Positions 1 through 64,000 of a stretch of DNA of 64,000 nt are shown here, in pieces. The notes beneath the pieces were generated by a model. That model made no database searches. It saw only the letters and a list, made by a program, of their open reading frames with translations, and had not been told where the DNA came from. Made by a program: the position numbers and the translations under genes. Origin of the DNA: Nitrospirota bacterium (GTDB taxonomy: Bacteria; Nitrospirota; Thermodesulfovibrionia; Thermodesulfovibrionales; UBA6898); the NCBI GenBank assembly GCA_021783515.1, contig JAJXTV010000003.1, forward strand, positions 1-64,000, given 5' to 3'. The stretch's first letter is position 1, and each line of letters starts with the position of its first letter.

Positions 1-2
1 CG

Positions 3-176
3 GAGGTTAGTGTCGGGGCCGACAGCGACGGTGATATTGCCATATTTGCCGTTTCTCGGGATTACTTCAATATAGATGCCGTTGAAAAAGCCCTTCGGAT
101 ATTTGTCGGAGATCTTCAGGATGATGGATTGCTCTCCTCACCGGTGGTAATTATAGAAGGAAGATCCGGCGTTTAG
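3..176 (+). CDS. C-terminal end of an unidentified protein (partial)
   Basis: An open frame enters from the left edge and stops with TAG at 174-176, giving 57 residues. The composition is protein-like: acidic, with alternating hydrophobic positions and an ending in ...SSPVVIIEGRSGV. No start lies inside the window. I do not recognise the family. The following 249 bp up to the HU stop codon hold only a weak TTTTCAC...GTGAAAA inverted repeat near 268-293 and no gene I can support. Confidence 0.5.
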   Translation, partial: EVSVGADSDGDIAIFAVSRDYFNIDAVEKALRIFVGDLQDDGLLSSPVVIIEGRSGV

Positions 177-425
177 GAGAAGATTAATTAGCATCAATAA
201 TAGCTCACGAAGATTTATGTTGGACTCGTTTTTTTATCCCCGTTTCTGAATGCCCCCTTTTTTTGGCTTTTCACCAGTGCATTTTTGTGAAAATATGGGC
301 AAAACTATAGCGTTGCAAGTTTCTTTCTAAATCCGTTGAAAGAGCGTAACTGACAGTAGCATCACTGTAACTTATCAAGATATAAAGCTTATTTTTTTCG
401 CCCACCCCGGACTAGGAACTGCCAG

Positions 426-701
426 CTATTTTTGAATAGCGTCTTTAAACGCCTTGCCTGCCTTGAATTTTGGAGACTTGGAAGCCTTGATCTTAATGGT
501 CTCACCTGTCTGCGGATTTCGGCCCTTCCTTGCGGCCCTCTTGCCAACTGAAAATGTTCCGAACCCCACCAGTGTTACCTTGTTGCCTTTCTTCAGCGCC
601 TTCTTTATTCCGTCCATGAATGAGTCCATAGCCTTCTGTGCCGCTGCCTTTGAAATGCTTGCTTCTGTAGCCATTTTTTCAATAAGCTCAACCTTTGTCA
701 T
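426..701 (-). CDS. hup: DNA-binding protein HU
   Basis: A 91-residue HU/IHF-family nucleoid protein that bends and compacts DNA as a dimer. It begins MTKVELIEKMA, carries the family signature VGFGTFSVGKRAARKGRNP in the beta-arm region, and ends with the usual basic helix. A longer frame exists upstream. I chose the ATG at 701 because GGAGG sits about 6 nt before it and the HU family starts at MTK/MNK. A TATAAT hexamer on the minus strand (735-740) is a reasonable -10 box. It is transcribed away from its neighbours as a single gene. HU versus IHF cannot be settled, but the sequence looks like HU. Confidence 0.95.
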   Translation of the reverse strand: MTKVELIEKMATEASISKAAAQKAMDSFMDGIKKALKKGNKVTLVGFGTFSVGKRAARKGRNPQTGETIKIKASKSPKFKAGKAFKDAIQK

Positions 702-907
702 GGTGCCTCCCATAGAGATAATTTGATACATGAAATTATACACGGAAAATATGTCCAGAAGTCCAACACTATCTTCCTCAGCATGTACTGATGTCCTGAC
801 GGGATAGTCTTAATGATCAACTCTTATCTCCTACTCCAAGGTAAAAGGTAATATGTCTTAAGTAGTAACCTGAAATCTGACGACATAATATAAGGAGGAG
901 TAGGACA

Positions 908-2344
908 ATGTTTTCCATGCTTCTCCTCTCTATTCTTGTCATGAGTCTTGGGGCAAATGCCGTTATTTTATTCTTGTTCCGTAGAAAGCAACGCCAGAAT
1001 ACAAAGCTGAAAAAAATCTATAACAACCTCAATGCAGAAGCCGGAATCGAGAAAATGCTTAAAGTTATCGGTGAGGACTTATCTGGGTTCGGCTTGAAAA
1101 TTAAGGGAATTTTTGTAAAGAACAGGAAAACCATGTCTCTGGAGGACGATAGCCACTCGATCCCTGTTCTGCAGCATAACACCATGGTAAGATCCTTTCT
1201 CACGATGGACCCCATCCCTAATGATGAGCTTGGGGCCAACGAAGCAGACAATTTCATCAAGGAGAAATACGGGGAAAAGCTGTCCTTCTTGCCGGTCAAT
1301 ATGAAATGGGAGGGGCCCTGCTGGCAAATAAACGATTGCAACGACGCCGGTTGCAGTTGCTACCACAAGCAGGAGCATAAATGCTGGGTAAAAAGCGATA
1401 AGAGATACAGGGGAGATGACCTTAAAACTTACAAAGAAAAGACGGCCAGGTGCATGAACTGCCGGTCCTTCCTTCCTGTAGGGGTCTATGCCGTAGTAGG
1501 AAGTGGGGCCGCCAAGGCGCACAGATATATAAGTGACGACTTGTCCGGAATAATTAGAAACGCTGTCATCTATGAGAGAGCGCAGTATTCAGCGACCCGA
1601 GACCAGCTGACCGGACTTTTCAACCGTCGCACCCTGTTCAAACGCACCTATGAGCTGATGAAATTATCTCGTCGCTACAAGCACCCGTTTTGCCTCTGCA
1701 TGTTCGATATCGATCATTTTAAGAGGTTCAATGACGAATACGGCCACGAAGTGGGTGATTATGTGCTCAAAGCCCTTTCCAAATTCGTGCTATCCTGCAT
1801 AAGAACAACGGATGTTTTCGGAAGGTATGGAGGGGAAGAATTCACTATACTCTTGCCGGAAACAAAGAAAGAAGAGGCATTTACTGCCCTGGATAAGATC
1901 CGAAACAAGGTTGACAGAGAAATCTTTGAATACAAGGAGGTAAAGCACCACATTCAAATAAGCATGGGTCTGTCTGAACTCCATCAAGACGAAGCTCTTA
2001 GCCTGGGTGATCTTTTCAAAAAGTCTGACAATGCTCTTTATCAATCAAAGCAGAGAGGTAGGAATATGGTTACCTCATATATTGATGGTTTTCCTGCAGC
2101 CCCCAAAAAAGACGCTACCAAGCCCAAAAATGCCGATCGACAAGAGTCCGCAGGGAAGAATAAAGCCAGGGCAAATAGAATATCTTCGGCAAAGGATAAG
2201 GTCAATTACGGGGGATCCGGCAGTGGTGCCTCTCGGGATTTGAACGAGATCATCGGAGAAAAAGTAGCAAGACATGTAAAGAATCCACACCCAGAGGTTC
2301 CTGATGAGCGAGAGGAAACTGTCGAAATCGGAGGGCCTGGATGA
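908..2344 (+). CDS. membrane-anchored GGDEF protein (diguanylate cyclase) with Cys-rich middle region
   Basis: 478 residues. The N-terminus has one membrane segment (about residues 3-24) followed by basic residues, so it is probably anchored with the rest in the cytoplasm. The centre (about 138-190) is Cys-rich, with CWQINDCNDAGCSCYH, CW and CMNC, and could bind metal, an Fe-S cluster or a redox signal. The GGDEF domain begins near DQLTGLFNRR and has the intact active-site motif RYGGEEF (GGEEF at 308-312), so cyclic-di-GMP synthesis is likely. The last ~80 residues are polar and probably disordered. A strong RBS (AAGGAGGAG) precedes the ATG. It appears monocistronic. The signal sensed is unknown; the Cys region is the best candidate sensor. 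Confidence 0.9.
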   Translation: MFSMLLLSILVMSLGANAVILFLFRRKQRQNTKLKKIYNNLNAEAGIEKMLKVIGEDLSGFGLKIKGIFVKNRKTMSLEDDSHSIPVLQHNTMVRSFLTMDPIPNDELGANEADNFIKEKYGEKLSFLPVNMKWEGPCWQINDCNDAGCSCYHKQEHKCWVKSDKRYRGDDLKTYKEKTARCMNCRSFLPVGVYAVVGSGAAKAHRYISDDLSGIIRNAVIYERAQYSATRDQLTGLFNRRTLFKRTYELMKLSRRYKHPFCLCMFDIDHFKRFNDEYGHEVGDYVLKALSKFVLSCIRTTDVFGRYGGEEFTILLPETKKEEAFTALDKIRNKVDREIFEYKEVKHHIQISMGLSELHQDEALSLGDLFKKSDNALYQSKQRGRNMVTSYIDGFPAAPKKDATKPKNADRQESAGKNKARANRISSAKDKVNYGGSGSGASRDLNEIIGEKVARHVKNPHPEVPDEREETVEIGGPG

Positions 2345-2638
2345 TAGCCGCATGAGCAATTATAATAATAGTGCCGCCCATTTCTGGCTCTGATCTCTGC
2401 CGTCGCGACTAACAATAACTTCGGGTATTGCCTGCGCCGTACTAGTTATCTCCCGATGCTACAAGTTGAATAGTAGTTCTGGCTGTTCATGGAGATTTTC
2501 TCGGAACCTGATCGTTACGTTGAGAGTGAATATCAAAGTCGACAATCAATGACTGCTTGCTAAACTCAACTTAAATAAATGGAATGCTATGGCATATTAA
2601 GGAATATGTAACAAAACCTATATGATGCATATATTATG
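2345..2638. other. intergenic region without a supported gene
   Basis: About 290 bp between the GGDEF gene and the promoter of the permease operon. It is A+T-rich towards the right. I see no ORF with an RBS and no strong terminator hairpin. Confidence 0.5.
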
Positions 2639-2668
2639 TTGACAATCATATAAAAGAATGTTTATATA
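2639..2668 (+). promoter_or_regulatory. promoter with overlapping ArsR-type operator
   Basis: TTGACA (2639-2644) is followed 17-18 bp later by TTATAT/TATATA (2662-2668). Between the two boxes lies a perfect dyad, ATATAAA-N6-TTTATAT (2648-2667). The third gene of the operon encodes an ArsR repressor, so this dyad is the obvious candidate for its autoregulatory operator. That link is inference. A GGAGG ribosome site follows at 2691-2695. Confidence 0.6.
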
Positions 2669-2701
2669 TAGAATGATAGTCAATAACTTTGGAGGATTAA
2701 C

Positions 2702-3652
2702 ATGCTGAAGGCTTTTGCATCCTATATAACGTATGATCTTATAAAACTTGATCACAGTTCTCGGCTTGGAGATGCCCTGAATTTCTTTATTTACGACACG
2801 ATCAAGATATTTCTGCTGCTCTCTGTCATCATTTTTGTTGTTTCCATAATCAGGAGTTATTTCCCGCCGGAAAGAACCAAGCGCATTCTGTCTCATAAAC
2901 GGGAGTTTATAGGAAATATATTAGCCGCTCTGCTGGGAATCGTTACTCCTTTCTGTTCCTGTTCGGCTGTGCCGCTGTTCATAGGCTTTGTGGAGGCTGG
3001 CGTGCCTCTTGGCGTAACATTCTCTTTTCTGATTTCCTCACCTATGGTGAACGAAGTCGCTGTTGTCTTGCTTTGGGGACTATTCGGCTGGAAGATCGCC
3101 GCTATCTATATGGGCACCGGTCTTCTTGTCGCGATCATGGCTGGATTCATAATCGGGAAGCTGAAGCTTGAGAAGTGGGTCGAGGAGTATGTTTATAAGA
3201 TCAAGACTGGGCAAGGACAGGAAGTCTTCGGTCAGCCATTTAATGAAAGGCTTCAGTATGCCAAATGGAATACGGCTGACATCCTGAAAAGAGTCTGGGT
3301 ATTTGTTATCCTTGCCATAGGCATCGGAGGGTTCATTCATGGATATGTACCACAGGATTTTCTTGTGAAGTACGCAGGACCCCAGAATCCATTTGCCGTA
3401 CCGGTGGCTGTGGCGCTTGGAGTACCGCTATATTCCAACGCAGCAGGTGTCATTCCTATCGTCTATGCACTGATGGAGAAGGGTCTCAGCACAGGCACTG
3501 TGTTGGCTTTTATGATGGCAGTTACTGCATTGTCCCTTCCAGAGATGATAATCCTGAGAAAAGTCCTGAAGGTCCCCCTGCTTGCCGTATTTGCCGGGAT
3601 CATGACCGTAACTATTACGATAGTCGGCTATCTTTTTAATGCAATTTTATAG
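2702..3652 (+). CDS. permease of the YraQ/ArsP (DUF318) family
   Basis: A 316-residue inner-membrane protein with about eight hydrophobic segments. It contains the family hallmark TPFCSCSAVPLF near residue 82-93, whose paired cysteines are thought to handle soft metal or metalloid ligands, followed by SFLISSPMVNE. ArsP members export trivalent organoarsenicals; other members have no assigned substrate. It is the first gene of an operon with a mini-thioredoxin and an ArsR repressor, a frequent trio in anaerobes, so metalloid export or handling is likely. The exact substrate is not readable. RBS GGAGG lies 6 nt before the ATG. Confidence 0.85.
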   Translation: MLKAFASYITYDLIKLDHSSRLGDALNFFIYDTIKIFLLLSVIIFVVSIIRSYFPPERTKRILSHKREFIGNILAALLGIVTPFCSCSAVPLFIGFVEAGVPLGVTFSFLISSPMVNEVAVVLLWGLFGWKIAAIYMGTGLLVAIMAGFIIGKLKLEKWVEEYVYKIKTGQGQEVFGQPFNERLQYAKWNTADILKRVWVFVILAIGIGGFIHGYVPQDFLVKYAGPQNPFAVPVAVALGVPLYSNAAGVIPIVYALMEKGLSTGTVLAFMMAVTALSLPEMIILRKVLKVPLLAVFAGIMTVTITIVGYLFNAIL

Positions 3653-3664
3653 GAGGATTCAATT

Positions 3665-3904
3665 ATGGAGATTAGGGTATTAGGTCCAGGGTGCGCGAAC
3701 TGTCACGCGATGGAGCAACTGACAAAGGCAGCGGTAAAGGAGCTCGGCATTACTGTTTCTGTGGAGCATGTGACAGACATGGCCGAGATCATGAACTATA
3801 CCATGTCCACACCTGGGCTCGTGGTCAACGGCAAGCTCAAGCATTCCGGCAAGCCGCTGCCTAATATTGAGAAGGTGAAAGCCCTGATAAAGGAAGAGTC
3901 GTAG
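3665..3904 (+). CDS. thioredoxin-fold mini-protein (redox-active disulfide protein 2 type)
   Basis: 79 residues with an N-terminal CXXC active site, GPGCANCHAMEQL, and the cis-proline region STPGLVVNGK. This is the small glutaredoxin-like family (thioredoxin_3) that usually accompanies YraQ-type permeases and ArsR regulators. It has no signal peptide and should act in the cytoplasm, probably reducing or passing a metal/metalloid ligand to the permease (inference). It sits 12 bp after the permease with RBS AGGAGG and is followed after one base by the ArsR gene. Confidence 0.85.
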   Translation: MEIRVLGPGCANCHAMEQLTKAAVKELGITVSVEHVTDMAEIMNYTMSTPGLVVNGKLKHSGKPLPNIEKVKALIKEES

Positions 3905-3905
3905 C

Positions 3906-4286
3906 ATGCAGGAGATAATGAATATCTTGAAGGCATTATCTGAGGAAACGAGACTCAGGATTTTGAAGCTGCTTGAACATGGTGAACTTTGCGTCTGCGA
4001 TATTGTTGCAGCCCTCGATATGGTTCAGCCGAAGGTATCTTTTCATCTGGCAACATTGAAGGATGCAGACTTTATAAGAGACAGGAAACAAGGGAGATGG
4101 ACCCATTATCGCCTTGATGATTCTGATTTCTTCAGGAGGGCCTTACTGCTATCGATCTTAGAAAGGATACCGAAAGAGGCTTTAGCAGAGGACAGAAGAA
4201 GGCTTGAGGCATTCATGAAGGATAAGCCGTTCAGGGATAATGTCGTACCTCTTTCTGAGAAGAAACAATGCGCCGGGAGGTGTTAA
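3906..4286 (+). CDS. arsR: ArsR-family transcriptional repressor
   Basis: 126 residues. The winged-helix DNA-binding domain has the classic ArsR inducer site ELCVCDI (two cysteines in helix alpha-3, as in plasmid R773 ArsR), then VQPKVSFHLATLKDADFI as the recognition helix and RQGRWTHYRL as the wing. Two more cysteines lie at the very C-terminus (QCAGRC). As(III) or Sb(III) are the expected inducers. It is the third gene of the operon and probably controls it through the dyad at 2648-2667. The start could also be the ATG four codons further in. Confidence 0.9.
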   Translation: MQEIMNILKALSEETRLRILKLLEHGELCVCDIVAALDMVQPKVSFHLATLKDADFIRDRKQGRWTHYRLDDSDFFRRALLLSILERIPKEALAEDRRRLEAFMKDKPFRDNVVPLSEKKQCAGRC

Positions 4287-4401
4287 TGACCGCGAGAATA
4301 GACACGAGGGGCAGCAGGAACGTTTCGCTCTATACAAAGAGGCTGAAGTGCGCGCCTTGCTGATTGTGATAGGCGTATATTTCGGCCTTGCGAATTTATA
4401 A
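4286..4401 (+). pseudogene. possible remnant or frameshifted small membrane ORF
   Basis: An ATG at 4286 overlaps the arsR stop and is 5 nt after GGAGG, but its frame closes after 25 codons (ends KCAPC). In another frame the same DNA reads ...QERFALYKEAEVRALL followed by a hydrophobic helix IVIGVYFGLANL, stopping at 4401 with no good start. Joining the two would need one frameshift. It may be a decayed gene or a sequencing/assembly indel. Weak call. Confidence 0.3.
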
Positions 4402-4409
4402 GGAATCAT

Positions 4410-4541
4410 ATGCGGTCATCAGCATTAAATGTGTGGCTCACTATATTTATTGTTATTTCTGCGACGATTCAAACTATATTCATAATTAATAGATATGGTA
4501 AAGCTAAGAATAATATATCCGGCTCAAGGAGGCAGTTATGA
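4410..4541 (+). CDS. small single-pass membrane protein (43 aa)
   Basis: ATG at 4410 with AAGGA about 5 nt upstream opens a 43-codon frame. It reads a short polar start, a hydrophobic helix (VWLTIFIVISATIQTIFII) and a basic tail ending SRRQL. It closes at 4539-4541 in an ATGA overlap with the next gene, which favours real translation through coupling. No family recognised. Confidence 0.45.
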   Translation: MRSSALNVWLTIFIVISATIQTIFIINRYGKAKNNISGSRRQL

Positions 4542-4990
4542 GAACAAAAAGAATCATTGGTGTCGTTGTAGCTCTTTCGTTGATTTTGACCTCTTCCCTT
4601 GCCTTTGCAGGGTGGAGAGGCTGGCGGGGGAGCGGCGGATGGGGAATGGGATCGCATTATAGCAGGATGTACAATCCGGCAACGGTCGTTACTGTTTCTG
4701 GCGCTGTTGAGTCGGTTGATAAGATCACACCCATGAAGGGAATGCATTCAGGTATCCACATTGTGGTTAAGACCGACAAAGAGAGCGTAGACGTTCATCT
4801 CGGCCCCGAGTGGTACATCGAACGATTGGATACGAAGATAGAAAAAGGCGACACGGTCGAGGTTAAGGGATCGAAGATAACGTATGAAGGCAAGCCCGCG
4901 ATTATCGCTGCCGAGGTGAAGAAAGGTGACCACACCCTTGTCCTCAGGGACAGCGCTGGAATTCCTGCCTGGGCAGGATGGAGAAGATAG
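4538..4990 (+). CDS. exported small protein, probable OB-fold type
   Basis: 150 residues with a clear Sec signal peptide (basic MRTKR, hydrophobic core, SLAFA-GW cleavage region), then a Gly/Trp/Arg-rich linker and a beta-rich domain of about 100 residues with motifs such as VSGAVESVDKI, DVHLGPEWY and GDTVEVKGSKITYEGKPAII. This pattern resembles periplasmic OB-fold proteins seen near redox operons. No catalytic residues are evident and there is no Cys in the mature part. RBS AAGGAGG; start overlaps the previous small ORF by ATGA. A terminator-like hairpin follows at 5012-5041. Confidence 0.65.
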   Translation: MRTKRIIGVVVALSLILTSSLAFAGWRGWRGSGGWGMGSHYSRMYNPATVVTVSGAVESVDKITPMKGMHSGIHIVVKTDKESVDVHLGPEWYIERLDTKIEKGDTVEVKGSKITYEGKPAIIAAEVKKGDHTLVLRDSAGIPAWAGWRR

Positions 4991-5011
4991 ATCGGGACCC
5001 GCTTACATGAG

Positions 5012-5041
5012 AGGCCCTGCTTTGAGCCGGAGGCAGGGCCT
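5012..5041 (+). terminator. terminator-like hairpin
   Basis: AGGCCCTGC (5012-5020) pairs with GCAGGGCCT (5033-5041) across a 12-nt loop. Only a short T tract follows, so efficiency is uncertain. It separates the exported protein gene from the sigma-54 promoter. Confidence 0.6.
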
Positions 5042-5139
5042 TTATAGTGTAGATAAAAGAAATGGATATTTATATCAAGTAGCTTAACGAAAATATATCT
5101 TTTTTTTGATCAAGAAAAACCCCTTTCACTGTTCACTTT

Positions 5140-5165
5140 CTGCACATCTGCTCAAGACCTGCACA
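5140..5165. promoter_or_regulatory. candidate activator-binding direct repeats
   Basis: Two CTGCACA copies (5140-5146 and 5159-5165) are spaced 19 bp apart, about 45-65 bp upstream of the sigma-54 promoter. Position and phasing would suit enhancer sites of the NtrC-type regulator encoded at 17573-18958. There is no direct evidence. Confidence 0.3.
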
Positions 5166-5206
5166 ACTTAGTTAGACTTATTCCTTTATTTATCAAGTGG
5201 TTCCGA

Positions 5207-5223
5207 TTGGCATAGCAGTTGCT
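5207..5223 (+). promoter_or_regulatory. sigma-54 (RpoN) promoter
   Basis: The sequence TTGGCATAGCAGTTGCT matches the -24/-12 consensus YTGGCACGRNNNTTGCW at every fixed position except the C and G of CACG. GG and GC are separated by exactly 10 bp. It lies 49 bp before the Fe-S subunit start. The sigma-54-dependent activator gene in the same locus makes a real regulatory link likely. Confidence 0.8.
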
Positions 5224-5271
5224 CTAACTCATTTACTAACTTAAGATTTAGACCCAAAGGAGGAGACTATT

Positions 5272-5937
5272 ATGTCCAAAAAGTATGCATTACTTGTGGA
5301 CCTGAGAAAGTGCGTTGGATGCACATCCTGTCAGGTGAGCTGCAAGATGGAAAATGCTGTCCCGATGGGGCACTTCAGGTCAAAGGTGGATATCGCCGAT
5401 GCCGGAGAATATCCAAAGGCAAAGAGGTATTTTTTCCCGAAAATCTGTAATCAGTGCGATGAGGCGCCATGCATCCCTCCATGTCCTGTGAAAGGGGCTA
5501 CCTACAAAAGGGAAGACGGGGTTGTAATGGTGAACAGGGATTTATGTATCGGCTGTGGCAGGTGTGTGGGCGCCTGTCCCTACGGGGCACGCTTCCTGCA
5601 CCCGCACCTTCAAGTAAAAAACGACCCGGCCAAGTATGCGAAAAATGTCCCCGAAGTAAAGGGCAAAAAGGCGAAGGCTTTGAGGGTGGTGGACAAGTGC
5701 GACTATTGCAGCCACCGGCTTGCCGAAGGCATCGAGGAGCCGGCATGTGTGAGAAACTGTGTTGGGAAAGCAAGATTCTTTGGCGACCTGAGCGACCCCA
5801 ACAGCGAAGTCTCGAAGCTCAAGGCATCTGTAAAAACAGTAGACTGGCATGCCGATTACGGCACGAAGCCGAGGACCACTTTTATCGCGCCTGATAAAGA
5901 GGTCTTTGTTGCGGCTGACGGCCAGATAAACGAGTAA
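5272..5937 (+). CDS. four-cluster Fe-S electron-transfer subunit of molybdoenzyme
   Basis: 221 residues of the DmsB/PsrB/NrfC-like ferredoxin family, carrying electrons to or from the catalytic molybdoprotein. Sixteen cysteines fall in four groups: KCVGCTSCQVSC, CNQCDEAPCIPPC, LCIGCGRCVGAC and CDYC...ACVRNC, as expected for four [4Fe-4S] clusters. It has no signal peptide and is probably exported with the Tat-bearing catalytic subunit. It is the first gene after the sigma-54 promoter, with strong RBS AAAGGAGGAG, and 13 bp precede the catalytic gene. No NrfD/PsrC-type membrane subunit is encoded nearby, so the quinone or cytochrome partner must be another protein. Confidence 0.92.
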   Translation: MSKKYALLVDLRKCVGCTSCQVSCKMENAVPMGHFRSKVDIADAGEYPKAKRYFFPKICNQCDEAPCIPPCPVKGATYKREDGVVMVNRDLCIGCGRCVGACPYGARFLHPHLQVKNDPAKYAKNVPEVKGKKAKALRVVDKCDYCSHRLAEGIEEPACVRNCVGKARFFGDLSDPNSEVSKLKASVKTVDWHADYGTKPRTTFIAPDKEVFVAADGQINE

Positions 5938-5950
5938 GGAGGAGGACGAC

Positions 5951-8797
5951 ATGCAGATATCGAGAAGAGTATTCATGAAATACGCCGGAGCACTGGCCGG
6001 AGTGGCGGCATTGGAAAATTCAGGCCTTTTGTCTCTGAAGCGCCTTTCTCCATCTGAGGCCGAGGCCATGCAGACCGCGATGGGCAAGTATGAGGTGAAA
6101 TACACCGCAGACGCCATGTGCCCGGCGGAATGCGGCATGGAGATGTGGGTAAAAGACGGGAAGATCGCGAAGATTTACGGCAACAAGGCTGTGCCTATGA
6201 ATGTCGGCACCGCCTGCGCGAAAGGCGCTTCAGGCCAGCAGTTGGTTTACTCACCTTACAGGCTGAAATACCCGATGATCCGGGTCGGCGCAAGGGGAGA
6301 GGGGAAATTCAAACGGGTGACATGGGATGAGGCCATTGATCACATTGGGAAAAAACTGACGGAGATCAAGAAAAAATACGGCGCTGAGTCGGTCATGATG
6401 GACTGTGGCGATGTGACAGACAGGGACCAGTATTACAGGCTTTTCTTTGCCTACGGCACTCCCAATTGCGTTGAGCATGGCTCATTATGCGATGTCCCGA
6501 GAAGGCATGGCCCCAAGCTGATGGTCGGCGGCAAGAGGTGGGAGCCGGACATTATGAGACCTCAACTCGTAAGGCAGCCCGACGGCTCCCTGCAAAACGA
6601 CTATTCATACAAGACGAAGCTGATCGTGTATAACGGCTGGAACCCCTTTGTCGCAACGAGAATATTCTATGAGCAGAGGGGCACTGTGGGTGCCAAGGTG
6701 GAGAACGGGTGCAAAGTCGTGGTTATCGATCCGTCCTACTCCAATACCGCGACAGCCGCAGATATGTGGCTGGCGCCGAGGGCTGGCACGGACGGCGACC
6801 TCTTCGGCGCGATGCTCAGATACATCCTTGAGAATGACAACCAGAATGACCCCAACAAAAAATATATAGATTGGAGTTTCAAGAAATATTCCACAGGCTG
6901 GGATGAATTCTCCACGGACTTCAAGGCATGGTGGTCAAAGAAAGACCCCATCAACAACCTGAGCTATTTCAGCCTTGACTGGGCAGTGGACAGAACAGGC
7001 CTTTCAAAGGCGCAAATTGAGGAACTTTCCCATATGTTCGGCATCACCAAACCCGCGGCCCTTGTCTGGGGCATGCAGTCGCCGGGACACCATTACAACG
7101 GCTACTGCGCCTCGATCCTCGGCGTAGCCCTGAACGTCATAACCGGGAACTTCGACGCCCCCGGCGGGGTCATAGACTGCGAACTCGTAAAGTCGGACAA
7201 GGGCGGCTCAGCAACCGGCAAACAGTTCAAGACAAAGAAGGTCAAAAGAATGATAGACGGAAAAGAGGTCGAAGGAGAAGTAGAGCACCTGCACAAAGAC
7301 CTCTTCGGCAGCAAATATCCCGCGTCCTGGGACGACGTGGTGGCCGACTATCCTGACGCGATGGATCACGGCATCGATCTCAAGTATGGACCGTTCAGGG
7401 GGCATAAATACCCCATGAAGGGCTTTATTTTGAGAACGGGAAACGCCGTCGTTACCGGAAGCGCTCCCTGGAGATGGCAGGAGGCGTTGACGGCAAAGGA
7501 CAAGGCCGGCAATTACAACCTCGAACTCATGGTGTTCATCGACACCCTGAACCTCGAAAGCGCTCTTTACGCGGACGTGATCCTGCCGGAGGCAAGCTAC
7601 GCCGAGAGGCAGAGCCTGAGCGATATCTATCCGTCTCATCAGGTTATCTACAATAGGGATGCGGTCATTAAGCCCCTCCACGAATCCAAGAAGCCCACCG
7701 ACATCATGAATCTGCTCGCAAAGAAGCTCAGCGAGCTGGGCGACGCGGACATCAAAGGCGCCGACTTCTGGGAAAAGTACAAGACCGAGGAGGATTTCGT
7801 CAACGAGATGCTCGCGCCGGCGCCGGGCAGGGTCAACGTGGGGACGCCTCTTCCGTATCCGAAATACCCGGAAGGCTATAAGCTCATCGGCACGCCTGAA
7901 TCGCTTGAGAAAGGCGAGGTCAGCATCGACAACGAAAAGAAAGTCGTAAAGGGCAAACCTGTCACCGTGGAATGGCTCAGGAACAACCACGGCGTGGCCA
8001 TATGGCCCATGAGTTGGCAGAGATACAAGAAACACAATGCCGACGAACCGAACAAGGCGTTCCCGAACACCTCCACTAAGCTCATCGAGTTCAGGTTCGA
8101 CTGGACCGACGGCGGGAAGCGGTACGGCGGCTACAAGTCCCACAACGAAAAGATCGAGAAGGCGGGAGGAGACGTGCCCTTGGGGCTCAAGGAGATAGGC
8201 TTTGATAAATTTCCTGCATCCTTCTATTGGTTCGAAACAAAGTGGAACCCGCATACGAATCCCGCGTATAAAAAATACGCTAAGGATTATCCGTTCCAGC
8301 TTATCTGCGGACGCGTGCACCATTCCATGAGCGGCACACAGATGGTCCCCTGGCTCGGGGAGATCAAGGCGGAGGGCACCTGGCAGCCCATGAACAAGGA
8401 GTTCGAGGCGGACGTCCCCGAGGCGATGCCGACGGGCGATGAGCCGATGAAATCCCTGAAGATGAAGTTCAAGCCGAATTCCTATTCGGTCGGCACCATC
8501 TGGATGAACGCCGACGACGCCAAAAGAATGGGCATTAAAAACGGTGATATGGTAGTGGTCGAGAACCCCCTCGGCAAGTCCACGAAGGGCAAGGTGTTCG
8601 CCTCGGGCGGGATGCGGCCCGGAGTCATTAAGATAGGGTTTGCCACGGGCGGCAGGTTCAGTCCCGGAATGGGGCCTGCATACAAGAGCAGAGAATACAC
8701 GCCGAGCCACAGCGACCTTGTTGACCCGTCTGTGTTGAGTCCGATCATGGGCTTCCCCGGATACGCCGACATGATCGTAAAGATCAAGAAAGCATAG
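5951..8797 (+). CDS. Tat-exported molybdopterin oxidoreductase catalytic subunit (DMSO reductase family, Psr/Ttr/Arr-like)
   Basis: 948 residues. The N-terminus has a Tat signal (SRRVFMK then a hydrophobic stretch), so it acts outside the cytoplasm. The cluster-binding region is D54-x2-C57-x3-C61-x27-C89: spacing is that of the usual C-x2-C-x3-C-x27-C site, but the first Cys is Asp. EHGSLCDVPRRHG (C180) is the likely Mo-binding cysteine, as in the NapA/PsrA/ArrA branch. The C-terminal molydop-binding domain includes ICGRVHHSMSG. The length lies between ArrA (~850) and TtrA (~1020). The substrate is not deducible: polysulfide, thiosulfate, tetrathionate, selenate, arsenate/arsenite or antimonate are all possible. 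Linkage to an AioXSR-like sensor set and ArsR/ACR3 genes favours a metalloid oxyanion (inference). It is followed by tatA and a TorD chaperone. Confidence 0.9.
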   Translation: MQISRRVFMKYAGALAGVAALENSGLLSLKRLSPSEAEAMQTAMGKYEVKYTADAMCPAECGMEMWVKDGKIAKIYGNKAVPMNVGTACAKGASGQQLVYSPYRLKYPMIRVGARGEGKFKRVTWDEAIDHIGKKLTEIKKKYGAESVMMDCGDVTDRDQYYRLFFAYGTPNCVEHGSLCDVPRRHGPKLMVGGKRWEPDIMRPQLVRQPDGSLQNDYSYKTKLIVYNGWNPFVATRIFYEQRGTVGAKVENGCKVVVIDPSYSNTATAADMWLAPRAGTDGDLFGAMLRYILENDNQNDPNKKYIDWSFKKYSTGWDEFSTDFKAWWSKKDPINNLSYFSLDWAVDRTGLSKAQIEELSHMFGITKPAALVWGMQSPGHHYNGYCASILGVALNVITGNFDAPGGVIDCELVKSDKGGSATGKQFKTKKVKRMIDGKEVEGEVEHLHKDLFGSKYPASWDDVVADYPDAMDHGIDLKYGPFRGHKYPMKGFILRTGNAVVTGSAPWRWQEALTAKDKAGNYNLELMVFIDTLNLESALYADVILPEASYAERQSLSDIYPSHQVIYNRDAVIKPLHESKKPTDIMNLLAKKLSELGDADIKGADFWEKYKTEEDFVNEMLAPAPGRVNVGTPLPYPKYPEGYKLIGTPESLEKGEVSIDNEKKVVKGKPVTVEWLRNNHGVAIWPMSWQRYKKHNADEPNKAFPNTSTKLIEFRFDWTDGGKRYGGYKSHNEKIEKAGGDVPLGLKEIGFDKFPASFYWFETKWNPHTNPAYKKYAKDYPFQLICGRVHHSMSGTQMVPWLGEIKAEGTWQPMNKEFEADVPEAMPTGDEPMKSLKMKFKPNSYSVGTIWMNADDAKRMGIKNGDMVVVENPLGKSTKGKVFASGGMRPGVIKIGFATGGRFSPGMGPAYKSREYTPSHSDLVDPSVLSPIMGFPGYADMIVKIKKA

Positions 8798-8823
8798 CCC
8801 GGCAATTCCGGCAATTACAGAAT

Positions 8824-8859
8824 GAAGTGGGGCAGTCTCTGCTTTCCCTGCCCCACTTC
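8824..8859 (+). terminator. strong hairpin after the molybdoenzyme gene
   Basis: GAAGTGGGGCAG (8824-8835) pairs perfectly with CTGCCCCACTTC (8848-8859) around a 12-nt loop. There is no T tract. It may be an mRNA-stabilising or partial terminator element that sets higher expression of the two enzyme genes than of the downstream maturation genes. Confidence 0.55.
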
Positions 8860-9015
8860 AAGATGCTCCTCCTCTGGTAAAAGGAGATCGTTTCTTAATG
8901 TTCAGAATTCAGAATTATGAGAAGGCGCTAACGTCAAGTTTGGGGCGCTGATTAGCAAGGCAACGATGATTATCAATATTGAATCGCCATTGAGTCGATT
9001 CGGAAAGAGGTGGAT

Positions 9016-9177
9016 ATGTTCGGACTGGGATTGCCGGAGATCGTGATTATATTGTCAGTTGTATTGCTCATCTTTGGCCCGAAGCAGCTTCCGCAACTCG
9101 GCAGAAGTCTGGGTGAGGCGATTTCAGGGTTCAAAAAGTCGTTGACATCCGAAAGCGACGAACTGGTGAAGAAATGA
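9016..9177 (+). CDS. tatA: Sec-independent translocase subunit TatA/TatE
   Basis: A 53-residue protein: MFGLGLPEIVIIL, one membrane helix, the conserved FGPKQLPQLGRSLGEAISGFKK hinge and amphipathic helix (quoted in part: FGPKQLPQLGRSLG), and a short charged tail. This is the pore-forming component of the twin-arginine export system. RBS AGAGG precedes the ATG. Placed between the Tat-dependent enzyme and its chaperone, it probably supplies a dedicated or extra TatA; TatC is not in this window. Confidence 0.9.
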   Translation: MFGLGLPEIVIILSVVLLIFGPKQLPQLGRSLGEAISGFKKSLTSESDELVKK

Positions 9178-9238
9178 ATCGCCACTCTTGGAAGCGGTAA
9201 GGGAATAATAAGTTATGGGATATAATGGAGGATTATAA

Positions 9239-9844
9239 GTGATAGACGAACTCAGGGAAGAACTTTCTTTGTTTAATCTTCTGAGGCAGGTGTTTTTGAA
9301 GGAGCCGACGAGAGAGTTTATCGAAGACATCTCGAAAGTTGATTTACCCCCGGAGGCCGATGACGAGATATCCTACGGCCTGAAACTGATGCTCGATGCG
9401 GTCCGCAGGAACAGCCATAGGCTGGGCGAGTGGACCGAAGAGCTTGCTATCGAATATGCGCGTCTTTTCGTGGGACCGAAAAACCCTCCTGCAATACCCT
9501 ACGCATCCTTCTATCTTTCCGAATCCCGTTCGCTCATGACGGATGAGACCATAGACGTGAGGAAAAGATACCTCGATGCGGGCATGGCGGTCAAAGAATT
9601 ATACAGTATTCCCGATGATCATATCGGAATAGAGCTGGAATTCATCTACGACCTTACCAGGAGGATGATAGAGCTATTCGAAAAGGGAGAGCGCGAAGAG
9701 GCGTCCCGGCTTTTCGAGATCAGGGGCGATTTTATAAGGGGACATATGGCATTGTGGGTTCCCTTTTTTGTTGAAAAAGTCATAGAGGCGTCCGGGGATG
9801 ATTTTTACAAAGGCGCTTCATACATATTGAAAGGTTGTATCTGA
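9239..9844 (+). CDS. TorD/DmsD-family molybdoenzyme chaperone
   Basis: 201 residues, mostly alpha-helical. It holds the family features EYARLFVGP and PYASFYLSESRSLM (the ExxxLF and PY-S-Y signatures) and IELEFIYDL. These proteins bind the Tat signal of a molybdoenzyme and hold export back until the cofactor is inserted. The start is GTG at 9239 with GGAGG about 8 nt upstream. The likely client is the catalytic subunit encoded at 5951-8797. Eight bases separate it from the FmdE-like gene. Confidence 0.88.
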   Translation: MIDELREELSLFNLLRQVFLKEPTREFIEDISKVDLPPEADDEISYGLKLMLDAVRRNSHRLGEWTEELAIEYARLFVGPKNPPAIPYASFYLSESRSLMTDETIDVRKRYLDAGMAVKELYSIPDDHIGIELEFIYDLTRRMIELFEKGEREEASRLFEIRGDFIRGHMALWVPFFVEKVIEASGDDFYKGASYILKGCI

Positions 9845-9851
9845 AGGAGAC

Positions 9852-10457
9852 ATGACGAACCTATTTGACTTTGAGCAACTCCTCAATGAGTCCTCACGAA
9901 TTCACGGCCATCTCTGCCCAGGCCAGGTGCTCGGCATCAAAATGTCGATACTTGGGCTGCGCGAGGCAGAAATTAGAGATCCCAAAGGGAAAGACCGTAA
10001 GAGTATTATCGTCTTTGTCGAGATGGACCGTTGCGCAACCGATGCGGTCCAGTCGGTCACCGGCTGCAGCCTCGGCCACAGGACAATGAAGTTCATGGAC
10101 TACGGCAAGATGGCAGCAACATTTCTGAACCTTAAGACAGGAAGAGCGGTTCGGGTTATCGCGAGAGATGATTCACGACAGAAGGCCAAGGCGTATTTTC
10201 CTGAGATCGAAAACAAATATGAGGCCCAGCTTGAGGCGTACAAGATTATGCCTGATAACGAGCTTTTTGATGTGATGGAGGTGCAGGTGAAGGTCAACCC
10301 GGAAGACATGCCCGGAAGGCCGTTGCGAAGGGTCAAGTGCGATTCCTGTGGTGAGTACGTACAGGACATGAGGGAGGTCGAAATTGACGGAAAAATCCTC
10401 TGCAGGCCCTGTGCAGATACCGGCTATTATTTACCTGTCGGGCAGGATATTTTTTGA
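9852..10457 (+). CDS. FmdE-domain protein with C-terminal zinc finger
   Basis: 201 residues. The N-terminal FmdE domain (about 1-140) has HGHLCPGQVLGIKMS and CATDAVQSVTGCSLGHR, the conserved metal/cofactor-site residues of the family first seen in formylmethanofuran dehydrogenase operons. The C-terminal part has CDSCGEYV...CRPC, a zinc-ribbon pair. FmdE proteins commonly sit with Mo or W enzymes, yet their biochemical role is not settled; a part in molybdopterin enzyme maturation fits this operon. RBS GAAGGAG precedes the ATG. Confidence 0.85.
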   Translation: MTNLFDFEQLLNESSRIHGHLCPGQVLGIKMSILGLREAEIRDPKGKDRKSIIVFVEMDRCATDAVQSVTGCSLGHRTMKFMDYGKMAATFLNLKTGRAVRVIARDDSRQKAKAYFPEIENKYEAQLEAYKIMPDNELFDVMEVQVKVNPEDMPGRPLRRVKCDSCGEYVQDMREVEIDGKILCRPCADTGYYLPVGQDIF

Positions 10458-10498
10458 TCCGCGTTATGCAGCTATTCCATAACGGATGAAAGGCGATC

Positions 10499-10828
10499 AT
10501 GAAGATTAAATCAAAGCTCTGGATCGAGGTTGACGGAAAGCCGGTCTTCGGCAGAGGCCGCAGGTTTCTGCTTGAGGCTATTGACAGGAACGGCTCCATC
10601 AACCAGGCCGCAAAGGAGATCAACATCTCCTACCGGAAGGCCTGGGGATACATCAAGGCCATGGAAGAAAGGCTTGGATTCAGGCTTATTGAACGGCAGA
10701 CCGGCGGCAGAAACGGCGGCGGGGCGATCATTACGGATGACGCAAGAGCCTTCTTGAAGAAATACGAGTTACTTGAAAAAGGAATACAGGAGCTTGTTGA
10801 TGAGAGATTCAGGGATACCTTCAGATAA
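10499..10828 (+). CDS. ModE-type HTH regulator (DNA-binding domain only)
   Basis: 109 residues matching the N-terminal winged-helix of ModE: GRGRRFLLEAIDRNGSINQA, then YRKAWGYIKAMEERLGF (recognition helix) and the RQTGGRNGGGA loop. The molybdate-binding MOP domains of full-length ModE are missing, so any molybdate sensing would need another partner. It overlaps the permease start by 29 bp and probably regulates molybdate uptake or this operon (inference). Confidence 0.88.
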   Translation: MKIKSKLWIEVDGKPVFGRGRRFLLEAIDRNGSINQAAKEINISYRKAWGYIKAMEERLGFRLIERQTGGRNGGGAIITDDARAFLKKYELLEKGIQELVDERFRDTFR

Positions 10829-11933
10829 TTTTAGAAAGCTCGCATGGGACATTTCAGGCGCCTTTGGCGACATTGGCGTCCTGCTTCCTATAGCTATTGC
10901 ACTGATTGTTAAAAACGGCTTTAATCCCACAGCGCTTTTCTTGATGGCAGGGCTTTTTTATATAATATCCGCTTATTATTTCAGGATCACAATGCCTGTC
11001 CAGCCGCTCAAGGCAATGTCCGCCATAGCAATAGCATCAGGATTGAATTTTGAGGTGATTAATGCTGCAGGTATAGCTATGGGTATCATTCTTATTCTCA
11101 TTTCGTTGACCGGCCTGAGTGTGAAACTCGGGAGTTTTTTCCCTGTGTCAGTAATACGGGGTATACAGCTTGGTTTGGGGATGATGCTTGTCAGATCGGC
11201 TTCAGGTCTTATAAGAGCAGACATCCTGATCGCGGTCGTTGCAGGGCTACTCCTTATGGCAAATATTGTGCTGATAAGGAAAATACCGCCGCTCATCCCT
11301 ATCTTAATACTCGGGGCAGTATTCTCGATAAAAGGGCTTACCTCTCTTGCAATCGGACCAGTGGCATTAAGCCCGGCATTGCCTGATGCAGACAGCCTTT
11401 GGAGGGGCTTTACTCTTCTTGTTCTTCCCCAGATTGCGCTGACTTTTGGCAATGCTATAGTCGCAACAGAGGCAACCGGCAAATTGCTTTACGGACAAAA
11501 AGCAGAGCGACTTAGCCTTCAGAGCGTTCCCTTGAGCATGGGTTTTGCTAATATCACGTCGGGGTTTTTCGGAGGCGCTCCTATGTGTCATGGATGCGGG
11601 GGACTGACAGCACACAGCAAATTTGGTGCAACAAGCGAGAGATCAGGCTATATAATAGGCGGCCTACTGATCGTCCTCGCCCTTCTATTTGGTAGGTCAG
11701 CCCTATCCATTATTTCGGCCTTCCCTTTGGGGATTTTGGGTGTTCTGCTATGTTATGTTGGAATACAACATTCGCTGTTTATAAGGGACATTATCGCCGA
11801 TAAGAAAGCTGTGTTTGTTGCATTAACAGTTGCTGTTTCAGGATTTTTGACAAATAACCTTACCGCCGGTTTTGTCCTCGGATTAGGGGTTCATTATAGC
11901 TTCTCGATGATGAAAAATACTTTGAGAGTTTAG
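10800..11933 (+). CDS. MOT1/SulP-like molybdate (or sulfate) permease
   Basis: 377 residues with about 10-11 membrane helices. The motifs WDISGAFGDIGVLLPIAIAL near the N-terminus (quoted GDIGVLLPIAIAL) and ITMPVQPLKAMSAIAIASG are hallmarks of the MOT1 branch of the SulP superfamily, which includes eukaryotic and bacterial high-affinity molybdate transporters. The start at 10800 was chosen because AGGAG lies 8 nt upstream; a longer frame begins 27 bp earlier. The overlap with a ModE-like gene and neighbouring Moco genes supports molybdate rather than sulfate. Confidence 0.88.
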   Translation: MRDSGIPSDNFRKLAWDISGAFGDIGVLLPIAIALIVKNGFNPTALFLMAGLFYIISAYYFRITMPVQPLKAMSAIAIASGLNFEVINAAGIAMGIILILISLTGLSVKLGSFFPVSVIRGIQLGLGMMLVRSASGLIRADILIAVVAGLLLMANIVLIRKIPPLIPILILGAVFSIKGLTSLAIGPVALSPALPDADSLWRGFTLLVLPQIALTFGNAIVATEATGKLLYGQKAERLSLQSVPLSMGFANITSGFFGGAPMCHGCGGLTAHSKFGATSERSGYIIGGLLIVLALLFGRSALSIISAFPLGILGVLLCYVGIQHSLFIRDIIADKKAVFVALTVAVSGFLTNNLTAGFVLGLGVHYSFSMMKNTLRV

Positions 11934-11941
11934 GAGGTTTT

Positions 11942-13012
11942 ATGTGCGATATTCAAAGGCCTGATACAAAAGACAGGTTAGACGGAAAGACAATTCCGGT
12001 AAAAGAAGCCATAGGCACTGTACTTGCCCATGACATAACAGAGATACGTCCTGGAGAGTTTAAAGGCAGGGCATTTAGGAAAGGGCATATCGTCAGGCAG
12101 GAAGATGTCTGCCACCTCCAGAGGCTTGGCAAGGAACATCTCTTTGTTCTTAATATCGCAGAAGATGAGATGCACGAAGACGACGCAGCGCATGCCCTTG
12201 CAAATGCCCTTATGGGCGAGGGAGTGAAGATAAAGGGAGAGCCAAAGGAAGGCAAGATAAATATCGTCGCAGAGAAGGACGGGCTGCTCAAGATCAATAA
12301 AGAGGCGCTTCTGGCCTTCAATGTGCTTGGCGATGTAATGTGCGCGACGCTTCACAGCAACACGGTCGTGAAACAGGGCCGGACAGTTGCTGCAACAAGG
12401 GCAATCCCTCTGATCGTCAAAAAAGACATTGTGCAGGCTGCGGTGAAGATAGGAGAGCAAGCAGGAAAGATCATTCAGGTTAAAGAGATCAAAAAGCCAA
12501 AGGCCGGTGTGGTCATCACCGGCAATGAAGTCTACTATGGAAGGATTAAGGACGCCTTCGCGCCGGTCATTACGAAGAAGATCGAGGAATTCGGCGGAGA
12601 GCTTGTGGGCGTCTATTATGCGCCGGATGATAAAGGGTTTATCGTGGACAGGCTCCGGGAGTTGTTGAATGCCGGAGCCGACCTCCTCATCACCACGGGC
12701 GGCATGTCGGTGGACCCTGATGACGTAACACGGTTCGCGATCCGGGAACTGGGCGCGGACGGCATCACCTACGGTTCGGCGGTTCTTCCCGGCGCGATGT
12801 TCCTTGTTGCCTATCTCGGTGATATCCCTATTCTCGGTATTCCGGCCTGTGGCATGTATGCAAAAACGACTATTTTTGACCTGATCCTTCCGAGGGTTCT
12901 TGCCGGTGAGAAAGTGGGCCGAAAAGAGCTCTCAGAACTCGGTCACGGCGGGCTTTGCATGAAATGTGATGAGTGCAGATATCCGGTCTGTCCCTTCGGG
13001 AAACGGGGATAG
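11942..13012 (+). CDS. MoeA/MogA-like molybdopterin-binding protein with Cys-rich tail
   Basis: 356 residues. The C-terminal half (about 170-335) is a MoCF_biosynth (MoaB/Mog) domain with GVVITGNEVYYG and LLITTGGMSVDPDDVTR, the molybdopterin-binding signatures. The N-terminal half resembles the shortened MoeA-like form rather than full MoeA. Its likely role is adenylyl-molybdopterin processing or metal insertion. The end is unusual: LCMKCDECRYPVCPFGK, five cysteines in a probable metal-binding tail. The same CRYPxCPFGK motif recurs in a separate 18-codon ORF at 15208-15264. RBS AGGAGG. Confidence 0.85.
   Translation: MCDIQRPDTKDRLDGKTIPVKEAIGTVLAHDITEIRPGEFKGRAFRKGHIVRQEDVCHLQRLGKEHLFVLNIAEDEMHEDDAAHALANALMGEGVKIKGEPKEGKINIVAEKDGLLKINKEALLAFNVLGDVMCATLHSNTVVKQGRTVAATRAIPLIVKKDIVQAAVKIGEQAGKIIQVKEIKKPKAGVVITGNEVYYGRIKDAFAPVITKKIEEFGGELVGVYYAPDDKGFIVDRLRELLNAGADLLITTGGMSVDPDDVTRFAIRELGADGITYGSAVLPGAMFLVAYLGDIPILGIPACGMYAKTTIFDLILPRVLAGEKVGRKELSELGHGGLCMKCDECRYPVCPFGKRG
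12974..13002 (+). repeat. 29-bp direct repeat, copy 1
   Basis: A 29-nt stretch encoding CRYPVCPFGK at the 3' end of the MoeA-like gene matches 15229-15257 at 27 of 29 positions. Together the two copies bracket the mobB-moaA and moaD-moaE genes. Confidence 0.8.
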
Positions 13013-14524
13013 GTGTATTCCTGGACGTCCATGAACATGGTATCTTTTGTCGCCGCTGGTTCAAATAGCGGAAAGACTACGCTCATAGAAAAGCTTATTC
13101 CTCTGCTGAAGGTTCGTGGCCTCACTGTCGCCGTAGTGAAGCATGCATCGAAAGGGTTTGATCCTGAACAACCAGGCAAGGATTCATGGCGTTTCCGTGA
13201 AGCGGGTGCTGACACGGTGGCGGTGGTCGGTCCGGACGGGACGGTTGTCATGCGGCGAGGAGAGCGTGACATGGTTGTGGCGGATCTCGGCAATATCCTC
13301 GGTACGTACGATGTCGTGCTCCGCGAGGGGTTCAAGAACGCCGGAGGCGACCGAATAGAGGTTTTCCGGGCGGGCGTTTCGGGATCCAGGCCCCTCTGTC
13401 TTGATGACCCGTCATATATCGCCCTCGTCAGCGACAGGAAGTTGGATGTTGCCCTGCAGCAGTTCAACCTGAATGACGCGGAGAGCATTGCCGCGTTTAT
13501 CGTGGAGAAGACGAACATGACTTTGTCGAACCGTAGCACGGAAACGCTGAAAGACTCCTTCAACCGGCAGATCGACTATCTTCGTATATCCATTACGGAC
13601 TCATGCAATCTGAAGTGCATCTATTGCATGCCTGAAAAGGGCTTGAAGCGGTTCGATCAATCAGATATCCTGACCACCGATGAGATCATCGGGATCGTGC
13701 GCATTGCGGCCAAATACGGCGTGAAAAAAGTCCGATTGACCGGTGGCGAACCACTGCTGCGGAAAGATATCATTCCGCTCATTTCGGGGATCAAGAGCAT
13801 GGGGATCAGAGACCTGAGTATTACTACGAACGGCCAGCGGTTAGCTGAAATGGCGCAGCAGCTAAAAAGGGCCGGTCTCGACAGGGTGAATATCAGCCTT
13901 GATACGCTGATCGCCGACCGGTACCGGAAGATCACCAGAGGCGGCGAGATCGACCGGGTATGGGAAGGAGTACGGGAGTCCGAACGGGCTGGGCTATCGC
14001 CGGTAAAAATCAATATGGTGCCTGTGCGCGGGATCAATGACGATGAGGTATCCCGCTTCGCGGCACTGACGATGTACAAAGATATTCACGTGCGATTTAT
14101 TGAGTTCATGCCCATTGGAAACCGTGAAACGTGGAAGCCCGATGCATATCTGGGCAAGGACGAGATCATGGCCCGTGCGGCATCTACGGGAAAGCTGGTC
14201 CTACTGCCATTCAAAGGCGGCGGTCCTTCACGAAATTACCGGATAGAGGGCGCGCCGGGCATGATCGGCTTCATCAGCGCAATAAGCGACTGCTTTTGCG
14301 GTTCCTGCAACAGGCTGCGCCTCACGGCTGTCGGCAAGTTCAGACCCTGCCTTTTTTCGGAAATAACAGTGGACATCAAAACGCCTCTCAGGAACGGCGC
14401 GGCCGATGAAGAACTCGAAGCTCTTTATCGAGACGCCGTACTGTCCAAACCCGCCCGGCATGCACTCCAGGAACGCGCTTTATTCGCTCCCTCGTTGTCT
14501 CCCATGTCGCAGATCGGAGGATAG
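13013..14524 (+). CDS. moaA: MobB-MoaA fusion (GTP-binding Moco adaptor plus GTP 3',8-cyclase)
   Basis: 503 residues in two modules. Residues ~8-165 form a MobB GTPase: P-loop AAGSNSGKTTLIEKL and the KHASKGFDPE region; MobB helps convert Mo-molybdopterin to the guanine dinucleotide form. Residues ~175-503 form MoaA, a radical-SAM enzyme that makes the first pterin intermediate: SAM cluster CNLKCIYC, LTGGEPLLR, second cluster CFCGSCNRLRL...C, and the essential C-terminal Gly-Gly (IGG end). The fusion joins the first and last steps of Moco synthesis. The start is GTG at 13013, one base after the previous stop; ATG 13031 is an alternative. moaC is not in the window. Confidence 0.92.
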   Translation: MYSWTSMNMVSFVAAGSNSGKTTLIEKLIPLLKVRGLTVAVVKHASKGFDPEQPGKDSWRFREAGADTVAVVGPDGTVVMRRGERDMVVADLGNILGTYDVVLREGFKNAGGDRIEVFRAGVSGSRPLCLDDPSYIALVSDRKLDVALQQFNLNDAESIAAFIVEKTNMTLSNRSTETLKDSFNRQIDYLRISITDSCNLKCIYCMPEKGLKRFDQSDILTTDEIIGIVRIAAKYGVKKVRLTGGEPLLRKDIIPLISGIKSMGIRDLSITTNGQRLAEMAQQLKRAGLDRVNISLDTLIADRYRKITRGGEIDRVWEGVRESERAGLSPVKINMVPVRGINDDEVSRFAALTMYKDIHVRFIEFMPIGNRETWKPDAYLGKDEIMARAASTGKLVLLPFKGGGPSRNYRIEGAPGMIGFISAISDCFCGSCNRLRLTAVGKFRPCLFSEITVDIKTPLRNGAADEELEALYRDAVLSKPARHALQERALFAPSLSPMSQIGG

Positions 14525-14536
14525 GGCTGAAAGATC

Positions 14537-15211
14537 ATGGTAACCGTCAAACTCTTCGCTATTTTGCAAGACCATGCGGGTGTCTCTGAGTTATCACTTG
14601 ATATGCGGGAGGGCACTGTGGCAGCCCTTCTTGAGCAGGTGATGCAGAAATGTCCGTCGCTGTCTCCTCTGCTTTCCCCGGAACGGCTGATGATCGCGGT
14701 AAATGAGGAGTTCGTCAGGAAAGACGCGCTGGTCAGGGACGGAGACGAGGTCGCGCTTATGCCGCCGTTTTCAGGCGGGTCCGGCCTCTTCGGCATCGTC
14801 CGGATTCAAGAGGAACCGTTCTCCCTTGACAGAGAGGTGGAAAGGCTAAAACAATCATCGTCTTCCATCGGTGGGATAGTAACTTTCCTCGGGACCACGA
14901 GGGATATCTCGCGGGATAAGCAGGTAGCGAAGCTCGAATTCGAGCATTATCCCGGGATGGCCGAGAAGATGCTTTCCGCGATACGGGACCGGGCAATCAT
15001 GGAATACGGAGTGATTGACGCGACGATTATCCACCGGGTGGGAACGCTGCCGGTGGGAGAGAACATTGTGCTGATTGCCGTCGCATCCGAACACCGCGAC
15101 GAGGCGTTCAGGGCCTGCCGTTTCTGTATCGATGAATTAAAGCGGATTACGCCTATCTGGAAGAAGGAATCAACACTGTACGGTGAAGTATGGGTAGAGG
15201 AACATCCGTGA
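14537..15211 (+). CDS. moaX: MoaD-MoaE fusion (MoaX-type molybdopterin synthase)
   Basis: 224 residues. Residues 1-81 are MoaD, a ubiquitin-like sulfur carrier ending in FSGG. Residues ~85-224 are MoaE, with GGIVTFLGTTRD, FEHYPGMAEKML and the catalytic Lys region PIWKKE. Because MoaD must expose its C-terminal Gly-Gly for thiocarboxylation, the fusion should be cleaved after GG, as known for mycobacterial MoaX. It follows mobB-moaA by 12 bp. Its stop overlaps a tiny ORF by GTGA. Confidence 0.93.
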   Translation: MVTVKLFAILQDHAGVSELSLDMREGTVAALLEQVMQKCPSLSPLLSPERLMIAVNEEFVRKDALVRDGDEVALMPPFSGGSGLFGIVRIQEEPFSLDREVERLKQSSSSIGGIVTFLGTTRDISRDKQVAKLEFEHYPGMAEKMLSAIRDRAIMEYGVIDATIIHRVGTLPVGENIVLIAVASEHRDEAFRACRFCIDELKRITPIWKKESTLYGEVWVEEHP

Positions 15212-15264
15212 TAATAAAAAAAAAGCCTTGCAGATATCCGGCCTGTCCCTTCGGCAAGGAATAG
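15208..15264 (+). CDS. possible 18-aa Cys-motif microprotein
   Basis: GTG at 15208 overlaps the moaX stop (GTGA) and has GAGG 7 nt upstream. The frame reads V/M-IIKKKPCRYPACPFGKE and stops at 15264. The motif CRYPxCPFGK equals the tail of the MoeA-like protein at 11942-13012. Either it is a real coupled microprotein or it is a leftover of a duplicated gene end (the DNA is 27/29 identical). It is too short to decide from sequence alone. Confidence 0.4.
   Translation: MIIKKKPCRYPACPFGKE
15229..15257 (+). repeat. 29-bp direct repeat, copy 2
   Basis: The second copy of the repeat at 12974-13002, with two mismatches. It encodes CRYPACPFGK in the 18-codon ORF. Confidence 0.8.
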
Positions 15265-15282
15265 TGTAAAATTTATTCATCT

Positions 15283-16197
15283 ATGGTGAAGCATCTTGCT
15301 TGTCTTATCACAATTACGCTATGCATTGCCGGTTGCGGAGAGAGTGAAGTATCCAAAAAGGTCAGTCTCGAAAAAAGGGCTCCGCAAGAGGAAACTATCG
15401 TGCGGCAGGCGGATGCGCGTTCCCTGAAATTCGGTTTCGATCTAAGGCTCAGTCCAAAAGAAGACACCAAGATATATCTGCCCTTCCTGCGCTATCTTGA
15501 GCAGAACACCGGAAACAGATTCTCCATCAAGTTCACGGAAAAGTATGAAAGCACTGTTGAAAATCTCGGCAAGGGAATTACACATTTTGCAGCTCTCGGA
15601 CCGGTAACCTGCGTTCTGGCAAAGAGGCAGTATGGTTCAAGCTGTCTTGTGATGGGCCTGAACGAGGACGGCAGGCCCGAGTACCGCTCGGTCATCTTTA
15701 CCAGGAGCGACAGTTCTGTGAATACGCTTAAGGATTTAAAGGGCAAGACCTTTGCATTCGGGGACAAGTATTCGACACAGGGCCATGTGATCCCCCGCAA
15801 GATGCTGGAAGACGCAGGGATTTTCATAACGGACCTTAAGGGCCATGCCTTTACCGGCTCTCATGCCTTGACTGCCCGGGCCATCCTGAACGGCGAGTAT
15901 GATGCCGGTTCGCTGCAGGACAACATGGCGAAGAGACTGGTGTCGGAAGGAAAGATCAAGATCATTGCGACATCAAAACCCTACCCGAGCAGCCTCATAT
16001 GCGCTAATAAAGATGTCCACCTGCCCATCATAGCAAGCGTCAGAACTGCGCTTCTTTCTTTTGACCCCAAAGGGAAACATTCGGGGATTCTCGTGGATTG
16101 GGACAAGACAGAGATGCCGAAAGGTTTTTCGGACTATCGCGAGGCTGATCTGAAAGAAATAGAAATTCTGGCCGCTAAATACGGTCTCATTAAATGA
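15283..16197 (+). CDS. PhnD-like substrate-binding lipoprotein (AioX/ArxX-like sensor component)
   Basis: 304 residues. A lipoprotein signal (LCIAGC, lipid-modified Cys 18) is followed by a PhnD-type periplasmic binding fold, with typical segments THFAALGPVTCVLAKR, VNTLKDLKGKTFAFGD and ARAILNGEYDAGSLQ. No ABC transporter genes are adjacent. Instead it overlaps a histidine kinase by ATGA, which is the layout of AioX-AioS-AioR and ArxXSR, where the PhnD-like protein binds arsenite and signals through the kinase. It probably senses an oxyanion or its product. The ligand is not readable; cysteines in GPVTC and SSC could serve in a thiophilic ligand site (inference). Confidence 0.85.
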   Translation: MVKHLACLITITLCIAGCGESEVSKKVSLEKRAPQEETIVRQADARSLKFGFDLRLSPKEDTKIYLPFLRYLEQNTGNRFSIKFTEKYESTVENLGKGITHFAALGPVTCVLAKRQYGSSCLVMGLNEDGRPEYRSVIFTRSDSSVNTLKDLKGKTFAFGDKYSTQGHVIPRKMLEDAGIFITDLKGHAFTGSHALTARAILNGEYDAGSLQDNMAKRLVSEGKIKIIATSKPYPSSLICANKDVHLPIIASVRTALLSFDPKGKHSGILVDWDKTEMPKGFSDYREADLKEIEILAAKYGLIK

Positions 16198-17576
16198 AGC
16201 TCTGGCTGAAGATAGTCCTGCTCAATATACTTCTCGTTCTGAGCCTTGGAGTATTGCTCGGTCTTGCAGTCCGGAGCGTTGTGATCGACTCTCTACGGCA
16301 GGAGTTGTCGAGGCAGGGCGAATCTATCGCCCGAAACCTTTCCGAAAGGATCGCGGACTCAGTGCTTTTGCAAGACATCTACAGGACGCAGGAGGCTGTT
16401 GATGATCTCCTCAGGACAGAGCGCGATGTGGAATATATCTTTATCCTTGACGACAACGGCGAGCTCTTTGCCCACACGTTTAAGAACGGCCATCCTCCGG
16501 GCATTTTGCGCTGGAACCCCCTTTATGACAGGCCGACTTCCGTTCAACTGCTCAACACTGAACGGGGCTTCGTCCGCGACATCGGCGTCAAGGTATTCGC
16601 GGGCATGAACCCTGAGGTCCATATAGGGCTGCGGGAGGAACGTATAATGCAGACGCTCGCGAGGATCAGATACATTGTTATCACCCTGACGATAGGTGTG
16701 ACGCTCACGGGCGCAGCATTCGCCTGTTTATTCAGCAGATTTATCACAAAGCCTCTCAATGCGCTTGTCGGATTCGCCGACCTTCTTTCGAAAGGCGAAT
16801 TCGGCAAGCGCCTCGATGTGAAATCAAGAGACGAGATTGGAGAGCTTTCAAACACCTTCAACCACCTCTCCCTCGAACTTGAAAGCTATAGAAAGAAGAT
16901 GGAAGACTCCTACAAGCAGATGCTCAGGACCGAGAAGTTGTCCGCACTGGGGCGTCTTTCTGCAGGACTTGCTCATGAGATAAGGAATCCTCTGACCTCT
17001 ATTAAAGTGCTCTTCAAGGCGTTCAAGGACACCCCTTCTCTTACCAGGGAGGACATGGAGGTGGTGCTTTCCGCAGCTGAGCAGATGGACGAGATCCTTT
17101 CGAGATTTCTCCGGTTTGCACGGAGCGACGAATTCAATCCCTCGGAGGTATACATCAACCTTGTGATAAAAGAGGTCGTGAATCTCACCCAGCATCAGTC
17201 GAAAAATCAGCGCGTCACCGTGGAAATGGATCTGACGAAACTGCCTCCGGTCAAGGCGGACCGGGGCCTTTTGGAACAGGCGATTATGAACCTTGTGCTG
17301 AATGCGATTGAAGCAATGCCTGAAGGCGGAACCCTGAGGGTGTCAAGCAGAAACAACAATGGTTACTACATTGTTTCCGTCTCCGACACGGGCCAGGGCA
17401 TTCCTGAGGAGATACGGGGAAGAATATTCGACCCGTTTTTCACGACAAAAGGAGACGGCACGGGCCTTGGTCTTTCGATTGTATACAATATCGTAAATAT
17501 CCACGGCGGCGATATCAGCCTTGAAAGTAATGGAGGAGGAACTACATTCACCATGAAGATCCCTGTACATGCATGA
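16194..17576 (+). CDS. membrane sensor histidine kinase
   Basis: 460 residues. TM1 is at ~6-27, a periplasmic domain of about 130 residues follows, then TM2 at ~160-182, HAMP (FITKPLNALVGFADLLSKG region), HisKA with phosphorylated H261 in LAHEIRNPLTS, and HATPase_c with NLVLNAIEAMPEGG, DTGQGIPEE and GTGLGLSIVYNI. It belongs to the NtrB/AtoS-like group that pairs with sigma-54 activators. ATGA overlaps at both ends couple it to the PhnD-like sensor and the response regulator, so the three form one signalling unit. Confidence 0.93.
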   Translation: MKLWLKIVLLNILLVLSLGVLLGLAVRSVVIDSLRQELSRQGESIARNLSERIADSVLLQDIYRTQEAVDDLLRTERDVEYIFILDDNGELFAHTFKNGHPPGILRWNPLYDRPTSVQLLNTERGFVRDIGVKVFAGMNPEVHIGLREERIMQTLARIRYIVITLTIGVTLTGAAFACLFSRFITKPLNALVGFADLLSKGEFGKRLDVKSRDEIGELSNTFNHLSLELESYRKKMEDSYKQMLRTEKLSALGRLSAGLAHEIRNPLTSIKVLFKAFKDTPSLTREDMEVVLSAAEQMDEILSRFLRFARSDEFNPSEVYINLVIKEVVNLTQHQSKNQRVTVEMDLTKLPPVKADRGLLEQAIMNLVLNAIEAMPEGGTLRVSSRNNNGYYIVSVSDTGQGIPEEIRGRIFDPFFTTKGDGTGLGLSIVYNIVNIHGGDISLESNGGGTTFTMKIPVHA

Positions 17577-18958
17577 GCACCATACTCGTCGTAGATGACC
17601 AGAAGACAGTCTGCTATTCGCTTCAGCGGCTGCTTCAGGCTGAGGGCTATGATGTTGTAACCGAGACCAACGGAGAAAAAGCCCTGGCGCTTATCGCCGG
17701 AGCAGCGCCCGATCTCGTTATTATGGATGTCAGAATGCCGGAGATTGACGGCTTGGAGGCATTGGGCAGGATCAAGGAGGCCCATCCGGAAGTGCAGGTG
17801 ATCATGATGACCGCCTTCAGCACGACCGAAAAGGCGATACAGGCCATGAAGCTCGGCGCCTATGATTATCTTCTCAAACCCTTCGACAACGACGAACTGA
17901 TTGTAAGGGTCAGGGGCGCCATCAAGGCGAAAGAATTGGTGAAAGAAGTGGTCACCTTTGATCAAACAGAGGATTTCACAAAAGGGGAGACGATTATAGG
18001 CAAAAGCCCCGTGATGCTCGATATCTATAAACAGATCGGGAGGGTAGCTCCTACGGATGCCACTGTTTTTATCAGGGGGGAAAGCGGCACAGGCAAGGAA
18101 CTGGTTGCGCGGGCCGTCTACCATTACAGCAAACGGGCCAACAGGCCTTTCCTCGCCATTAATTGCGCGGCCATTCCCGAGCAGCTTTTGGAGAGCGAGC
18201 TTTTCGGACATGAGCGGGGAGCGTTCACCGGCGCTGAATTCAGACGCATCGGAAAATGCGAGCAGTGCGATGGCGGCACGCTCTTTCTCGATGAGATCGG
18301 CGATATGACCCTGTCCCTTCAGGCGAAAGTCTTACGCTTTATCCAGGACGGCACGTTCCAGCGGATCGGCGGAAACGAAACGATAAAGGCTGATGTGAGG
18401 CTTATCGCCGCGACGAACAAAGATATTGAAAGTATGGTGGAGAAAGGAACATTCAGGGAAGATCTTTTCTATCGAATTAACGTAGTAACGATAGCTCTTC
18501 CGCCCTTGCGGGAAAGGAGAGGGGACATCGACGATCTTGTGCAGTATTTCATCGGAAAATTCAACAGAAAGTTTGGAAAGAAGATCAAGGGAATTACCTC
18601 AGATGTATTTGATCACTTCAAAAGCTCTGCGTGGCCCGGCAATGTCAGAGAACTCGAAAACTCTATCCAGAAGGCGATGGTCTTCTGCAATAATGATTAT
18701 CTCTCTCTTGCATGCTGTGATTCTCTAAAACCGGAAAAAAAAAGCTGTGCCACCCTTGAAGATGCGATCACTCATCTTATTGATTCTGCCTTCAAAGAAG
18801 GATGTCAGGAAAAATTCCAGGACATTATTGCAGCAATAGAGAAAAATATGGTCAGAAAGGCGCTGGAGCTGACGAAAGGCAATCAGGTCCAGGCCGCGAA
18901 ACTGCTCGGCATATCGAGAAATACATTGAGGAAGAAGCTGGAAGAAGATTTTCGTTAG
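17573..18958 (+). CDS. NtrC-family sigma-54-dependent response regulator
   Basis: 461 residues: a receiver domain with phosphoacceptor D52 (LVIMDVRMPE), an AAA+ domain with Walker A GESGTGKE (169-176), the sigma-54 contact loop GAFTGA (216-221), LFLDEIGD Walker B and an R-finger region, then a Fis-type HTH ending QAAKLLGISRNTLRKKL. It activates RpoN promoters when phosphorylated by the upstream kinase. The best visible target is the -24/-12 promoter at 5207-5223, 12 kb upstream, driving the molybdoenzyme genes. Confidence 0.95.
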   Translation: MSTILVVDDQKTVCYSLQRLLQAEGYDVVTETNGEKALALIAGAAPDLVIMDVRMPEIDGLEALGRIKEAHPEVQVIMMTAFSTTEKAIQAMKLGAYDYLLKPFDNDELIVRVRGAIKAKELVKEVVTFDQTEDFTKGETIIGKSPVMLDIYKQIGRVAPTDATVFIRGESGTGKELVARAVYHYSKRANRPFLAINCAAIPEQLLESELFGHERGAFTGAEFRRIGKCEQCDGGTLFLDEIGDMTLSLQAKVLRFIQDGTFQRIGGNETIKADVRLIAATNKDIESMVEKGTFREDLFYRINVVTIALPPLRERRGDIDDLVQYFIGKFNRKFGKKIKGITSDVFDHFKSSAWPGNVRELENSIQKAMVFCNNDYLSLACCDSLKPEKKSCATLEDAITHLIDSAFKEGCQEKFQDIIAAIEKNMVRKALELTKGNQVQAAKLLGISRNTLRKKLEEDFR

Positions 18959-19005
18959 CTGACGCAATCGATGATCGACCCATTGAGGGCCGTTGGGAGG
19001 TATTC

Positions 19006-19899
19006 ATGCGGCACTTGGAGAGGGTTTCCGGCAAGGCGATGAAAATCATTGCCGCCGCCCTTGTGATGCTTCTGGCCGGCGTCGGATACGCTGCATACAA
19101 GCTTAATGCCTGTTTTTCAGACAGGCCAGCCGCCTGTGCCCGCTGCCACGATGAAGAGAAGAGGGCATGGTCGCAAAGCGCGCATCGCGCTGTCCCGTGC
19201 GGCGAGTGTCATCAATTTTCTATCGCGGAGCGAGTCGGCCACTCTTTCGGACGGAAAACGGCCTCCGTGGGAGACACCTGGCAACACTGCGCAACGTGCC
19301 ACTGGGAGAAGAACGGCGCCTATGCCGCCGCTCCCATCGTGAAGCTCTCCGGCTTTCACGCAAAGCACGTGACCGCGGAACGGATAGCGTGCGTCAGATG
19401 TCACGGTTCCGTCATCCATCGGTTCCTTCCCGAAGAGAGGTTCTGCACCAAGTGTCATGAAGGCCGGGTGGTTCACGGAACGGGCATGGAAAAGCTCGCC
19501 TGCATCAACTGCCATTCCGACCGGACCGCCCATCTCACGCCCGACCGGGAAAAGTGCCTTTATTGCCACGGCGAGGAATCGGTGAGAAAGAAGCTGATCG
19601 CGGAGGGCAGCCTGGACGTGAAATACTTCCGACCATCTCCGGAGGTCGTCAGGAAAGCGATAAAGATAAAGACGGCCGCTGACGCCCCGATGCAGTTTCC
19701 CTGTTATGTCTGCCATAAGCCGCACGCAAAAATACGGTCCGGCTACGGAACTTGTTTGAGCTGTCACAAAGACCGGCCGCAGGCGGGCGCCCATGCGTTG
19801 CACATGACAAAGGCGGGGATGAATTGCATCACTTGCCATAAACCGCACCTTTGGAAAGTAACAAAAGCGCAGGGGCATGGACTGCGCAGCGCGCCATAA
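19006..19899 (+). CDS. membrane-anchored decahaem c-type cytochrome
   Basis: 297 residues from the ATG at 19006 (RBS GGGAGG). An N-terminal hydrophobic anchor (~12-34) precedes ten CXXCH motifs: CARCH, CGECH, CATCH, CVRCH, CTKCH, CINCH, CLYCH, CYVCH, CLSCH and CITCH. Should carry ten c-type haems on the periplasmic face, in the manner of NapC/NrfH-like or larger tetrahaem-derived quinol-linked cytochromes. Since the molybdoenzyme operon lacks a membrane subunit, this protein is the most likely link between it and the quinone pool or a cytochrome network (inference). It lies 47 bp after the response regulator gene. Confidence 0.9.
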   Translation: MRHLERVSGKAMKIIAAALVMLLAGVGYAAYKLNACFSDRPAACARCHDEEKRAWSQSAHRAVPCGECHQFSIAERVGHSFGRKTASVGDTWQHCATCHWEKNGAYAAAPIVKLSGFHAKHVTAERIACVRCHGSVIHRFLPEERFCTKCHEGRVVHGTGMEKLACINCHSDRTAHLTPDREKCLYCHGEESVRKKLIAEGSLDVKYFRPSPEVVRKAIKIKTAADAPMQFPCYVCHKPHAKIRSGYGTCLSCHKDRPQAGAHALHMTKAGMNCITCHKPHLWKVTKAQGHGLRSAP

Positions 19900-19952
19900 G
19901 TCTGAAGGATCTGAAAAGTTCATGCAGTGATTGTAGCGAAGGCTGACAGGGA

Positions 19953-19985
19953 TTGACTTAACTGATATTACATTATATAGTGTAA
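19953..19985 (+). promoter_or_regulatory. promoter with ArsR/SmtB-type operator
   Basis: TTGACT (19953-19958), a 17-bp spacer and TATAGT (19976-19981) form a good sigma-70 promoter. The near-perfect palindrome TTACATTATATAGTGTAA (19968-19985) covers the -10 box. It stands 25 bp before an ArsR/SmtB gene, so autoregulation by metal is very likely. Confidence 0.7.
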
Positions 19986-20010
19986 TAGTGTATTATCAGC
20001 GGAAACCTCA

Positions 20011-20421
20011 ATGGCCCTGAAAAAACAAATTAAACTACCTGCTTGCCCGCCCAAGCCTGCTTTGGAGGACCGGAGACAAATCAATTCCGCGGAGGCCGTA
20101 GATCTCATGGGTCTGTTCAAGGTCCTGGCGAACGACACCCGGCTGCGCTTGCTTCACGCCCTGGCCCGCTCCGGTGAGTTGTGCGTGACGGACCTGGCAA
20201 CCACTATGGGAATGAAACCGCAGGCTGTCTCCAATCAATTGCAACGCCTTGCGGATCGGGACATCATCCGGGCCACGCGGCACGGGAACAACATCCAGTA
20301 CCGCATAATAGACCCGTGCGTGCTGAGCCTCCTCGAATTCGGGTTATGCCTCATCGAGGAAGCCGGACAGCGGTCCCCGGTTTGGCCAGCGAAATCGCTA
20401 TCGGCACGTGAAGAGAACTAA
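20011..20421 (+). CDS. ArsR/SmtB-family metal-responsive repressor
   Basis: 136 residues. The winged helix has ALARSGELCVTDLATTMGMK (quoted ELCVTDLA), QAVSNQLQRLADRDII and the wing RHGNNIQYRI. Only one Cys lies in the alpha-3 site; a second is near the N-terminus (LPACPP) and more are in the alpha-5 region (DPC, GLC), a pattern nearer to CadC/CmtR-type Cd/Pb/Zn sensors than to ArsR. It controls its own promoter through the palindrome at 19968-19985 and is co-directional with a tiny Cys protein and a P1B-ATPase. Confidence 0.88.
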   Translation: MALKKQIKLPACPPKPALEDRRQINSAEAVDLMGLFKVLANDTRLRLLHALARSGELCVTDLATTMGMKPQAVSNQLQRLADRDIIRATRHGNNIQYRIIDPCVLSLLEFGLCLIEEAGQRSPVWPAKSLSAREEN

Positions 20422-20449
20422 ACCCCCAAACACCAAGGAGGATCAATTA

Positions 20450-20623
20450 ATGGAAAAGAAGACCGAAGTGAAATCAGGCAAGAAAGGCCTTTGGGCCATA
20501 CTCAAGGAGTCCATGAACAAGGCCAGCAGTGGTTGCGGCCCGGAATGCGGCTGCCATATCGAAAAGCAGGACAAGGAGACCCCGCAGACGGACAAATCAG
20601 AAGAGAGAGAGAGAGATGCATAG
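20450..20623 (+). CDS. small Cys-cluster protein (57 aa)
   Basis: The start at ATG 20450 has RBS AAGGAGG. It is a highly charged protein with one metal-ligand-like cluster, SSGCGPECGCH, in the middle. It lies between a metal-responsive repressor and a heavy-metal P-type ATPase, so it may be a metallochaperone or buffer for the pump (inference). The ATPase lacks its own N-terminal metal-binding domain, which this peptide might replace. Its stop overlaps the ATPase start. Confidence 0.7.
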   Translation: MEKKTEVKSGKKGLWAILKESMNKASSGCGPECGCHIEKQDKETPQTDKSEERERDA

Positions 20624-22560
20624 TGAACAGGTATGATCCGCGAAATTGGCAGCAGGTACTGATCTTTGCGCTTGCTCCGGCAATAGTGGGAGTATTGACG
20701 CTGGCCGCCTGGCTCCTGGGCCGCTCGCAGGTCGGACCAGGATACGTGCATGCTGGTCTTGCTCTGGCTGCCACGTTCTTCGGCGGATGGCAGCGTTTCC
20801 TCGCCGGATTCAGGGATGTCGCACGGGCCAAAATCACCGTCAACGTCTTCGTGACCCTGGCGATTTTTGTCACAATAGCGGTCGGCGAGTTTGTACCTGC
20901 AGCGGTGATCATTTTTATCATGGCCGTCGTCGGCGCCCTGGAATCCTATACGCTCGACAGGACCCGCAGGAGCATCCGCAATCTGCTTGACCTTACGCCG
21001 CCCATGGCGAACGTGCGAAACGGCGACGCGGAGGTCGCTGTTCCCGTGGCCGAGCTCAAGTCCGGAGATGTCGTGATTGTACGGCCGGGTGAGCGCATTC
21101 CAGTGGATGGTGTGGTCGCCGAGGGCGCCGCGACCGTCAACCAGGCCCCCATCACCGGCGAATCCATGCCGGTGGAGAAGTTCAAGGGCCACGAGGTGTT
21201 CGCAGGCACTCTTAATGAGACCGGCCGCCTTGAGATACGCACAACCAAGATCGGCGCTGACACCACGCTTGCCAAGATCGTTCACCTGGTTGAGGAGGCG
21301 CAAGAATCCAAAGCTCCCATCCAGGGGATCGCCGACCGTTTTACCGTCTGGTTCCTTCCTACCGTCCTCGTCCTGGCGGTTATCGGGTATCTGATTTCGG
21401 GCAATGTCAAGGTGGCTGTCGCTGTTCTGCTGGTGGCATGTCCATGCGCCTTTGCCATCGCCACGCCCTCGGCTGTGGCGGCAGGCATCGCCAACATGGC
21501 CCGCCGGGCCGTACTCATCAAGGGCGGCATCTTCTTCGAAATCGCAGGCAAGATAGATTCCCTGGTCGTTGACAAGACCGGCACGCTCACGCTCGGTCGC
21601 CCAAAGGTCATGGAAGTCGTCGGCAGCGACGGCGTTCCGGAAAACGAGGTGCTTCGTCTGGCCGCGGTCGCTGAGAAATACTCGGAGCATCCTTTAGCAA
21701 GAGCGGTGAGCGCCCTCTCTAGGGAACGAGCCCTTGAGGTGCCGGACCCCGATGAATTCAAAATCGAGGCGGGCATGGGGGTCGAGGCCATCCTCGGTGG
21801 GCAGAGGGTTCTGGTGGGGCGGGATGTTTTTCTGCGGGACCGTGGAGTGACTATTTCCCCTCGAATGGAGCAAACGCTTGCGGCCCAGGCCGAACTCGGG
21901 AGGACGGCGATCATAGTCGCACGTGATCACCATGTCGTAGGGCTTTTGGCCATAGCGGACGAGGTGAGACCCGAGACCATCGACGCAATCGGCGCACTGA
22001 AGGCGCTTGGTGTGGGCCGTATCACCATGTTGACAGGCGACAACCCCAGAGTTGCCCAAGCCGTGGCGTCCCAGATCGGCATGGATGAGTTCCGGGCCGA
22101 ACTCATGCCCCAGGACAAACAGTCGGTCGTCAAGGAGTTGAAGAATGACGGGAAAATAGTCGCCATGGTCGGTGACGGCATCAATGACGCGCCTGCCCTG
22201 GCTCTGGCCGATGTGGGCATCGTGATGGGAGCGGCGGGAACAGACGTCGCCATCGAAGCGGCGGACGTGACGCTGATGGACGACGACCTTTCGCGGCTGG
22301 TCGAATTCGTGCAGATGTCCCGGAAGGTGCTGAGGCGCATCAAGCTCAATATCTTCTTTTCCATCATTTACAATGTCGTCGGCCTGACCCTGGCCATGCT
22401 CGGCCACCTGACACCGGTTGTGGCTGTCATCTTTCAGGAAGCCGGCTGCATTACAGTCGTCCTCAGCTCCACTTTGCTCCTGTGGGCAGAGGTTCCCGGC
22501 CCGAAGTTCCGGCCGGGTTCCGCCTCAGCATCAGGACACCGCGCGGAGGTTGCGGCATAG
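20623..22560 (+). CDS. P1B-type heavy-metal-exporting ATPase
   Basis: 645 residues from GTG 20623, which overlaps the previous stop (TAGTG). Motifs in order: PITGESMP actuator, ACPCAFAIATP metal-binding CPC in the membrane, phosphorylated Asp in DKTGTLTLGRP, SEHPLARA of the nucleotide-binding domain, and VGDGINDAPALA. There is no N-terminal MXCXXC domain. The last membrane pair reads IIYNVVG and QEAGCITVVLSST, not the usual Cu (YN...MSSST) or Zn/Cd (DKGT-like) set, so the metal is uncertain. Regulation by the ArsR/SmtB protein suggests Zn/Cd/Pb or a similar soft cation. Confidence 0.92.
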   Translation: MNRYDPRNWQQVLIFALAPAIVGVLTLAAWLLGRSQVGPGYVHAGLALAATFFGGWQRFLAGFRDVARAKITVNVFVTLAIFVTIAVGEFVPAAVIIFIMAVVGALESYTLDRTRRSIRNLLDLTPPMANVRNGDAEVAVPVAELKSGDVVIVRPGERIPVDGVVAEGAATVNQAPITGESMPVEKFKGHEVFAGTLNETGRLEIRTTKIGADTTLAKIVHLVEEAQESKAPIQGIADRFTVWFLPTVLVLAVIGYLISGNVKVAVAVLLVACPCAFAIATPSAVAAGIANMARRAVLIKGGIFFEIAGKIDSLVVDKTGTLTLGRPKVMEVVGSDGVPENEVLRLAAVAEKYSEHPLARAVSALSRERALEVPDPDEFKIEAGMGVEAILGGQRVLVGRDVFLRDRGVTISPRMEQTLAAQAELGRTAIIVARDHHVVGLLAIADEVRPETIDAIGALKALGVGRITMLTGDNPRVAQAVASQIGMDEFRAELMPQDKQSVVKELKNDGKIVAMVGDGINDAPALALADVGIVMGAAGTDVAIEAADVTLMDDDLSRLVEFVQMSRKVLRRIKLNIFFSIIYNVVGLTLAMLGHLTPVVAVIFQEAGCITVVLSSTLLLWAEVPGPKFRPGSASASGHRAEVAA

Positions 22561-23351
22561 TCTCATTTCCCGACATAGACCCGGTGATCGTCAGGCTCGG
22601 TCCATTTTCCGTCAGATGGTACGGCCTAATGTACATCATCGGCTTTGCGGCCTCCTATTTTCTTGTCAGATATCAGGTGAAGAAAAAGAAGCTCGCCGTG
22701 ACTGCCGGAGAAATCGACTCGCTCTATTCATTTCTCATTCTTGGTCTTATCGTAGGCGCGAGGGTCGGATATGTGATATTCTATAATCTGACTGGCTACC
22801 TAAAGTCCCCGTTTGAAATATTCGCTGTATGGCATGGGGGAATGTCTTTCCACGGCGGACTGATCGGCGCGATCGTTGCGGGAGGAATATTTTCCATAAG
22901 ATACAAACACGATTTACGGGCGCTTTCAGACCTTGTTATCGTAACAGCGCCTATCGGCCTCGGCCTGGGAAGGCTCGGGAATTTCATAAACGGAGAACTT
23001 TACGGCAGGATAACCGATGTTCCGTGGGGGATGGTATTTTCGGGGGGCGGCCCGCTGCCCAGGCATCCCTCGCAGCTTTATGAATTCCTTCTTGAAGGCG
23101 CAGTGTTGTTTGTCATCCTGTGGCTTATCAAGAGTAGAGACCCGAAGCCGGGAATGCTTACCTCGCTCTTTCTCGTTTTATACGGGTCATTCAGATTTAT
23201 TGCCGAGTTTTTCAGAGAGCCGGATTCCGGGCTTGGGTTTATTCTCGGCCCCTTCACCATGGGGCAGGCGCTCAGCTCCGTGATGATGCTGGCCGGATTT
23301 GTCATCGCAGCGATCGGTCCGCTGAGGAAGAAACTTGAAGAAGAAGAATAA
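22557..23351 (+). CDS. lgt: prolipoprotein diacylglyceryl transferase, apparent ATA start
   Basis: A membrane enzyme that attaches diacylglycerol to lipoprotein cysteines. The conserved features are FPDIDPVIVRLGPFSVRWYGL, HGGMSFHGGLIGA, GRLGNFINGELYGR and HPSQLYE. About seven membrane segments. The start is odd: no ATG/GTG/TTG lies near the expected N-terminus. ATA at 22557 overlaps the ATPase stop (ATAG) and is 7 nt after GGAGG (22545-22549), exactly where a start should be. The only ordinary alternative is GTG at 22482, which would add 25 unlikely residues inside the ATPase gene. The product would lipidate, among others, the PhnD-like sensor. Confidence 0.9.
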   Translation: MVSFPDIDPVIVRLGPFSVRWYGLMYIIGFAASYFLVRYQVKKKKLAVTAGEIDSLYSFLILGLIVGARVGYVIFYNLTGYLKSPFEIFAVWHGGMSFHGGLIGAIVAGGIFSIRYKHDLRALSDLVIVTAPIGLGLGRLGNFINGELYGRITDVPWGMVFSGGGPLPRHPSQLYEFLLEGAVLFVILWLIKSRDPKPGMLTSLFLVLYGSFRFIAEFFREPDSGLGFILGPFTMGQALSSVMMLAGFVIAAIGPLRKKLEEEE

Positions 23352-23381
23352 GGCAAAACGTCATTGACAAGGAGAAATGTC

Positions 23382-23687
23382 TTGCGGTTTACACCTCCTA
23401 TGAAATTCAGAAGGGCGTCGCTCTTAGTCATAATTGCGCTGACGCTTTCAATAACAGTCCCCCTTATAACCGACAGCTTTTCGGCCTGTAAAAAAGATTG
23501 CAGCGCCTGCATCGGTACGGGCCGGTCATCCCCGGTATATTTAAAAATCAAAACCGATATGCCTGCAATCCATCAATCTTTATGCGCAAATTGCCGTATG
23601 GCATTAAGCAGCTATCGTTATATTTCCGGCGACATATCAAAGACAGCCCTGATTATATCTGTAATAGAACATCCTCCTGAAGTCTAA
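23382..23687 (+). CDS. small exported Cys-rich protein
   Basis: 101 residues if started at TTG 23382 (AGGAG 8 nt upstream); ATG 23400 is the alternative. It has a signal peptide or membrane helix (ASLLVIIALTLSITVPL) and then CKKDCSAC and LCANCRMAL, four to five cysteines that could bind metal or form disulfides. It ends the P-ATPase/lgt gene string. No family recognised. Confidence 0.6.
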   Translation: MRFTPPMKFRRASLLVIIALTLSITVPLITDSFSACKKDCSACIGTGRSSPVYLKIKTDMPAIHQSLCANCRMALSSYRYISGDISKTALIISVIEHPPEV

Positions 23688-23717
23688 CATACTTTTCCAA
23701 ACAAAACGGTTTTACAG

Positions 23718-23744
23718 AAGTCGGCTGGCATTGCGAGCCGACTT
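23718..23744 (+). terminator. hairpin, probable terminator
   Basis: AAGTCGGCT (23718-23726) pairs with AGCCGACTT (23736-23744). A TTTTT run follows 7 nt later at 23751. Confidence 0.55.
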
Positions 23745-23795
23745 GGGCGCTTTTTCGGGCGCTCCTGAAAATTAAAAATTGGAGGAAGTTAACCT

Positions 23796-24554
23796 ATGGA
23801 AAAAAACGAGGCAATAAAAGATGGACAAGTCATATCGAGAAGGGAAATGATTGTCGGAGCAGGCGCACTGGCTGTCGGCGCTGCCGTTGCAAGGCTTGGC
23901 CTGACAGATGCCGTTGCCAAGGAACTGCCGGCAAAATACCCCTATGTAAAATTAGACCCCGAAGAGATCGGAGAAAGGGCTTATCAAAGCTGGTATAAAG
24001 GATTCTGTTCTTATGCCGTTGCAGATGCAATACTCGGCACACTTCAGGACAGGGTTGGAGAACCGTACACAGCACTTCCTATTCTGAATATGAGCAAATG
24101 GGGATACGGCGGTGGTGTAGGATGGGGAACGATGTGCGGATGTCTGATAGGAACAGGCATCGTTACGGGCGTCATAGCAGGACAAGAAGGAGAAGCCATA
24201 TTTAACGAGGTGATACATTGGTATTCAGAAAACGAACTGCCTGCTTACAATCCAAAGAACCCAAAGCTTGCGGGCTTTACACCTGTACGGACAAAGAGCG
24301 ACTCGCCTCTTTGCCATATTTCAACGAACAGGTGGACAAAGAAGTCAGGTTTTGTAAAACTTACTCCCCAAAGAAAAGACAGGTGCGCGCGGCTTGTGGC
24401 CGAGACAGCAATGCAGACGGCAATGCAGTTAAATGATTGGGCAGACGGCAAGTTTAAGAAAAAACATGAATTCCAGTTAGCGATTTTCGGAACTACCACC
24501 CAGAGCAATTGCATGGATTGTCATGGGACGAATGTTCCGAAAGTGCCGAGATAA
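23796..24554 (+). CDS. Tat-exported C_GCAxxG_C_C / split-Soret-like cytochrome
   Basis: 252 residues. The N-terminus has a Tat signal (SRREMIVGAG). The body matches the C_GCAxxG_C_C redox family: FCSYAVADAILG, GYGGGVGWGTMCGCLIGTG and scattered further cysteines. Near the C-terminus there is one c-haem site, CMDCH. This combination is known from split-Soret cytochrome c of Desulfovibrio, a periplasmic haem protein of unsettled function. It lies just before an ACR3-type permease and may support metalloid redox chemistry (inference). RBS GGAGG precedes the ATG, and a strong terminator follows at 24581. Confidence 0.8.
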   Translation: MEKNEAIKDGQVISRREMIVGAGALAVGAAVARLGLTDAVAKELPAKYPYVKLDPEEIGERAYQSWYKGFCSYAVADAILGTLQDRVGEPYTALPILNMSKWGYGGGVGWGTMCGCLIGTGIVTGVIAGQEGEAIFNEVIHWYSENELPAYNPKNPKLAGFTPVRTKSDSPLCHISTNRWTKKSGFVKLTPQRKDRCARLVAETAMQTAMQLNDWADGKFKKKHEFQLAIFGTTTQSNCMDCHGTNVPKVPR

Positions 24555-24580
24555 TCAACAAACTTGGCGCTTAGAATTCT

Positions 24581-24610
24581 GCGGAGGGGGCTTTTGCCCC
24601 TTCCGCCTTT
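24581..24610 (+). terminator. Rho-independent terminator
   Basis: GCGGAGGGGGC (24581-24591) pairs with GCCCCTTCCGC (24596-24606) around a TTTT loop, followed by CTTTA. Ends the split-Soret-like gene. Confidence 0.75.
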
Positions 24611-24651
24611 ATGTTTAAAGATATATAATTTATTTGCGGAGGGGAATCAAA

Positions 24652-25677
24652 ATGTCAAAAATGAACAAAGAATCCGAAGTCACGCTCGGCAGGTTCGAGA
24701 AATATATCTATCTCTGGATTGTCTTGTGCGGAGTCGCCGGTCTGCTCCTTGGTAAACTCTTCCCGCGAATTGTGCACGACGTCAATGCGATTACCGTCAG
24801 CGGCGTTTCCATCCCCATCGCCGTCCTCATGTTCTTCCTCATGTACCCCGCCATGGCTAAGGTCAGGCTGGAGGAAGTATCCCATGCCGTCAGAAACATC
24901 GGTCCCACGATTATGACCCTTATCGCAAACTGGCTCATCGCGCCGCCGTTGATGGTGTTTCTGGCATGGCTGTTTCTGGACAACCCCGACTTCAAGGCCG
25001 GAACGATCCTCCTGGGCATTTCGCCCTGTACCGGAATGGTGCTCTTCTGGATCTCCTTTGCTCGCGGCAATGTAACTCAAGGCGTCGTAATCACTGCAAT
25101 CAACGCTCTTTCGACTCTCTTGCTTTATGCTCCCTTTGCGGCGTTTTATCTCGGCGTGGGAGGAGTGCCTGTACCTTTTTCGCTGGTTGCGGTAAGCGTA
25201 ATGTTGTTCGTCGGCCTTCCCTTGCTTGCAGGCCAGGTTTCCAAGCGGCTCTTGATCCGTCGCAAGGGCGAACAATGGTTTACAGACCGTTACATGCCAG
25301 TGATGAGCAACCTTGCGACAGGGTCTTTGCTGGGAATGCTTGTGCTTCTATTTTCATCGGAAGGCCAGAAGATATTAGCGTATCCCCTGACAGTTGCTTT
25401 GATTGCTGTTCCGGTTTTTTTGCACTTTGTGGTCATGGTGGCGGGAACTCATCTGACCGCGTGGCTGCTTCGCTATCGCTATGAGGACGCAGCAATGGCA
25501 ACGCTCATCGGCTCAAGCACCCAATTTGAGGTCGCCATAGGCACGGCAATGGTCGTCTTCGGCCTTGGCTCGGGCGCCGCACTGGCAACGGTTGTGGGAC
25601 CGCTGATCGAAGTGCCTGTGATGGTGACTGCGACAAAATTGCTGAGAAAGACCCGACCTTATTTTTCACAAAAATAG
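24652..25677 (+). CDS. ACR3-family arsenite efflux permease (variant)
   Basis: 341 residues with ten predicted membrane helices. Start ATG 24652 with RBS GGAGGGG. ACR3 landmarks: LMYPAMAKVRLEE, GISPCTGMVLFWISFARG (the substrate-site Cys), and the final VVGPLIEVPVMV. Classical ACR3 has SNNFELA in helix 9; here it is SSTQFEVAI, so substrate preference may differ (arsenite, antimonite or another). The protein exports the trivalent oxyanion using the proton-motive force. Next to a broken PhnD-like gene and after a redox cytochrome, it extends the metalloid theme of the locus. Confidence 0.85.
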   Translation: MSKMNKESEVTLGRFEKYIYLWIVLCGVAGLLLGKLFPRIVHDVNAITVSGVSIPIAVLMFFLMYPAMAKVRLEEVSHAVRNIGPTIMTLIANWLIAPPLMVFLAWLFLDNPDFKAGTILLGISPCTGMVLFWISFARGNVTQGVVITAINALSTLLLYAPFAAFYLGVGGVPVPFSLVAVSVMLFVGLPLLAGQVSKRLLIRRKGEQWFTDRYMPVMSNLATGSLLGMLVLLFSSEGQKILAYPLTVALIAVPVFLHFVVMVAGTHLTAWLLRYRYEDAAMATLIGSSTQFEVAIGTAMVVFGLGSGAALATVVGPLIEVPVMVTATKLLRKTRPYFSQK

Positions 25678-25772
25678 ACAATCAGAGGAAATGCTATGTT
25701 CCTCGCCAAATCAACTATGTTATTCATGCTTGAAGGACTCTGTGAGATACGAGATGGCCTAAGGATTTCGAT

Positions 25773-26522
25773 ATGAACGATCTCGATGAATTGATGAAGG
25801 TATTTGGAGAGGCCGGCGGCAACAAGGCTATACTTGAAAACAATGAGATAGCGCATCTTGTCGCAAGCGGTCATAAATTACAAAGAGAAAAGCCAAGAGA
25901 ATTTGATGATCTTTTGCACCATGGGAATATTGCTGCGGCTTTCATCAGCCCTCAGTTTTATATGAAAAACCGCATGATGTCAGATTTGGAGTTTCTTGTT
26001 GCCCCACAGATTAACGGTGAACCATATTATTACCCATTTATCATTGTCCGTAAGAAAGCCGAGATTAGCAATATAGCAGATCTGAGGGGAAAACGTTTTG
26101 CATTAGGCAAACCAGAATTCGAGTTGGCAGAACTTGCCCCTATGCCAATCGCAGGCGCGGTTAACCATTGACACAGAGCCTGGTAAGTTCTTCCTTACTA
26201 TTCAGTACGTGCAGAATCTTCAAGAGGCTTTATATTTAATTGCGAGCGGCCAGATTGATGGTGCAAGCGTGGAAAGCAGTTCCTATAACTATTCGATAAA
26301 AAAATCGAGCATGCTTCCGAAACAACAATTCTGTTCAAATCATCGCGGATGCCTGAACCTCCATTCGTTGTAAAAAGTGGCCTGGAATTAATGATAAAAG
26401 AGAAGCTCAAAGCGATACTTCTGAAGATGCACATGGATCCGGAGAGAAGGACCACTCTGAATGATCTGGGCTTTGATAAATTTACTGTTCCGAAGATCTC
26501 GATATACCGTAAAATTAAGTAG
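25773..26522 (+). pseudogene. broken PhnD-like substrate-binding protein gene
   Basis: Three consecutive frames encode pieces of one PhnD-type protein. Residues from 25773 include FDDLLHHGNIAAAFISPQFY and ISNIADLRGKRFALGK; the frame stops near 26171. A second frame continues with QEALYLIASGQIDGASVESSS, and a third with EPPFVVKSGLELM...FTVPKISIYRKIK, ending at TAG 26520-26522. At least two frameshifts and no signal peptide. The order of the pieces matches the intact lipoprotein at 15283-16197. It looks like a decayed second AioX-like sensor beside the ACR3 gene. Confidence 0.75.
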
Positions 26523-26572
26523 GTCCACATGAAATGGCATAAATAAAACTGTGTTCTTTATAGAATCAATTA

Positions 26573-26825
26573 GGTAATATATTGTTGTATAGAGTGGGCG
26601 GCAGAATATGGGTCCCGGTCACTGAAAAGTGGCAAAATGGATTGAGATATGGATTGCGACAAGGCAATATTTCCCATGTCGGAAGAATGTCGGAAAAATT
26701 ATGATAAATAGTGCAAAAATAGGGTAAATTAGGACAAGAAAAAGCAAATAAAATCAAATAGATAGGGTATTTAACAGCGCTTGGGGTGCGAGTGGTCGCC
26801 TGTTCAAATCAGGTCGCCCCGACCA
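26573..26825 (+). repeat. long direct repeat, copy A, ending in tRNA-Pro fragment
   Basis: About 253 bp closely matching 32523-32773. Similarity stops exactly at the CCA of a tRNA 3' end. Just before it (about 26555-26572) the DNA reads ...LYRIN-stop, resembling the end of the DUF4143 ATPase gene that precedes copy B, so copy A also seems to be the right end of a related element. It contains paired ATGTCGGA motifs (26676-26683 and 26687-26694), candidate recombinase arm sites; a third pair lies at 26873-26891. Confidence 0.85.
26775..26825 (+). other. att-like core: 3' half of tRNA-Pro(GGG), copy A
   Basis: Contains the anticodon loop TTGGGGT, T-arm GCCTG-TTCAAAT-CAGGT (26798-26814), acceptor strand CGCCCCG, discriminator A and encoded CCA. 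No 5' half is present, so it is not a functional tRNA. Such 3' tRNA fragments are typical products of site-specific integration. Confidence 0.8.
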
Positions 26826-27246
26826 TATAAATCAAGGACTTACAGAGTTTTGTAGGTCCTTGATTTTTTTTCATGTCGCAAGAATGTCGGAACTTTTTTT
26901 CATGGGTGTTTTTTAGTGGCCAAATAAGCATAAAAATCAGATAATTTTTCATCTTTTTTTTCCTATTAAAATAACTTCGAAAAATTTCATCAGGACGTAT
27001 TTTTTCGTTAATTGAGGGATCTGAATTGCGGTGATACCACCGGGATGCATGGGCCGATAACCCTGTCACAATATCCCGAAGGCTGTCTTTTTGAGTAATC
27101 TGTGAATATAGGATCGCCATAAATTGCTGCCATGTCGTAAAGGTCTTCACGTATCGGTCTCCATGATACTCTTTCACTGCTTTTTCAAAATGATATCTCG
27201 GACAAAGCTTCAATATCTCCGAGAAGATTGTGTATACTTTTTTCAT
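26809..27246 (-). pseudogene. truncated IS4-type transposase (N-terminal fragment)
   Basis: The ATG at 27246 follows AGGAGGAAC. The first ~80 residues, FSEILKLCPRYHFEKAV, FTTWQQFMAILYSQ and QKDSLRDIVTGLSAHASRWYHRN, match the DUF4372 N-terminal domain of IS4-family transposases. The rest, including the DDE catalytic core, is absent; the frame runs on through unrelated DNA and stops inside the tRNA fragment. A dead IS remnant at the left end of the island. Confidence 0.75.
26830..26870 (+). terminator. terminator after tRNA fragment A
   Basis: ATCAAGGAC...GTCCTTGAT stem with one T-G wobble and an inner TACA/TGTA extension, followed by eight T residues. Probably the former terminator of the tRNA gene. 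Confidence 0.75.
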
Positions 27247-27347
27247 GGTCTGTTCCTCCTTGCTGGTATAGGGTTTCGTCACTTCTTTTACCAACAAGTA
27301 TAAAGAGCAGACCTTATCTTTATAAATATTTACCGGACACTAATGAT

Positions 27348-30008
27348 ATGAACAGGGAATTACACGCAGTTATAATGCCAGGCGGCGATGTTCAGCTTGA
27401 ATGGTCGCTGTCTGAAGAACGGGTCCCTAAGAGCCGGCAGTTGCTGGAACAGGAGATATTCCGGCGTTTTACTGAGGACAAGGCTTCAGCATTTCTATTA
27501 CTTGGCTTCAGCGACAAATCCATTGAGCTTTCCGATTCACTCAATTTCTGGCGCGCCTTTGCGGGCATGTTCGCCGAAAAGCTAAGACTGACGCCTGACC
27601 TGGAGCAAATTAGGGAGGACCTCAACGTCTCGCTTTCACCCGACGAAATCCGGTCAGTCCTTGATAGCGCACCTCTCATGACCGGGGCTGAGTATCTGAC
27701 AGCTGTCCTCCTTGAAAATATATGGAACGGTCTTAACAGATGTTTTACGGAGGGTGTCAGGCCTTACAAAGGGACTGTCGAAGAGTTCATCAGATCTTAT
27801 AGCCCGAAGGTGCATCTGATAGGGAGGGTATATTTCCATCTGGTCGAAAACAAGAAGGACGATGCGCCCTTTGCCTTCCTGGCCACTTATTCAACAGGCC
27901 TCAACGCACAGGGAACATCCAAACATCTTCCTTTGAAATATGCCCTGGAAGAATTCGGCAAGGATAATAATAGACTCCTGGATCTGCTTTCGACTGTACA
28001 CCTTACCGCCAGGGAGAGCGGATTCATCAGCGAGCTGCTGGAATCAGGAGAAATCTTTCATCCTCTTTCAATGACAACACAAGAGGCATACACCTTTCTA
28101 AAAGAGATTCCGATCTATGAGAGTGCCGGGATACTTTGCAGAATCCCGAACTGGTGGAAGGGATCCGCTCAGGGGGTAAGACTTCGGATAACTGCCGGAG
28201 ATAAACAGCCTTCTCATGTCGGAATGGACGCTCTCCTTGATTTCAGGCCCGAGCTCCTTATTGGGGACACGGTCATCCCGGAAGAAGAAGCCCGGCTGCT
28301 GCTTCTGAAATCAGATGGTCTCGCGTGGATCAAAAACAGATGGGTGGCGGTCGATCCGGAGAAACTGAAACTGACCCTTGAGGCATATGAGAAGGCGCGT
28401 GGTATGATTGCGGCTGGCGAATTCAGCTTCAGAGACGCGATGCGTATGCAGTTGGACCCGAAATCCGCTTTGGGAGTTGCTGGCCAATCACAGGATATTG
28501 AACTGACAAACGGCAGATGGCTCGATACTGTGCTGAAAAAGCTCAGGAGCCCTGAGTCGATCGACTTTGCTCGGACAGGTAAAGCACTCAAGGCCGACCT
28601 CAGGCCGTACCAGCAGAAGGGGGTGAACTGGCTTGCTTTTCTCCATTCTTTGAGGCTTGGGATCTGCCTGGCGGATGATATGGGGCTCGGCAAGACCGTG
28701 CAGGTAATCGGCCTGCTTACTATCATCAAAGCTCAGGAACCGGGCCTGCCGAGCTTGCTCGTGGTGCCGGCGTCCCTGCTTTCGAATTGGGAGAGTGAGC
28801 TCACCCGTTTTGCGCCGGACCTGATTTTTTGTATCGCGCACCCCAGCGCGCCTTTGGGAAGAAAGATAGAGCCGAAAGGCGCTGACTCACTGAAGGGGAC
28901 CGATCTTGTGATTACGACTTACTCCTTAGCGCAGAGATATGAGTGGCTTCACGAGCGTGATTGGAATTACATTATACTCGACGAAGCCCAGGCTATAAAG
29001 AACCCTGCCGCAAAACAGACTCGGAGCCTCAAGAGGCTCAAGGCCCAAAACAGGATAGCCATGACAGGCACGCCGGTTGAAAACAGACTGTCAGATATTT
29101 GGTCCCTGTTCGACTTCATCAACCCCGGGCTTCTCGGAGGCGCAAAGGAATTCGGCGAATTCACAAAGGCGCTCCACCAATCTCCGGAGGGCTACGCAAG
29201 ACTAAGGCGGATCATCAGCCCCTATATCCTGAGACGCCTGAAAACGGACAAGGCGGTAATTTCAGACCTGCCTGACAAGGTCGAAATGAAGACCTACGCA
29301 TCTTTGAGCAAGAAACAGCTTCTCCTCTATAAAGAGATGGTCCGTGAACTCAAGGAGAAGATAGAGCGGACAGATGGCATTCAGCGTAAAGGGCTGGTCC
29401 TCTCTTCACTCATGAAATTCAAACAGCTTTGCAATCACCCTGACCAGTACCTCGGAACAGGTGGATACGATGAAGAAGAAAGCGGCAAGTTCGGACGCCT
29501 CAGAGAGATATGCGAGACCATTCTTGAAAAAAGGGAAAAGGTGCTGGTCTTTTCACAGTTCAAGGAGATAGCCGGACCCCTTCAAGAGTTCCTTGCCCGT
29601 GTATTCGGAAGAGAAGGCCTCATCCTGCACGGCGGCACAGCAGTGGCCAAGAGAAAGGGTCTGTTAGACAAATTCCAGAGCGACTCTTATATCCCGTTTA
29701 TGGTCCTTTCATTAAAGGCGGGCGGGGTGGGTCTGAACCTTACGGCTGCGAATCATGTTATACACTTTGACCGGTGGTGGAACCCGGCGGTCGAGAACCA
29801 GGCTACTGACCGTGTCTTCAGAATAGGCCAGAAAAAAGGCGTTGTCGTCCACAAATTCATAACAGAGGGTACGATTGAAGAAAAGATCGACAAGATGATA
29901 GAAGGCAAGATTAAGCTGGCCCGGGAAGTGATTCAGGCAGGAGGAGAAGACTGGATAACGGAGATGAATAATGATGAGCTGATCGAGCTATTTTCTTTAT
30001 CTGTATGA
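27348..30008 (+). CDS. SNF2-family DEAD/DEAH helicase
   Basis: 886 residues from ATG 27348. A long N-terminal region (to ~400) precedes the SNF2 core: LRPYQQKGVNWLAF, Walker A LADDMGLGKTVQ, DEAQ box, TGTPVENRLSDIWSLFDF, then helicase C with LVFSQF, LSLKAGGVGLNLTAAN and DRVFRIGQ. It should be an ATP-driven DNA translocase. No nuclease domain is seen. It is followed after 66 bp by a SWIM-domain gene; this pair is conserved in many bacteria (for example ywqA-ywqB in Bacillus) but its function is not established. Here the pair is cargo of an island between tRNA-fragment repeats. Confidence 0.92.
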   Translation: MNRELHAVIMPGGDVQLEWSLSEERVPKSRQLLEQEIFRRFTEDKASAFLLLGFSDKSIELSDSLNFWRAFAGMFAEKLRLTPDLEQIREDLNVSLSPDEIRSVLDSAPLMTGAEYLTAVLLENIWNGLNRCFTEGVRPYKGTVEEFIRSYSPKVHLIGRVYFHLVENKKDDAPFAFLATYSTGLNAQGTSKHLPLKYALEEFGKDNNRLLDLLSTVHLTARESGFISELLESGEIFHPLSMTTQEAYTFLKEIPIYESAGILCRIPNWWKGSAQGVRLRITAGDKQPSHVGMDALLDFRPELLIGDTVIPEEEARLLLLKSDGLAWIKNRWVAVDPEKLKLTLEAYEKARGMIAAGEFSFRDAMRMQLDPKSALGVAGQSQDIELTNGRWLDTVLKKLRSPESIDFARTGKALKADLRPYQQKGVNWLAFLHSLRLGICLADDMGLGKTVQVIGLLTIIKAQEPGLPSLLVVPASLLSNWESELTRFAPDLIFCIAHPSAPLGRKIEPKGADSLKGTDLVITTYSLAQRYEWLHERDWNYIILDEAQAIKNPAAKQTRSLKRLKAQNRIAMTGTPVENRLSDIWSLFDFINPGLLGGAKEFGEFTKALHQSPEGYARLRRIISPYILRRLKTDKAVISDLPDKVEMKTYASLSKKQLLLYKEMVRELKEKIERTDGIQRKGLVLSSLMKFKQLCNHPDQYLGTGGYDEEESGKFGRLREICETILEKREKVLVFSQFKEIAGPLQEFLARVFGREGLILHGGTAVAKRKGLLDKFQSDSYIPFMVLSLKAGGVGLNLTAANHVIHFDRWWNPAVENQATDRVFRIGQKKGVVVHKFITEGTIEEKIDKMIEGKIKLAREVIQAGGEDWITEMNNDELIELFSLSV

Positions 30009-30074
30009 CGTTATCCATCTGCCCCTGTGATAAAATAGCTCTGTTAATTTATTCAATTTAAAAGGAACATAACT

Positions 30075-31046
30075 ATGTCTTATTGGGAATATCCACGATA
30101 TGTATCCGTAGCAGAGAAAAAGGCAAAGGCGGCGAAGAAACTTAAGCAGTTGTCCAAAAAGAACCCGGACCTGAAGCCCGTGGTTTTACAGGGCTCGGCT
30201 ATCGCCCGCACCTGGTGGGGCAAGGCATGGAACCTCAATCTTGAACGATACGCTGATTACCATAATCGCATCGGCAGAGGACGGAGTTACGTACGTCACG
30301 GGGCGGTCCTGGACCTCCAGATCGACCCAGGAGAGGCGCGGGCCGCTGTCCAGGGATCACATTCAAGCCCTTATTCAGTGGTTATCAGCATAAAAACTTT
30401 AAAGAAGGATATTTGGAATACGATCCTGGATCAATGTCAAGGCATGCTTGAATCTCTTCAGGAACTCCTTAACGGTAACTTCCCCAAAACAATGGGGGAG
30501 ATCTTTACTCATAAGGATGCAGGCATGTTCCCATCGCCGAAAGAGATCAAATTCAGTTGTTCCTGTCCGGACTGGGCTGGTATGTGCAAGCATGTTGCGG
30601 CAACTCTATACGGCATCGGAGCCCGGCTCGATGAGAGCCCGGAGTTGTTTTTCAGGATGCGAAAGGTGGAAATGGGCGATCTGATAGGACAGGCAATCTC
30701 AGGACACAAGCAAGAACTCTTGGCCAGAGCATCAAAGAAAAGCTCCAGGATTATTGAAGAAGCTGATTTGTCTGACAGATTCGGCATTGAACTCGAACAG
30801 AGTTTCGTGATATCTTCTTCGGTCTCAGCAGAGGAGACTGTTCCTGTTTCGCCTCGAAAGAGAAAAAAGACCGCATCCGCGGCTCAAAGCAAATTACCGG
30901 CAAAAAACCGTCCAGGCCAGAAAGGCTCAAAGAAAATAAAGAAGATGTTAACCAGGAAGCAGGCACCGACAAGCAAGGGGGCAGGCAAGCCGGAGAAAGA
31001 AAAAAATAAGGTGACTTCTCTGGCTAAGAAGTTAAGAATGAGATAA
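30075..31046 (+). CDS. SWIM zinc-finger protein, SNF2 partner
   Basis: 323 residues. The N-terminal region includes GSAIARTWWGKAWNLNLE, typical of SNF2-linked SWIM proteins. The SWIM finger is FSCSCPDWAGMCKHVAATLY (CxC-x6-CxH). The last ~80 residues are Lys-rich and low-complexity, probably a nucleic-acid-binding tail. RBS AAAGGA precedes the ATG. It probably works with the SNF2 protein on DNA; the exact role is unknown. Confidence 0.88.
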   Translation: MSYWEYPRYVSVAEKKAKAAKKLKQLSKKNPDLKPVVLQGSAIARTWWGKAWNLNLERYADYHNRIGRGRSYVRHGAVLDLQIDPGEARAAVQGSHSSPYSVVISIKTLKKDIWNTILDQCQGMLESLQELLNGNFPKTMGEIFTHKDAGMFPSPKEIKFSCSCPDWAGMCKHVAATLYGIGARLDESPELFFRMRKVEMGDLIGQAISGHKQELLARASKKSSRIIEEADLSDRFGIELEQSFVISSSVSAEETVPVSPRKRKKTASAAQSKLPAKNRPGQKGSKKIKKMLTRKQAPTSKGAGKPEKEKNKVTSLAKKLRMR

Positions 31047-31181
31047 GCCTCAGATCAGGAGGAGACCATGGAAATTGGAGAAATAGGATAAGAGACAGGT
31101 TAACTATCATTACATATTCTTCAGGTATAGCCTCTAAAACGTTACAATCTAACATTAAAATATGTTATATAATATGACATA

Positions 31182-32540
31182 ATGTTTAACCGTAATATTC
31201 ACAAATACCTGCTTGAATGGAAGAACAGGGCGAATCGAAAACCTCTTGTTATTAGGGGCGCTCGCCAGGTCGGTAAGACTTCGGCAGTGCATCATCTCGG
31301 CAGGGAGGCATTTGAAACTTACATATATATCAATCTTGAGCTTAAAGATGACATCGCCCTGTTTTCTCGTATGTATCCGCTCAGGGAACTGCTTCAGCTG
31401 ATCCAGCTCAAATTCAACCAGAAGATTATCCCCGGTTCCACCCTCATTTTTATTGATGAGGTGCAGAACTCTGCCATAGCCATGAACCAGCTGCGTTACT
31501 TCTACGAAGAAATGCCCGATCTTCATGTAGCTGCTGCAGGCTCCCTTCTGGAGGTCAAGATGAAAACAGAGGGGTTTGCCTTTCCGGTCGGCAGGGTGGA
31601 GTATTGCTATATGTATCCAGTGACCTTTGATGAGTTCCTGGCCGCCCTGCAAGAGACAGAGGCTTTGAACTATATATCTGCCATAACCTCTGATTCAGTA
31701 ATCCCTGAAGAGATACACAGCCTCATTATGAAAAAATTCCAGGAATATGTTTTGGTAGGAGGTATGCCTGAAGCCGTTGCCCGGTATGCCGATACCCGGT
31801 CATTTATAGATGTTGACCCTGTATATGAATCACTTCTCACCGGCTTCAGGGATGATGTCTCCAAATATGCAAGCGCTGCCAGGACAAAATATATACAACA
31901 TATCATTGAACATGCTGCTCAGTACGTAGGCCTTCAGGTGAAGTATGAGAAGTTTGGAGAGTCCAACTTTCGAAGCAGGGAGATGAGCGAGGCTTTTGAC
32001 GTAATTGAGAAGGCCATGATAATCAGCAGGGTTCATGCTTCTACGTCAAGGCAGTTACCTTTGATGAGCAATCTGAAGAAAGCGCCAAAACTCCTGCATC
32101 TTGATGTTGGGCTGGTCAACTACCAGCTGGGCATAAGAAATGAAATAGCGACTATTACGGATATCAATGCTGTTTATCATGGCCAGATTAGTGAGCAGAT
32201 CGCCGGCCAGATGCTGTTGTCGTTGAATATCAGGAAGAATGCAAATCTGCATTTCTGGTACCGGCAGCAGAAGGGTGCCACATCTGAGGTGGATTACCTG
32301 ATTGTCATGAATGAGAGGCTCATACCGATTGAGGTTAAATCCGGCAAGACAGGCACGTTGCGCTCATTGCACAATTTCATTGATGAAGGCAATAGTGACT
32401 TTGCGGTCAGGATATATTCCGGAAATATGAAAACCGAAAGGATTACAACGCTGAACAAAAAAAGTTATTCACTCTTTTCAGTTCCCTTTTACCTGCTTTA
32501 TAGAATTGATGAGCTTATAATTGGTAATTGCATAATATAG
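31182..32540 (+). CDS. AAA_14/DUF4143 ATPase
   Basis: 452 residues. The P-loop RGARQVGKTSAVHHLG, Walker B TLIFIDEVQ and YMYPVTFDEFL lie in the AAA_14 domain; the C-terminal DUF4143 domain includes FWYRQQKGATSEVDYLI and PIEVKSGKTG, a restriction-endonuclease-like ExK segment. These single-gene ATPases are very common and often multicopy and mobile; function is unclear. There is no RBS, but TATAAT at 31168-31173 lies 8 nt before the ATG, which suggests a leaderless mRNA. The inverted pair AACATT (31151) / AATGTT (31181) flanks this promoter. Confidence 0.9.
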   Translation: MFNRNIHKYLLEWKNRANRKPLVIRGARQVGKTSAVHHLGREAFETYIYINLELKDDIALFSRMYPLRELLQLIQLKFNQKIIPGSTLIFIDEVQNSAIAMNQLRYFYEEMPDLHVAAAGSLLEVKMKTEGFAFPVGRVEYCYMYPVTFDEFLAALQETEALNYISAITSDSVIPEEIHSLIMKKFQEYVLVGGMPEAVARYADTRSFIDVDPVYESLLTGFRDDVSKYASAARTKYIQHIIEHAAQYVGLQVKYEKFGESNFRSREMSEAFDVIEKAMIISRVHASTSRQLPLMSNLKKAPKLLHLDVGLVNYQLGIRNEIATITDINAVYHGQISEQIAGQMLLSLNIRKNANLHFWYRQQKGATSEVDYLIVMNERLIPIEVKSGKTGTLRSLHNFIDEGNSDFAVRIYSGNMKTERITTLNKKSYSLFSVPFYLLYRIDELIIGNCII

Positions 32541-32773
32541 TGAGCGGCAGCAATAGGGTGCCCGATCATTGAAAAAGTGGCAAAATGGATTGAGATACGG
32601 ATCGCGACAAGGCAGTAATTTCCATGTCGTGAAAATGTCGGAAAAATTATGATAAATAGTGCAAAATTAGGGTAAATTAGGACAATAAAAAGCAAATAAA
32701 ATCAAATAGATAGGGCATTTAACAGCGCTTGGGGTGCGAGTGGTCGCCTGTTCAAATCAGGTCGCCCCGACCA
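32523..32773 (+). repeat. long direct repeat, copy B, ending in tRNA-Pro fragment
   Basis: The second copy of the ~250-bp repeat at 26573-26825, beginning inside the end of the ATPase gene. It carries the same ATGTCG motif pair (about 32625-32642) and the same 51-bp tRNA-Pro 3' half at 32723-32773. Identity again ends exactly at CCA. Confidence 0.85.
32723..32773 (+). other. att-like core: 3' half of tRNA-Pro(GGG), copy B
   Basis: Same 51 bp as 26775-26825: anticodon loop TTGGGGT, T-arm, acceptor CGCCCCG, A, CCA. Marks the right end of the island. Confidence 0.8.
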
Positions 32774-32778
32774 ATAAG

Positions 32779-32822
32779 ACCCCTTGAATCCAAAATAACA
32801 AATGAGATTCAAGGGGTTTTAT
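32779..32822 (+). terminator. terminator after tRNA fragment B
   Basis: ACCCCTTGAATC (32779-32790) pairs with GATTCAAGGGGT (32806-32817), followed by TTTATTTT. The sequence differs from the terminator behind copy A. Confidence 0.8.
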
Positions 32823-32987
32823 TTTGATCCGTAAAAGATTGTTGTCGAAACCGGCGCCGGCAGACGTTGCGAAATACCGGTGTCAGGCGGCCGTAGCTGT
32901 TTATGAAGCGAATTATATCGGGTTTATCTCCCCGATATGGTTGACTTTTCTGGGCATGATAGGTTTTAATATCACTTCGGAGGTGAG

Positions 32988-33308
32988 ATGAAAATGTACG
33001 CAGTAATAGAAACCGGAGGACAACAGCACAGGGTCTCTCCCGGAGATGTGGTAAAAGTGCAGAAAATAGGCGGCTCGGAAAAAGAGATCAGCATCGACAA
33101 AGTCCTGCTGGTGTCGAAAGACGACAAGGTCGAGATCGGCAGTCCCTTTGTCAAAAACGCGGTCGTAAAGGCCGAGGTACAGGGAGAGGGAAGATATCCG
33201 AAGGTGATCGTCTACAAGCAGAAGCCGCGAAAGGGCTACAGGAAACTCAACGGTCACAAGCAGGGATATACGGTCCTGAAAATCAAAGATATCGTCTTCG
33301 GAGGATAA
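32988..33308 (+). CDS. rplU: 50S ribosomal protein L21
   Basis: 106 residues ([16 protein letters not shown]...), full length for L21, binding 23S rRNA with L20. It ends with the usual [16 protein letters not shown] lies 4 nt before the first ATG (32988) and 10 nt before the second (32994), so the true start could be MYAVIE. It forms the conserved rplU-rpmA-obgE order. Confidence 0.97.
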
Positions 33309-33309
33309 G

Positions 33310-33573
33310 ATGGCACATAAAAAAGGAGTAGGAAGCTCGAGAAACGGGCGGGACAGCAATTCCCAACGGCTCGGAGTCAAAAAATTCGGCGGAGAAAACG
33401 TGAAGGCCGGCAATATTCTTGTACGCCAGAGGGGCACCAAGTTTCATCCCGGGAACAATGTGGGAAAGGGTTCCGATGACACCCTTTTTGCGCTTGTCGA
33501 CGGAGTGGTGAATTTCGAGAGAAAAGACAAGACAAGGATGAAGATAAGCGTCTATCCTGCTGCGGCTGAATAG
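33310..33573 (+). CDS. rpmA: 50S ribosomal protein L27
   Basis: 87 residues. It starts [19 protein letters not shown] and needs no N-terminal cleavage like the Firmicutes form. It contacts tRNA at the peptidyl-transferase centre. One base separates it from rplU; a terminator follows at 33596. Confidence 0.97.
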
Positions 33574-33595
33574 TCAGGACGGACATAGATCTTGG

Positions 33596-33624
33596 AAGGC
33601 AGATCGGACGATCTGCCTTTTTTA
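33596..33624 (+). terminator. Rho-independent terminator of rplU-rpmA
   Basis: An 11-bp perfect stem AAGGCAGATCG / CGATCTGCCTT with a GA loop, followed by TTTTTAT. Confidence 0.9.
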
Positions 33625-33644
33625 TTTGTGGACTCACCTTTGTA

Positions 33645-33870
33645 TACCCTACCGGTGCAAACCGGCGGGGAGAGCGTCCCTCAAATCCCTTCTGGTGCGA
33701 TAGGATTTGAAAGGGCATGGCGTCGAGGATACAGGACTTCACGAAAAGTGACGTCCCGGTCAAGACCTTCGGGCGTGGCTTCCGATGCGATAAGGAATCG
33801 CTACGAAAGGCTTTTCGGGCCACTCACCCTCCGATGGGAGCTCTTTATGAAAATGGGGAGTTAGCATTTT
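33645..33870 (+). other. unexplained foldable spacer between rpmA and obgE
   Basis: About 225 bp after the terminator, without a convincing gene. Visible helices: CCGGT-GCAA-ACCGG with a GNRA tetraloop (33652-33665), GGGA/TCCC just after it, CAAATCC (33682-33688) with GGATTTG (33703-33709), and CCCGGTC...GACC..GGG around 33753-33772. Could be a small RNA, a structured leader or an eroded gene. One open frame crosses it but has no RBS and no protein-like features. Confidence 0.4.
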
Positions 33871-33898
33871 TGCGTTCCACCTGAATGTTTTCCTGTAA

Positions 33899-34915
<1,017 letters not shown>

Positions 34916-34959
34916 CGGAGTCTCCGTAAGAAGCGTCGAGTCGCATCATACTAACCCCT

Positions 34960-35028
34960 CGCCGCCGAATTTCCTCTGAAGGTTGTTTCCACCTGTATGT
35001 TGGAAGTATTGCGGCGGTTCCTTTTTTG
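34960..35028 (+). terminator. probable terminator of obgE
   Basis: CGCCGC (34960-34965) pairs with GCGGCG (35011-35016) and encloses an inner TTTCCA...TGGAA hairpin; TTTTTT follows at 35022. Confidence 0.55.
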
Positions 35029-35073
35029 AGGAATTAGCCTGCGCAATCCCCGCCTGACATGAAAGACTTTCAT

Positions 35074-35102
35074 TTGACAATTCGATATTCTTCATCTATA
35101 TT
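35074..35102 (+). promoter_or_regulatory. sigma-70 promoter of the AOR gene
   Basis: TTGACA (35074-35079), exactly 17 bp, then TATATT (35097-35102). One of the clearest promoters in the window. Confidence 0.75.
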
Positions 35103-35220
35103 TTGAACAAAGGGTTAAGGCGGCGGGTATAAAACTGCCATTCGTGCAGGCGGCAATCCCCTCCTTGGTGGGAGAGAATTTTAGAGGGAAAACAGTTTTT
35201 TCGAACGACGGGAGGAAGGT
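35103..35220 (+). promoter_or_regulatory. ~110-nt leader of the AOR gene, possible regulatory RNA
   Basis: The transcript from the promoter at 35074 would have a long leader. It contains GCC/GGC pairings around 35140-35157 and CTCC-TTGG-TGGGAG followed by AATTTT near 35161-35182, which could act as an attenuator. A link to tungsten or cofactor sensing is speculative; it does not match the Moco riboswitch consensus as I remember it. Confidence 0.35.
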
Positions 35221-36957
35221 ATGGATAAGATTCTGAGAATCGACATGGGGGCCGACGGTGGGCCCAAGACAAGTTCAGTACCTTTGGGCCAGTATGCCGG
35301 CTTTGGGGGCAGGGCCATGACCTCGGCGATAGTGTCGAAGGAGGTGCCGCCGTTATGCCATCCCCTGGGCGCGGAGAACAAGCTGGTCATCGCCCCCGGA
35401 CTCCTGAGCGGGACCGCAAGCGCCATGTCCGGACGAATTTCTGTGGGCGGCAAGAGTCCGCTCACCGGTGGTATTAAGGAGGCAAACTCCGGAGGGCAGC
35501 CTTCCCAGGTGCTGGCCAGGCTGGGATATGCCGCAATTGTGCTTGAAGGGAAGCCGAAGAACGACGACCTTTACAAGGTCTTTATCAACAAGGACGGGGT
35601 AAAGATCTCGGTCGACAACAGTCTTAAGATGCTCCCCAATTATGATCTTGTCGCAAAGATGAAGGCCGAATACGGAGATAAGATCTCCTGCATCTCGATC
35701 GGTCCTGCCGGAGAGATGAGGATGGCTTCCGCAACCGTGGCATTTACGGACATGGAATTGCGGCCTACCCGCCATGCCGGACGCGGCGGCCTGGGCGCGG
35801 TCATGGGCTCAAAGGGTGTCAAGGCCATCGTCCTCGACGATACCGGCATGCCGATGCGCGCCCCGAAAGACCCGGAAAAATTCAAGGCTGCAAACAAGAG
35901 GTTCGTCGACGGCCTGAAGGGTCACGCAGTGACGGGCCAGGGACTTCCGGCGTATGGCACGAATGTGCTGACGAACATTCTCAATGAGGTGGGCGGCTAT
36001 CCGACGTATAACTTCAAACAAGGCCGCTTCGACGGCGCCTCAAAGATCAGCGGTGAGACCCAGGCCGAGACCGAGAAGACGCGCGGGGCGAATCCGACCC
36101 ATGGCTGCCACCGCGGCTGCGTCATCCAGTGCTCCGGCACATATAATGACAAGGACGGCCACTACCTCACTAAACAGCCTGAATACGAAACCGTCTGGGC
36201 CCATGGCGGCAACTGCGGCATCAGCGACCTGGACAAGATAGCGATGATGGATTTTCTCGATGACAATTACGGCATCGACACTATAGAGATGGGTGCAACC
36301 ATTGCCGTTGCAATGGATGCGGGCCTGGCCGAGTTCGGCGATGCTGATGCGGCTATCCAGATGATACATGAGGTCGGCAAAGGCACGCATCTCGGTCGCA
36401 TATTCGGCGGCGGCGCTGCTGCTACCGGTAAGGCCTATGGTGTCGAGAGGGTGCCTGTTGTCAAGGGCCAGGCGATGCCTGCATACGACCCCCGCGCCGT
36501 ACAGGGCATCGGTGTCACCTACGCCACAAGCCCGATGGGCGCAGACCACACGGCGGGATACGCGGTCGCACAGAACGTCCTGAAGGTAGGCGGCGACGTA
36601 AACGCGCTCAAGCCCGAGGGACAGGTCGAGCTTTCGAGAAATCTCCAGATAGCGACCGCTGCGATCGACTCTACCGGAATGTGTCTTTTCATAGCCTTTG
36701 CGGTGCTCGACCAGCCGGACACCTTTCAGGCGCTTCTCGATCTGCTCAATTCCTTCTACGGCATGAATCTGACCGGCGACGGCGTGACCGATCTCGGGAA
36801 AAAGGTGCTTTCGATGGAGCGGGACTTTAATGCACGGGCCGGCTTCACCTCCAAGCAGGACCGTCTGCCGGAGTACTTTAAGTCGGAGAAGTTTGCCCCT
36901 CACAACGTCACCTTCGGGGTGAAGGACGAGGACCTGGACAAGGTCTTCAACTGGTGA
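35221..36957 (+). CDS. aor: aldehyde:ferredoxin oxidoreductase family (tungsten)
   Basis: 578 residues. The N-terminal AOR domain includes IDMGADGG, GLLSGTASAMSGR and SPLTGGIKEANSGG (bis-pterin binding). The [4Fe-4S] site reads GCHRGCVIQC, C-x3-C-x3-C where classical AORs have C-x2-C-x3-C, with a fourth Cys in STGMCLF. Such enzymes oxidise aldehydes or reduce acids with ferredoxin, using a tungsto-bispterin cofactor; substrate range cannot be read here. It is a single gene with its own promoter and a very strong terminator at 36976. RBS GGGAGGAAGG. Confidence 0.92.
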   Translation: MDKILRIDMGADGGPKTSSVPLGQYAGFGGRAMTSAIVSKEVPPLCHPLGAENKLVIAPGLLSGTASAMSGRISVGGKSPLTGGIKEANSGGQPSQVLARLGYAAIVLEGKPKNDDLYKVFINKDGVKISVDNSLKMLPNYDLVAKMKAEYGDKISCISIGPAGEMRMASATVAFTDMELRPTRHAGRGGLGAVMGSKGVKAIVLDDTGMPMRAPKDPEKFKAANKRFVDGLKGHAVTGQGLPAYGTNVLTNILNEVGGYPTYNFKQGRFDGASKISGETQAETEKTRGANPTHGCHRGCVIQCSGTYNDKDGHYLTKQPEYETVWAHGGNCGISDLDKIAMMDFLDDNYGIDTIEMGATIAVAMDAGLAEFGDADAAIQMIHEVGKGTHLGRIFGGGAAATGKAYGVERVPVVKGQAMPAYDPRAVQGIGVTYATSPMGADHTAGYAVAQNVLKVGGDVNALKPEGQVELSRNLQIATAAIDSTGMCLFIAFAVLDQPDTFQALLDLLNSFYGMNLTGDGVTDLGKKVLSMERDFNARAGFTSKQDRLPEYFKSEKFAPHNVTFGVKDEDLDKVFNW

Positions 36958-36975
36958 CCCTGGACCTATGTTTTA

Positions 36976-37010
36976 AAAAAGGGAGGGACCGGCGTCCCTC
37001 CTTTTTTTTA
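36976..37010 (+). terminator. Rho-independent terminator of aor
   Basis: GGGAGGGAC pairs with GTCCCTCC around a CGG loop region, followed by eight or more T residues and preceded by A residues. Confidence 0.92.
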
Positions 37011-37184
37011 TTGACTTGCAGACGCAGGTGAAGATTTTCATCTCTTCTTGAGGGAAGAATGCCATCATTGGAGTAGCGCCCCCGCCTTCGTCACCCCTTC
37101 TTAAGATAAGAGGGGGTAAAGGGGAGTTATGATTCCGAGGAAGGGGAATTTCTTGATGGGTGCCTATTGGATTATAGTACCATA

Positions 37185-37205
37185 GTAATCAGAGAGCCTG
37201 ATTAC
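37185..37205 (+). promoter_or_regulatory. perfect inverted repeat, candidate operator
   Basis: GTAATCA-N7-TGATTAC lies 10 bp before the start of the hypothetical gene at 37216, just after a TATAGT hexamer (37173-37178). Probably binds a repressor of that gene; the regulator is unknown. Confidence 0.5.
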
Positions 37206-37215
37206 TCATACTGAC

Positions 37216-37842
37216 ATGGACATAAAGGATATCGAATCATATCCCCACATCGCGTTTGACATGGACGGGCCGCTCGTCTCGCATTTTTTTCTGCTTCTGC
37301 AGCAGGGGGTGACGATCAGGTCCCGCACCGGCTGCAGCGTGGCCGCGTTTCTCAGGGAAGAAATCGGGGCAGACGGCGAGACGATCGGAAAGATACAATC
37401 AGTCATCCTGGATGGGAGTCCGGTTGATGACCTTGAATCGGCGGTGATAAAAGACGGTTCGGTCCTCGCCCTCTCGGCCGCCATGCCCGGACTAGTCGGC
37501 GCGACGCTCAGGCGGGGAGGTACATACTCCTCTTTCCGCAGTGCGATTACCTACCACGAGACACAGGAAAAGTGTGTGAAGGGAGAGGGTCTTATACAGA
37601 TTAAGATCTTCAATCTCCTTATGGCCGAGTTGGGTCCGGGCCTGTTGAAAAAGGGTGTTGTCATCGGCAGCGAAGATTTCATCCTCTTTACGACCGGGCA
37701 ATCACGGGATTTCTGGAAGGTATGCAGAGGAATCACCCTCGATGGGAAACCCCTGGGCGCCGGGGAATTACCCGATTCAGCACGGTTGTCTGGAAAGGGA
37801 CAGGTTTTTCTTTCGGTATCTTCGGATAAGGCAGGGGCATGA
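37216..37842 (+). CDS. conserved-looking hypothetical protein
   Basis: 208 residues, not recognised. The first ~95 residues alternate beta-like segments with VTIRSRTGCSVAAFLREE and KDGSVLALSAAMPGL..RRGG, which faintly recall a beta-grasp (ThiS/MoaD-like) layout. The second half contains KCVKGEGLIQIKIFNLLM and GSEDFILFTTGQSRDFWKV. There is no signal peptide or membrane segment. No RBS is visible. It lies downstream of aor but behind a terminator, with its own inverted-repeat operator. Confidence 0.6.
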   Translation: MDIKDIESYPHIAFDMDGPLVSHFFLLLQQGVTIRSRTGCSVAAFLREEIGADGETIGKIQSVILDGSPVDDLESAVIKDGSVLALSAAMPGLVGATLRRGGTYSSFRSAITYHETQEKCVKGEGLIQIKIFNLLMAELGPGLLKKGVVIGSEDFILFTTGQSRDFWKVCRGITLDGKPLGAGELPDSARLSGKGQVFLSVSSDKAGA

Positions 37843-37920
37843 TATCCGGGTGTCTGCTTTAACTGTGAAACGATAAGGCGGTCTCTGTTTATCACTCCTC
37901 TCTATAAAGACGGATGCGGC

Positions 37921-38817
37921 TTGCAGATGCATGAAAAAGAGAGATCGCAAGGCGACGAATTGCGGGCAGCAGGAAGAATCAAAAAGAAAGACCCTATTGG
38001 CTCCCTCCGGTTCATGGAGGACTGCGCTCTCTTTACGGATGTAAGTGTCAACCCTGCTCGCAAGCTTGGCATTGGGGCCTGTCTTGTCGTCCCTGCTTCC
38101 TTTCTCGACGCCCTTCTCCCGGGACTCGAAAAAAGCGAGATCGCGAGCCGGATAACCCTGCGGAGATTTGAAGCTACGTCATCTACCAAGCTCGAACTCG
38201 AGACAGTCTTGTGGGCACTGGGGAAACATCGGAAACGGTCAAGGGGGAAGCTGAAACTCTATACCGATTCCCAGTGTATCTCGGGTCTTCTGAAGAGAAG
38301 ACCCGCTCTTCTGGCCGGAGACTTCCTTTCCCGGACAACGAACCTCCCGCTGAGAAATGCTTCTTTGTATCGCAGATTCTATGCAATCAGCGACGAACTT
38401 GCTTTTGAGGTAATAAAAGTAGACGGCCATCCCGGGGCCGGTGTCCGGGACAACGTCTCCCGTATTTTTTCGATTGTGGACCGGGAAGCAAGGAGGGCAT
38501 TGAAACTCTGGATGAAAGAGTTCAGGGGAGACCCTGCGGATGCCGGGAATGGGCCGAGTGGGGGAAAATGGTGCGTCTATGTGCTGAATTGCCGGAATGG
38601 TTCTCTCTACACCGGCATTACCAATGATCTCGCGCGGAGGCTTAAGCAGCATGAGCGGGGAAAGGGCAGCAAATATGTGAGGTCCCAAAGGCCGTTTGAA
38701 CTCGTCAAGACAATATCCTGCAAAGATGCAGGAGAAGCAAGAAGACTGGAGTACGATCTAAAGAGGCTCACGAGGAAAGAAAAGATCGCGGCCCTCTGCC
38801 TGGGGATTGACCCATAA
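37921..38817 (+). CDS. RNase H-like domain fused to GIY-YIG nuclease domain
   Basis: 298 residues. Residues ~30-200 look like an RNase H fold: CALFTDVSVNP (first Asp), STKLELETVLWAL (Glu), LKLYTDSQCISGLL (Asp) and IVDREARRAL (last Asp). Residues ~215-298 are a GIY-YIG domain of the UPF0213 type: WCVYVLNCRNGSLYTGITN, DLARRLKQHERGKGSKYV, then ARRLEYDLKRLTRKEK. Two nuclease folds in one chain suggests action on RNA-DNA hybrids or branched/damaged DNA (inference). The in-frame ATG at 37927 is an alternative start. Transcribed away from the next genes. Confidence 0.75.
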   Translation: MQMHEKERSQGDELRAAGRIKKKDPIGSLRFMEDCALFTDVSVNPARKLGIGACLVVPASFLDALLPGLEKSEIASRITLRRFEATSSTKLELETVLWALGKHRKRSRGKLKLYTDSQCISGLLKRRPALLAGDFLSRTTNLPLRNASLYRRFYAISDELAFEVIKVDGHPGAGVRDNVSRIFSIVDREARRALKLWMKEFRGDPADAGNGPSGGKWCVYVLNCRNGSLYTGITNDLARRLKQHERGKGSKYVRSQRPFELVKTISCKDAGEARRLEYDLKRLTRKEKIAALCLGIDP

Positions 38818-38860
38818 AGTAACAGGGAATAAAAAGGGGGGCAATCGCACAGAAATTAGT

Positions 38861-39028
38861 CTATAACCAATCAGCTACCTTATAGCCAACCCAAATACCA
38901 ATAATGCCTCCAACGGCACCAAAGAACATGGAAGACAGGGAAAACGCACTGGCACCCCAAATCGAAGGAATATAGCTGCCGGCGAATGACCCCACCATCA
39001 TACCTAACATGATCCATTTCTTTGTCAT
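38861..39028 (-). CDS. small conserved-type membrane protein (55 aa)
   Basis: Frame from ATG 39028 to TAG 38861: MTKKWIMLGMMVGSFAGSY, then a second helix with a glycine pattern (FFGAVGGIIGIWVGYKV). Two membrane segments. Small proteins of this look are widespread but of unknown function. The RBS is weak (AAGAAA). Confidence 0.6.
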   Translation of the reverse strand: MTKKWIMLGMMVGSFAGSYIPSIWGASAFSLSSMFFGAVGGIIGIWVGYKVADWL

Positions 39029-39109
39029 AGATATTTCTTAGCATACTTCCGGAAAGTGAATAAATGATGAAGTAAGGACAGACGGGAGAAGAACTGCCGA
39101 TGTCGATTC

Positions 39110-39262
39110 CTATTGTTCAGGCGAATTGAGCGGATGTTCCTGACTGATCTGACTTGTCTCGCCTGCAAAGGCATGCACCCATGATTTCCATTCATAGCCC
39201 GCACACATGCCCGCGTCTTCTGTCGGGGGACTGCATGAAGCAGGTGTGACCTGCACTGTCAA
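39110..39262 (-). CDS. possible 50-aa ORF coupled to moaD
   Basis: TTG at 39262 overlaps the moaD stop (TTGA). The frame reads TVQVTPASCSPPTEDAGMC, then AGYEWKSWVHAFAGE, and stops at 39110. Residue use is protein-like but I know no family, and an unusual start codon is needed. Tentative. Confidence 0.3.
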   Translation of the reverse strand: MTVQVTPASCSPPTEDAGMCAGYEWKSWVHAFAGETSQISQEHPLNSPEQ

Positions 39263-39507
39263 CGGCCGAAAGGTCGAAGGCGCTCTCCGCCGGCGATGGG
39301 AGGGAAGAGGGCCAGCTCGTCGCCGTCTTTTAAATGGTGTTTTGGGGGTCTGTGTTCCCCATTAACGATCTTCAGGAGAGGGATCTCTTTCGGGAGAGCA
39401 AGCAAATGTACTGCCTCTTCGACCGTCGCTTCGTCGGGCAGCTCGACTATCTGCTCATCCGGTCCGAATTTCCTCAGCGACGCAAAAAGTTTCACTTTTA
39501 CTTTCAT
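39259..39507 (-). CDS. moaD: MoaD-like ubiquitin-fold sulfur carrier with C-terminal extension
   Basis: 82 residues: MKVKVKLFASLRKFG, HHLKDGDELALFPPIAGG and then eight extra residues, ERLRPFGR. MoaD needs a terminal Gly-Gly, so the extension should be trimmed before use, or the protein serves a variant pathway such as tungstopterin synthesis for the AOR encoded at 35221. There is no clear Shine-Dalgarno; TATAAT lies 6 nt before the ATG (minus strand, 39514-39519), so it may be leaderless. Divergent from the MFS gene. Confidence 0.85.
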   Translation of the reverse strand: MKVKVKLFASLRKFGPDEQIVELPDEATVEEAVHLLALPKEIPLLKIVNGEHRPPKHHLKDGDELALFPPIAGGERLRPFGR

Positions 39508-39583
39508 GTCCCAATTATAGCAGACAGCCCGCGCCGCGTCCCGTGGAGGTTTACATTGTCATGGCGGCCGGGAATATTTTACA

Positions 39584-40849
39584 ATGAGAAACGCAATGGA
39601 AAAGATAGGCGCTCTTCAGACGTCACCTTCCCCTGCTACTTTGAGGGGCTTGCTCACTATCCCCGTGATCGTTGCGTCTCTCGGCTATTTCGTCGACATC
39701 TACGATCTCATCCTCTTCAGCATCGTCAGGGTGTCAAGCCTTAAAGCGGTCGGACTTCAGGGCCAGTCGCTGCTCGACCAGGGAGTCTTCCTCCTGAACA
39801 TGCAGATGGGAGGCATGCTCCTGGGCGGGATTCTGTGGGGCGTTCTCGGCGACAAGAAGGGGCGCGTGAAGATACTTTTCGGGTCGATATTCATCTATTC
39901 CGTGGCGAATTTCGCCAACGGCTTCGTCACCTCTATCGGCGCTTATGCGCTATGGCGGTTCGTGGCAGGGATAGGTCTTGCGGGGGAACTCGGCGCGGGG
40001 GTCACCCTTGTCCTCGAAAATCTTCCGAAGAGCTCGAGAGGCTACGGTACGATGATAGTGGCCACCATAGGAGTAACGGGAGCCATACTCGCCAATTTCG
40101 TGGCGAAAAACTTCGACTGGAGGGCCGCCTATTTCATCGGCGGAGGTCTCGGACTGGCGCTTCTGATCACCAGGATAAGCGTCTTCGAGTCGGGCATGTA
40201 CCGGCAGATGGAAGACAAGGGCGTCAGCCGCGGAAATTTCTTCTCGCTCTTTACCGACCGTAGCCGCTTTTACCGGTATATGCAGTCGATCCTCATCGGG
40301 CTTCCGATATGGTACGCGGTCGGCATCCTCGTCACTTTTTCGCCCGAATTCGCCAGGGTGTTGGGAGTGTCCGGGCCGGTCAGCGCAGGGGAGGCGGTGA
40401 TGTTCTGCTATCTCGGGCTGGTCTTCGGTGATTTTTCGAGCGGGTTTCTGAGTCAGTATTTCGGGAGCAGGAAGAAAGTGGTCCTGCTCTTTCAGGTCCT
40501 GACAGCGTTGACGGTGTCGGTTTATTTTCTGCTGCGGGGGGTCAGCCCGGCGCTTTTCTACGCCCACTGTCTCGTGATCGGCTTTGCGGTCGGCTACTGG
40601 GCGATATTTATCACGATCGGGGCGGAGCAGTTCGGAACGAACCTGAGGGCCACGGTCGCCTCGACCGTACCGAATTTCATCCGGGGAATGGTCATCCCGA
40701 TCACGTTTTCGTTTAAGTATTTGAAGGGGTATTTCGGCATCATGCAGTCCGCTGCAATCGTCGGCGTCGTTTGTCTGGTTATCTCGTTTTATGCGCTCTA
40801 TCATCTCGAAGAGACCTTTCATAAAGACCTCGATTTTCTTGAAGAATGA
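39584..40849 (+). CDS. MFS transporter
   Basis: 421 residues, 12 membrane helices. MFS signatures GGILWGVLGDKKGRVK (loop 2-3) and GELGAGVTLVLENLPKSSRG place it near the metabolite:H+ symporter (sugar/organic acid) group. Substrate unknown. There is no RBS; TTTACA (39550) and AATATT (39573) spaced 17 bp would start transcription at about the ATG. ATG 39596 is an alternative start. It is followed by an exported thioredoxin-fold gene. Confidence 0.88.
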   Translation: MRNAMEKIGALQTSPSPATLRGLLTIPVIVASLGYFVDIYDLILFSIVRVSSLKAVGLQGQSLLDQGVFLLNMQMGGMLLGGILWGVLGDKKGRVKILFGSIFIYSVANFANGFVTSIGAYALWRFVAGIGLAGELGAGVTLVLENLPKSSRGYGTMIVATIGVTGAILANFVAKNFDWRAAYFIGGGLGLALLITRISVFESGMYRQMEDKGVSRGNFFSLFTDRSRFYRYMQSILIGLPIWYAVGILVTFSPEFARVLGVSGPVSAGEAVMFCYLGLVFGDFSSGFLSQYFGSRKKVVLLFQVLTALTVSVYFLLRGVSPALFYAHCLVIGFAVGYWAIFITIGAEQFGTNLRATVASTVPNFIRGMVIPITFSFKYLKGYFGIMQSAAIVGVVCLVISFYALYHLEETFHKDLDFLEE

Positions 40850-40869
40850 ATGACAATGCAGGAGGAACG

Positions 40870-41250
40870 ATGAAGAAGATAATATGTTTGTCTGCGGTAC
40901 TTATTATGCTGGTGACCCTGGCCGGGTACAGTGCGGCTGCAGGGGTAGACGCGGCCCTGGACGGCGCGAAGAAAGCGGGCAAGGCGGTCATGCTCGAGCT
41001 GGGGTCTGCGGGTTGCGGACCCTGCGAACAGATGAAGCCGGTGATGGAGAAACTGAAGGAGGCATACAAGGGGAGACTGGAAGTCATCTTCGTCGACGTC
41101 AGAAAAGACCGGGATGCCGCCCGAAGGTTCAGCGTCTTTGCCATACCGACGCAGGTTTTCCTCGACAGGAACGGGAAGGAATTTCACCGGCACATGGGCT
41201 TCTACGGGTATGAAGAAATCCTGCCCGTCCTGGAAGAAGCGGGCATATAG
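40870..41250 (+). CDS. exported thioredoxin-fold protein
   Basis: 126 residues from ATG 40870 (RBS GGAGG). Signal peptide (KKIICLSAVLIMLVTLAGYSAAA-like, quoted in part: SAVLIMLVTLAG), then a thioredoxin domain with active site SAGCGPCEQMKP, cis-Pro region AIPTQVFLDRNG and GFYGYEEIL. Probably a periplasmic thiol-disulfide protein for cytochrome c or envelope protein maturation. Confidence 0.88.
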   Translation: MKKIICLSAVLIMLVTLAGYSAAAGVDAALDGAKKAGKAVMLELGSAGCGPCEQMKPVMEKLKEAYKGRLEVIFVDVRKDRDAARRFSVFAIPTQVFLDRNGKEFHRHMGFYGYEEILPVLEEAGI

Positions 41251-41286
41251 GATCGAAACGGCGCCGGCTTTTGCCTCCCCGACCCG

Positions 41287-42975
41287 TCAGTATATCTTCG
41301 AACGCTTCGGCATCTGAGGGCTCTTCACGGCCTGTTTCTCGTCCAGGACGCTGCAGGCATCTATCAGCAGATGCATGGTGTCGAGCGTCACGTTCACCTC
41401 GTTTGTGACCTGGCCGTGGAGGATGGCGAATGAGCCGTGGTCCCATCTGATGAGCTGGAAGAAGGCGTCAGGGCCTCTCAGACTGCCGGCCGAGGCGTGG
41501 ACGATCTTTCCGCGGAGAAGGTAAAGCAGGCCTTTTTCTCCATCTTTTGCGATCTCGACCTTTGCGGTCTTCAGCCCGAGACTGAGTATCTGGATGATGT
41601 CCGTAAGGTTGAAGTCCTCGATCTTTCCGGTGAGCCCTCTCACCTCTTCCTGCGGCTCCGGAAGAGACACGTCAAAAAGAAGGCCCTTGATCTTCATCGT
41701 GATCTGGTCGATCTGTATCGGCTTTACCACGTAATCGACACGGCCGTTAAGGCGTTCGGCAAGGTTCTTCTCCGGCACGAGCATGAGGAACCGGCTCTCC
41801 TCAGACGCCGTCTGCCGGGCGGTATGATAAAACCTCCTGAAGGTCTCGAACTCGAGCGCGTCGGCGTCGGCAACGATCACCTGCGGGTTCTTCTGGCGGA
41901 TGCGGCTGATCGCCTCGATGCTGCTCGTCGCATGGATGACTTCAATATCGTCCGACGCGGTGCCGAGCTTTATCATGGCGGCAACGTTCAGCTCACGCTC
42001 GAAGATCAATACCCGCTTCCTGGCGACCGTCTCGCTGATCTCCTCTCCGATGACCGAGAGAAAGACTTCGACGACCTCCGGGTCGAACTGACTGCCTGCG
42101 TTTTTCCTGATCTCGGCGATCGCCTTGTCCTTCGGGAGCGCCCTCCGGTACGGCCTGTCGGTTGTGATCGCATAATAGGCGTCCACGACATTGATGATCC
42201 TTGCTCCTATAGAGATCTCCCTTCCTTTCAGGCCCATGGGGTAGCCGCTGCCGTCGTAATGCTCGTGGTGCTGGCTGATGATCGTGTCGAGGTTCCAGGG
42301 GAACCGTACGTGCCGGAGTATCTGCATCGTATGAATCGGGTGGGCCTTGATCGGCGTAAGCTCCGTCTGGTCCAGCCTCTTCGTCTCTTCGAGGATCTGC
42401 TGGTGTATGACGACCCTCCCGAGGTCCCGGAGAAGGGCCGCCATCCTTATGGCTTCGACAATGGCGTCTTCGAGCCCCATCTTTTCCGCGATCTTGCCGG
42501 AGAGCTCGGCGACCATATGGTCGTTGTTAAAGAAGTACTTGTCGTTTACGGCGAATATCTGCAGCAGCCGGTCGGCCAGGGCATAAGAAAACCGGCCCAT
42601 CTCGCCCAACTGGCGGTAAAGGAGGTTCTCGTTCCTGAGATAGTCGTTGATCAGTTTCAGGAACTCCTCGATATTGACGGAGAACTCCTTTTCTTTTGGA
42701 GAGAACGGCGAGGTGAAGATGACGCTCACGCCGGGCTTGATCTTCCCGACAAGGGCCTTGAATTCCCTGCGGGCGATGCCGGTCTCGTGGCCGGCCAGAA
42801 TGACGCCGATGTTGTCCTTCTCAAGAAGGTGAAGGGCCTCCAGCGCATCAGAGGTATCGAAAACCCTGTTGTCCTCGGTCTTCATGAGGATGCTGAGCGC
42901 CCGCCGCTCCCCCTCGTTCTTATTGAAGATCAGTATGCCTATGGACTCGTCTGATTTCTTATTGTTAGTGGACAC
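41287..42975 (-). CDS. HD-GYP-like regulator with degenerate HD pair, receiver-like domains and PATAN (DUF4388)
   Basis: 562 residues. The N-terminal ~120 residues resemble a receiver without a clear phospho-Asp. An HD-GYP domain follows (about 130-330): the cyclic-di-GMP phosphodiesterase metal motif HD is replaced by RD in LLRDLGRVVIHQQIL, while HHEHYDGSGYPMGLKG (GYP) is kept. A second receiver-like segment (~330-430) and a C-terminal DUF4388/PATAN domain (GKIEDFNLTDIIQIL) follow. Loss of the HD His probably abolishes catalysis, so it may bind cyclic-di-GMP or partner proteins. The start is well placed before the RNR promoter region; transcribed divergently from it. Confidence 0.85.
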   Translation of the reverse strand: MSTNNKKSDESIGILIFNKNEGERRALSILMKTEDNRVFDTSDALEALHLLEKDNIGVILAGHETGIARREFKALVGKIKPGVSVIFTSPFSPKEKEFSVNIEEFLKLINDYLRNENLLYRQLGEMGRFSYALADRLLQIFAVNDKYFFNNDHMVAELSGKIAEKMGLEDAIVEAIRMAALLRDLGRVVIHQQILEETKRLDQTELTPIKAHPIHTMQILRHVRFPWNLDTIISQHHEHYDGSGYPMGLKGREISIGARIINVVDAYYAITTDRPYRRALPKDKAIAEIRKNAGSQFDPEVVEVFLSVIGEEISETVARKRVLIFERELNVAAMIKLGTASDDIEVIHATSSIEAISRIRQKNPQVIVADADALEFETFRRFYHTARQTASEESRFLMLVPEKNLAERLNGRVDYVVKPIQIDQITMKIKGLLFDVSLPEPQEEVRGLTGKIEDFNLTDIIQILSLGLKTAKVEIAKDGEKGLLYLLRGKIVHASAGSLRGPDAFFQLIRWDHGSFAILHGQVTNEVNVTLDTMHLLIDACSVLDEKQAVKSPQMPKRSKIY

Positions 42976-43136
42976 TTCGGCTATCCCCCCTCTCTTCCCG
43001 CTTTAACAAATGTAATCATATTGACGAGATTAGTCAAGCCTAAAAATATCGGGCGCCCGAATATTCGGCCTATTTCGTTTCGGAGGAGCATAGGTCCTGC
43101 GATGGACAAGGCAGGGCCATTTGCTATACTTTGGCT

Positions 43137-44849
43137 ATGGAATTGTCCGAAAACGCAGTGAAGGTGCTGAAGGCACGCTACCTCTTGAAAAACGAGTCGG
43201 GCGAGACCATTGAGACACCGGAGCAGATGTTTTACCGGGTTGCGCAGCATGTTGCCGCCGCCGAAAGGAATTACGGCGGCGACGCCGGATACTGGACGGA
43301 ACGGTTCTTCAATCTGATGAAGGACTTGAAATTCCTGCCGAACTCGCCGGCGATGATGAACGCCGGCAAGTCGCTCGGACAGCTTGCCGCATGCTTTGTC
43401 CTCCCTGTCGAGGATTCGATGGACAGCATATTCAGCTCCCTGAAGAACGCTGCCCTGATTCTTCAGAGCGGGGGAGGGACCGGTTTTTCTTTTTCCCACC
43501 TCAGACCGAAGGCCGACGTTGTCCGGTCGACAGGCGGGATCGCAAGCGGTCCCGTGTCTTTCATGAGGGTCTTCGATACGGCGACCGAGGTGATCAAGCA
43601 GGGAGGGGCGCGGCGCGGGGCAAATATGGGCATATTGAGCGTCGATCATCCGGACGTTCTCGACTTCGTCCGGATCAAGAGGTCGGAAGGGGAGCTCGAA
43701 AATTTCAACATCTCGGTCGCAATAACGGACGCTTTCATGAAGGCCCTGAAGGAGGACGGGGAGTATGAGCTTTACAACCCAAGGACGAGGCGGCCTGTGG
43801 GCAGGCTGAGCGCGCAGGACGTCTTTGACGAGATCGCTGCCAGCGCATGGGAAACCGGGGACCCCGGTGTTGTATTCATCGACACGATCAACAGGGCCAA
43901 TCCCACTCCCCAGATCGGGAAGATGGAGTCAACGAACCCCTGCGGAGAACAGCCGCTTCTGCCTTACGAGGCCTGCGTTTTGGGGTCGGTAAATCTCGGC
44001 AGGTATGTGAGGAGCAGGAGCGGCGGCCCTGCGATCGATTACCCTCTCCTCTCGGAAGACATTTCGACCGCCGTGAGGTTTTTGGACGACACGATCGACG
44101 TAAACAGGTATCCGCTTCCCGCCATCGAGGCGATGCACAGGGGAAACAGAAAAGTCGGCCTCGGAGTGATGGGGTGGGCGGATATGCTGATCACGCTGGG
44201 GATGGCCTATGACGGCCAACGGTCATTTCGTCTTGCGGGTGAGCTGATGAGATTTTGCCGGGACAGGGCGAGACAATCCTCCGCGGCGCTTGCCGGCACG
44301 AGAGGGGTCTTCCCCAATTTCAAGGGCTCCGTCTATGATGCGCCGGGGATGCCGGCTGTCCGGAATGCGACCACGACGACGATCGCCCCTACCGGGACAC
44401 TCTCGATCATCGCCGGATGTTCGGGCGGCATTGAGCCTCTCTTTTCCCTGGCATACAAAAGGCTCATCATGGAGACCGAAATGGCAGAAGTGGACGAACG
44501 TTTTTTCAGGGTGGCGCGGGAACAGGGTTTTTATTCCGGCGAGCTGAGGGAAAAAGTGCTCAGACAGGGCACTCTTCGCGGCATTGCCGGCGTTCCGGCC
44601 AGGATGAAGAAGCTCTTTAAGACCGCCCGCGAGATCGCATATGAGGACCACGTCGAGATGCAGGCCCGCTTCCAGGAATACACCGATAACGCTGTTTCGA
44701 AGACGATCAATATGCCGAGAAGCGCAACGAAGGAGGATGTCGCGCGGGCCTATCTCCTCGCCTATGCAAAAGGTTGCAAAGGGGTCACGATCTTCAGACA
44801 CGGCGCCCGAAAGAAGGGGACTCTCGTAAGGCTCGCCGACGCGGACTGA
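43137..44849 (+). CDS. nrdJ: adenosylcobalamin-dependent (class II) ribonucleotide reductase
   Basis: 570 residues. [24 protein letters not shown] (quoted NSPAMMNAG and QLAACFVLP) carries the first redox Cys; the radical/active-site motif [14 protein letters not shown] is intact; [22 protein letters not shown] is typical of NrdJ (quoted [11 protein letters not shown]). It makes deoxyribonucleotides with or without oxygen. The C-terminal CXXC tail that usually regenerates the active site is not present; the protein ends [12 protein letters not shown]. No RBS; TATACT (43125-43130) lies 6 nt before the ATG, so a leaderless mRNA is likely. TTG 43131 is an alternative start. Confidence 0.92.
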
Positions 44850-44911
44850 ACCCCGCCGGGGGGCGGCTTTCCGCCTGGACTTAGCCCCGTCCCGATCATT
44901 ATCATAGATAT

Positions 44912-46231
44912 GTGAAGATCCTTCTGGTGAACCCCAACACATACCGCGTTCCCCCGGTGCCGCCGATAGGCATCGAGCACGTGGCCGGTGCAGTGGAGGA
45001 GGCGGGTCACGAGGCCGAGATAGTCGACCTCTGTTTCTCCGATTCGCCGCTCGGGGACATCGACGCAGCAGTGGCCGCATTCGGCCCCGACATCGCCGGC
45101 GTGAGTGTGCGGAATATCGATACTGTCCTGTTTCAGACGAACGAGTTCTTTCTCGACGGCATAAGGGATATCGTCCGGCATCTAAGAGAGCGGCATAATC
45201 TCTGCGTTATCGTAGGGGGCGCCGGAGTGGCAGTCGATCCCGGGGGCGTTGTTGAATATCTCGGAGCCGATTACGGCGTGGCGGGTCCGGCCGAAGGAGC
45301 GATCAACGAACTGCTGGATGATATCGCACGGAAGGGCGTGGCGAAGCGTGTTCGCTATCGAAGCTACCGGTACGATCTGCGATGTCCCCGGAAGACCGAA
45401 AAGACGGATTATGCACGTTACCTCCGCGAGGGAGGAATCGGCGGGTTCGACACGCATAAGGGATGCAGTTCCTCCTGCGTTTACTGCATCGAGGCGAATA
45501 CCAGGGTGTCGTTCAAGCCGGTCGATGACGTTCTGGCGGAGCTCCGATCGCTTGCCGATCGGGGCTGCAGCAGTTTCCATCTTTGCGATTCCGAGTTCAA
45601 CGAGGACCTGGACCACGCGATCGAGTTCTGCGGCGCGTTGAAGCGAAGGGGGCCTTCAATCGATTGGGCGCTCTATATGAAGCCGGCAAACTACAACAGG
45701 AAACTCTTCAGGGCGATGAAGGATTCGGGCGTGTCGCTGATCACCCTCACCGTGGACTCGTGGAAGAAATGCCCCTTATACTGGTCGGACGTCGAGAAGA
45801 TCGTCTTCAGCGCCAAGTCATGCGGACTGAAGATCATGGTCGATTTTCTCTGCGGGTTCCCGTACGAGGACGAGGAGACGCTCTGTTTTTATCTCGATCT
45901 TTTCAGGAGGACGCAGCCCGATGGCGTCGGAATCAATACCTATATCAGGCTTTACCGGGGGCTCCCGATTACGGATATCATTTTCCGGGATGAGGCGTTA
46001 AAGAAGAACCTGATAGGATATCGCGGGGACGGCGGTCTGGTGATGCCGGTTTTTTACAACCAGCTTTCGTCTGAAAGGCTGTCGGAACTTATCGCGGGAG
46101 AGTCGATCTTCAGGATAGAAGGGCTCGAAAAGGGAGTGAATTACAGCCGGCGTGCAGTGCCGGGTTCTGCTGGGAAGACAGGGCTACCGGAATGCTCCGC
46201 AGAGTCGGCGGGTCACGGGGAGGAGCGCTGA
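44912..46231 (+). CDS. B12-binding radical SAM protein
   Basis: 439 residues. The N-terminus has a cobalamin-binding fold (KILLVNPNTYRVPPVPPIGIEH, quoted LLVNPNTYR; GHEAEIVDLCFSD). The radical-SAM cluster is GCSSSCVYC, followed by a TIM-barrel with SSFHLCDSEFNEDL and MVDFLCGFPYEDEET. B12-radical SAM enzymes do methylations and ring rearrangements; no specific substrate can be given. The start is GTG at 44912 without RBS; TATCAT lies 6 nt before it. The next gene, a membrane protein, starts 2 bp after the stop. Confidence 0.85.
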   Translation: MKILLVNPNTYRVPPVPPIGIEHVAGAVEEAGHEAEIVDLCFSDSPLGDIDAAVAAFGPDIAGVSVRNIDTVLFQTNEFFLDGIRDIVRHLRERHNLCVIVGGAGVAVDPGGVVEYLGADYGVAGPAEGAINELLDDIARKGVAKRVRYRSYRYDLRCPRKTEKTDYARYLREGGIGGFDTHKGCSSSCVYCIEANTRVSFKPVDDVLAELRSLADRGCSSFHLCDSEFNEDLDHAIEFCGALKRRGPSIDWALYMKPANYNRKLFRAMKDSGVSLITLTVDSWKKCPLYWSDVEKIVFSAKSCGLKIMVDFLCGFPYEDEETLCFYLDLFRRTQPDGVGINTYIRLYRGLPITDIIFRDEALKKNLIGYRGDGGLVMPVFYNQLSSERLSELIAGESIFRIEGLEKGVNYSRRAVPGSAGKTGLPECSAESAGHGEER

Positions 46232-46233
46232 GC

Positions 46234-47886
46234 GTGGGGAGCGGCGACGGCAGAGGGAGAATTGCGGGCGTGCTTGAAAGCAGCGTATTCCGGCACGTTC
46301 TCACCGCGATTTTTGCCTTGGCGATCTTCTTCTCTGCCCTGGTGCCCGTCAATTCGAACGATTTCTGGTGGCACCTCAAGACCGGCGAGTACATTCTGCA
46401 GTACCACGAGGTGCCGTCTCACGACCCTTTCACCTATACCTCCGCTGCCGACGATCCCGCATATCCCGGACGACAGGCCTTCGTCCTTTCGCAGTACTGG
46501 CTCGCACAGGCCTCGTTTGCCGCGGTCGTGAACGCTTTTGGGTTTAAGGGTATGATTATCTTTCGAGCGTTGATATTCGTGGCAATAGGCCTGCTGATAG
46601 TAGTCTTTCTGCGGATAAACGCCGGAGGAGAAGTGTCATTCCTGCCGCTAATTCTGTTTGCGCTTGCCACCAGCGTGGCACTGGAGGATTCGGACAGACC
46701 ACAGGTCTTCTCTTTCCTGATTGCGTTGCTTGTGGTGCTTCTGGTTGAAGGCGGGGTCAGAGGGCGGAGGAGATGGCTTTTCTTTCTGAGTATCCCGGTC
46801 ATATGGGTCGCCTCGAACCTGCACGGGGGATATATGGCTGGCCTCGCATTCCTGGCAGTGTACGCCGGTTGTTCCTTCTTTGAGGAGAGGCTGAAACCGT
46901 TCAGGGGGATTCTGGTCTTGGTCGTTCCCCTTTCTTTGGCCGCGTCGTATGTAAATCCCGGCCACTGGTACGCGTGGCGTTTCCTGCTCCCCGGGTCTGT
47001 TCCGATGGCGGGGACAATTATGGAATATCGTTCGCCTTTCTCGATACTTTCCCACACCCTGTCGAACCCGGGGTGGGTTGCCTATTGGGTCATGGCAGGG
47101 TTGTCTGTGGGGGCGGTATGGCATCATCTGAGACGCGGAAGGTACAGCTGGACTCTGCTTCTTTCAGGGACGCTGGCGGCATCGCTTCTCTCCATGAGAT
47201 TCGTCTTCTTCTTTGTGCCGCTGGCGACTGCCGTTGTAGCGCTTTTTATCGGGGAGACGGTGTTCAGGTCGCCGGCGGTGAAAAATGGCCTCAATGGTAT
47301 CTTTGTCTTGGGGGCGGCCGCAGTCGTCTTTCTGAATCCGCATAATCCGAACAGGATGGGGATAACCTCTGTTTTGCAGGACATGACCTTCCCGGCTGCT
47401 GCCGCCGATTATATGGCCGCCGAGAATCTGCCGCAGCCCGTTTTCAACGATGTACAATACGGCGGCTTCCTCGAATGGAGGCTCTGGCCGCGATACCGGA
47501 TGTTTACGGACACGCGCGAACTCAGCGGAAGAGTTTTTGACGAATATGTAGCAATTTTGGAAGCGGGGCCGAAGGGGAGGGCACTCCTGGGATCTTATGG
47601 CATCAATACGATCATCACGCCCGCTCTTGATCCGCCGTCGGGACGGATTATTCCCCTTGTGCGGTGGCTCCACGACAATCCCGACTGGTCTGTCGTCTAT
47701 GCCGACGGGCAATGTCTGATTTTTGTGCGGACAGGGCTTTATGCCGGCGGAAGGAGGCAGAAGGACAGCGTCTATTACGAAGTTCTGAGCGAGCTTCAGT
47801 ACTGGCGGCGGGCATATCCGTGGGGCCCCGGCTATGCGGAAAGCAGGGCCGAGGCCATGAGGCGCCTCGGCCTTGGAGGGAATTGA
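46234..47886 (+). CDS. polytopic membrane protein, glycosyltransferase-like
   Basis: 550 residues from GTG 46234 (GGGGAGGAG 8 nt upstream), preferred over an upstream ATG at 46192 that overlaps the previous gene. About 10-11 membrane helices. Features near the N-terminus, SNDFWWHLKTGEYILQ, and a C-terminal soluble part, FNDVQYGGFLEWRLWP and MFTDTRELSG, are typical of a family of bacterial membrane proteins related to GT-C glycosyltransferases. Substrate unknown. Probably co-transcribed with the radical SAM gene. Confidence 0.75.
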   Translation: MGSGDGRGRIAGVLESSVFRHVLTAIFALAIFFSALVPVNSNDFWWHLKTGEYILQYHEVPSHDPFTYTSAADDPAYPGRQAFVLSQYWLAQASFAAVVNAFGFKGMIIFRALIFVAIGLLIVVFLRINAGGEVSFLPLILFALATSVALEDSDRPQVFSFLIALLVVLLVEGGVRGRRRWLFFLSIPVIWVASNLHGGYMAGLAFLAVYAGCSFFEERLKPFRGILVLVVPLSLAASYVNPGHWYAWRFLLPGSVPMAGTIMEYRSPFSILSHTLSNPGWVAYWVMAGLSVGAVWHHLRRGRYSWTLLLSGTLAASLLSMRFVFFFVPLATAVVALFIGETVFRSPAVKNGLNGIFVLGAAAVVFLNPHNPNRMGITSVLQDMTFPAAAADYMAAENLPQPVFNDVQYGGFLEWRLWPRYRMFTDTRELSGRVFDEYVAILEAGPKGRALLGSYGINTIITPALDPPSGRIIPLVRWLHDNPDWSVVYADGQCLIFVRTGLYAGGRRQKDSVYYEVLSELQYWRRAYPWGPGYAESRAEAMRRLGLGGN

Positions 47887-47910
47887 GTGTCTGTCTGAAA
47901 AGGAAGATGT

Positions 47911-48285
47911 TCAGAAACTGACGCTCTGGCGCTCCATGAGGAGCTGGCCGAGGAACGAGCCGGGCTTGGGCTCCGCATTCTTGATGAATTCGGACGCGTC
48001 AAGTCCATAGGGCTTCAGGCAGGACGCGCAGACGTAGAATTTCACGTCGAAATCTTCGATGAGCGTCTTCAGAAGCTGGGCGACGGACGAAAAACCGTCC
48101 TTCTTCTGCCATGTGAGCGTTTCTGCGAAGCCCTTCTTCGCCAGCAGTGCCCCTTCATTGATCAGGAAAAAGTCCAGCTCGACGTCGAACGCCTTCATGT
48201 TCGTCGCCAGTTGCAGTGCGCCTGCCGCGTGGTCGGGCTTGTCGAATGAGTGGTTGAGGATAAAGATGAATTTCTTGTGCTCCAT
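47911..48285 (-). CDS. DsrE/DsrF-like family protein
   Basis: 124 residues from ATG 48285 (GGAGG upstream). FIFILNHSFDKPDHAAGALQLA and ELDFFLINEGALLAKKG are DsrE-fold signatures; a CASCLKPYGL motif provides two cysteines that could relay sulfur as in DsrE/TusD proteins. Small soluble cytoplasmic protein. Could act in sulfur trafficking; partner proteins are not in the window. Confidence 0.8.
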   Translation of the reverse strand: MEHKKFIFILNHSFDKPDHAAGALQLATNMKAFDVELDFFLINEGALLAKKGFAETLTWQKKDGFSSVAQLLKTLIEDFDVKFYVCASCLKPYGLDASEFIKNAEPKPGSFLGQLLMERQSVSF

Positions 48286-48474
48286 TGATGGCCTCCTTTT
48301 TTTCAGTTTACCACGAAATCTTACCATAGAAGTAAGGAGGTATGCAACAACGAAACAATGTCCGGCCAGTATGTATTCTCCGGAACCGGGCATGCGCGTA
48401 ACGGCGCAGTGCCTATGGCATTCTTGTCACTGATGGGTTAATATAATCGTACTATTTTTTTTGAGGAGGAACGG

Positions 48475-48996
48475 ATGGTCGTCGGCAGACCCTTTCTTAC
48501 CGTAGAGCAGATCCATAACAAGGTGAAGGAGCTTGCGGATGTCATCTCGGACGAATACGAGGGCAAGAACCTCCTTGCCGTCGGGATACTGAAAGGGGCC
48601 TTTGTCTTTTTCAGCGACATAGTGAGAATGATCAGGGTCCCCCTTGTCGTGGATTTTCTTATCGCATCGAGCTATGTCAGGGGCGATTCCAGCGGCGAAG
48701 TGAAGATGCATTACGACATCAGGGAGGATGTGGCGGACAAAGACGTGCTTCTGATCGAGGATATCGTGGATACCGGCATTACGCTTAACTACCTGAGGGA
48801 GCGAATTCTCATGAAAGGCCCCAAAAGCCTTAAGATATGCACCTTCCTCGATAAGACCGAGAGGAGGGAAGTTTCGGTCCCTCTCGATTACGTGGGCTTC
48901 AGGATACCCAATGAGTTCGTCGTCGGATACGGCCTGGATTTCGATAATAAGTTCAGAAACCTGCCCTACATATCCACTTTTAAAAAGACTGCCTAG
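48475..48996 (+). CDS. hpt: hypoxanthine(-guanine) phosphoribosyltransferase
   Basis: 173 residues. PRPP-binding motif LLIEDIVDTGITLNYL, substrate-region DYVGFRIPNEFVVGYGLD. Converts hypoxanthine/guanine plus PRPP to IMP/GMP in purine salvage. RBS GAGGAGGAAC precedes the ATG. Fifteen bases separate it from queD. Confidence 0.95.
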   Translation: MVVGRPFLTVEQIHNKVKELADVISDEYEGKNLLAVGILKGAFVFFSDIVRMIRVPLVVDFLIASSYVRGDSSGEVKMHYDIREDVADKDVLLIEDIVDTGITLNYLRERILMKGPKSLKICTFLDKTERREVSVPLDYVGFRIPNEFVVGYGLDFDNKFRNLPYISTFKKTA

Positions 48997-49011
48997 ATCC
49001 GGAGGATAGAT

Positions 49012-49383
49012 ATGTACGAGTTGTCCATAGAAGTCGGTTTTGCCGCCGCACACCAGCTGAGAGGCTATAAGGGCAAGTGCGAAAATCTGCATGGCCACAA
49101 CTGGCGGGTGCAGGTGAGCGTCACGGCCGAACGGCTGAACGAGATAGATATTGCGGTGGATTTTCACGACCTCAGAAAGGTGGCGGGGGAAGTGGTGGCG
49201 CCTCTCGACCACGCCTATTTGAATGACGTGTTCCCCTTTACCGAGAAGAACCCTTCGTCCGAAAACATCGCAAAATGGGTCTTCGATTCGCTGAAGAAGA
49301 AGATCAACAACGGCAATCTCCGCATGGCCGCGGTTACCGTATGGGAGTCGGAGACCGCTTCGGCCTCGTATTATGAGGATTGA
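49012..49383 (+). CDS. queD: 6-carboxy-5,6,7,8-tetrahydropterin synthase (QueD/PTPS family)
   Basis: 123 residues. Zinc ligands: AAHQL and ENLHGHNWRVQV; catalytic region CENLHGHNW with the Cys; DHAYLND and PSSENIAKWVF are typical. Makes the queuosine precursor from dihydroneopterin triphosphate. It overlaps the following PmbA-like gene by 11 bp. Confidence 0.92.
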   Translation: MYELSIEVGFAAAHQLRGYKGKCENLHGHNWRVQVSVTAERLNEIDIAVDFHDLRKVAGEVVAPLDHAYLNDVFPFTEKNPSSENIAKWVFDSLKKKINNGNLRMAAVTVWESETASASYYED

Positions 49384-50713
49384 CCCGGCATTCGCCGAGG
49401 AAGTCGTCGCTTCCGCCGTCAGAAGCGGGGCGGACGAAGCCGAGGTGTTTATCAGGTCCTCAAAAGGCCTTTCGGTCGAGATCAAGGACCAGGGAGTCGA
49501 GACGCTCAAGTCTTCTTCCGGTTTCGGCTATTCGGTCCGCGTAATCAGGGACGGCAGACTCGGCTTTTCCTACTCTACCGATCCTGCCGCCTGCGGTTCG
49601 GTTGTCCGGGAGGCGATAGCGGCCGCGCGGTCTTCGGACCCGGACTCGTGCCTCGGACTCCCCGGGGCCGGGACCCCCTCGGAGGTGAAGGTCTACGACC
49701 CTCTCATCGCGGAGCTCGGGGAGGACGAGGCGATCCGGTCTGTTATGCTTCTCGAGAAGGCTGTCTTCGAGGAAGACCCGAGGATCGTGAGGACGAGGAA
49801 GGCGTCGGGTTTTTTCGGACTTTACGAGACGGCGATCGCAAACTCGCAGGGAGTGAACGTCGTGTATTCATCCACATCCTGCAGCGGCCAGGTTTCCGCG
49901 GTGGCGGAGGAGAAGGGAGAAAGCCAGATAGCCGGAGAGTATGACGCCAGCTGCTTTCTGAGGGATGTGTCGTTTGAAACGATAGGCGCAGGCGCCGCCA
50001 GGAGGGCTGTTCAGCTGCTCGGCTCCCGAAAGATCGATGGGTGCAGGGCGGCTGTGATTTTGGACAACTCGGTTGCCGTCGATTTCCTCGACATCATCGC
50101 TTCGTCGCTGTCTTCCGAGGCGGTCCAGAAGGGCAAATCGCTGTTGGCGGGAAAGATCGGACGGAAGGTCATCAGCCCGGTCGTTACCGTGGCCGACAAC
50201 GGCCTTCTCCCCGGCCGGCTGGGAAGCGGTCCCGTCGACGACGAGGGCGTTGCGTCGCGCGAGACGGAGCTGGTAGCGGGCGGTGTTCTCGTTTCGTATC
50301 TGTACAACACGTATACGGCGAGAAAGGGCGGCGTGACTTCAACCGGCAATGCATCGAGAGGGGGCTTTTCCTCTTTGCCGTCGGTCGGCCCGTCGAACCT
50401 TTATCTGAAGGCGGTCTCGCTCGCTGATGTGGTCGGGGTATCCCGCATGATTGGCTCGCTCGACAAGGGGCTCGTGGTCTTCGACGCGATGGGCGTCCAC
50501 ACGGCCAACCCCGTCTCGGGCGACTTTTCGATCGGTGTCACCGGGCTTTGGGTCGAAAAGGGAGAGATCAGGTATCCGGTGAGGGAGGCGGTCATCTCGG
50601 GGAATATCCTCGGTCTTTTCGGCAATATAGATGCGGTGGGAGACGACCTCAGATTTTACGGCAGCACCGGGTCTCCGAGTCTTCTCATTCGGGGCGTGGA
50701 CATAAGCGCATGA
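49373..50713 (+). CDS. pmbA: TldD/PmbA-family metalloprotease-like protein (PmbA type)
   Basis: 446 residues. ADEAEVFIRSSKGLSVEIKDQ and GFGYSVRVIRDGRLGFS belong to the TldD/PmbA N-domain; the C-part has SFETIGAGAARRAVQLLG and TSTGNASRGGFSS. TldD/PmbA complexes mature peptides such as microcin B17 and degrade CcdA. PmbA lacks the metal-binding histidines of TldD; no TldD partner is encoded in this window. The stop overlaps the Zn-dehydrogenase start. Confidence 0.9.
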   Translation: MRIDPAFAEEVVASAVRSGADEAEVFIRSSKGLSVEIKDQGVETLKSSSGFGYSVRVIRDGRLGFSYSTDPAACGSVVREAIAAARSSDPDSCLGLPGAGTPSEVKVYDPLIAELGEDEAIRSVMLLEKAVFEEDPRIVRTRKASGFFGLYETAIANSQGVNVVYSSTSCSGQVSAVAEEKGESQIAGEYDASCFLRDVSFETIGAGAARRAVQLLGSRKIDGCRAAVILDNSVAVDFLDIIASSLSSEAVQKGKSLLAGKIGRKVISPVVTVADNGLLPGRLGSGPVDDEGVASRETELVAGGVLVSYLYNTYTARKGGVTSTGNASRGGFSSLPSVGPSNLYLKAVSLADVVGVSRMIGSLDKGLVVFDAMGVHTANPVSGDFSIGVTGLWVEKGEIRYPVREAVISGNILGLFGNIDAVGDDLRFYGSTGSPSLLIRGVDISA

Positions 50714-51738
50714 TGATGAAGGTCGCGAGATACTACGGAGCGGGAGACATCCGCATCGAGGAGATGCCGGTCCCCGAACCGGGGCCGGGAGAGGCGGTCG
50801 TCCGTGTCCGGTCGAGCGGGATATGCGGGAGCGACGTGATGCACTGGTACCGGGAGGGCAGGGGGCCGGTCGTGCTCGGCCACGAGATCGCAGGGGAGAT
50901 TGCGGCGGTCGGCGAAGGGGTGACCGGGTGCAAGGTCGGCGACAGGGTGAGCGCCTCGCACCACGTGCCCTGCAATACCTGCCGGTATTGCAGGAACGGC
51001 CATCACACGGTATGCGATACCCTGAGAAAGACGAATTTCTATCCCGGCGGCTTTGCGGAGTATCTCCTTCTCCCCCGGATAAACGTCGACCGGGGCATCT
51101 ATCTGCTGCCGGAGGGCATGACGTTCGACGAAGCGACCTTCATAGAGCCCCTGGCCTGCGTCTATCGCGGGCAGAGGATTGCGGGCACTGCTATGGGAAA
51201 GAGCGTCCTTGTGATCGGCAGCGGCATATCGGGCCTGCTCCATCTGCAGCTTGCCCGGGCGCTTGGCGCATCGCTGGCCGTCTCTTCGGACGTCAATGAA
51301 TTCAGGCTGAAGACGGCGAGGCAATTCGGGGCCGACGAGGTCATCCGCGCGGGTGACGACCTGCCGCGGGTCTTCAGGGAACGTAACGGCGGCCGCGCAG
51401 CCGACGTCGTCATCCTTACCGCCGGGGCGGAGAAGGCGATTGCGCAGGCCTTTCAGTCTGTCGACCGGGGCGGAACGGTCCTTTTCTTCGCCCCCGCCGG
51501 AAAGGGCGTGTCGGTGCCGCTTCCGGTGAACGAACTTTTCTGGCGGAACGAGATCACGCTGACGTCGTCCTACGCGGCGAACTACGAAGAGCATATGATA
51601 TCGATGGAGCTGATCAGACAGGGACGGGTGAACGTGCGCGACATGATCACTCACCGCCTTCCGCTGGCGGAGACGGCGAAGGGGTTCGGGCTGGTGGAAA
51701 CAGCCGGAGAATCGCTGAAGGTAATCATTACGCCTTAG
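50710..51738 (+). CDS. zinc-dependent medium-chain dehydrogenase
   Basis: 342 residues. Catalytic Zn motif GICGSDVMHWY and GHEIAGEIAAVG; structural Zn lobe CNTCRYCRNGHHTVC; Rossmann motif VLVIGSGISGLLHL. It is an alcohol/polyol or threonine dehydrogenase relative; substrate unknown. Three consecutive ATG codons (50710, 50713, 50716) make the exact start ambiguous; the first overlaps the pmbA stop. Neighbour to an LsrF-like aldolase 27 bp downstream, perhaps acting on the same sugar-derived compound. Confidence 0.88.
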   Translation: MMMKVARYYGAGDIRIEEMPVPEPGPGEAVVRVRSSGICGSDVMHWYREGRGPVVLGHEIAGEIAAVGEGVTGCKVGDRVSASHHVPCNTCRYCRNGHHTVCDTLRKTNFYPGGFAEYLLLPRINVDRGIYLLPEGMTFDEATFIEPLACVYRGQRIAGTAMGKSVLVIGSGISGLLHLQLARALGASLAVSSDVNEFRLKTARQFGADEVIRAGDDLPRVFRERNGGRAADVVILTAGAEKAIAQAFQSVDRGGTVLFFAPAGKGVSVPLPVNELFWRNEITLTSSYAANYEEHMISMELIRQGRVNVRDMITHRLPLAETAKGFGLVETAGESLKVIITP

Positions 51739-51765
51739 CGCAAAACATACATAAGGAGGACAATT

Positions 51766-52611
51766 ATGGATTGGGGGCTTAAGAACCGTCTTTCGCGGAT
51801 AATCAGACCGGATGGAAAAACCGTGATGCTCGCCGTCGACCACGGCTATTTTCTCGGGCCGACGAGCGGGCTCGAGGACGTCGGCAGGACGGTGAAGCCG
51901 CTTCTGCCGTACGCCGATGCGCTGATGCCGACGAGGGGCATCGTCCGCACGTCGATCGACGCAGGGACCGCTACCCCGATTGTGCTGCGGGTATCGGGCG
52001 GAAACAGCATCCTGAGCGAGCTGTCGAACGAGGGCATCACGGTGGCGATGGAAGATGCCGTCAGAATGAACGTCTCGGCGGTCGCCCTGTCTATCTACGT
52101 AGGGTCGCCGAATGAAAAACAGACACTGCTCAATCTCGCGAAGCTGGTGGACGAGGGGCATCGGTACGGCATCCCCGTCCTTGCCGTGACTGCGGTCGGG
52201 AAGGACATGGCACGGGACGCCCGGTATCTGGCGCTCTGCTGCAGGATCGCCGCCGAGATCGGCGCGCATTTCGTCAAGACGTATTACTGCGAAGGGTTCG
52301 AGCGAATCGTGAGGACGTGTCCTGTGCCGGTAGTGATGGCGGGCGGGAAGAAGCTCCCCGAACCGGAGGCGCTCGAGCTCACCTATAATGCGATCAAACG
52401 GGGGGCCTCCGGGGTCGACATGGGGAGAAACATCTTTCAGTCGGACGATCCCGTGGCGATGATCCAGGCGGTCCGGGCGGTGGTGCACGAAAAGGCGACG
52501 CCGACTCAGGCGCTCGATCTCTATCGGAGTCTGAAGAGGAAGGGAAAGGCCCGAAAGAAGCCGGGGGCGAAGGGTGTTACCGCAAGCAGGGAGGAACTGA
52601 GCAGGCACTAG
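51766..52611 (+). CDS. LsrF/DhnA-type class I aldolase
   Basis: 281 residues. [74 protein letters not shown] and [20 protein letters not shown] follow E. coli LsrF closely through its whole catalytic length, including the Schiff-base Lys in FVKTYY. LsrF is the thiolase that ends AI-2 processing; DhnA-like relatives include the ADH synthase of aromatic amino acid synthesis. No lsr genes are present here, so the reaction may be different. The tail is Lys/Arg-rich. RBS AAGGAGG. Confidence 0.85.
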
Positions 52612-52814
52612 GCGGCCGGCACTGGCGTGGTTCCGGGGAAGGCGTTCCGGAAGAGCCCGATTTTCAAAACTTTTTTGTCCGGGGTCCAGCTGCCTTGTCT
52701 GCTTTGGTCTTTCCAAATTTGCCTTGATTTTGGTACAATGTTCACTCATGCAGCGGGAATCCGGTTCAAGGCATCGAATTCTGGTTGGGCGCGAAATTCT
52801 GGAGGTAAACGAGA

Positions 52815-53975
52815 ATGGATTATTTCTTGACTGAAGAACAGTTAATGATACGCGATCTTGCGCGGCAGATTGCGGAGGAGAAGATCGTGCCGGTGAGGGC
52901 GGAACTGGATGAGACCGGTGAGTTCCCGCATGACATAATGAAGACGCTGGCTCAGTCGGACCTTTTCGGCCTTTTTATTCCTGAAGAATACGGAGGACTC
53001 GGGAAAGGCGGACTTGAGCTCGCCATCGCGGTAGAAGAGTTGTCGAGGGCCTGTCTCGGCGTTGCGACCACCTATGCGGCGAATGCGCTGGGGACATATC
53101 CGCTTCTGCTTTTCGGCAGCGAAGAACAGAAAAAGCGATACCTTCCGGACATCGCCGCAGGAAAGAGGCTCGTAGCCTTCGGCCTGACCGAGGCGAACGC
53201 CGGAAGCGACGCCGGAGGGATTCAGACCACCGCGAAGCTCGACGGAAACGAGTACTTGATCAACGGGACGAAACAGTGGATAACGAACGGCGGCGAGGCC
53301 GAGATCTATACGATCATCGGCATCACGGACCGCTCGAAGGGGCCGCGGGGCGCATCCGCCTTTGTGATAGAGAAGGGTACACCGGGCTTTTCGTTCGGCA
53401 AGAAGGAGAACAAGATGGGGATTCGGGCGTCGGCGACGACCGAGCTCATCTTCGACAACTGCCGTATACCGAAGGAGAATATTATCGGCAAGGAAGGCAT
53501 GGGGTTTGTCGTGGCGATGAAGACGCTCGACAACTCGCGAACCGGCGTCGGTGCGCAGGGCGTCGGGGTTGCGCAGGGTGCCTTCGACGAGGCGGTGAAA
53601 TTCGCCCGCCAGCGCGTCCAGTTCGGCCACCCGGTAATCACCTTCCAGGCGGTTCAGCATATGCTGGCCGATATGGCTACCTCGATCGAGGCGGCCCGTG
53701 CCCTCGTCTATGCCGTGTCGCGGTTCGTCGACTCCGGCGCGAAGGATGTCTCGAAGGAATCCGCGATGGCAAAGGTCTTTGCGACCGATGTGGCGATGAA
53801 GGTGACGACGGACGCGGTCCAGGTCATGGGCGGCTCCGGCTATATGAAGGAATATCCGGTCGAGAAGATGATGAGGGACGCGAAGATCCTTCAGATCTAT
53901 GAAGGCACGAACCAGATACAGAGGAATGTCATCGGGCAGGCGCTGATCAAAGAGGCGGCGAAGGCGAACAAGTAG
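52815..53975 (+). CDS. acyl-CoA dehydrogenase
   Basis: 386 residues. LTEEQLMIRDLARQIAEE start, FGLTEANAGSDAGG and QWITNGG flavin-binding signatures, catalytic Glu in QIYEGTNQIQRNVIG. Typical short/medium-chain or butyryl-CoA dehydrogenase. GGAGG lies before the ATG. Followed 280 bp later by etfB and a ferredoxin-etfA, which suggests an electron-bifurcating Bcd-Etf-like complex or delivery of electrons from acyl-CoA oxidation to ferredoxin/quinone (inference). The spacer 53976-54258 has a 13-bp GGCGGGCCGGC repeat and nothing else noted. Confidence 0.93.
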   Translation: MDYFLTEEQLMIRDLARQIAEEKIVPVRAELDETGEFPHDIMKTLAQSDLFGLFIPEEYGGLGKGGLELAIAVEELSRACLGVATTYAANALGTYPLLLFGSEEQKKRYLPDIAAGKRLVAFGLTEANAGSDAGGIQTTAKLDGNEYLINGTKQWITNGGEAEIYTIIGITDRSKGPRGASAFVIEKGTPGFSFGKKENKMGIRASATTELIFDNCRIPKENIIGKEGMGFVVAMKTLDNSRTGVGAQGVGVAQGAFDEAVKFARQRVQFGHPVITFQAVQHMLADMATSIEAARALVYAVSRFVDSGAKDVSKESAMAKVFATDVAMKVTTDAVQVMGGSGYMKEYPVEKMMRDAKILQIYEGTNQIQRNVIGQALIKEAAKANK

Positions 53976-54258
53976 GCCGCGCCCGGCCCTTCTGCGATCC
54001 CGACGCGTGATCGGGAAGAAGGCAGATGGGCTGACAAACGCCATAGCATCGGCAGTATTTATTTGATTTACGTAAACGCAGATTCCGTGCTTGCCGTAGA
54101 TGCGAAAGGCGGGCCGGCAAGACGACTGTTCTTAAGGGCGCCTCGACTATGGCCGTTTTTCATCCCATCTGCCTTCCCGTCGCGGCGTCTTGTGCGGGTG
54201 TAAGGCGGGCCGGCCAAGCAGGGAATGGAATCTTCAATTGTCCGGAGGATAAAGCATA

Positions 54259-55041
54259 GTGAATATAGTAGTCTGTGTGAAACAGGTGCCTGACACCACG
54301 GAGGTCAGGATCAATCCCGAGACGAATACCCTTATCCGGGACGGCGTCGAGAGCATCATTAATCCTTACGATATGCATGCGATCGAGGCGGGTCTTCAGA
54401 TAAAGGAGCAGGCGGGGGGGAAGGTGACGGTCCTTACGATGGGGCCGCCGCAGGCCGAGAATGCGCTTCGTGAGGCGATCTCGATGGGGGTCGACGAAGC
54501 GGTGCTTCTGACCGACAGGGCCTTTGCCGGCTCGGACACCTGGGCGACGGCGTATGCGCTCTCGAAGGCGATCGGGCATCTGGGCGCCGACATTATCCTC
54601 TGCGGCAAGCAGGCGATAGACGGAGATACCGCGCAGGTGGGGCCCGAGATCGCAGAGTTTCTCGACATTCCCCATATCTCCTATATCCGCAAGATCGACG
54701 AGGTGAAAGAGGACGGCATAAGGGTGCAGAGACTGATGGATGAGGGTTTCGACGTGATCGAATCGTCTCTCCCGGTGCTGCTGACGGTGGTGAGGGAACT
54801 CAACGTGCCGAGGATGCCTTCCCTGAAGGGGAAGATGGCCGCGAAGAAGGCTGTGATCGGAAAGATGACTGCCGCTGACATCGGGGCGGAAGATTCGAAC
54901 CTTGGGCTGAAGGGCTCTCCGACACAGGTAAGAAACATCTTCGCGCCGGAGGCGAAGAAGGACAGAATGATGCTCGACGGCACGACGGATGAGAAGATCG
55001 AGGCTCTGGTGAAGGGACTGGCGGGGTTGAAATGTATATAA
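54259..55041 (+). CDS. etfB: electron-transfer flavoprotein beta subunit
   Basis: 260 residues. It starts at GTG 54259 with GGAGG upstream: MNIVVCVKQVPDTTEV, CGKQAIDGDTAQVGPE and the AMP/FAD-contact VLTMGPPQAENALREAISMG region. Forms a heterodimer with the ferredoxin-EtfA protein; the genes overlap by 10 bp. Confidence 0.95.
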   Translation: MNIVVCVKQVPDTTEVRINPETNTLIRDGVESIINPYDMHAIEAGLQIKEQAGGKVTVLTMGPPQAENALREAISMGVDEAVLLTDRAFAGSDTWATAYALSKAIGHLGADIILCGKQAIDGDTAQVGPEIAEFLDIPHISYIRKIDEVKEDGIRVQRLMDEGFDVIESSLPVLLTVVRELNVPRMPSLKGKMAAKKAVIGKMTAADIGAEDSNLGLKGSPTQVRNIFAPEAKKDRMMLDGTTDEKIEALVKGLAGLKCI

Positions 55042-56219
55042 AGGTAAATAAGGACAAATGCACGGGCTGCGAGACCTGCCTGTCTTCATGCCCGTACGAC
55101 TCGATTATCGTGAAAGACGGCAAGGCAGAGATCACCGAGCTCTGTCAGCTCTGCAGGTCCTGCCTGAGCGTCTGCCCGGAAGGGGCGATATTCGAAGTCG
55201 AGGAGGAGGCGGACAAGAAAGAAAAGGAAGAGGGCAGCGGCGTCTGGGTATTCGCCGAGCAGAGGGACGGTGAGATCGCCGGGGTCTCTTTCGAGCTTCT
55301 CGGCGCCGGCCGGAGGCTTGCGGAAAAACTCGGCTGCGGGGTATCGGCGGTATTTTTCGGCGGTACCGCTACAGACGCGGAAGAACTTATCAGATGGGGA
55401 GCCGACAAGGTTTATCTTTGCGGCGACGAAATGTTCCGGAGCTTCAACGACGAGCCGTACGCGAATCTTCTTTCTGAACTCATTCTTCGGCATAAGCCGG
55501 AGGTCGTCCTTGCCGGCGCGACGCCGATCGGAAGGTCTTTTTTCCCGAGGGTGGCTGCAAAGCTCAAGACAGGGCTCACCGCCGACTGCACTTCCCTGGA
55601 TATCGACGGCGAGACGAAGAACCTTCTTCAGGTCAGGCCGGCCTTCGGGGGCAACATCATGGCGACGATTCTCTGCCCTCATACCAGGCCGCAGATGGCG
55701 ACGGTGAGGCCGAGGGTTATGAAGAGAGGGGAATACGACGGCTCGCGCAGAGGAGAGATCGTCAAGGTAGGGGCGGACAACGTCGGCTCCAGGACGAAAG
55801 TGATCGAGACGGTGAGGGAAGTCTCCGAGATGTCGGTGAACCTCCAGGAGGCCAATATCATTATCGCCGGCGGCAGGGGCGTCGGAGGCGAAAAGGGATT
55901 CCAGCTTCTCTATGAGCTTGCGGCTGCGTTCGGCGGCTGCGTCGGCGCGTCGAGGGCGGCGGTGGACGAAGGCTGGATACCGTACCGTCACCAGGTCGGC
56001 CAGACCGGCAAGACGGTGGGGCCGAAACTCTACATCGCCTGCGGGATTTCGGGTGCGGTTCAGCATCTCGTCGGCATGCAGTCGTCCGATATCATCGTGG
56101 CGATCAACAAGAACCCCGACGCCCCGATTTTCAATGTTGCGACGTACGGAATCGTCGGAGACCTGTTCGAGATACTGCCGCTTCTTATCAAGAAGATCAA
56201 AGAGGTGAAGGAAGCATGA
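55032..56219 (+). CDS. etfA: EtfA with N-terminal 2[4Fe-4S] ferredoxin domain
   Basis: 395 residues. Residues ~1-55 are a bacterial ferredoxin: CTGCETCLSSCP and CQLCRSCLSVCP. Residues ~70-395 are ETF alpha, with the FAD signature PKLYIACGISGAVQHLVGM and NKNPDAPIF. Fd-EtfA fusions are known from electron-bifurcating lactate dehydrogenase and caffeyl-CoA reductase complexes of acetogens. With the acyl-CoA dehydrogenase next door, this set is a good bifurcation candidate. Overlaps fabD by ATGA. Confidence 0.95.
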   Translation: MYIKVNKDKCTGCETCLSSCPYDSIIVKDGKAEITELCQLCRSCLSVCPEGAIFEVEEEADKKEKEEGSGVWVFAEQRDGEIAGVSFELLGAGRRLAEKLGCGVSAVFFGGTATDAEELIRWGADKVYLCGDEMFRSFNDEPYANLLSELILRHKPEVVLAGATPIGRSFFPRVAAKLKTGLTADCTSLDIDGETKNLLQVRPAFGGNIMATILCPHTRPQMATVRPRVMKRGEYDGSRRGEIVKVGADNVGSRTKVIETVREVSEMSVNLQEANIIIAGGRGVGGEKGFQLLYELAAAFGGCVGASRAAVDEGWIPYRHQVGQTGKTVGPKLYIACGISGAVQHLVGMQSSDIIVAINKNPDAPIFNVATYGIVGDLFEILPLLIKKIKEVKEA

Positions 56220-57151
56220 AGATAGCCTTCGTATTTCCCGGACAGGGCTCCCAGAAGGTCGGTATGTGCAGGGACCTGTGGGAGAACTTTGACGAGGCGA
56301 AGAGGGTCTACGAAGAGGCCTCGGCGGCGCTGGGATACGACGTGGCCGAACTCAGCTTCAGCGGGCCCCTGGAAGAGCTGAACAAGACTTTCAGAACACA
56401 GCCCTGCATATTGACGGCGAGTATCGCGGCCGGCAAAGTGCTGCTCTCAAAAGGCATCGAGCCGTACGTCGTCGCCGGACACAGCCTCGGCGAATATTCG
56501 GCGCTTGTCGCCGCCGGCGTCCTCTCTCTTTCAGAGGCGGTGAAGCTGACCGAGCAGAGGGGGAAGTTCATGCAGGAGGCGGTGCCGGAGGGAAAGGGTC
56601 TCATGGCCGCGATCATCGGACTCGACAGGAACAAGGTGGACGACATCTGCGTGTCGGTCGAGTCGGGCTACGTCTCGGCCGCCAACTACAACTGTCCCGG
56701 CCAGATCGTGATCGCCGGTGAGAAGGCAGCGGTAGAGGAGGCGATGAAACTCGCAAAGGACTCGGGGGCGAAACGGGCGATGCCGCTTGCGGTGAGCGCG
56801 CCTTCCCACTGCACGCTTATGGTCGGGGCATCGGACAGGCTGGGAGAACTGTTAAACACGATTGAATTCAGCTCCCCTTCGGTGCCGATCGTGAACAACG
56901 CCGATGCGATGTTTCTCACCAACGCCGAACGGATCAAGTATTCCCTCATCGCTCAGCTCAACAGCCCCCTTCTGTGGGAAGATTCGATCAGGAACATCAT
57001 CGAGAAAGGCATCGATACCTTTGTCGAGGTCGGCCCCGGGAAGGTCCTCTCCGGCCTGATCAAGCGGATCGAGCCCTCCGCACGGATCTTCAACGTCGAG
57101 GACGTCGAGAGCCTCAACAAGACGCGGGAAGGGCTGAAGCCCCAGGGCTGA
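56216..57151 (+). CDS. fabD: malonyl-CoA:ACP transacylase
   Basis: 311 residues. KIAFVFPGQGSQKVGM, catalytic Ser in GHSLGEYSALVAAG, SAPSHCTLM with the catalytic His, and VEVGPGKVLSGLIKR. Provides malonyl-ACP for fatty acid synthesis. ATGA overlap with etfA; no other fab genes follow here. Confidence 0.95.
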   Translation: MKIAFVFPGQGSQKVGMCRDLWENFDEAKRVYEEASAALGYDVAELSFSGPLEELNKTFRTQPCILTASIAAGKVLLSKGIEPYVVAGHSLGEYSALVAAGVLSLSEAVKLTEQRGKFMQEAVPEGKGLMAAIIGLDRNKVDDICVSVESGYVSAANYNCPGQIVIAGEKAAVEEAMKLAKDSGAKRAMPLAVSAPSHCTLMVGASDRLGELLNTIEFSSPSVPIVNNADAMFLTNAERIKYSLIAQLNSPLLWEDSIRNIIEKGIDTFVEVGPGKVLSGLIKRIEPSARIFNVEDVESLNKTREGLKPQG

Positions 57152-57425
57152 GTCTCCCCGGTTCCTTTCCCGCTCGTTTTTACACCGATTTGTCCGCAAA
57201 ACGAGTCTGCTCACGACATAACAATTTTCAATCGCAGTAAATGCATTTAGTGAGCACGCTGGTTTTACGGAGTCCCTTAAAGAGAGGCACGGGCGCGGTT
57301 CGAAGAAACCTCAATACTGAGGCAAAACGGCGGCCCACCGACAGGAGGGAGACTGTCGGCAGACATATCCTTAACGGATTTGTGTATACTGTATCTGCAT
57401 ATTATTCTTCAGGAGGTTAGACATC
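57152..57425 (+). other. intergenic region with hairpins and a promoter-like site
   Basis: No gene. Several short hairpins: GCTCAC (about 57210) with GTGAGC (about 57250), CCTCAATACTGAGG, and CCGACAG...CTGTCGG near 57338-57358. TATACT near 57385 is a -10-like box for the small gene at 57426. Some of this may be a structured leader or terminator of the etf-fabD operon. Confidence 0.35.
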
Positions 57426-57608
57426 ATGGCAATTGTAGCGACAATCGAAGGGAAGAAGCTCATTATCACCTGCGACCTTGACGAGCCGGTGCCCAGCGCT
57501 TCGGGGAAGACCCTTGTGGTCGCCAGCACCAGAGGCAATATGAAGACCGATCTGACAGTAAACGGAAAACCTCTTACGATCGGACTGAACGCCTATATTC
57601 CGAAATAG
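57426..57608 (+). CDS. small hypothetical protein (60 aa)
   Basis: A strong RBS AGGAGG lies 10 nt before the ATG. 60 residues, predicted all-beta: MAIVATIEGKKLIITCDL, SGKTLVVASTRG, TVNGKPLTIGLNAYIPK. One Cys. No family recognised, but the regular strand pattern and good RBS make it a likely real gene. Confidence 0.65.
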   Translation: MAIVATIEGKKLIITCDLDEPVPSASGKTLVVASTRGNMKTDLTVNGKPLTIGLNAYIPK

Positions 57609-57655
57609 AGGGGGGCATAGACGCCTTATTCCGATGCCCTAAGGCCCGATGCCTC

Positions 57656-58393
57656 ATGGACAGATGGAGAGACAATATATCCTTTGTTCTTGTCGATACC
57701 ATGGAGTCCGGCAATATCGGCGCGTCGGCGCGGGCACTGAAAAACTGCGGGTTTTCGCGGCTTGAGCTTGTGCATCCGGGAAAGTTTCCCTCCGACGAGG
57801 CGGGATGGTTTGCCCATGGCGCGGATGACGTTCTCTCTTCCGTAAGGGTGTTTCAGGATCTCGCGGCCGCCCTGAGGGACAAGTCCCTGGTCGTCGGCAC
57901 GACGAGGCGGTCCGGGAAAAAAAGGGGGCTGACCTTTCCGGTTCGGGACGTTGTCGGCAAGATCAGGGGCCTTGCGGAGTGCAACCGCGTAGCGCTGCTG
58001 TTCGGCAGAGAAGACAGGGGGCTTACGAACGACCAGACTGCCGAATGTTCCTTTATGATCAGGATCCCGTCCTCCGCGGAGCACCCTTCCTTAAATCTTG
58101 CCCAGGCGGTGCTCCTCGTCGCGTATGAGATCTCCCTCGCATCGCACCCTGTCCAGCCTCCTCCCGAGACGATCAGCACCGGGGAGCTGACCGGCCTTTT
58201 TGAGAGACTGCGGAATCTCATGAAGACGGCAGGCTATGAGCCGAAGGGGATCAGAGACGACGAAAAGGGGATCATGGCCGACCTGAAGAGGCTGATTTCG
58301 AGGGCGGGCATCACGCCGCGCGAGGCCCGCATGCTCCATGGGATTATTTCGCAGATTGAGAGCGGACGCGGCAAGGGAAAGGGCGAAAAATAA
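57656..58393 (+). CDS. trmJ: TrmJ-like tRNA/rRNA 2'-O-methyltransferase (SPOUT)
   Basis: 245 residues. NISFVLVDTMESGNIGASARALKNCGF start (quoted GNIGASARALKNCGF), LLFGREDRGLTNDQ and the knot signature PSLNLAQAVLLVAYE. TrmJ methylates the ribose at position 32 of tRNA. The ATG has no clear RBS. Confidence 0.88.
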   Translation: MDRWRDNISFVLVDTMESGNIGASARALKNCGFSRLELVHPGKFPSDEAGWFAHGADDVLSSVRVFQDLAAALRDKSLVVGTTRRSGKKRGLTFPVRDVVGKIRGLAECNRVALLFGREDRGLTNDQTAECSFMIRIPSSAEHPSLNLAQAVLLVAYEISLASHPVQPPPETISTGELTGLFERLRNLMKTAGYEPKGIRDDEKGIMADLKRLISRAGITPREARMLHGIISQIESGRGKGKGEK

Positions 58394-58413
58394 TAATCCC
58401 GCGTGCGGATTAA

Positions 58414-60141
58414 TTACCAGCTTCCTCCGCCTCCGCCTCCGAACCCTCCCCCCGACGATCCTCCCCCCCCGGCGCCGCTGCTGCGCGGCGCGGAATACAT
58501 CGCGGTGGAAAGGCTCGACATCGTCGAATTCAGCGAGCGGGTGAAACTGCCGGGGCTGAACGTCCTGAAGCCCGAAGGGGAGGAATACCAGTCGGGCGGC
58601 TGCTGGTAGATGCCCTCGAACGCCTTCCCCCAGTTCTCGGCGACGTTCAGCGCAAGCGCATAGGGCAGGAATTTCGAGAAGAGGTTCTCGTCGTTCATAC
58701 GCACGAGACGGTCTTTTTCGGCCCGGTTGAGGAATTCCTCGAAGCCCCTGATGTCCATATACGCAGAGGCCCCGGCGCGCGTCTTCGCCGGCATGAGCCG
58801 GGCGAACCCGAAAACCGGGAGCCCGGCGAGCAGGGAGGCGATCGCCACTCTTTCCTGCCCCACGCTGTTTCCGAAGAGAAAATGGAGGGCGAGCGCGCAG
58901 CCGACGCCGACGCCGATCGTGATCCCGATATACATCTTCTTCACCCGGTCAGGACTGACCGCGAAGTATCCCTTGGCGACGAGATCGCTAAAGACGGCTG
59001 CCTTCAGCATGTCGATATTCTTATAAAACTTGTTTTTCAGCTCCGAGATCTGAACGCCGGGAAGGGGGCCGGTGAAGAGGCCCTCCATCAGGAGCTTCTC
59101 GAATGCGGAAAGCGAACCGTCCGGTCCCTTCAGCTTGGCGAGGAAATAGTCCTTCGAGTCGAAGATGATCCCTTCCTGTTTCGTCTCCTCTATCTTTATG
59201 AAGCCCTTGACCGCGAGGCCGACGATCGACGCGGTGATGTCCCGGGGGTCGAGCGTTTCGTCCACGAGCGCCCCGACCTCGGCCGGCGTCAGGGGAAGGT
59301 CCCCGTATTTCGGAGGCCCATACATGACCGTCACCGATTCCCGCACTTTAGGGTCTCTGCCTCGTCTATACCAAAGTCCGCCCATTATGATGAGGGAAAG
59401 AAACGGGATAAGGAAAACCCAGTTCTGGCCGAGATTAATCTTCCAGAGAAACTTGCTGAGACCGGACGGCGGAGAGACGATGCCTTTGTCCCACCCGTAG
59501 GCGACCGTCAACCCTTCGTTGGGGGAGAAAGGCCTTTTTGCGGTAAAGTTGATGAGGTTGTCGGCCGTCGTATAGCTGCAGGCCGATTCGTTCGACCCGC
59601 GCCTGCCCGTATAGCAGGACGCCAGGGAATTCTTCGTCTTCCTTTTGTCCGCGAGGGAGATCGAGCAGGAGGCTGCCTTGATCTCCGCGTCCCATTGATC
59701 TCCCGTGACGTTCCAGTAGAGCTCGTCGTGGTCGTCGAAAAAGAGGATCGCGTTCTGGACCCTGTACGCTATCACGTAGGTCTGCACCCCCGAGACATAT
59801 TTGTCCGGGTCTCCGATTCTTATGTTGATGACATCCCCCTGACGGGATGTCCGGTACCTGAGCTTCCTTTCAGCGCCGTCTGTGACGCCGATGATTTCGA
59901 CGGGGGTCTCGATCTTTCGGCCGAGGCTGTCGCGGTACCGGAAGGGGACTTCCCTGTATATCCCATGGCGCGGCCTCAGAAATTCGACCGAGATCGTCTC
60001 CCGCACCGTAAACGACGAGTCGGTATGGACGGTGATGCTGCTGGCGAAGTTGCTGATGACGAAGTCCGCAGCATAGGCCTGCGACAGCAGGGCGACCGCG
60101 AGAACGACGGCCGTCAGCCAAACCTTCGGGAGCGCCTTCAT
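58414..60141 (-). CDS. DUF2207 membrane protein
   Basis: 575 residues. Signal peptide (SQAYA-A), a periplasmic DUF2207 domain (ITVHTDSSFTVRETISVEFL, quoted SSFTVRETISVEF; RHGIYREVPFRY), a membrane helix around 240-260, a cytoplasmic part, two more helices (~405-450), and a C-terminal Gly/Ser-rich tail that ends in GGGGGSW. Usually paired with LemA, as here 5 bp downstream of lemA in the same direction. Function unknown. Confidence 0.9.
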   Translation of the reverse strand: MKALPKVWLTAVVLAVALLSQAYAADFVISNFASSITVHTDSSFTVRETISVEFLRPRHGIYREVPFRYRDSLGRKIETPVEIIGVTDGAERKLRYRTSRQGDVINIRIGDPDKYVSGVQTYVIAYRVQNAILFFDDHDELYWNVTGDQWDAEIKAASCSISLADKRKTKNSLASCYTGRRGSNESACSYTTADNLINFTAKRPFSPNEGLTVAYGWDKGIVSPPSGLSKFLWKINLGQNWVFLIPFLSLIIMGGLWYRRGRDPKVRESVTVMYGPPKYGDLPLTPAEVGALVDETLDPRDITASIVGLAVKGFIKIEETKQEGIIFDSKDYFLAKLKGPDGSLSAFEKLLMEGLFTGPLPGVQISELKNKFYKNIDMLKAAVFSDLVAKGYFAVSPDRVKKMYIGITIGVGVGCALALHFLFGNSVGQERVAIASLLAGLPVFGFARLMPAKTRAGASAYMDIRGFEEFLNRAEKDRLVRMNDENLFSKFLPYALALNVAENWGKAFEGIYQQPPDWYSSPSGFRTFSPGSFTRSLNSTMSSLSTAMYSAPRSSGAGGGGSSGGGFGGGGGGSW

Positions 60142-60146
60142 GCGGA

Positions 60147-60722
60147 TCAGGAAAAACTTACTTTTACCGGCTTTCTCTCCACCCCGGGCTCTTCCAGCTC
60201 GTAAAACTCCTCTTTCTGGAATCTGAACTGGCCTGCGACGATATTGGACGGGAAGGTCTCGGTCATGATGTTGTAATCCCTGACAACGGCGTTGTAATAG
60301 CGTCTGGAGTACTCGATGTTGTCCTCCAGTTCCTTCAGCTGTGACTGAAGCTGCTGGAAATTCGCGTTTGCCTTCAGGTCCGGATACGCCTCGGCCACCG
60401 CGAAGAGGCTCTTCAGGGTCTCTCCGAACATGTTTTCGGTCTTCGCCTTGTCGGCCGGCGTCGAGGCGCTCATCGCCATCGATCTGGCCTTCGTGACATT
60501 TTCGAACACGCCCCGTTCGTGGGCAGCGTATCCTTTGACGGTCTCGACGAGGTTGGGTACGAGGTCATACCGCTTCTTCAGATTCACGTCGATGTCGGAC
60601 CACGAGGAATGCACGGTGGTCCTCAGCCTCACGAGCCTGTTATAGAGCGCGATACCGGCAAGAACCACCAGACAGACGACGCCGAGAAACACAATAAGGA
60701 CGATGGTGACGAGCGCAATCAT
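60147..60722 (-). CDS. lemA: LemA family protein
   Basis: 191 residues from ATG 60722 (GGAGGGA upstream), preferred over a longer frame. N-terminal membrane anchor, then helical LemA domain: [52 protein letters not shown]. Envelope protein of unknown function, first gene of a lemA-DUF2207 operon. Confidence 0.95.
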
Positions 60723-60810
60723 ATTCCCTCCCTCTATATAAGTTCCATACCAAATATAACAAAACCCCGAAAATGATACAAACAAAAAGGGCGGAATACT
60801 CCGCGTGCGT

Positions 60811-61815
60811 CTATCCCTTCCGCGGCAGCGCCATCTCCTCGAGCATCTTCAGCTTCGAGATCTCCCCGAGGGCTATGAGCGTGTCCTTCTCCCTGATTGC
60901 GCTCCTGAAGGTGGGATTGAACTTCATCTCGCCCGTCGCCTGCTTGATGGCGACGACGATGATCCCCAGGTCCCTTCCGATCCCGCACTCGTCGAGGGTG
61001 AGTCCGACCAGATGGGAATTCTCCTGTATCGTGATCTCCTCCATCTGCAGGTCGATATTGCCGCTCTTGGTGGCGAATTCTATGAAGTCGACGACTGCAG
61101 GCTTCAGGACGGTATGGGCGATCCTCAGCCCCCCGATGTGGTACGGCGAGACGACCCGGTCGGCGCCGGCCCTCAGGAGTTTCTGCTCCGAACCTTCCTC
61201 CCCCGCCCTCGCGACTATGAGGAGGCGGGGATTCAGTCCGCGGGCGCTCAGAACGACGTAGAGATTTTCGGCGTCGGTCGGCAGGACCGAGATCAGCCCC
61301 TGCGCCTTTTCGATGCCTACCAGTTTGAGCACGTCGTCTTTTGTGGCGTCTCCTTCGACAAGCAGTATATCCGGAAATTGGACGAGCCGTTCGGGAGATT
61401 TTTCTACGACGACGTACGGCAGGTTCTTGCCTTTGAGCTCCCTGCAGATGATCCTGCCCATCCTTCCGTAGCCGCAGACGATATAATGGTCTTTCAGGTC
61501 CCTGATTTTCTTTTCCACTCTCTTCCTCCCGAATATCTCCTGTAGTTCGCCCTCGAGAATAAATTTCGCGCCGGTGCTCAGCACATAAAAGACCGTGCCG
61601 ACCCCTCCGATAATCAGCGCTATGGTGAAGATCTGCCCGGTCCGGGTAAGCTCGTGCACCTCGCGGTATCCGACCGTGGTGATGGTGGTGACCGTCATGA
61701 AGAGGGAGTCGAGGAGGTTCCACCCCTCCAGAAGCATATATCCGAGCGTGCCGCAGGCTATGATCAGGACGATCATCCCTGCCGACAGCAGCAGTCTTTT
61801 TTTAAAGCTGTCCAC
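60811..61815 (-). CDS. two-TM potassium channel with TrkA-N (RCK) domain
   Basis: 334 residues. TM1 ~9-28, pore loop [19 protein letters not shown]2 ~62-82, then RCK N domain ([18 protein letters not shown]) and TrkA-C. The filter reads TVGYR instead of TVGYG(D), a variant seen in some bacterial channels. Probably K+-selective, gated by a ligand on the RCK domain. Confidence 0.9.
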
Positions 61816-61883
61816 CTGCCCCCTTCCGCACCGGCCGTCTCTTAACCGGCGATAGTACCATCATATCACGTCCCGTCCGTCCG

Positions 61884-62498
61884 TCATTCGCCTGCGCGGG
61901 AGAGTTTTTTCTTCCGGTGCCGTCTGACGTAGACCGTGACGATGACCGCGCTGAGCGCAATGGCGCCGAGCAGCGCATGATGGGAATACCGGGCGATAAG
62001 ATCGCGGTTCATTCCGATGAAATAGCCGATGTACGTGAGCACGGTGACCCAGATCCCGGCCCCTGCGGCGGTATAAAGGGCAAATTTCAGGCGGTTCATG
62101 CCGGCGAGTCCGGCCGGCAGAGAGATAAGATGCCTGACCACGGGTAGGAGCCTGCCGACGAAGGTAGAGACCTCACCGTGGTCCCTGAAGAAGAGCTCGA
62201 CCTTCCCGAACTTCTCCTCGGTGATCCATACGTATTTCCCGTACTTCAGAAGCAGCGGCCGGCCCAGATAATGGGCGGCGAAGTAATTCAGGTACGCGCC
62301 CACCAGGCTTCCCGCCGTGCCGCATACGATGGCGGCGACTTCGTTCATCGCTCCCTGTTGGGCCAGGTATCCGGCCGGCGGCATGACCAGCTCGCTCGGT
62401 ATGGGGATTACCGAGCTTTCCATCGCCATGAGCAGGAAGATCCCCGGATAACCGAGAGCCCCTATCGTCGTTACAAGCCATGTGATTGCTTCATGCAT
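61884..62498 (-). CDS. DedA-family membrane protein
   Basis: 204 residues. ESSVIPIPSELVMPPAGYLA, GSLVGAYLNYFAAHYLGRPL and FVGRLLPVVRHLISLPAGLAGM (quoted GRLLPVVRHLISLPAG) are DedA signatures with the conserved Glu and Arg. Recent work assigns the family to flipping of undecaprenyl phosphate or phospholipids. Separate transcript likely. Confidence 0.92.
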   Translation of the reverse strand: MHEAITWLVTTIGALGYPGIFLLMAMESSVIPIPSELVMPPAGYLAQQGAMNEVAAIVCGTAGSLVGAYLNYFAAHYLGRPLLLKYGKYVWITEEKFGKVELFFRDHGEVSTFVGRLLPVVRHLISLPAGLAGMNRLKFALYTAAGAGIWVTVLTYIGYFIGMNRDLIARYSHHALLGAIALSAVIVTVYVRRHRKKKLSRAGE

Positions 62499-62569
62499 AC
62501 CGGTCCATCTCCTTCGGGTTTGTCATTGCGTGCCGGCGGCGTCCGGGGCTAAGGCGGAAGGCGGCGCCG

Positions 62570-63637
62570 CTACCACCACTCCTTCTTCCTGAAATAGACG
62601 ATCATCGAGGCGGCGATCAGAATGATGACGCCCCAGAGCGCCGGGTAGCTCCAGTGCCATTCCAGCTCCGGCATGTATTTGAAATTCATCCCGTAGACCC
62701 CGGCGATGAAGGTGAGCGGCATGAAGATCGTGGCGATGATCGTGAGGACCTTCATCACCGCGCTCATCCTGTTGTTTACGCTCGAAAGATAGATGTCGAG
62801 CATGCCCGCCGCCATGTCCCGGAACGTCTCGATCGTGTCGATGACCTGGATCGTGTGGTCGTAGACGTCCCGCAGGAAGACCTTTGTGTCGGCCTTGACG
62901 AGGTCCGAATCCCCCCTCTCGATCCCGCTGATCACCTCGCGGAGCGGCCAGACCGCCTTGCGCAGGAAGATCATCTCCCTTTTGAGGATATGGATGCTGC
63001 TGAGCGTCCCGGTCGAGGGGTTCCCCAGGACATTTTCTTCTATGTCCTCGATCGCGTCCCCTGTGCGTTCGAGAATCGTGAAGTAGTTATCGACGATCGC
63101 GTCGAGCATGGAATACATGAGATAGTCGGCGCCCAGCTTGCGGATGCGGCCCCTGTTGTTCCTGAGCCGCTCGCGCAGCGGATGGAAGACGTCGCCGTCG
63201 ATGCCCTCCTGGAAGGATATGACGAAATTGTCGCCGAGCACGAGGCTGATCTGCTCGGTGACGATCGTCCCGGTGGGACCTTCGAAGTGGAGCATCTTCA
63301 GTACGATATATAGATAGGTGTCATAATCTTCCATCTTCGGCCGCTGGTCGGTATTGAGGATGTCCTCCAGGACGAGGGGATGGAGCCCATAGCAGCCGCC
63401 GAGCTGCTCCAGTATCTCGACCTGATGGAGCCCCTCGACGTTGATCCAGGTTACGGAGGGCGTATTCTTGAAAGGAAAGCACTCCGTAATCTCTTCCACG
63501 GTCTTTTCCCGGAAAGAGGCCTCGTCGTAATCGATGATCGTGATCTTCGGTTTTTCCGCCCGGTCTTCGCCTATATGGATCAGCGACCCCGGCGGCAGAC
63601 CGCTTTTTTGGGATCTTCTTTTCATCAGCCTCGGCAT
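62570..63637 (-). CDS. corA: CorA-family magnesium/cobalt channel
   Basis: 355 residues from ATG 63637; the frame continues upstream to 63709. Soluble N-domain, long stalk helix, two C-terminal TMs with the selectivity motif YGMNF followed by ELEWHWSYP. Start choice: TAAAAT on the minus strand (63645-63650) lies 7 nt before the ATG at 63637, which suggests a leaderless transcript; CorA homologues also start near this point. Divergent from citrate synthase. Confidence 0.93.
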   Translation of the reverse strand: MPRLMKRRSQKSGLPPGSLIHIGEDRAEKPKITIIDYDEASFREKTVEEITECFPFKNTPSVTWINVEGLHQVEILEQLGGCYGLHPLVLEDILNTDQRPKMEDYDTYLYIVLKMLHFEGPTGTIVTEQISLVLGDNFVISFQEGIDGDVFHPLRERLRNNRGRIRKLGADYLMYSMLDAIVDNYFTILERTGDAIEDIEENVLGNPSTGTLSSIHILKREMIFLRKAVWPLREVISGIERGDSDLVKADTKVFLRDVYDHTIQVIDTIETFRDMAAGMLDIYLSSVNNRMSAVMKVLTIIATIFMPLTFIAGVYGMNFKYMPELEWHWSYPALWGVIILIAASMIVYFRKKEWW

Positions 63638-63711
63638 GACCACTATTTTACCTAAAGACGATTTTTTTTGATAAGTGCCTGGCCGCTGCTGCCGGGCCAT
63701 CGGCGTCACCG

Positions 63712-63739
63712 TTGACTTTCAGCCGGCCGGCGGTAGAAT
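63712..63739 (+). promoter_or_regulatory. promoter of citrate synthase gene
   Basis: TTGACT (63712-63717), 16 bp, TAGAAT (63734-63739). Confidence 0.6.
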
Positions 63740-63788
63740 GCATATACGGCGGAGGCCGCTTTTTCAGAGAAGGGGAGAAGGAGACGAG

Positions 63789-64000
63789 ATGGAAACAGTT
63801 CGCATAAAGAATATCGGGCTGCGGGGTGTGACGGTCGCCGACACGAAGATCAGCTTCATCGACGGCGAGCAGGGAGTGCTTCTGTACCGTGGCTACCGCA
63901 TCGAACAACTGGCGGAGCAATCGTCGTTTCTCGAAACTGCGTGGCTGCTTCTCAACGATGGGCTTCCGGACGAGCAGAAGCTTCACTCCTTCAGCCGGAC
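63789..64000 (+). CDS. gltA: citrate synthase (partial, N-terminal)
   Basis: The first ~70 residues: GLRGVTVADTKISFIDGEQG, LLYRGYRIEQLAEQSSFLE and WLLLNDGLP, the normal opening of type II citrate synthase. Condenses acetyl-CoA and oxaloacetate. GGAG lies before the ATG at 63789. The gene runs out of the window. Confidence 0.92.
   Translation, partial: METVRIKNIGLRGVTVADTKISFIDGEQGVLLYRGYRIEQLAEQSSFLETAWLLLNDGLPDEQKLHSFSR

Follow-up and report, generated by a model that had tools for sequence, protein, structure and literature searches.

A short cysteine-containing sequence occurs on both sides of the mobB-moaA and moaX genes in the stretch of 64,000 nucleotides analyzed here (the window). 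It is the conserved tail of a MoCF gene, and its second copy is most likely a leftover scrap of such a gene, not a new microprotein. The arrangement probably goes back to a single event: DNA resembling that of another family of the phylum, f23, would have entered the resident MoCF gene by recombination and stranded the old tail as copy 2. The features are listed in Table 1.

Table 1. Features of the MoCF–moaX–SBP region, in window positions
Feature	Position	Strand	Basis or remark
MoCF-domain (MoeA-like) protein, 356 aa, ending CMKCDECRYPVCPFGKRG; apparent mosaic gene	11942..13012	+	PF00994, E 2e-21
Putative acquired tract: MoCF 3' half, mobB-moaA fusion, moaX	12467..15211	+	right boundary placed at the moaX stop or shortly behind it
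Repeat copy 1	12974..13002	+	intact MoCF tail CRYPVCPFGK
MobB-MoaA fusion, 503 codons	13013..14524	+	PF03205 MobB, 13-141; TIGR02666 moaA, 179-503, E 9e-107
moaX (MoaD-MoaE fusion)	14537..15211	+	PF02597, PF02391
18-codon frame, GTG to TAG, reading VIIKKKPCRYPACPFGKE	15208..15264	+	considered to be open by chance across the relic
Probable relic 3' end of an earlier MoCF gene: last 10-11 codons and stop	15229..15264	+	copy 2 = 15229-15257
SBP (PtxB/ArrX-like), histidine kinase and NtrC-type regulator	15283..18958	+	SBP PF12974; kinase and regulator models
SBP gene, periplasmic binding protein	15283-16197	+	PF12974; PDB matches PtxB, ArrX

The repeat search of the window recovered both copies, at 12974–13002 and 15229–15257, with the identity of 27 of 29 nt given in the earlier note. 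No further copy was found in the window by a scan that allowed three mismatches, and the same scan of 100 dinucleotide shuffles gave a mean of 0.00 matches. A third copy of the motif was present elsewhere in the genome (C24:108972-109000), where a second MoCF paralog ends in it. The earlier note had mentioned neither this copy nor the MobB-MoaA and MoaD-MoaE fusions. The 18-codon frame that it described does exist directly after moaX, and its GTG start overlaps the TGA stop of moaX.

Copy 1 lies in the tail of the MoCF protein. The tail pattern, CxxCxxC[RN]YPxCPFGK, was kept in relatives across the phylum: much of the order has this terminus, and it recurs in other classes. Eighteen aligned MoCF proteins, 59–84% identical to that of the window, were invariant at residues C339, C342, C345, P348, C350, P351, F352, G353 and K354. 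The C-x2-C-x2-C-x4-C spacing suggests that the tail might bind a metal or an Fe-S cluster. An AlphaFold2 model was confident for the body of the protein, but tail residues 335–356 fell below pLDDT 50, so the model was uninformative on the tail.

Residues 18–335 could be aligned to archaeal MoeA (PDB 1uz5). The window protein differed from the MoeA family (1uz5, 1fc5) in its added C-terminal cysteine tail. It scored 20–50 bits against MoeA equivalog cut-offs of 440–560 and matched at the level of the MoCF domain only. Literature searches on the gene neighborhood returned nothing specific on the tail motif. The alignment draws attention to an uncharacterized cysteine tail, strongly conserved, on a MoeA-like protein of wide occurrence. 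At one related locus (L035, G002:C12), the MoCF match contained one in-frame TGA, which may reflect an assembly error, a pseudogene or another cause.

The position of copy 2 was compared with that of MoCF in related genomes. In four relatives (G058, G080, G038 and G089), an intact MoCF gene stood directly upstream of the orthologous SBP gene, and in the first three of these the gap between the MoCF end and the SBP match was 17–35 nt. At that place the window has moaX, followed by the last 10–11 MoCF codons. These codons matched the tails of the intact MoCF genes in the relatives.

A fifth relative, G007, gave a different upstream context. Its gene order was torD, relic and SBP, and its SBP was 88% identical to that of the window. 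The sequence between torD and the SBP gene (CCGGTCTGTCCCTTCGGCAAGGAATAGTGTAAAATTTAT) was equal to window positions 15238–15276 at 38 of 39 nt, a match that covered the last MoCF codons, the TAG stop and 12 noncoding nucleotides beyond it. The G007 copy had lost the CRY residues and contained no in-frame ATG, GTG or TTG. Upstream of the relic, the two sequences were wholly different.

The same MoCF end thus stood beside the same SBP gene behind two different upstream genes, and a remnant is the simplest reading. The sequence matched the end of a gene of which the intact copy holds this position in relatives, and neither a start codon nor a reading frame belonging to it was conserved. We interpreted copy 2 as what is left of the 3' end of a MoCF gene, one that would once have stood directly before the SBP/kinase/regulator operon, an assignment that gene order and alignment support well.

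MoCF remnants of other lengths were also found. The retained tail was about 10 codons in the window genome (G000), 8 in G007, 18 in G011 and about 50 in G055. In G011 (C212, L070; 2228–2548), the last 18 MoCF codons were joined out of frame to the first 90 or so codons of a phosphonate-type binding-protein gene, an apparent deletion junction. In G055 (C50, L138; about 6026–6172), the 50 or so C-terminal codons lay directly before moaA inside a long contig, and the remainder of the gene was missing. An attachment-site model, with site-specific integration into the 3' end of MoCF, was considered and rejected. There was no integrase between the two copies, and the differing breakpoints in the four genomes argue against a site-specific process.

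The genes between the two copies resembled those of another family. A search at E<=1e-25 detected no fused moaX in the other 175 genomes of the order. The gene was present across f23 at 60–76% identity and also in other groups of the phylum, and the best matches (74–76%) were all in f23. The name moaX is used in mycobacteria for a fused MoaD-MoaE. The window gene has the same two-domain fusion, but sits in a molybdoenzyme/sensor cluster and has its nearest relatives in f23.

The window moaA was 79% identical to those of two f23 genomes, G218 (L114) and G238 (L115), versus at most 64% within the order, where the other matches started at the MoaA part and lacked a fused MobB. In G218, a MoCF gene ending in FGKLG directly preceded this closest-type moaA. 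The order in G238 was modE-MOT1-MoCF-mobB-moaA with moaX farther along, that is, the genes of the window block but interrupted. MobB and MoaA in a single frame were seen only in the window, whereas G238 keeps mobB and moaA separate. No genome was found with MoCF, the mobB-moaA fusion and moaX together as an exact donor block. Judged by these identities, the mobB-moaA and moaX genes look to have been acquired from a distant relative.

Similarity also changed along the MoCF gene itself. Residues 1–180 were generally closer to the own genus (G002, G003), and residues 181–300 were closer to f23. Over residues 181–240, protein identity was 90, 88 and 87% to f23 members versus 77 and 70% to members of the genus. 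The best single breakpoint lay at 12430–12466; to its left 89% of the sites were genus-like, to its right 33%. Only 13 of 5000 shuffles were equally strong, in a test based on only 40 informative nucleotide sites and dependent on the reference groups chosen.

By these comparisons the window MoCF is a mosaic, with an apparent switch from genus-like to f23-like near 12.43–12.55 kb. The final 60 or so codons were not clearly f23-like, and a second breakpoint was not significant. The extra '-xG' after FGK in the window protein was common to f23 MoCF proteins (G218, G238 C190 and G205). The GC content of the tract was 0.54–0.56 versus 0.46–0.52 in most flanking genes (mopB, 0.55). Mean GC rose near 12.5 kb and fell near 15.0–15.3 kb.

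These patterns probably reflect the following event. The donor DNA would have come from an f23-like bacterium and carried its own MoCF 3' half together with mobB, moaA and moaX. The left crossover would have taken place within homologous MoCF sequence in the 12.43–12.55 kb interval, and the right end would have been attached, with little or no homology, immediately before the final ten codons of the resident MoCF. A full-length MoCF, tail included, would thereby be rebuilt, and the cofactor genes would be added behind it. The old tail would be stranded before the SBP gene, by chance inside a short open frame.

Such a process would be homology-facilitated illegitimate recombination (HFIR), which is known from natural competence and conjugation (PMC3240628). 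One HFIR event would explain the mosaic MoCF, the foreign genes and the remnant together. As in the published cases, one end appears to lie in homologous sequence, the other may lie at a point of little homology, and foreign genes would have been gained. The homologous crossover on one side was indicated by the mosaic MoCF, within its limited number of sites. The present case differs in being deduced from sequence patterns across species, with no exact donor and with an uncertain right breakpoint.

That the mobB-moaA/moaX pair had been inserted was one of two alternatives proposed in the earlier note, and this idea largely held, given the pre-insertion order in the four relatives, genes foreign to the order and a mosaic MoCF. 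The mechanism that it suggested, recombination between two pre-existing 29-bp repeats, is probably wrong. The 29-bp repeat looks instead like a product of the insertion, because the incoming DNA would have brought its own MoCF 3' half while the last resident codons stayed. The small repeat, the gene order and the mosaic gene together form a readable scar, which shows how a set of molybdenum-cofactor genes probably came to lie next to a respiratory molybdoenzyme and the sensor operon that goes with it.

In what order the events took place is uncertain, because moaX of G238 also precedes an SBP of the window's type. The moaX-SBP neighborhood may therefore be older than the event in the window. 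As to the right junction, the spacers of the window and G238 had GCC(T)TGCAG in common and could be weakly aligned, and 3 of 500 shuffles gave an equally good alignment. This likeness may represent microhomology, a decayed relic or chance.

The main rival to the single event is a history in two steps, which we consider unlikely. The relic would be old, formed when MoCF and SBP were joined behind torD as in G007, and the fmdE-modE-MOT1-MoCF-mobB-moaA-moaX block would have been inserted later between torD and the relic. The direct succession of torD and relic in G007 fits such an intermediate, as does the torD that precedes the SBP gene, with no relic, in G063. The oxidoreductase genes, moreover, lie downstream of the regulators in most relatives and upstream in the window and G007. 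However, the relic in the window is longer than that of G007 and cannot stem from the shortened form, and the mosaic MoCF would need a separate event.

In the relic and leader (window 15238–15276; L203, G007:C379), G000 and G007 resembled each other more closely than the flanking DNA suggests, the neighboring genes being 76–91% identical, and this counts against the single-event reading. Such a close likeness would be expected if the relic and the following bases were kept as a cis element in the leader of the SBP gene, an explanation that we find improbable. The near-complete identity compares with 0.87–0.91 for the nearest genes and 0.57 for the spacer between mopB and torD, but at those backgrounds its chance probability was 0.03–0.09, and other SBP orthologs carry different leaders. 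That the stranded tail still does something at all, either as the sensor-operon leader or as a peptide of 18 residues mimicking the MoCF tail, is quite improbable.

Very improbable is a functional cysteine-containing microprotein that is translationally coupled to moaX and works with the MoCF tail, for example as a sulfur or metal carrier to the cofactor machinery. The frame is open, its GTG overlaps the TGA, GAGGA lies 7 nt upstream, 9 of the 10 tail residues are kept in the motif, and the relic recurs almost unchanged in G007. However, the G007 copy lacks C-R-Y and any ATG, GTG or TTG start, and the motif was absent downstream of all nine f23 moaX copies examined. The first two cysteines of CxxCxxCx4C are also missing from the 18-codon frame.

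The apparent translation signals were accounted for by moaX itself. Its last codons, GTA GAG GAA CAT CCG TGA (VEEHP*), supply both what looks like a ribosome-binding site and the GTGA overlap. A VEEHP* or VEDHP* end was conserved in the nine f23 copies, and in several of them GAG GAA CAT CCG TGA alone yields GAGGA and GTGA with no motif following. The small frame was not conserved in the related loci.

The other alternative in the earlier note was that the motif serves as a protein domain and, separately, as a microprotein. The first half stood, as a conserved four-cysteine MoCF terminus found phylum-wide. The stand-alone microprotein is not supported, lacking conservation after the nine f23 moaX genes and in G007, and the only other short frames found were truncated MoCF ends. 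A motif family of small proteins was likewise rejected, since the closed short frames were differently truncated MoCF ends (63 distinct tails in the fetched loci, from a pattern search that sees tails only and is silent on the relative frequency of 3' and 5' remnants). Recurrence of a motif in a short, coupled ORF does not in itself point to a microprotein.

The operon behind the relic resembled known sensing modules. ArrXSR and AioXSR are arsenic sensing modules (PMC5908839). Like these, the window has a binding protein, a kinase and a regulator in a row beside a molybdoenzyme, and in G058 an ACR3 transporter adjoins the operon. The SBP matched ArrX at E 3e-14 and AioX at about 5e-5. It differed in being closer to PtxB (2e-22), so that the phosphite protein, and not ArrX or AioX, was the closest characterized relative among these PDB matches. 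The oxidoreductase was closer to PhsA than to ArrA.

Window positions 5272–18958 and 24634–25677 together encode an Fe-S protein, a molybdoenzyme (best model PhsA, also ArrA-like), a TorD chaperone, the PtxB/ArrX-like sensor module and an ACR3-like transporter. This set is possibly an arsenic-related respiratory cluster.
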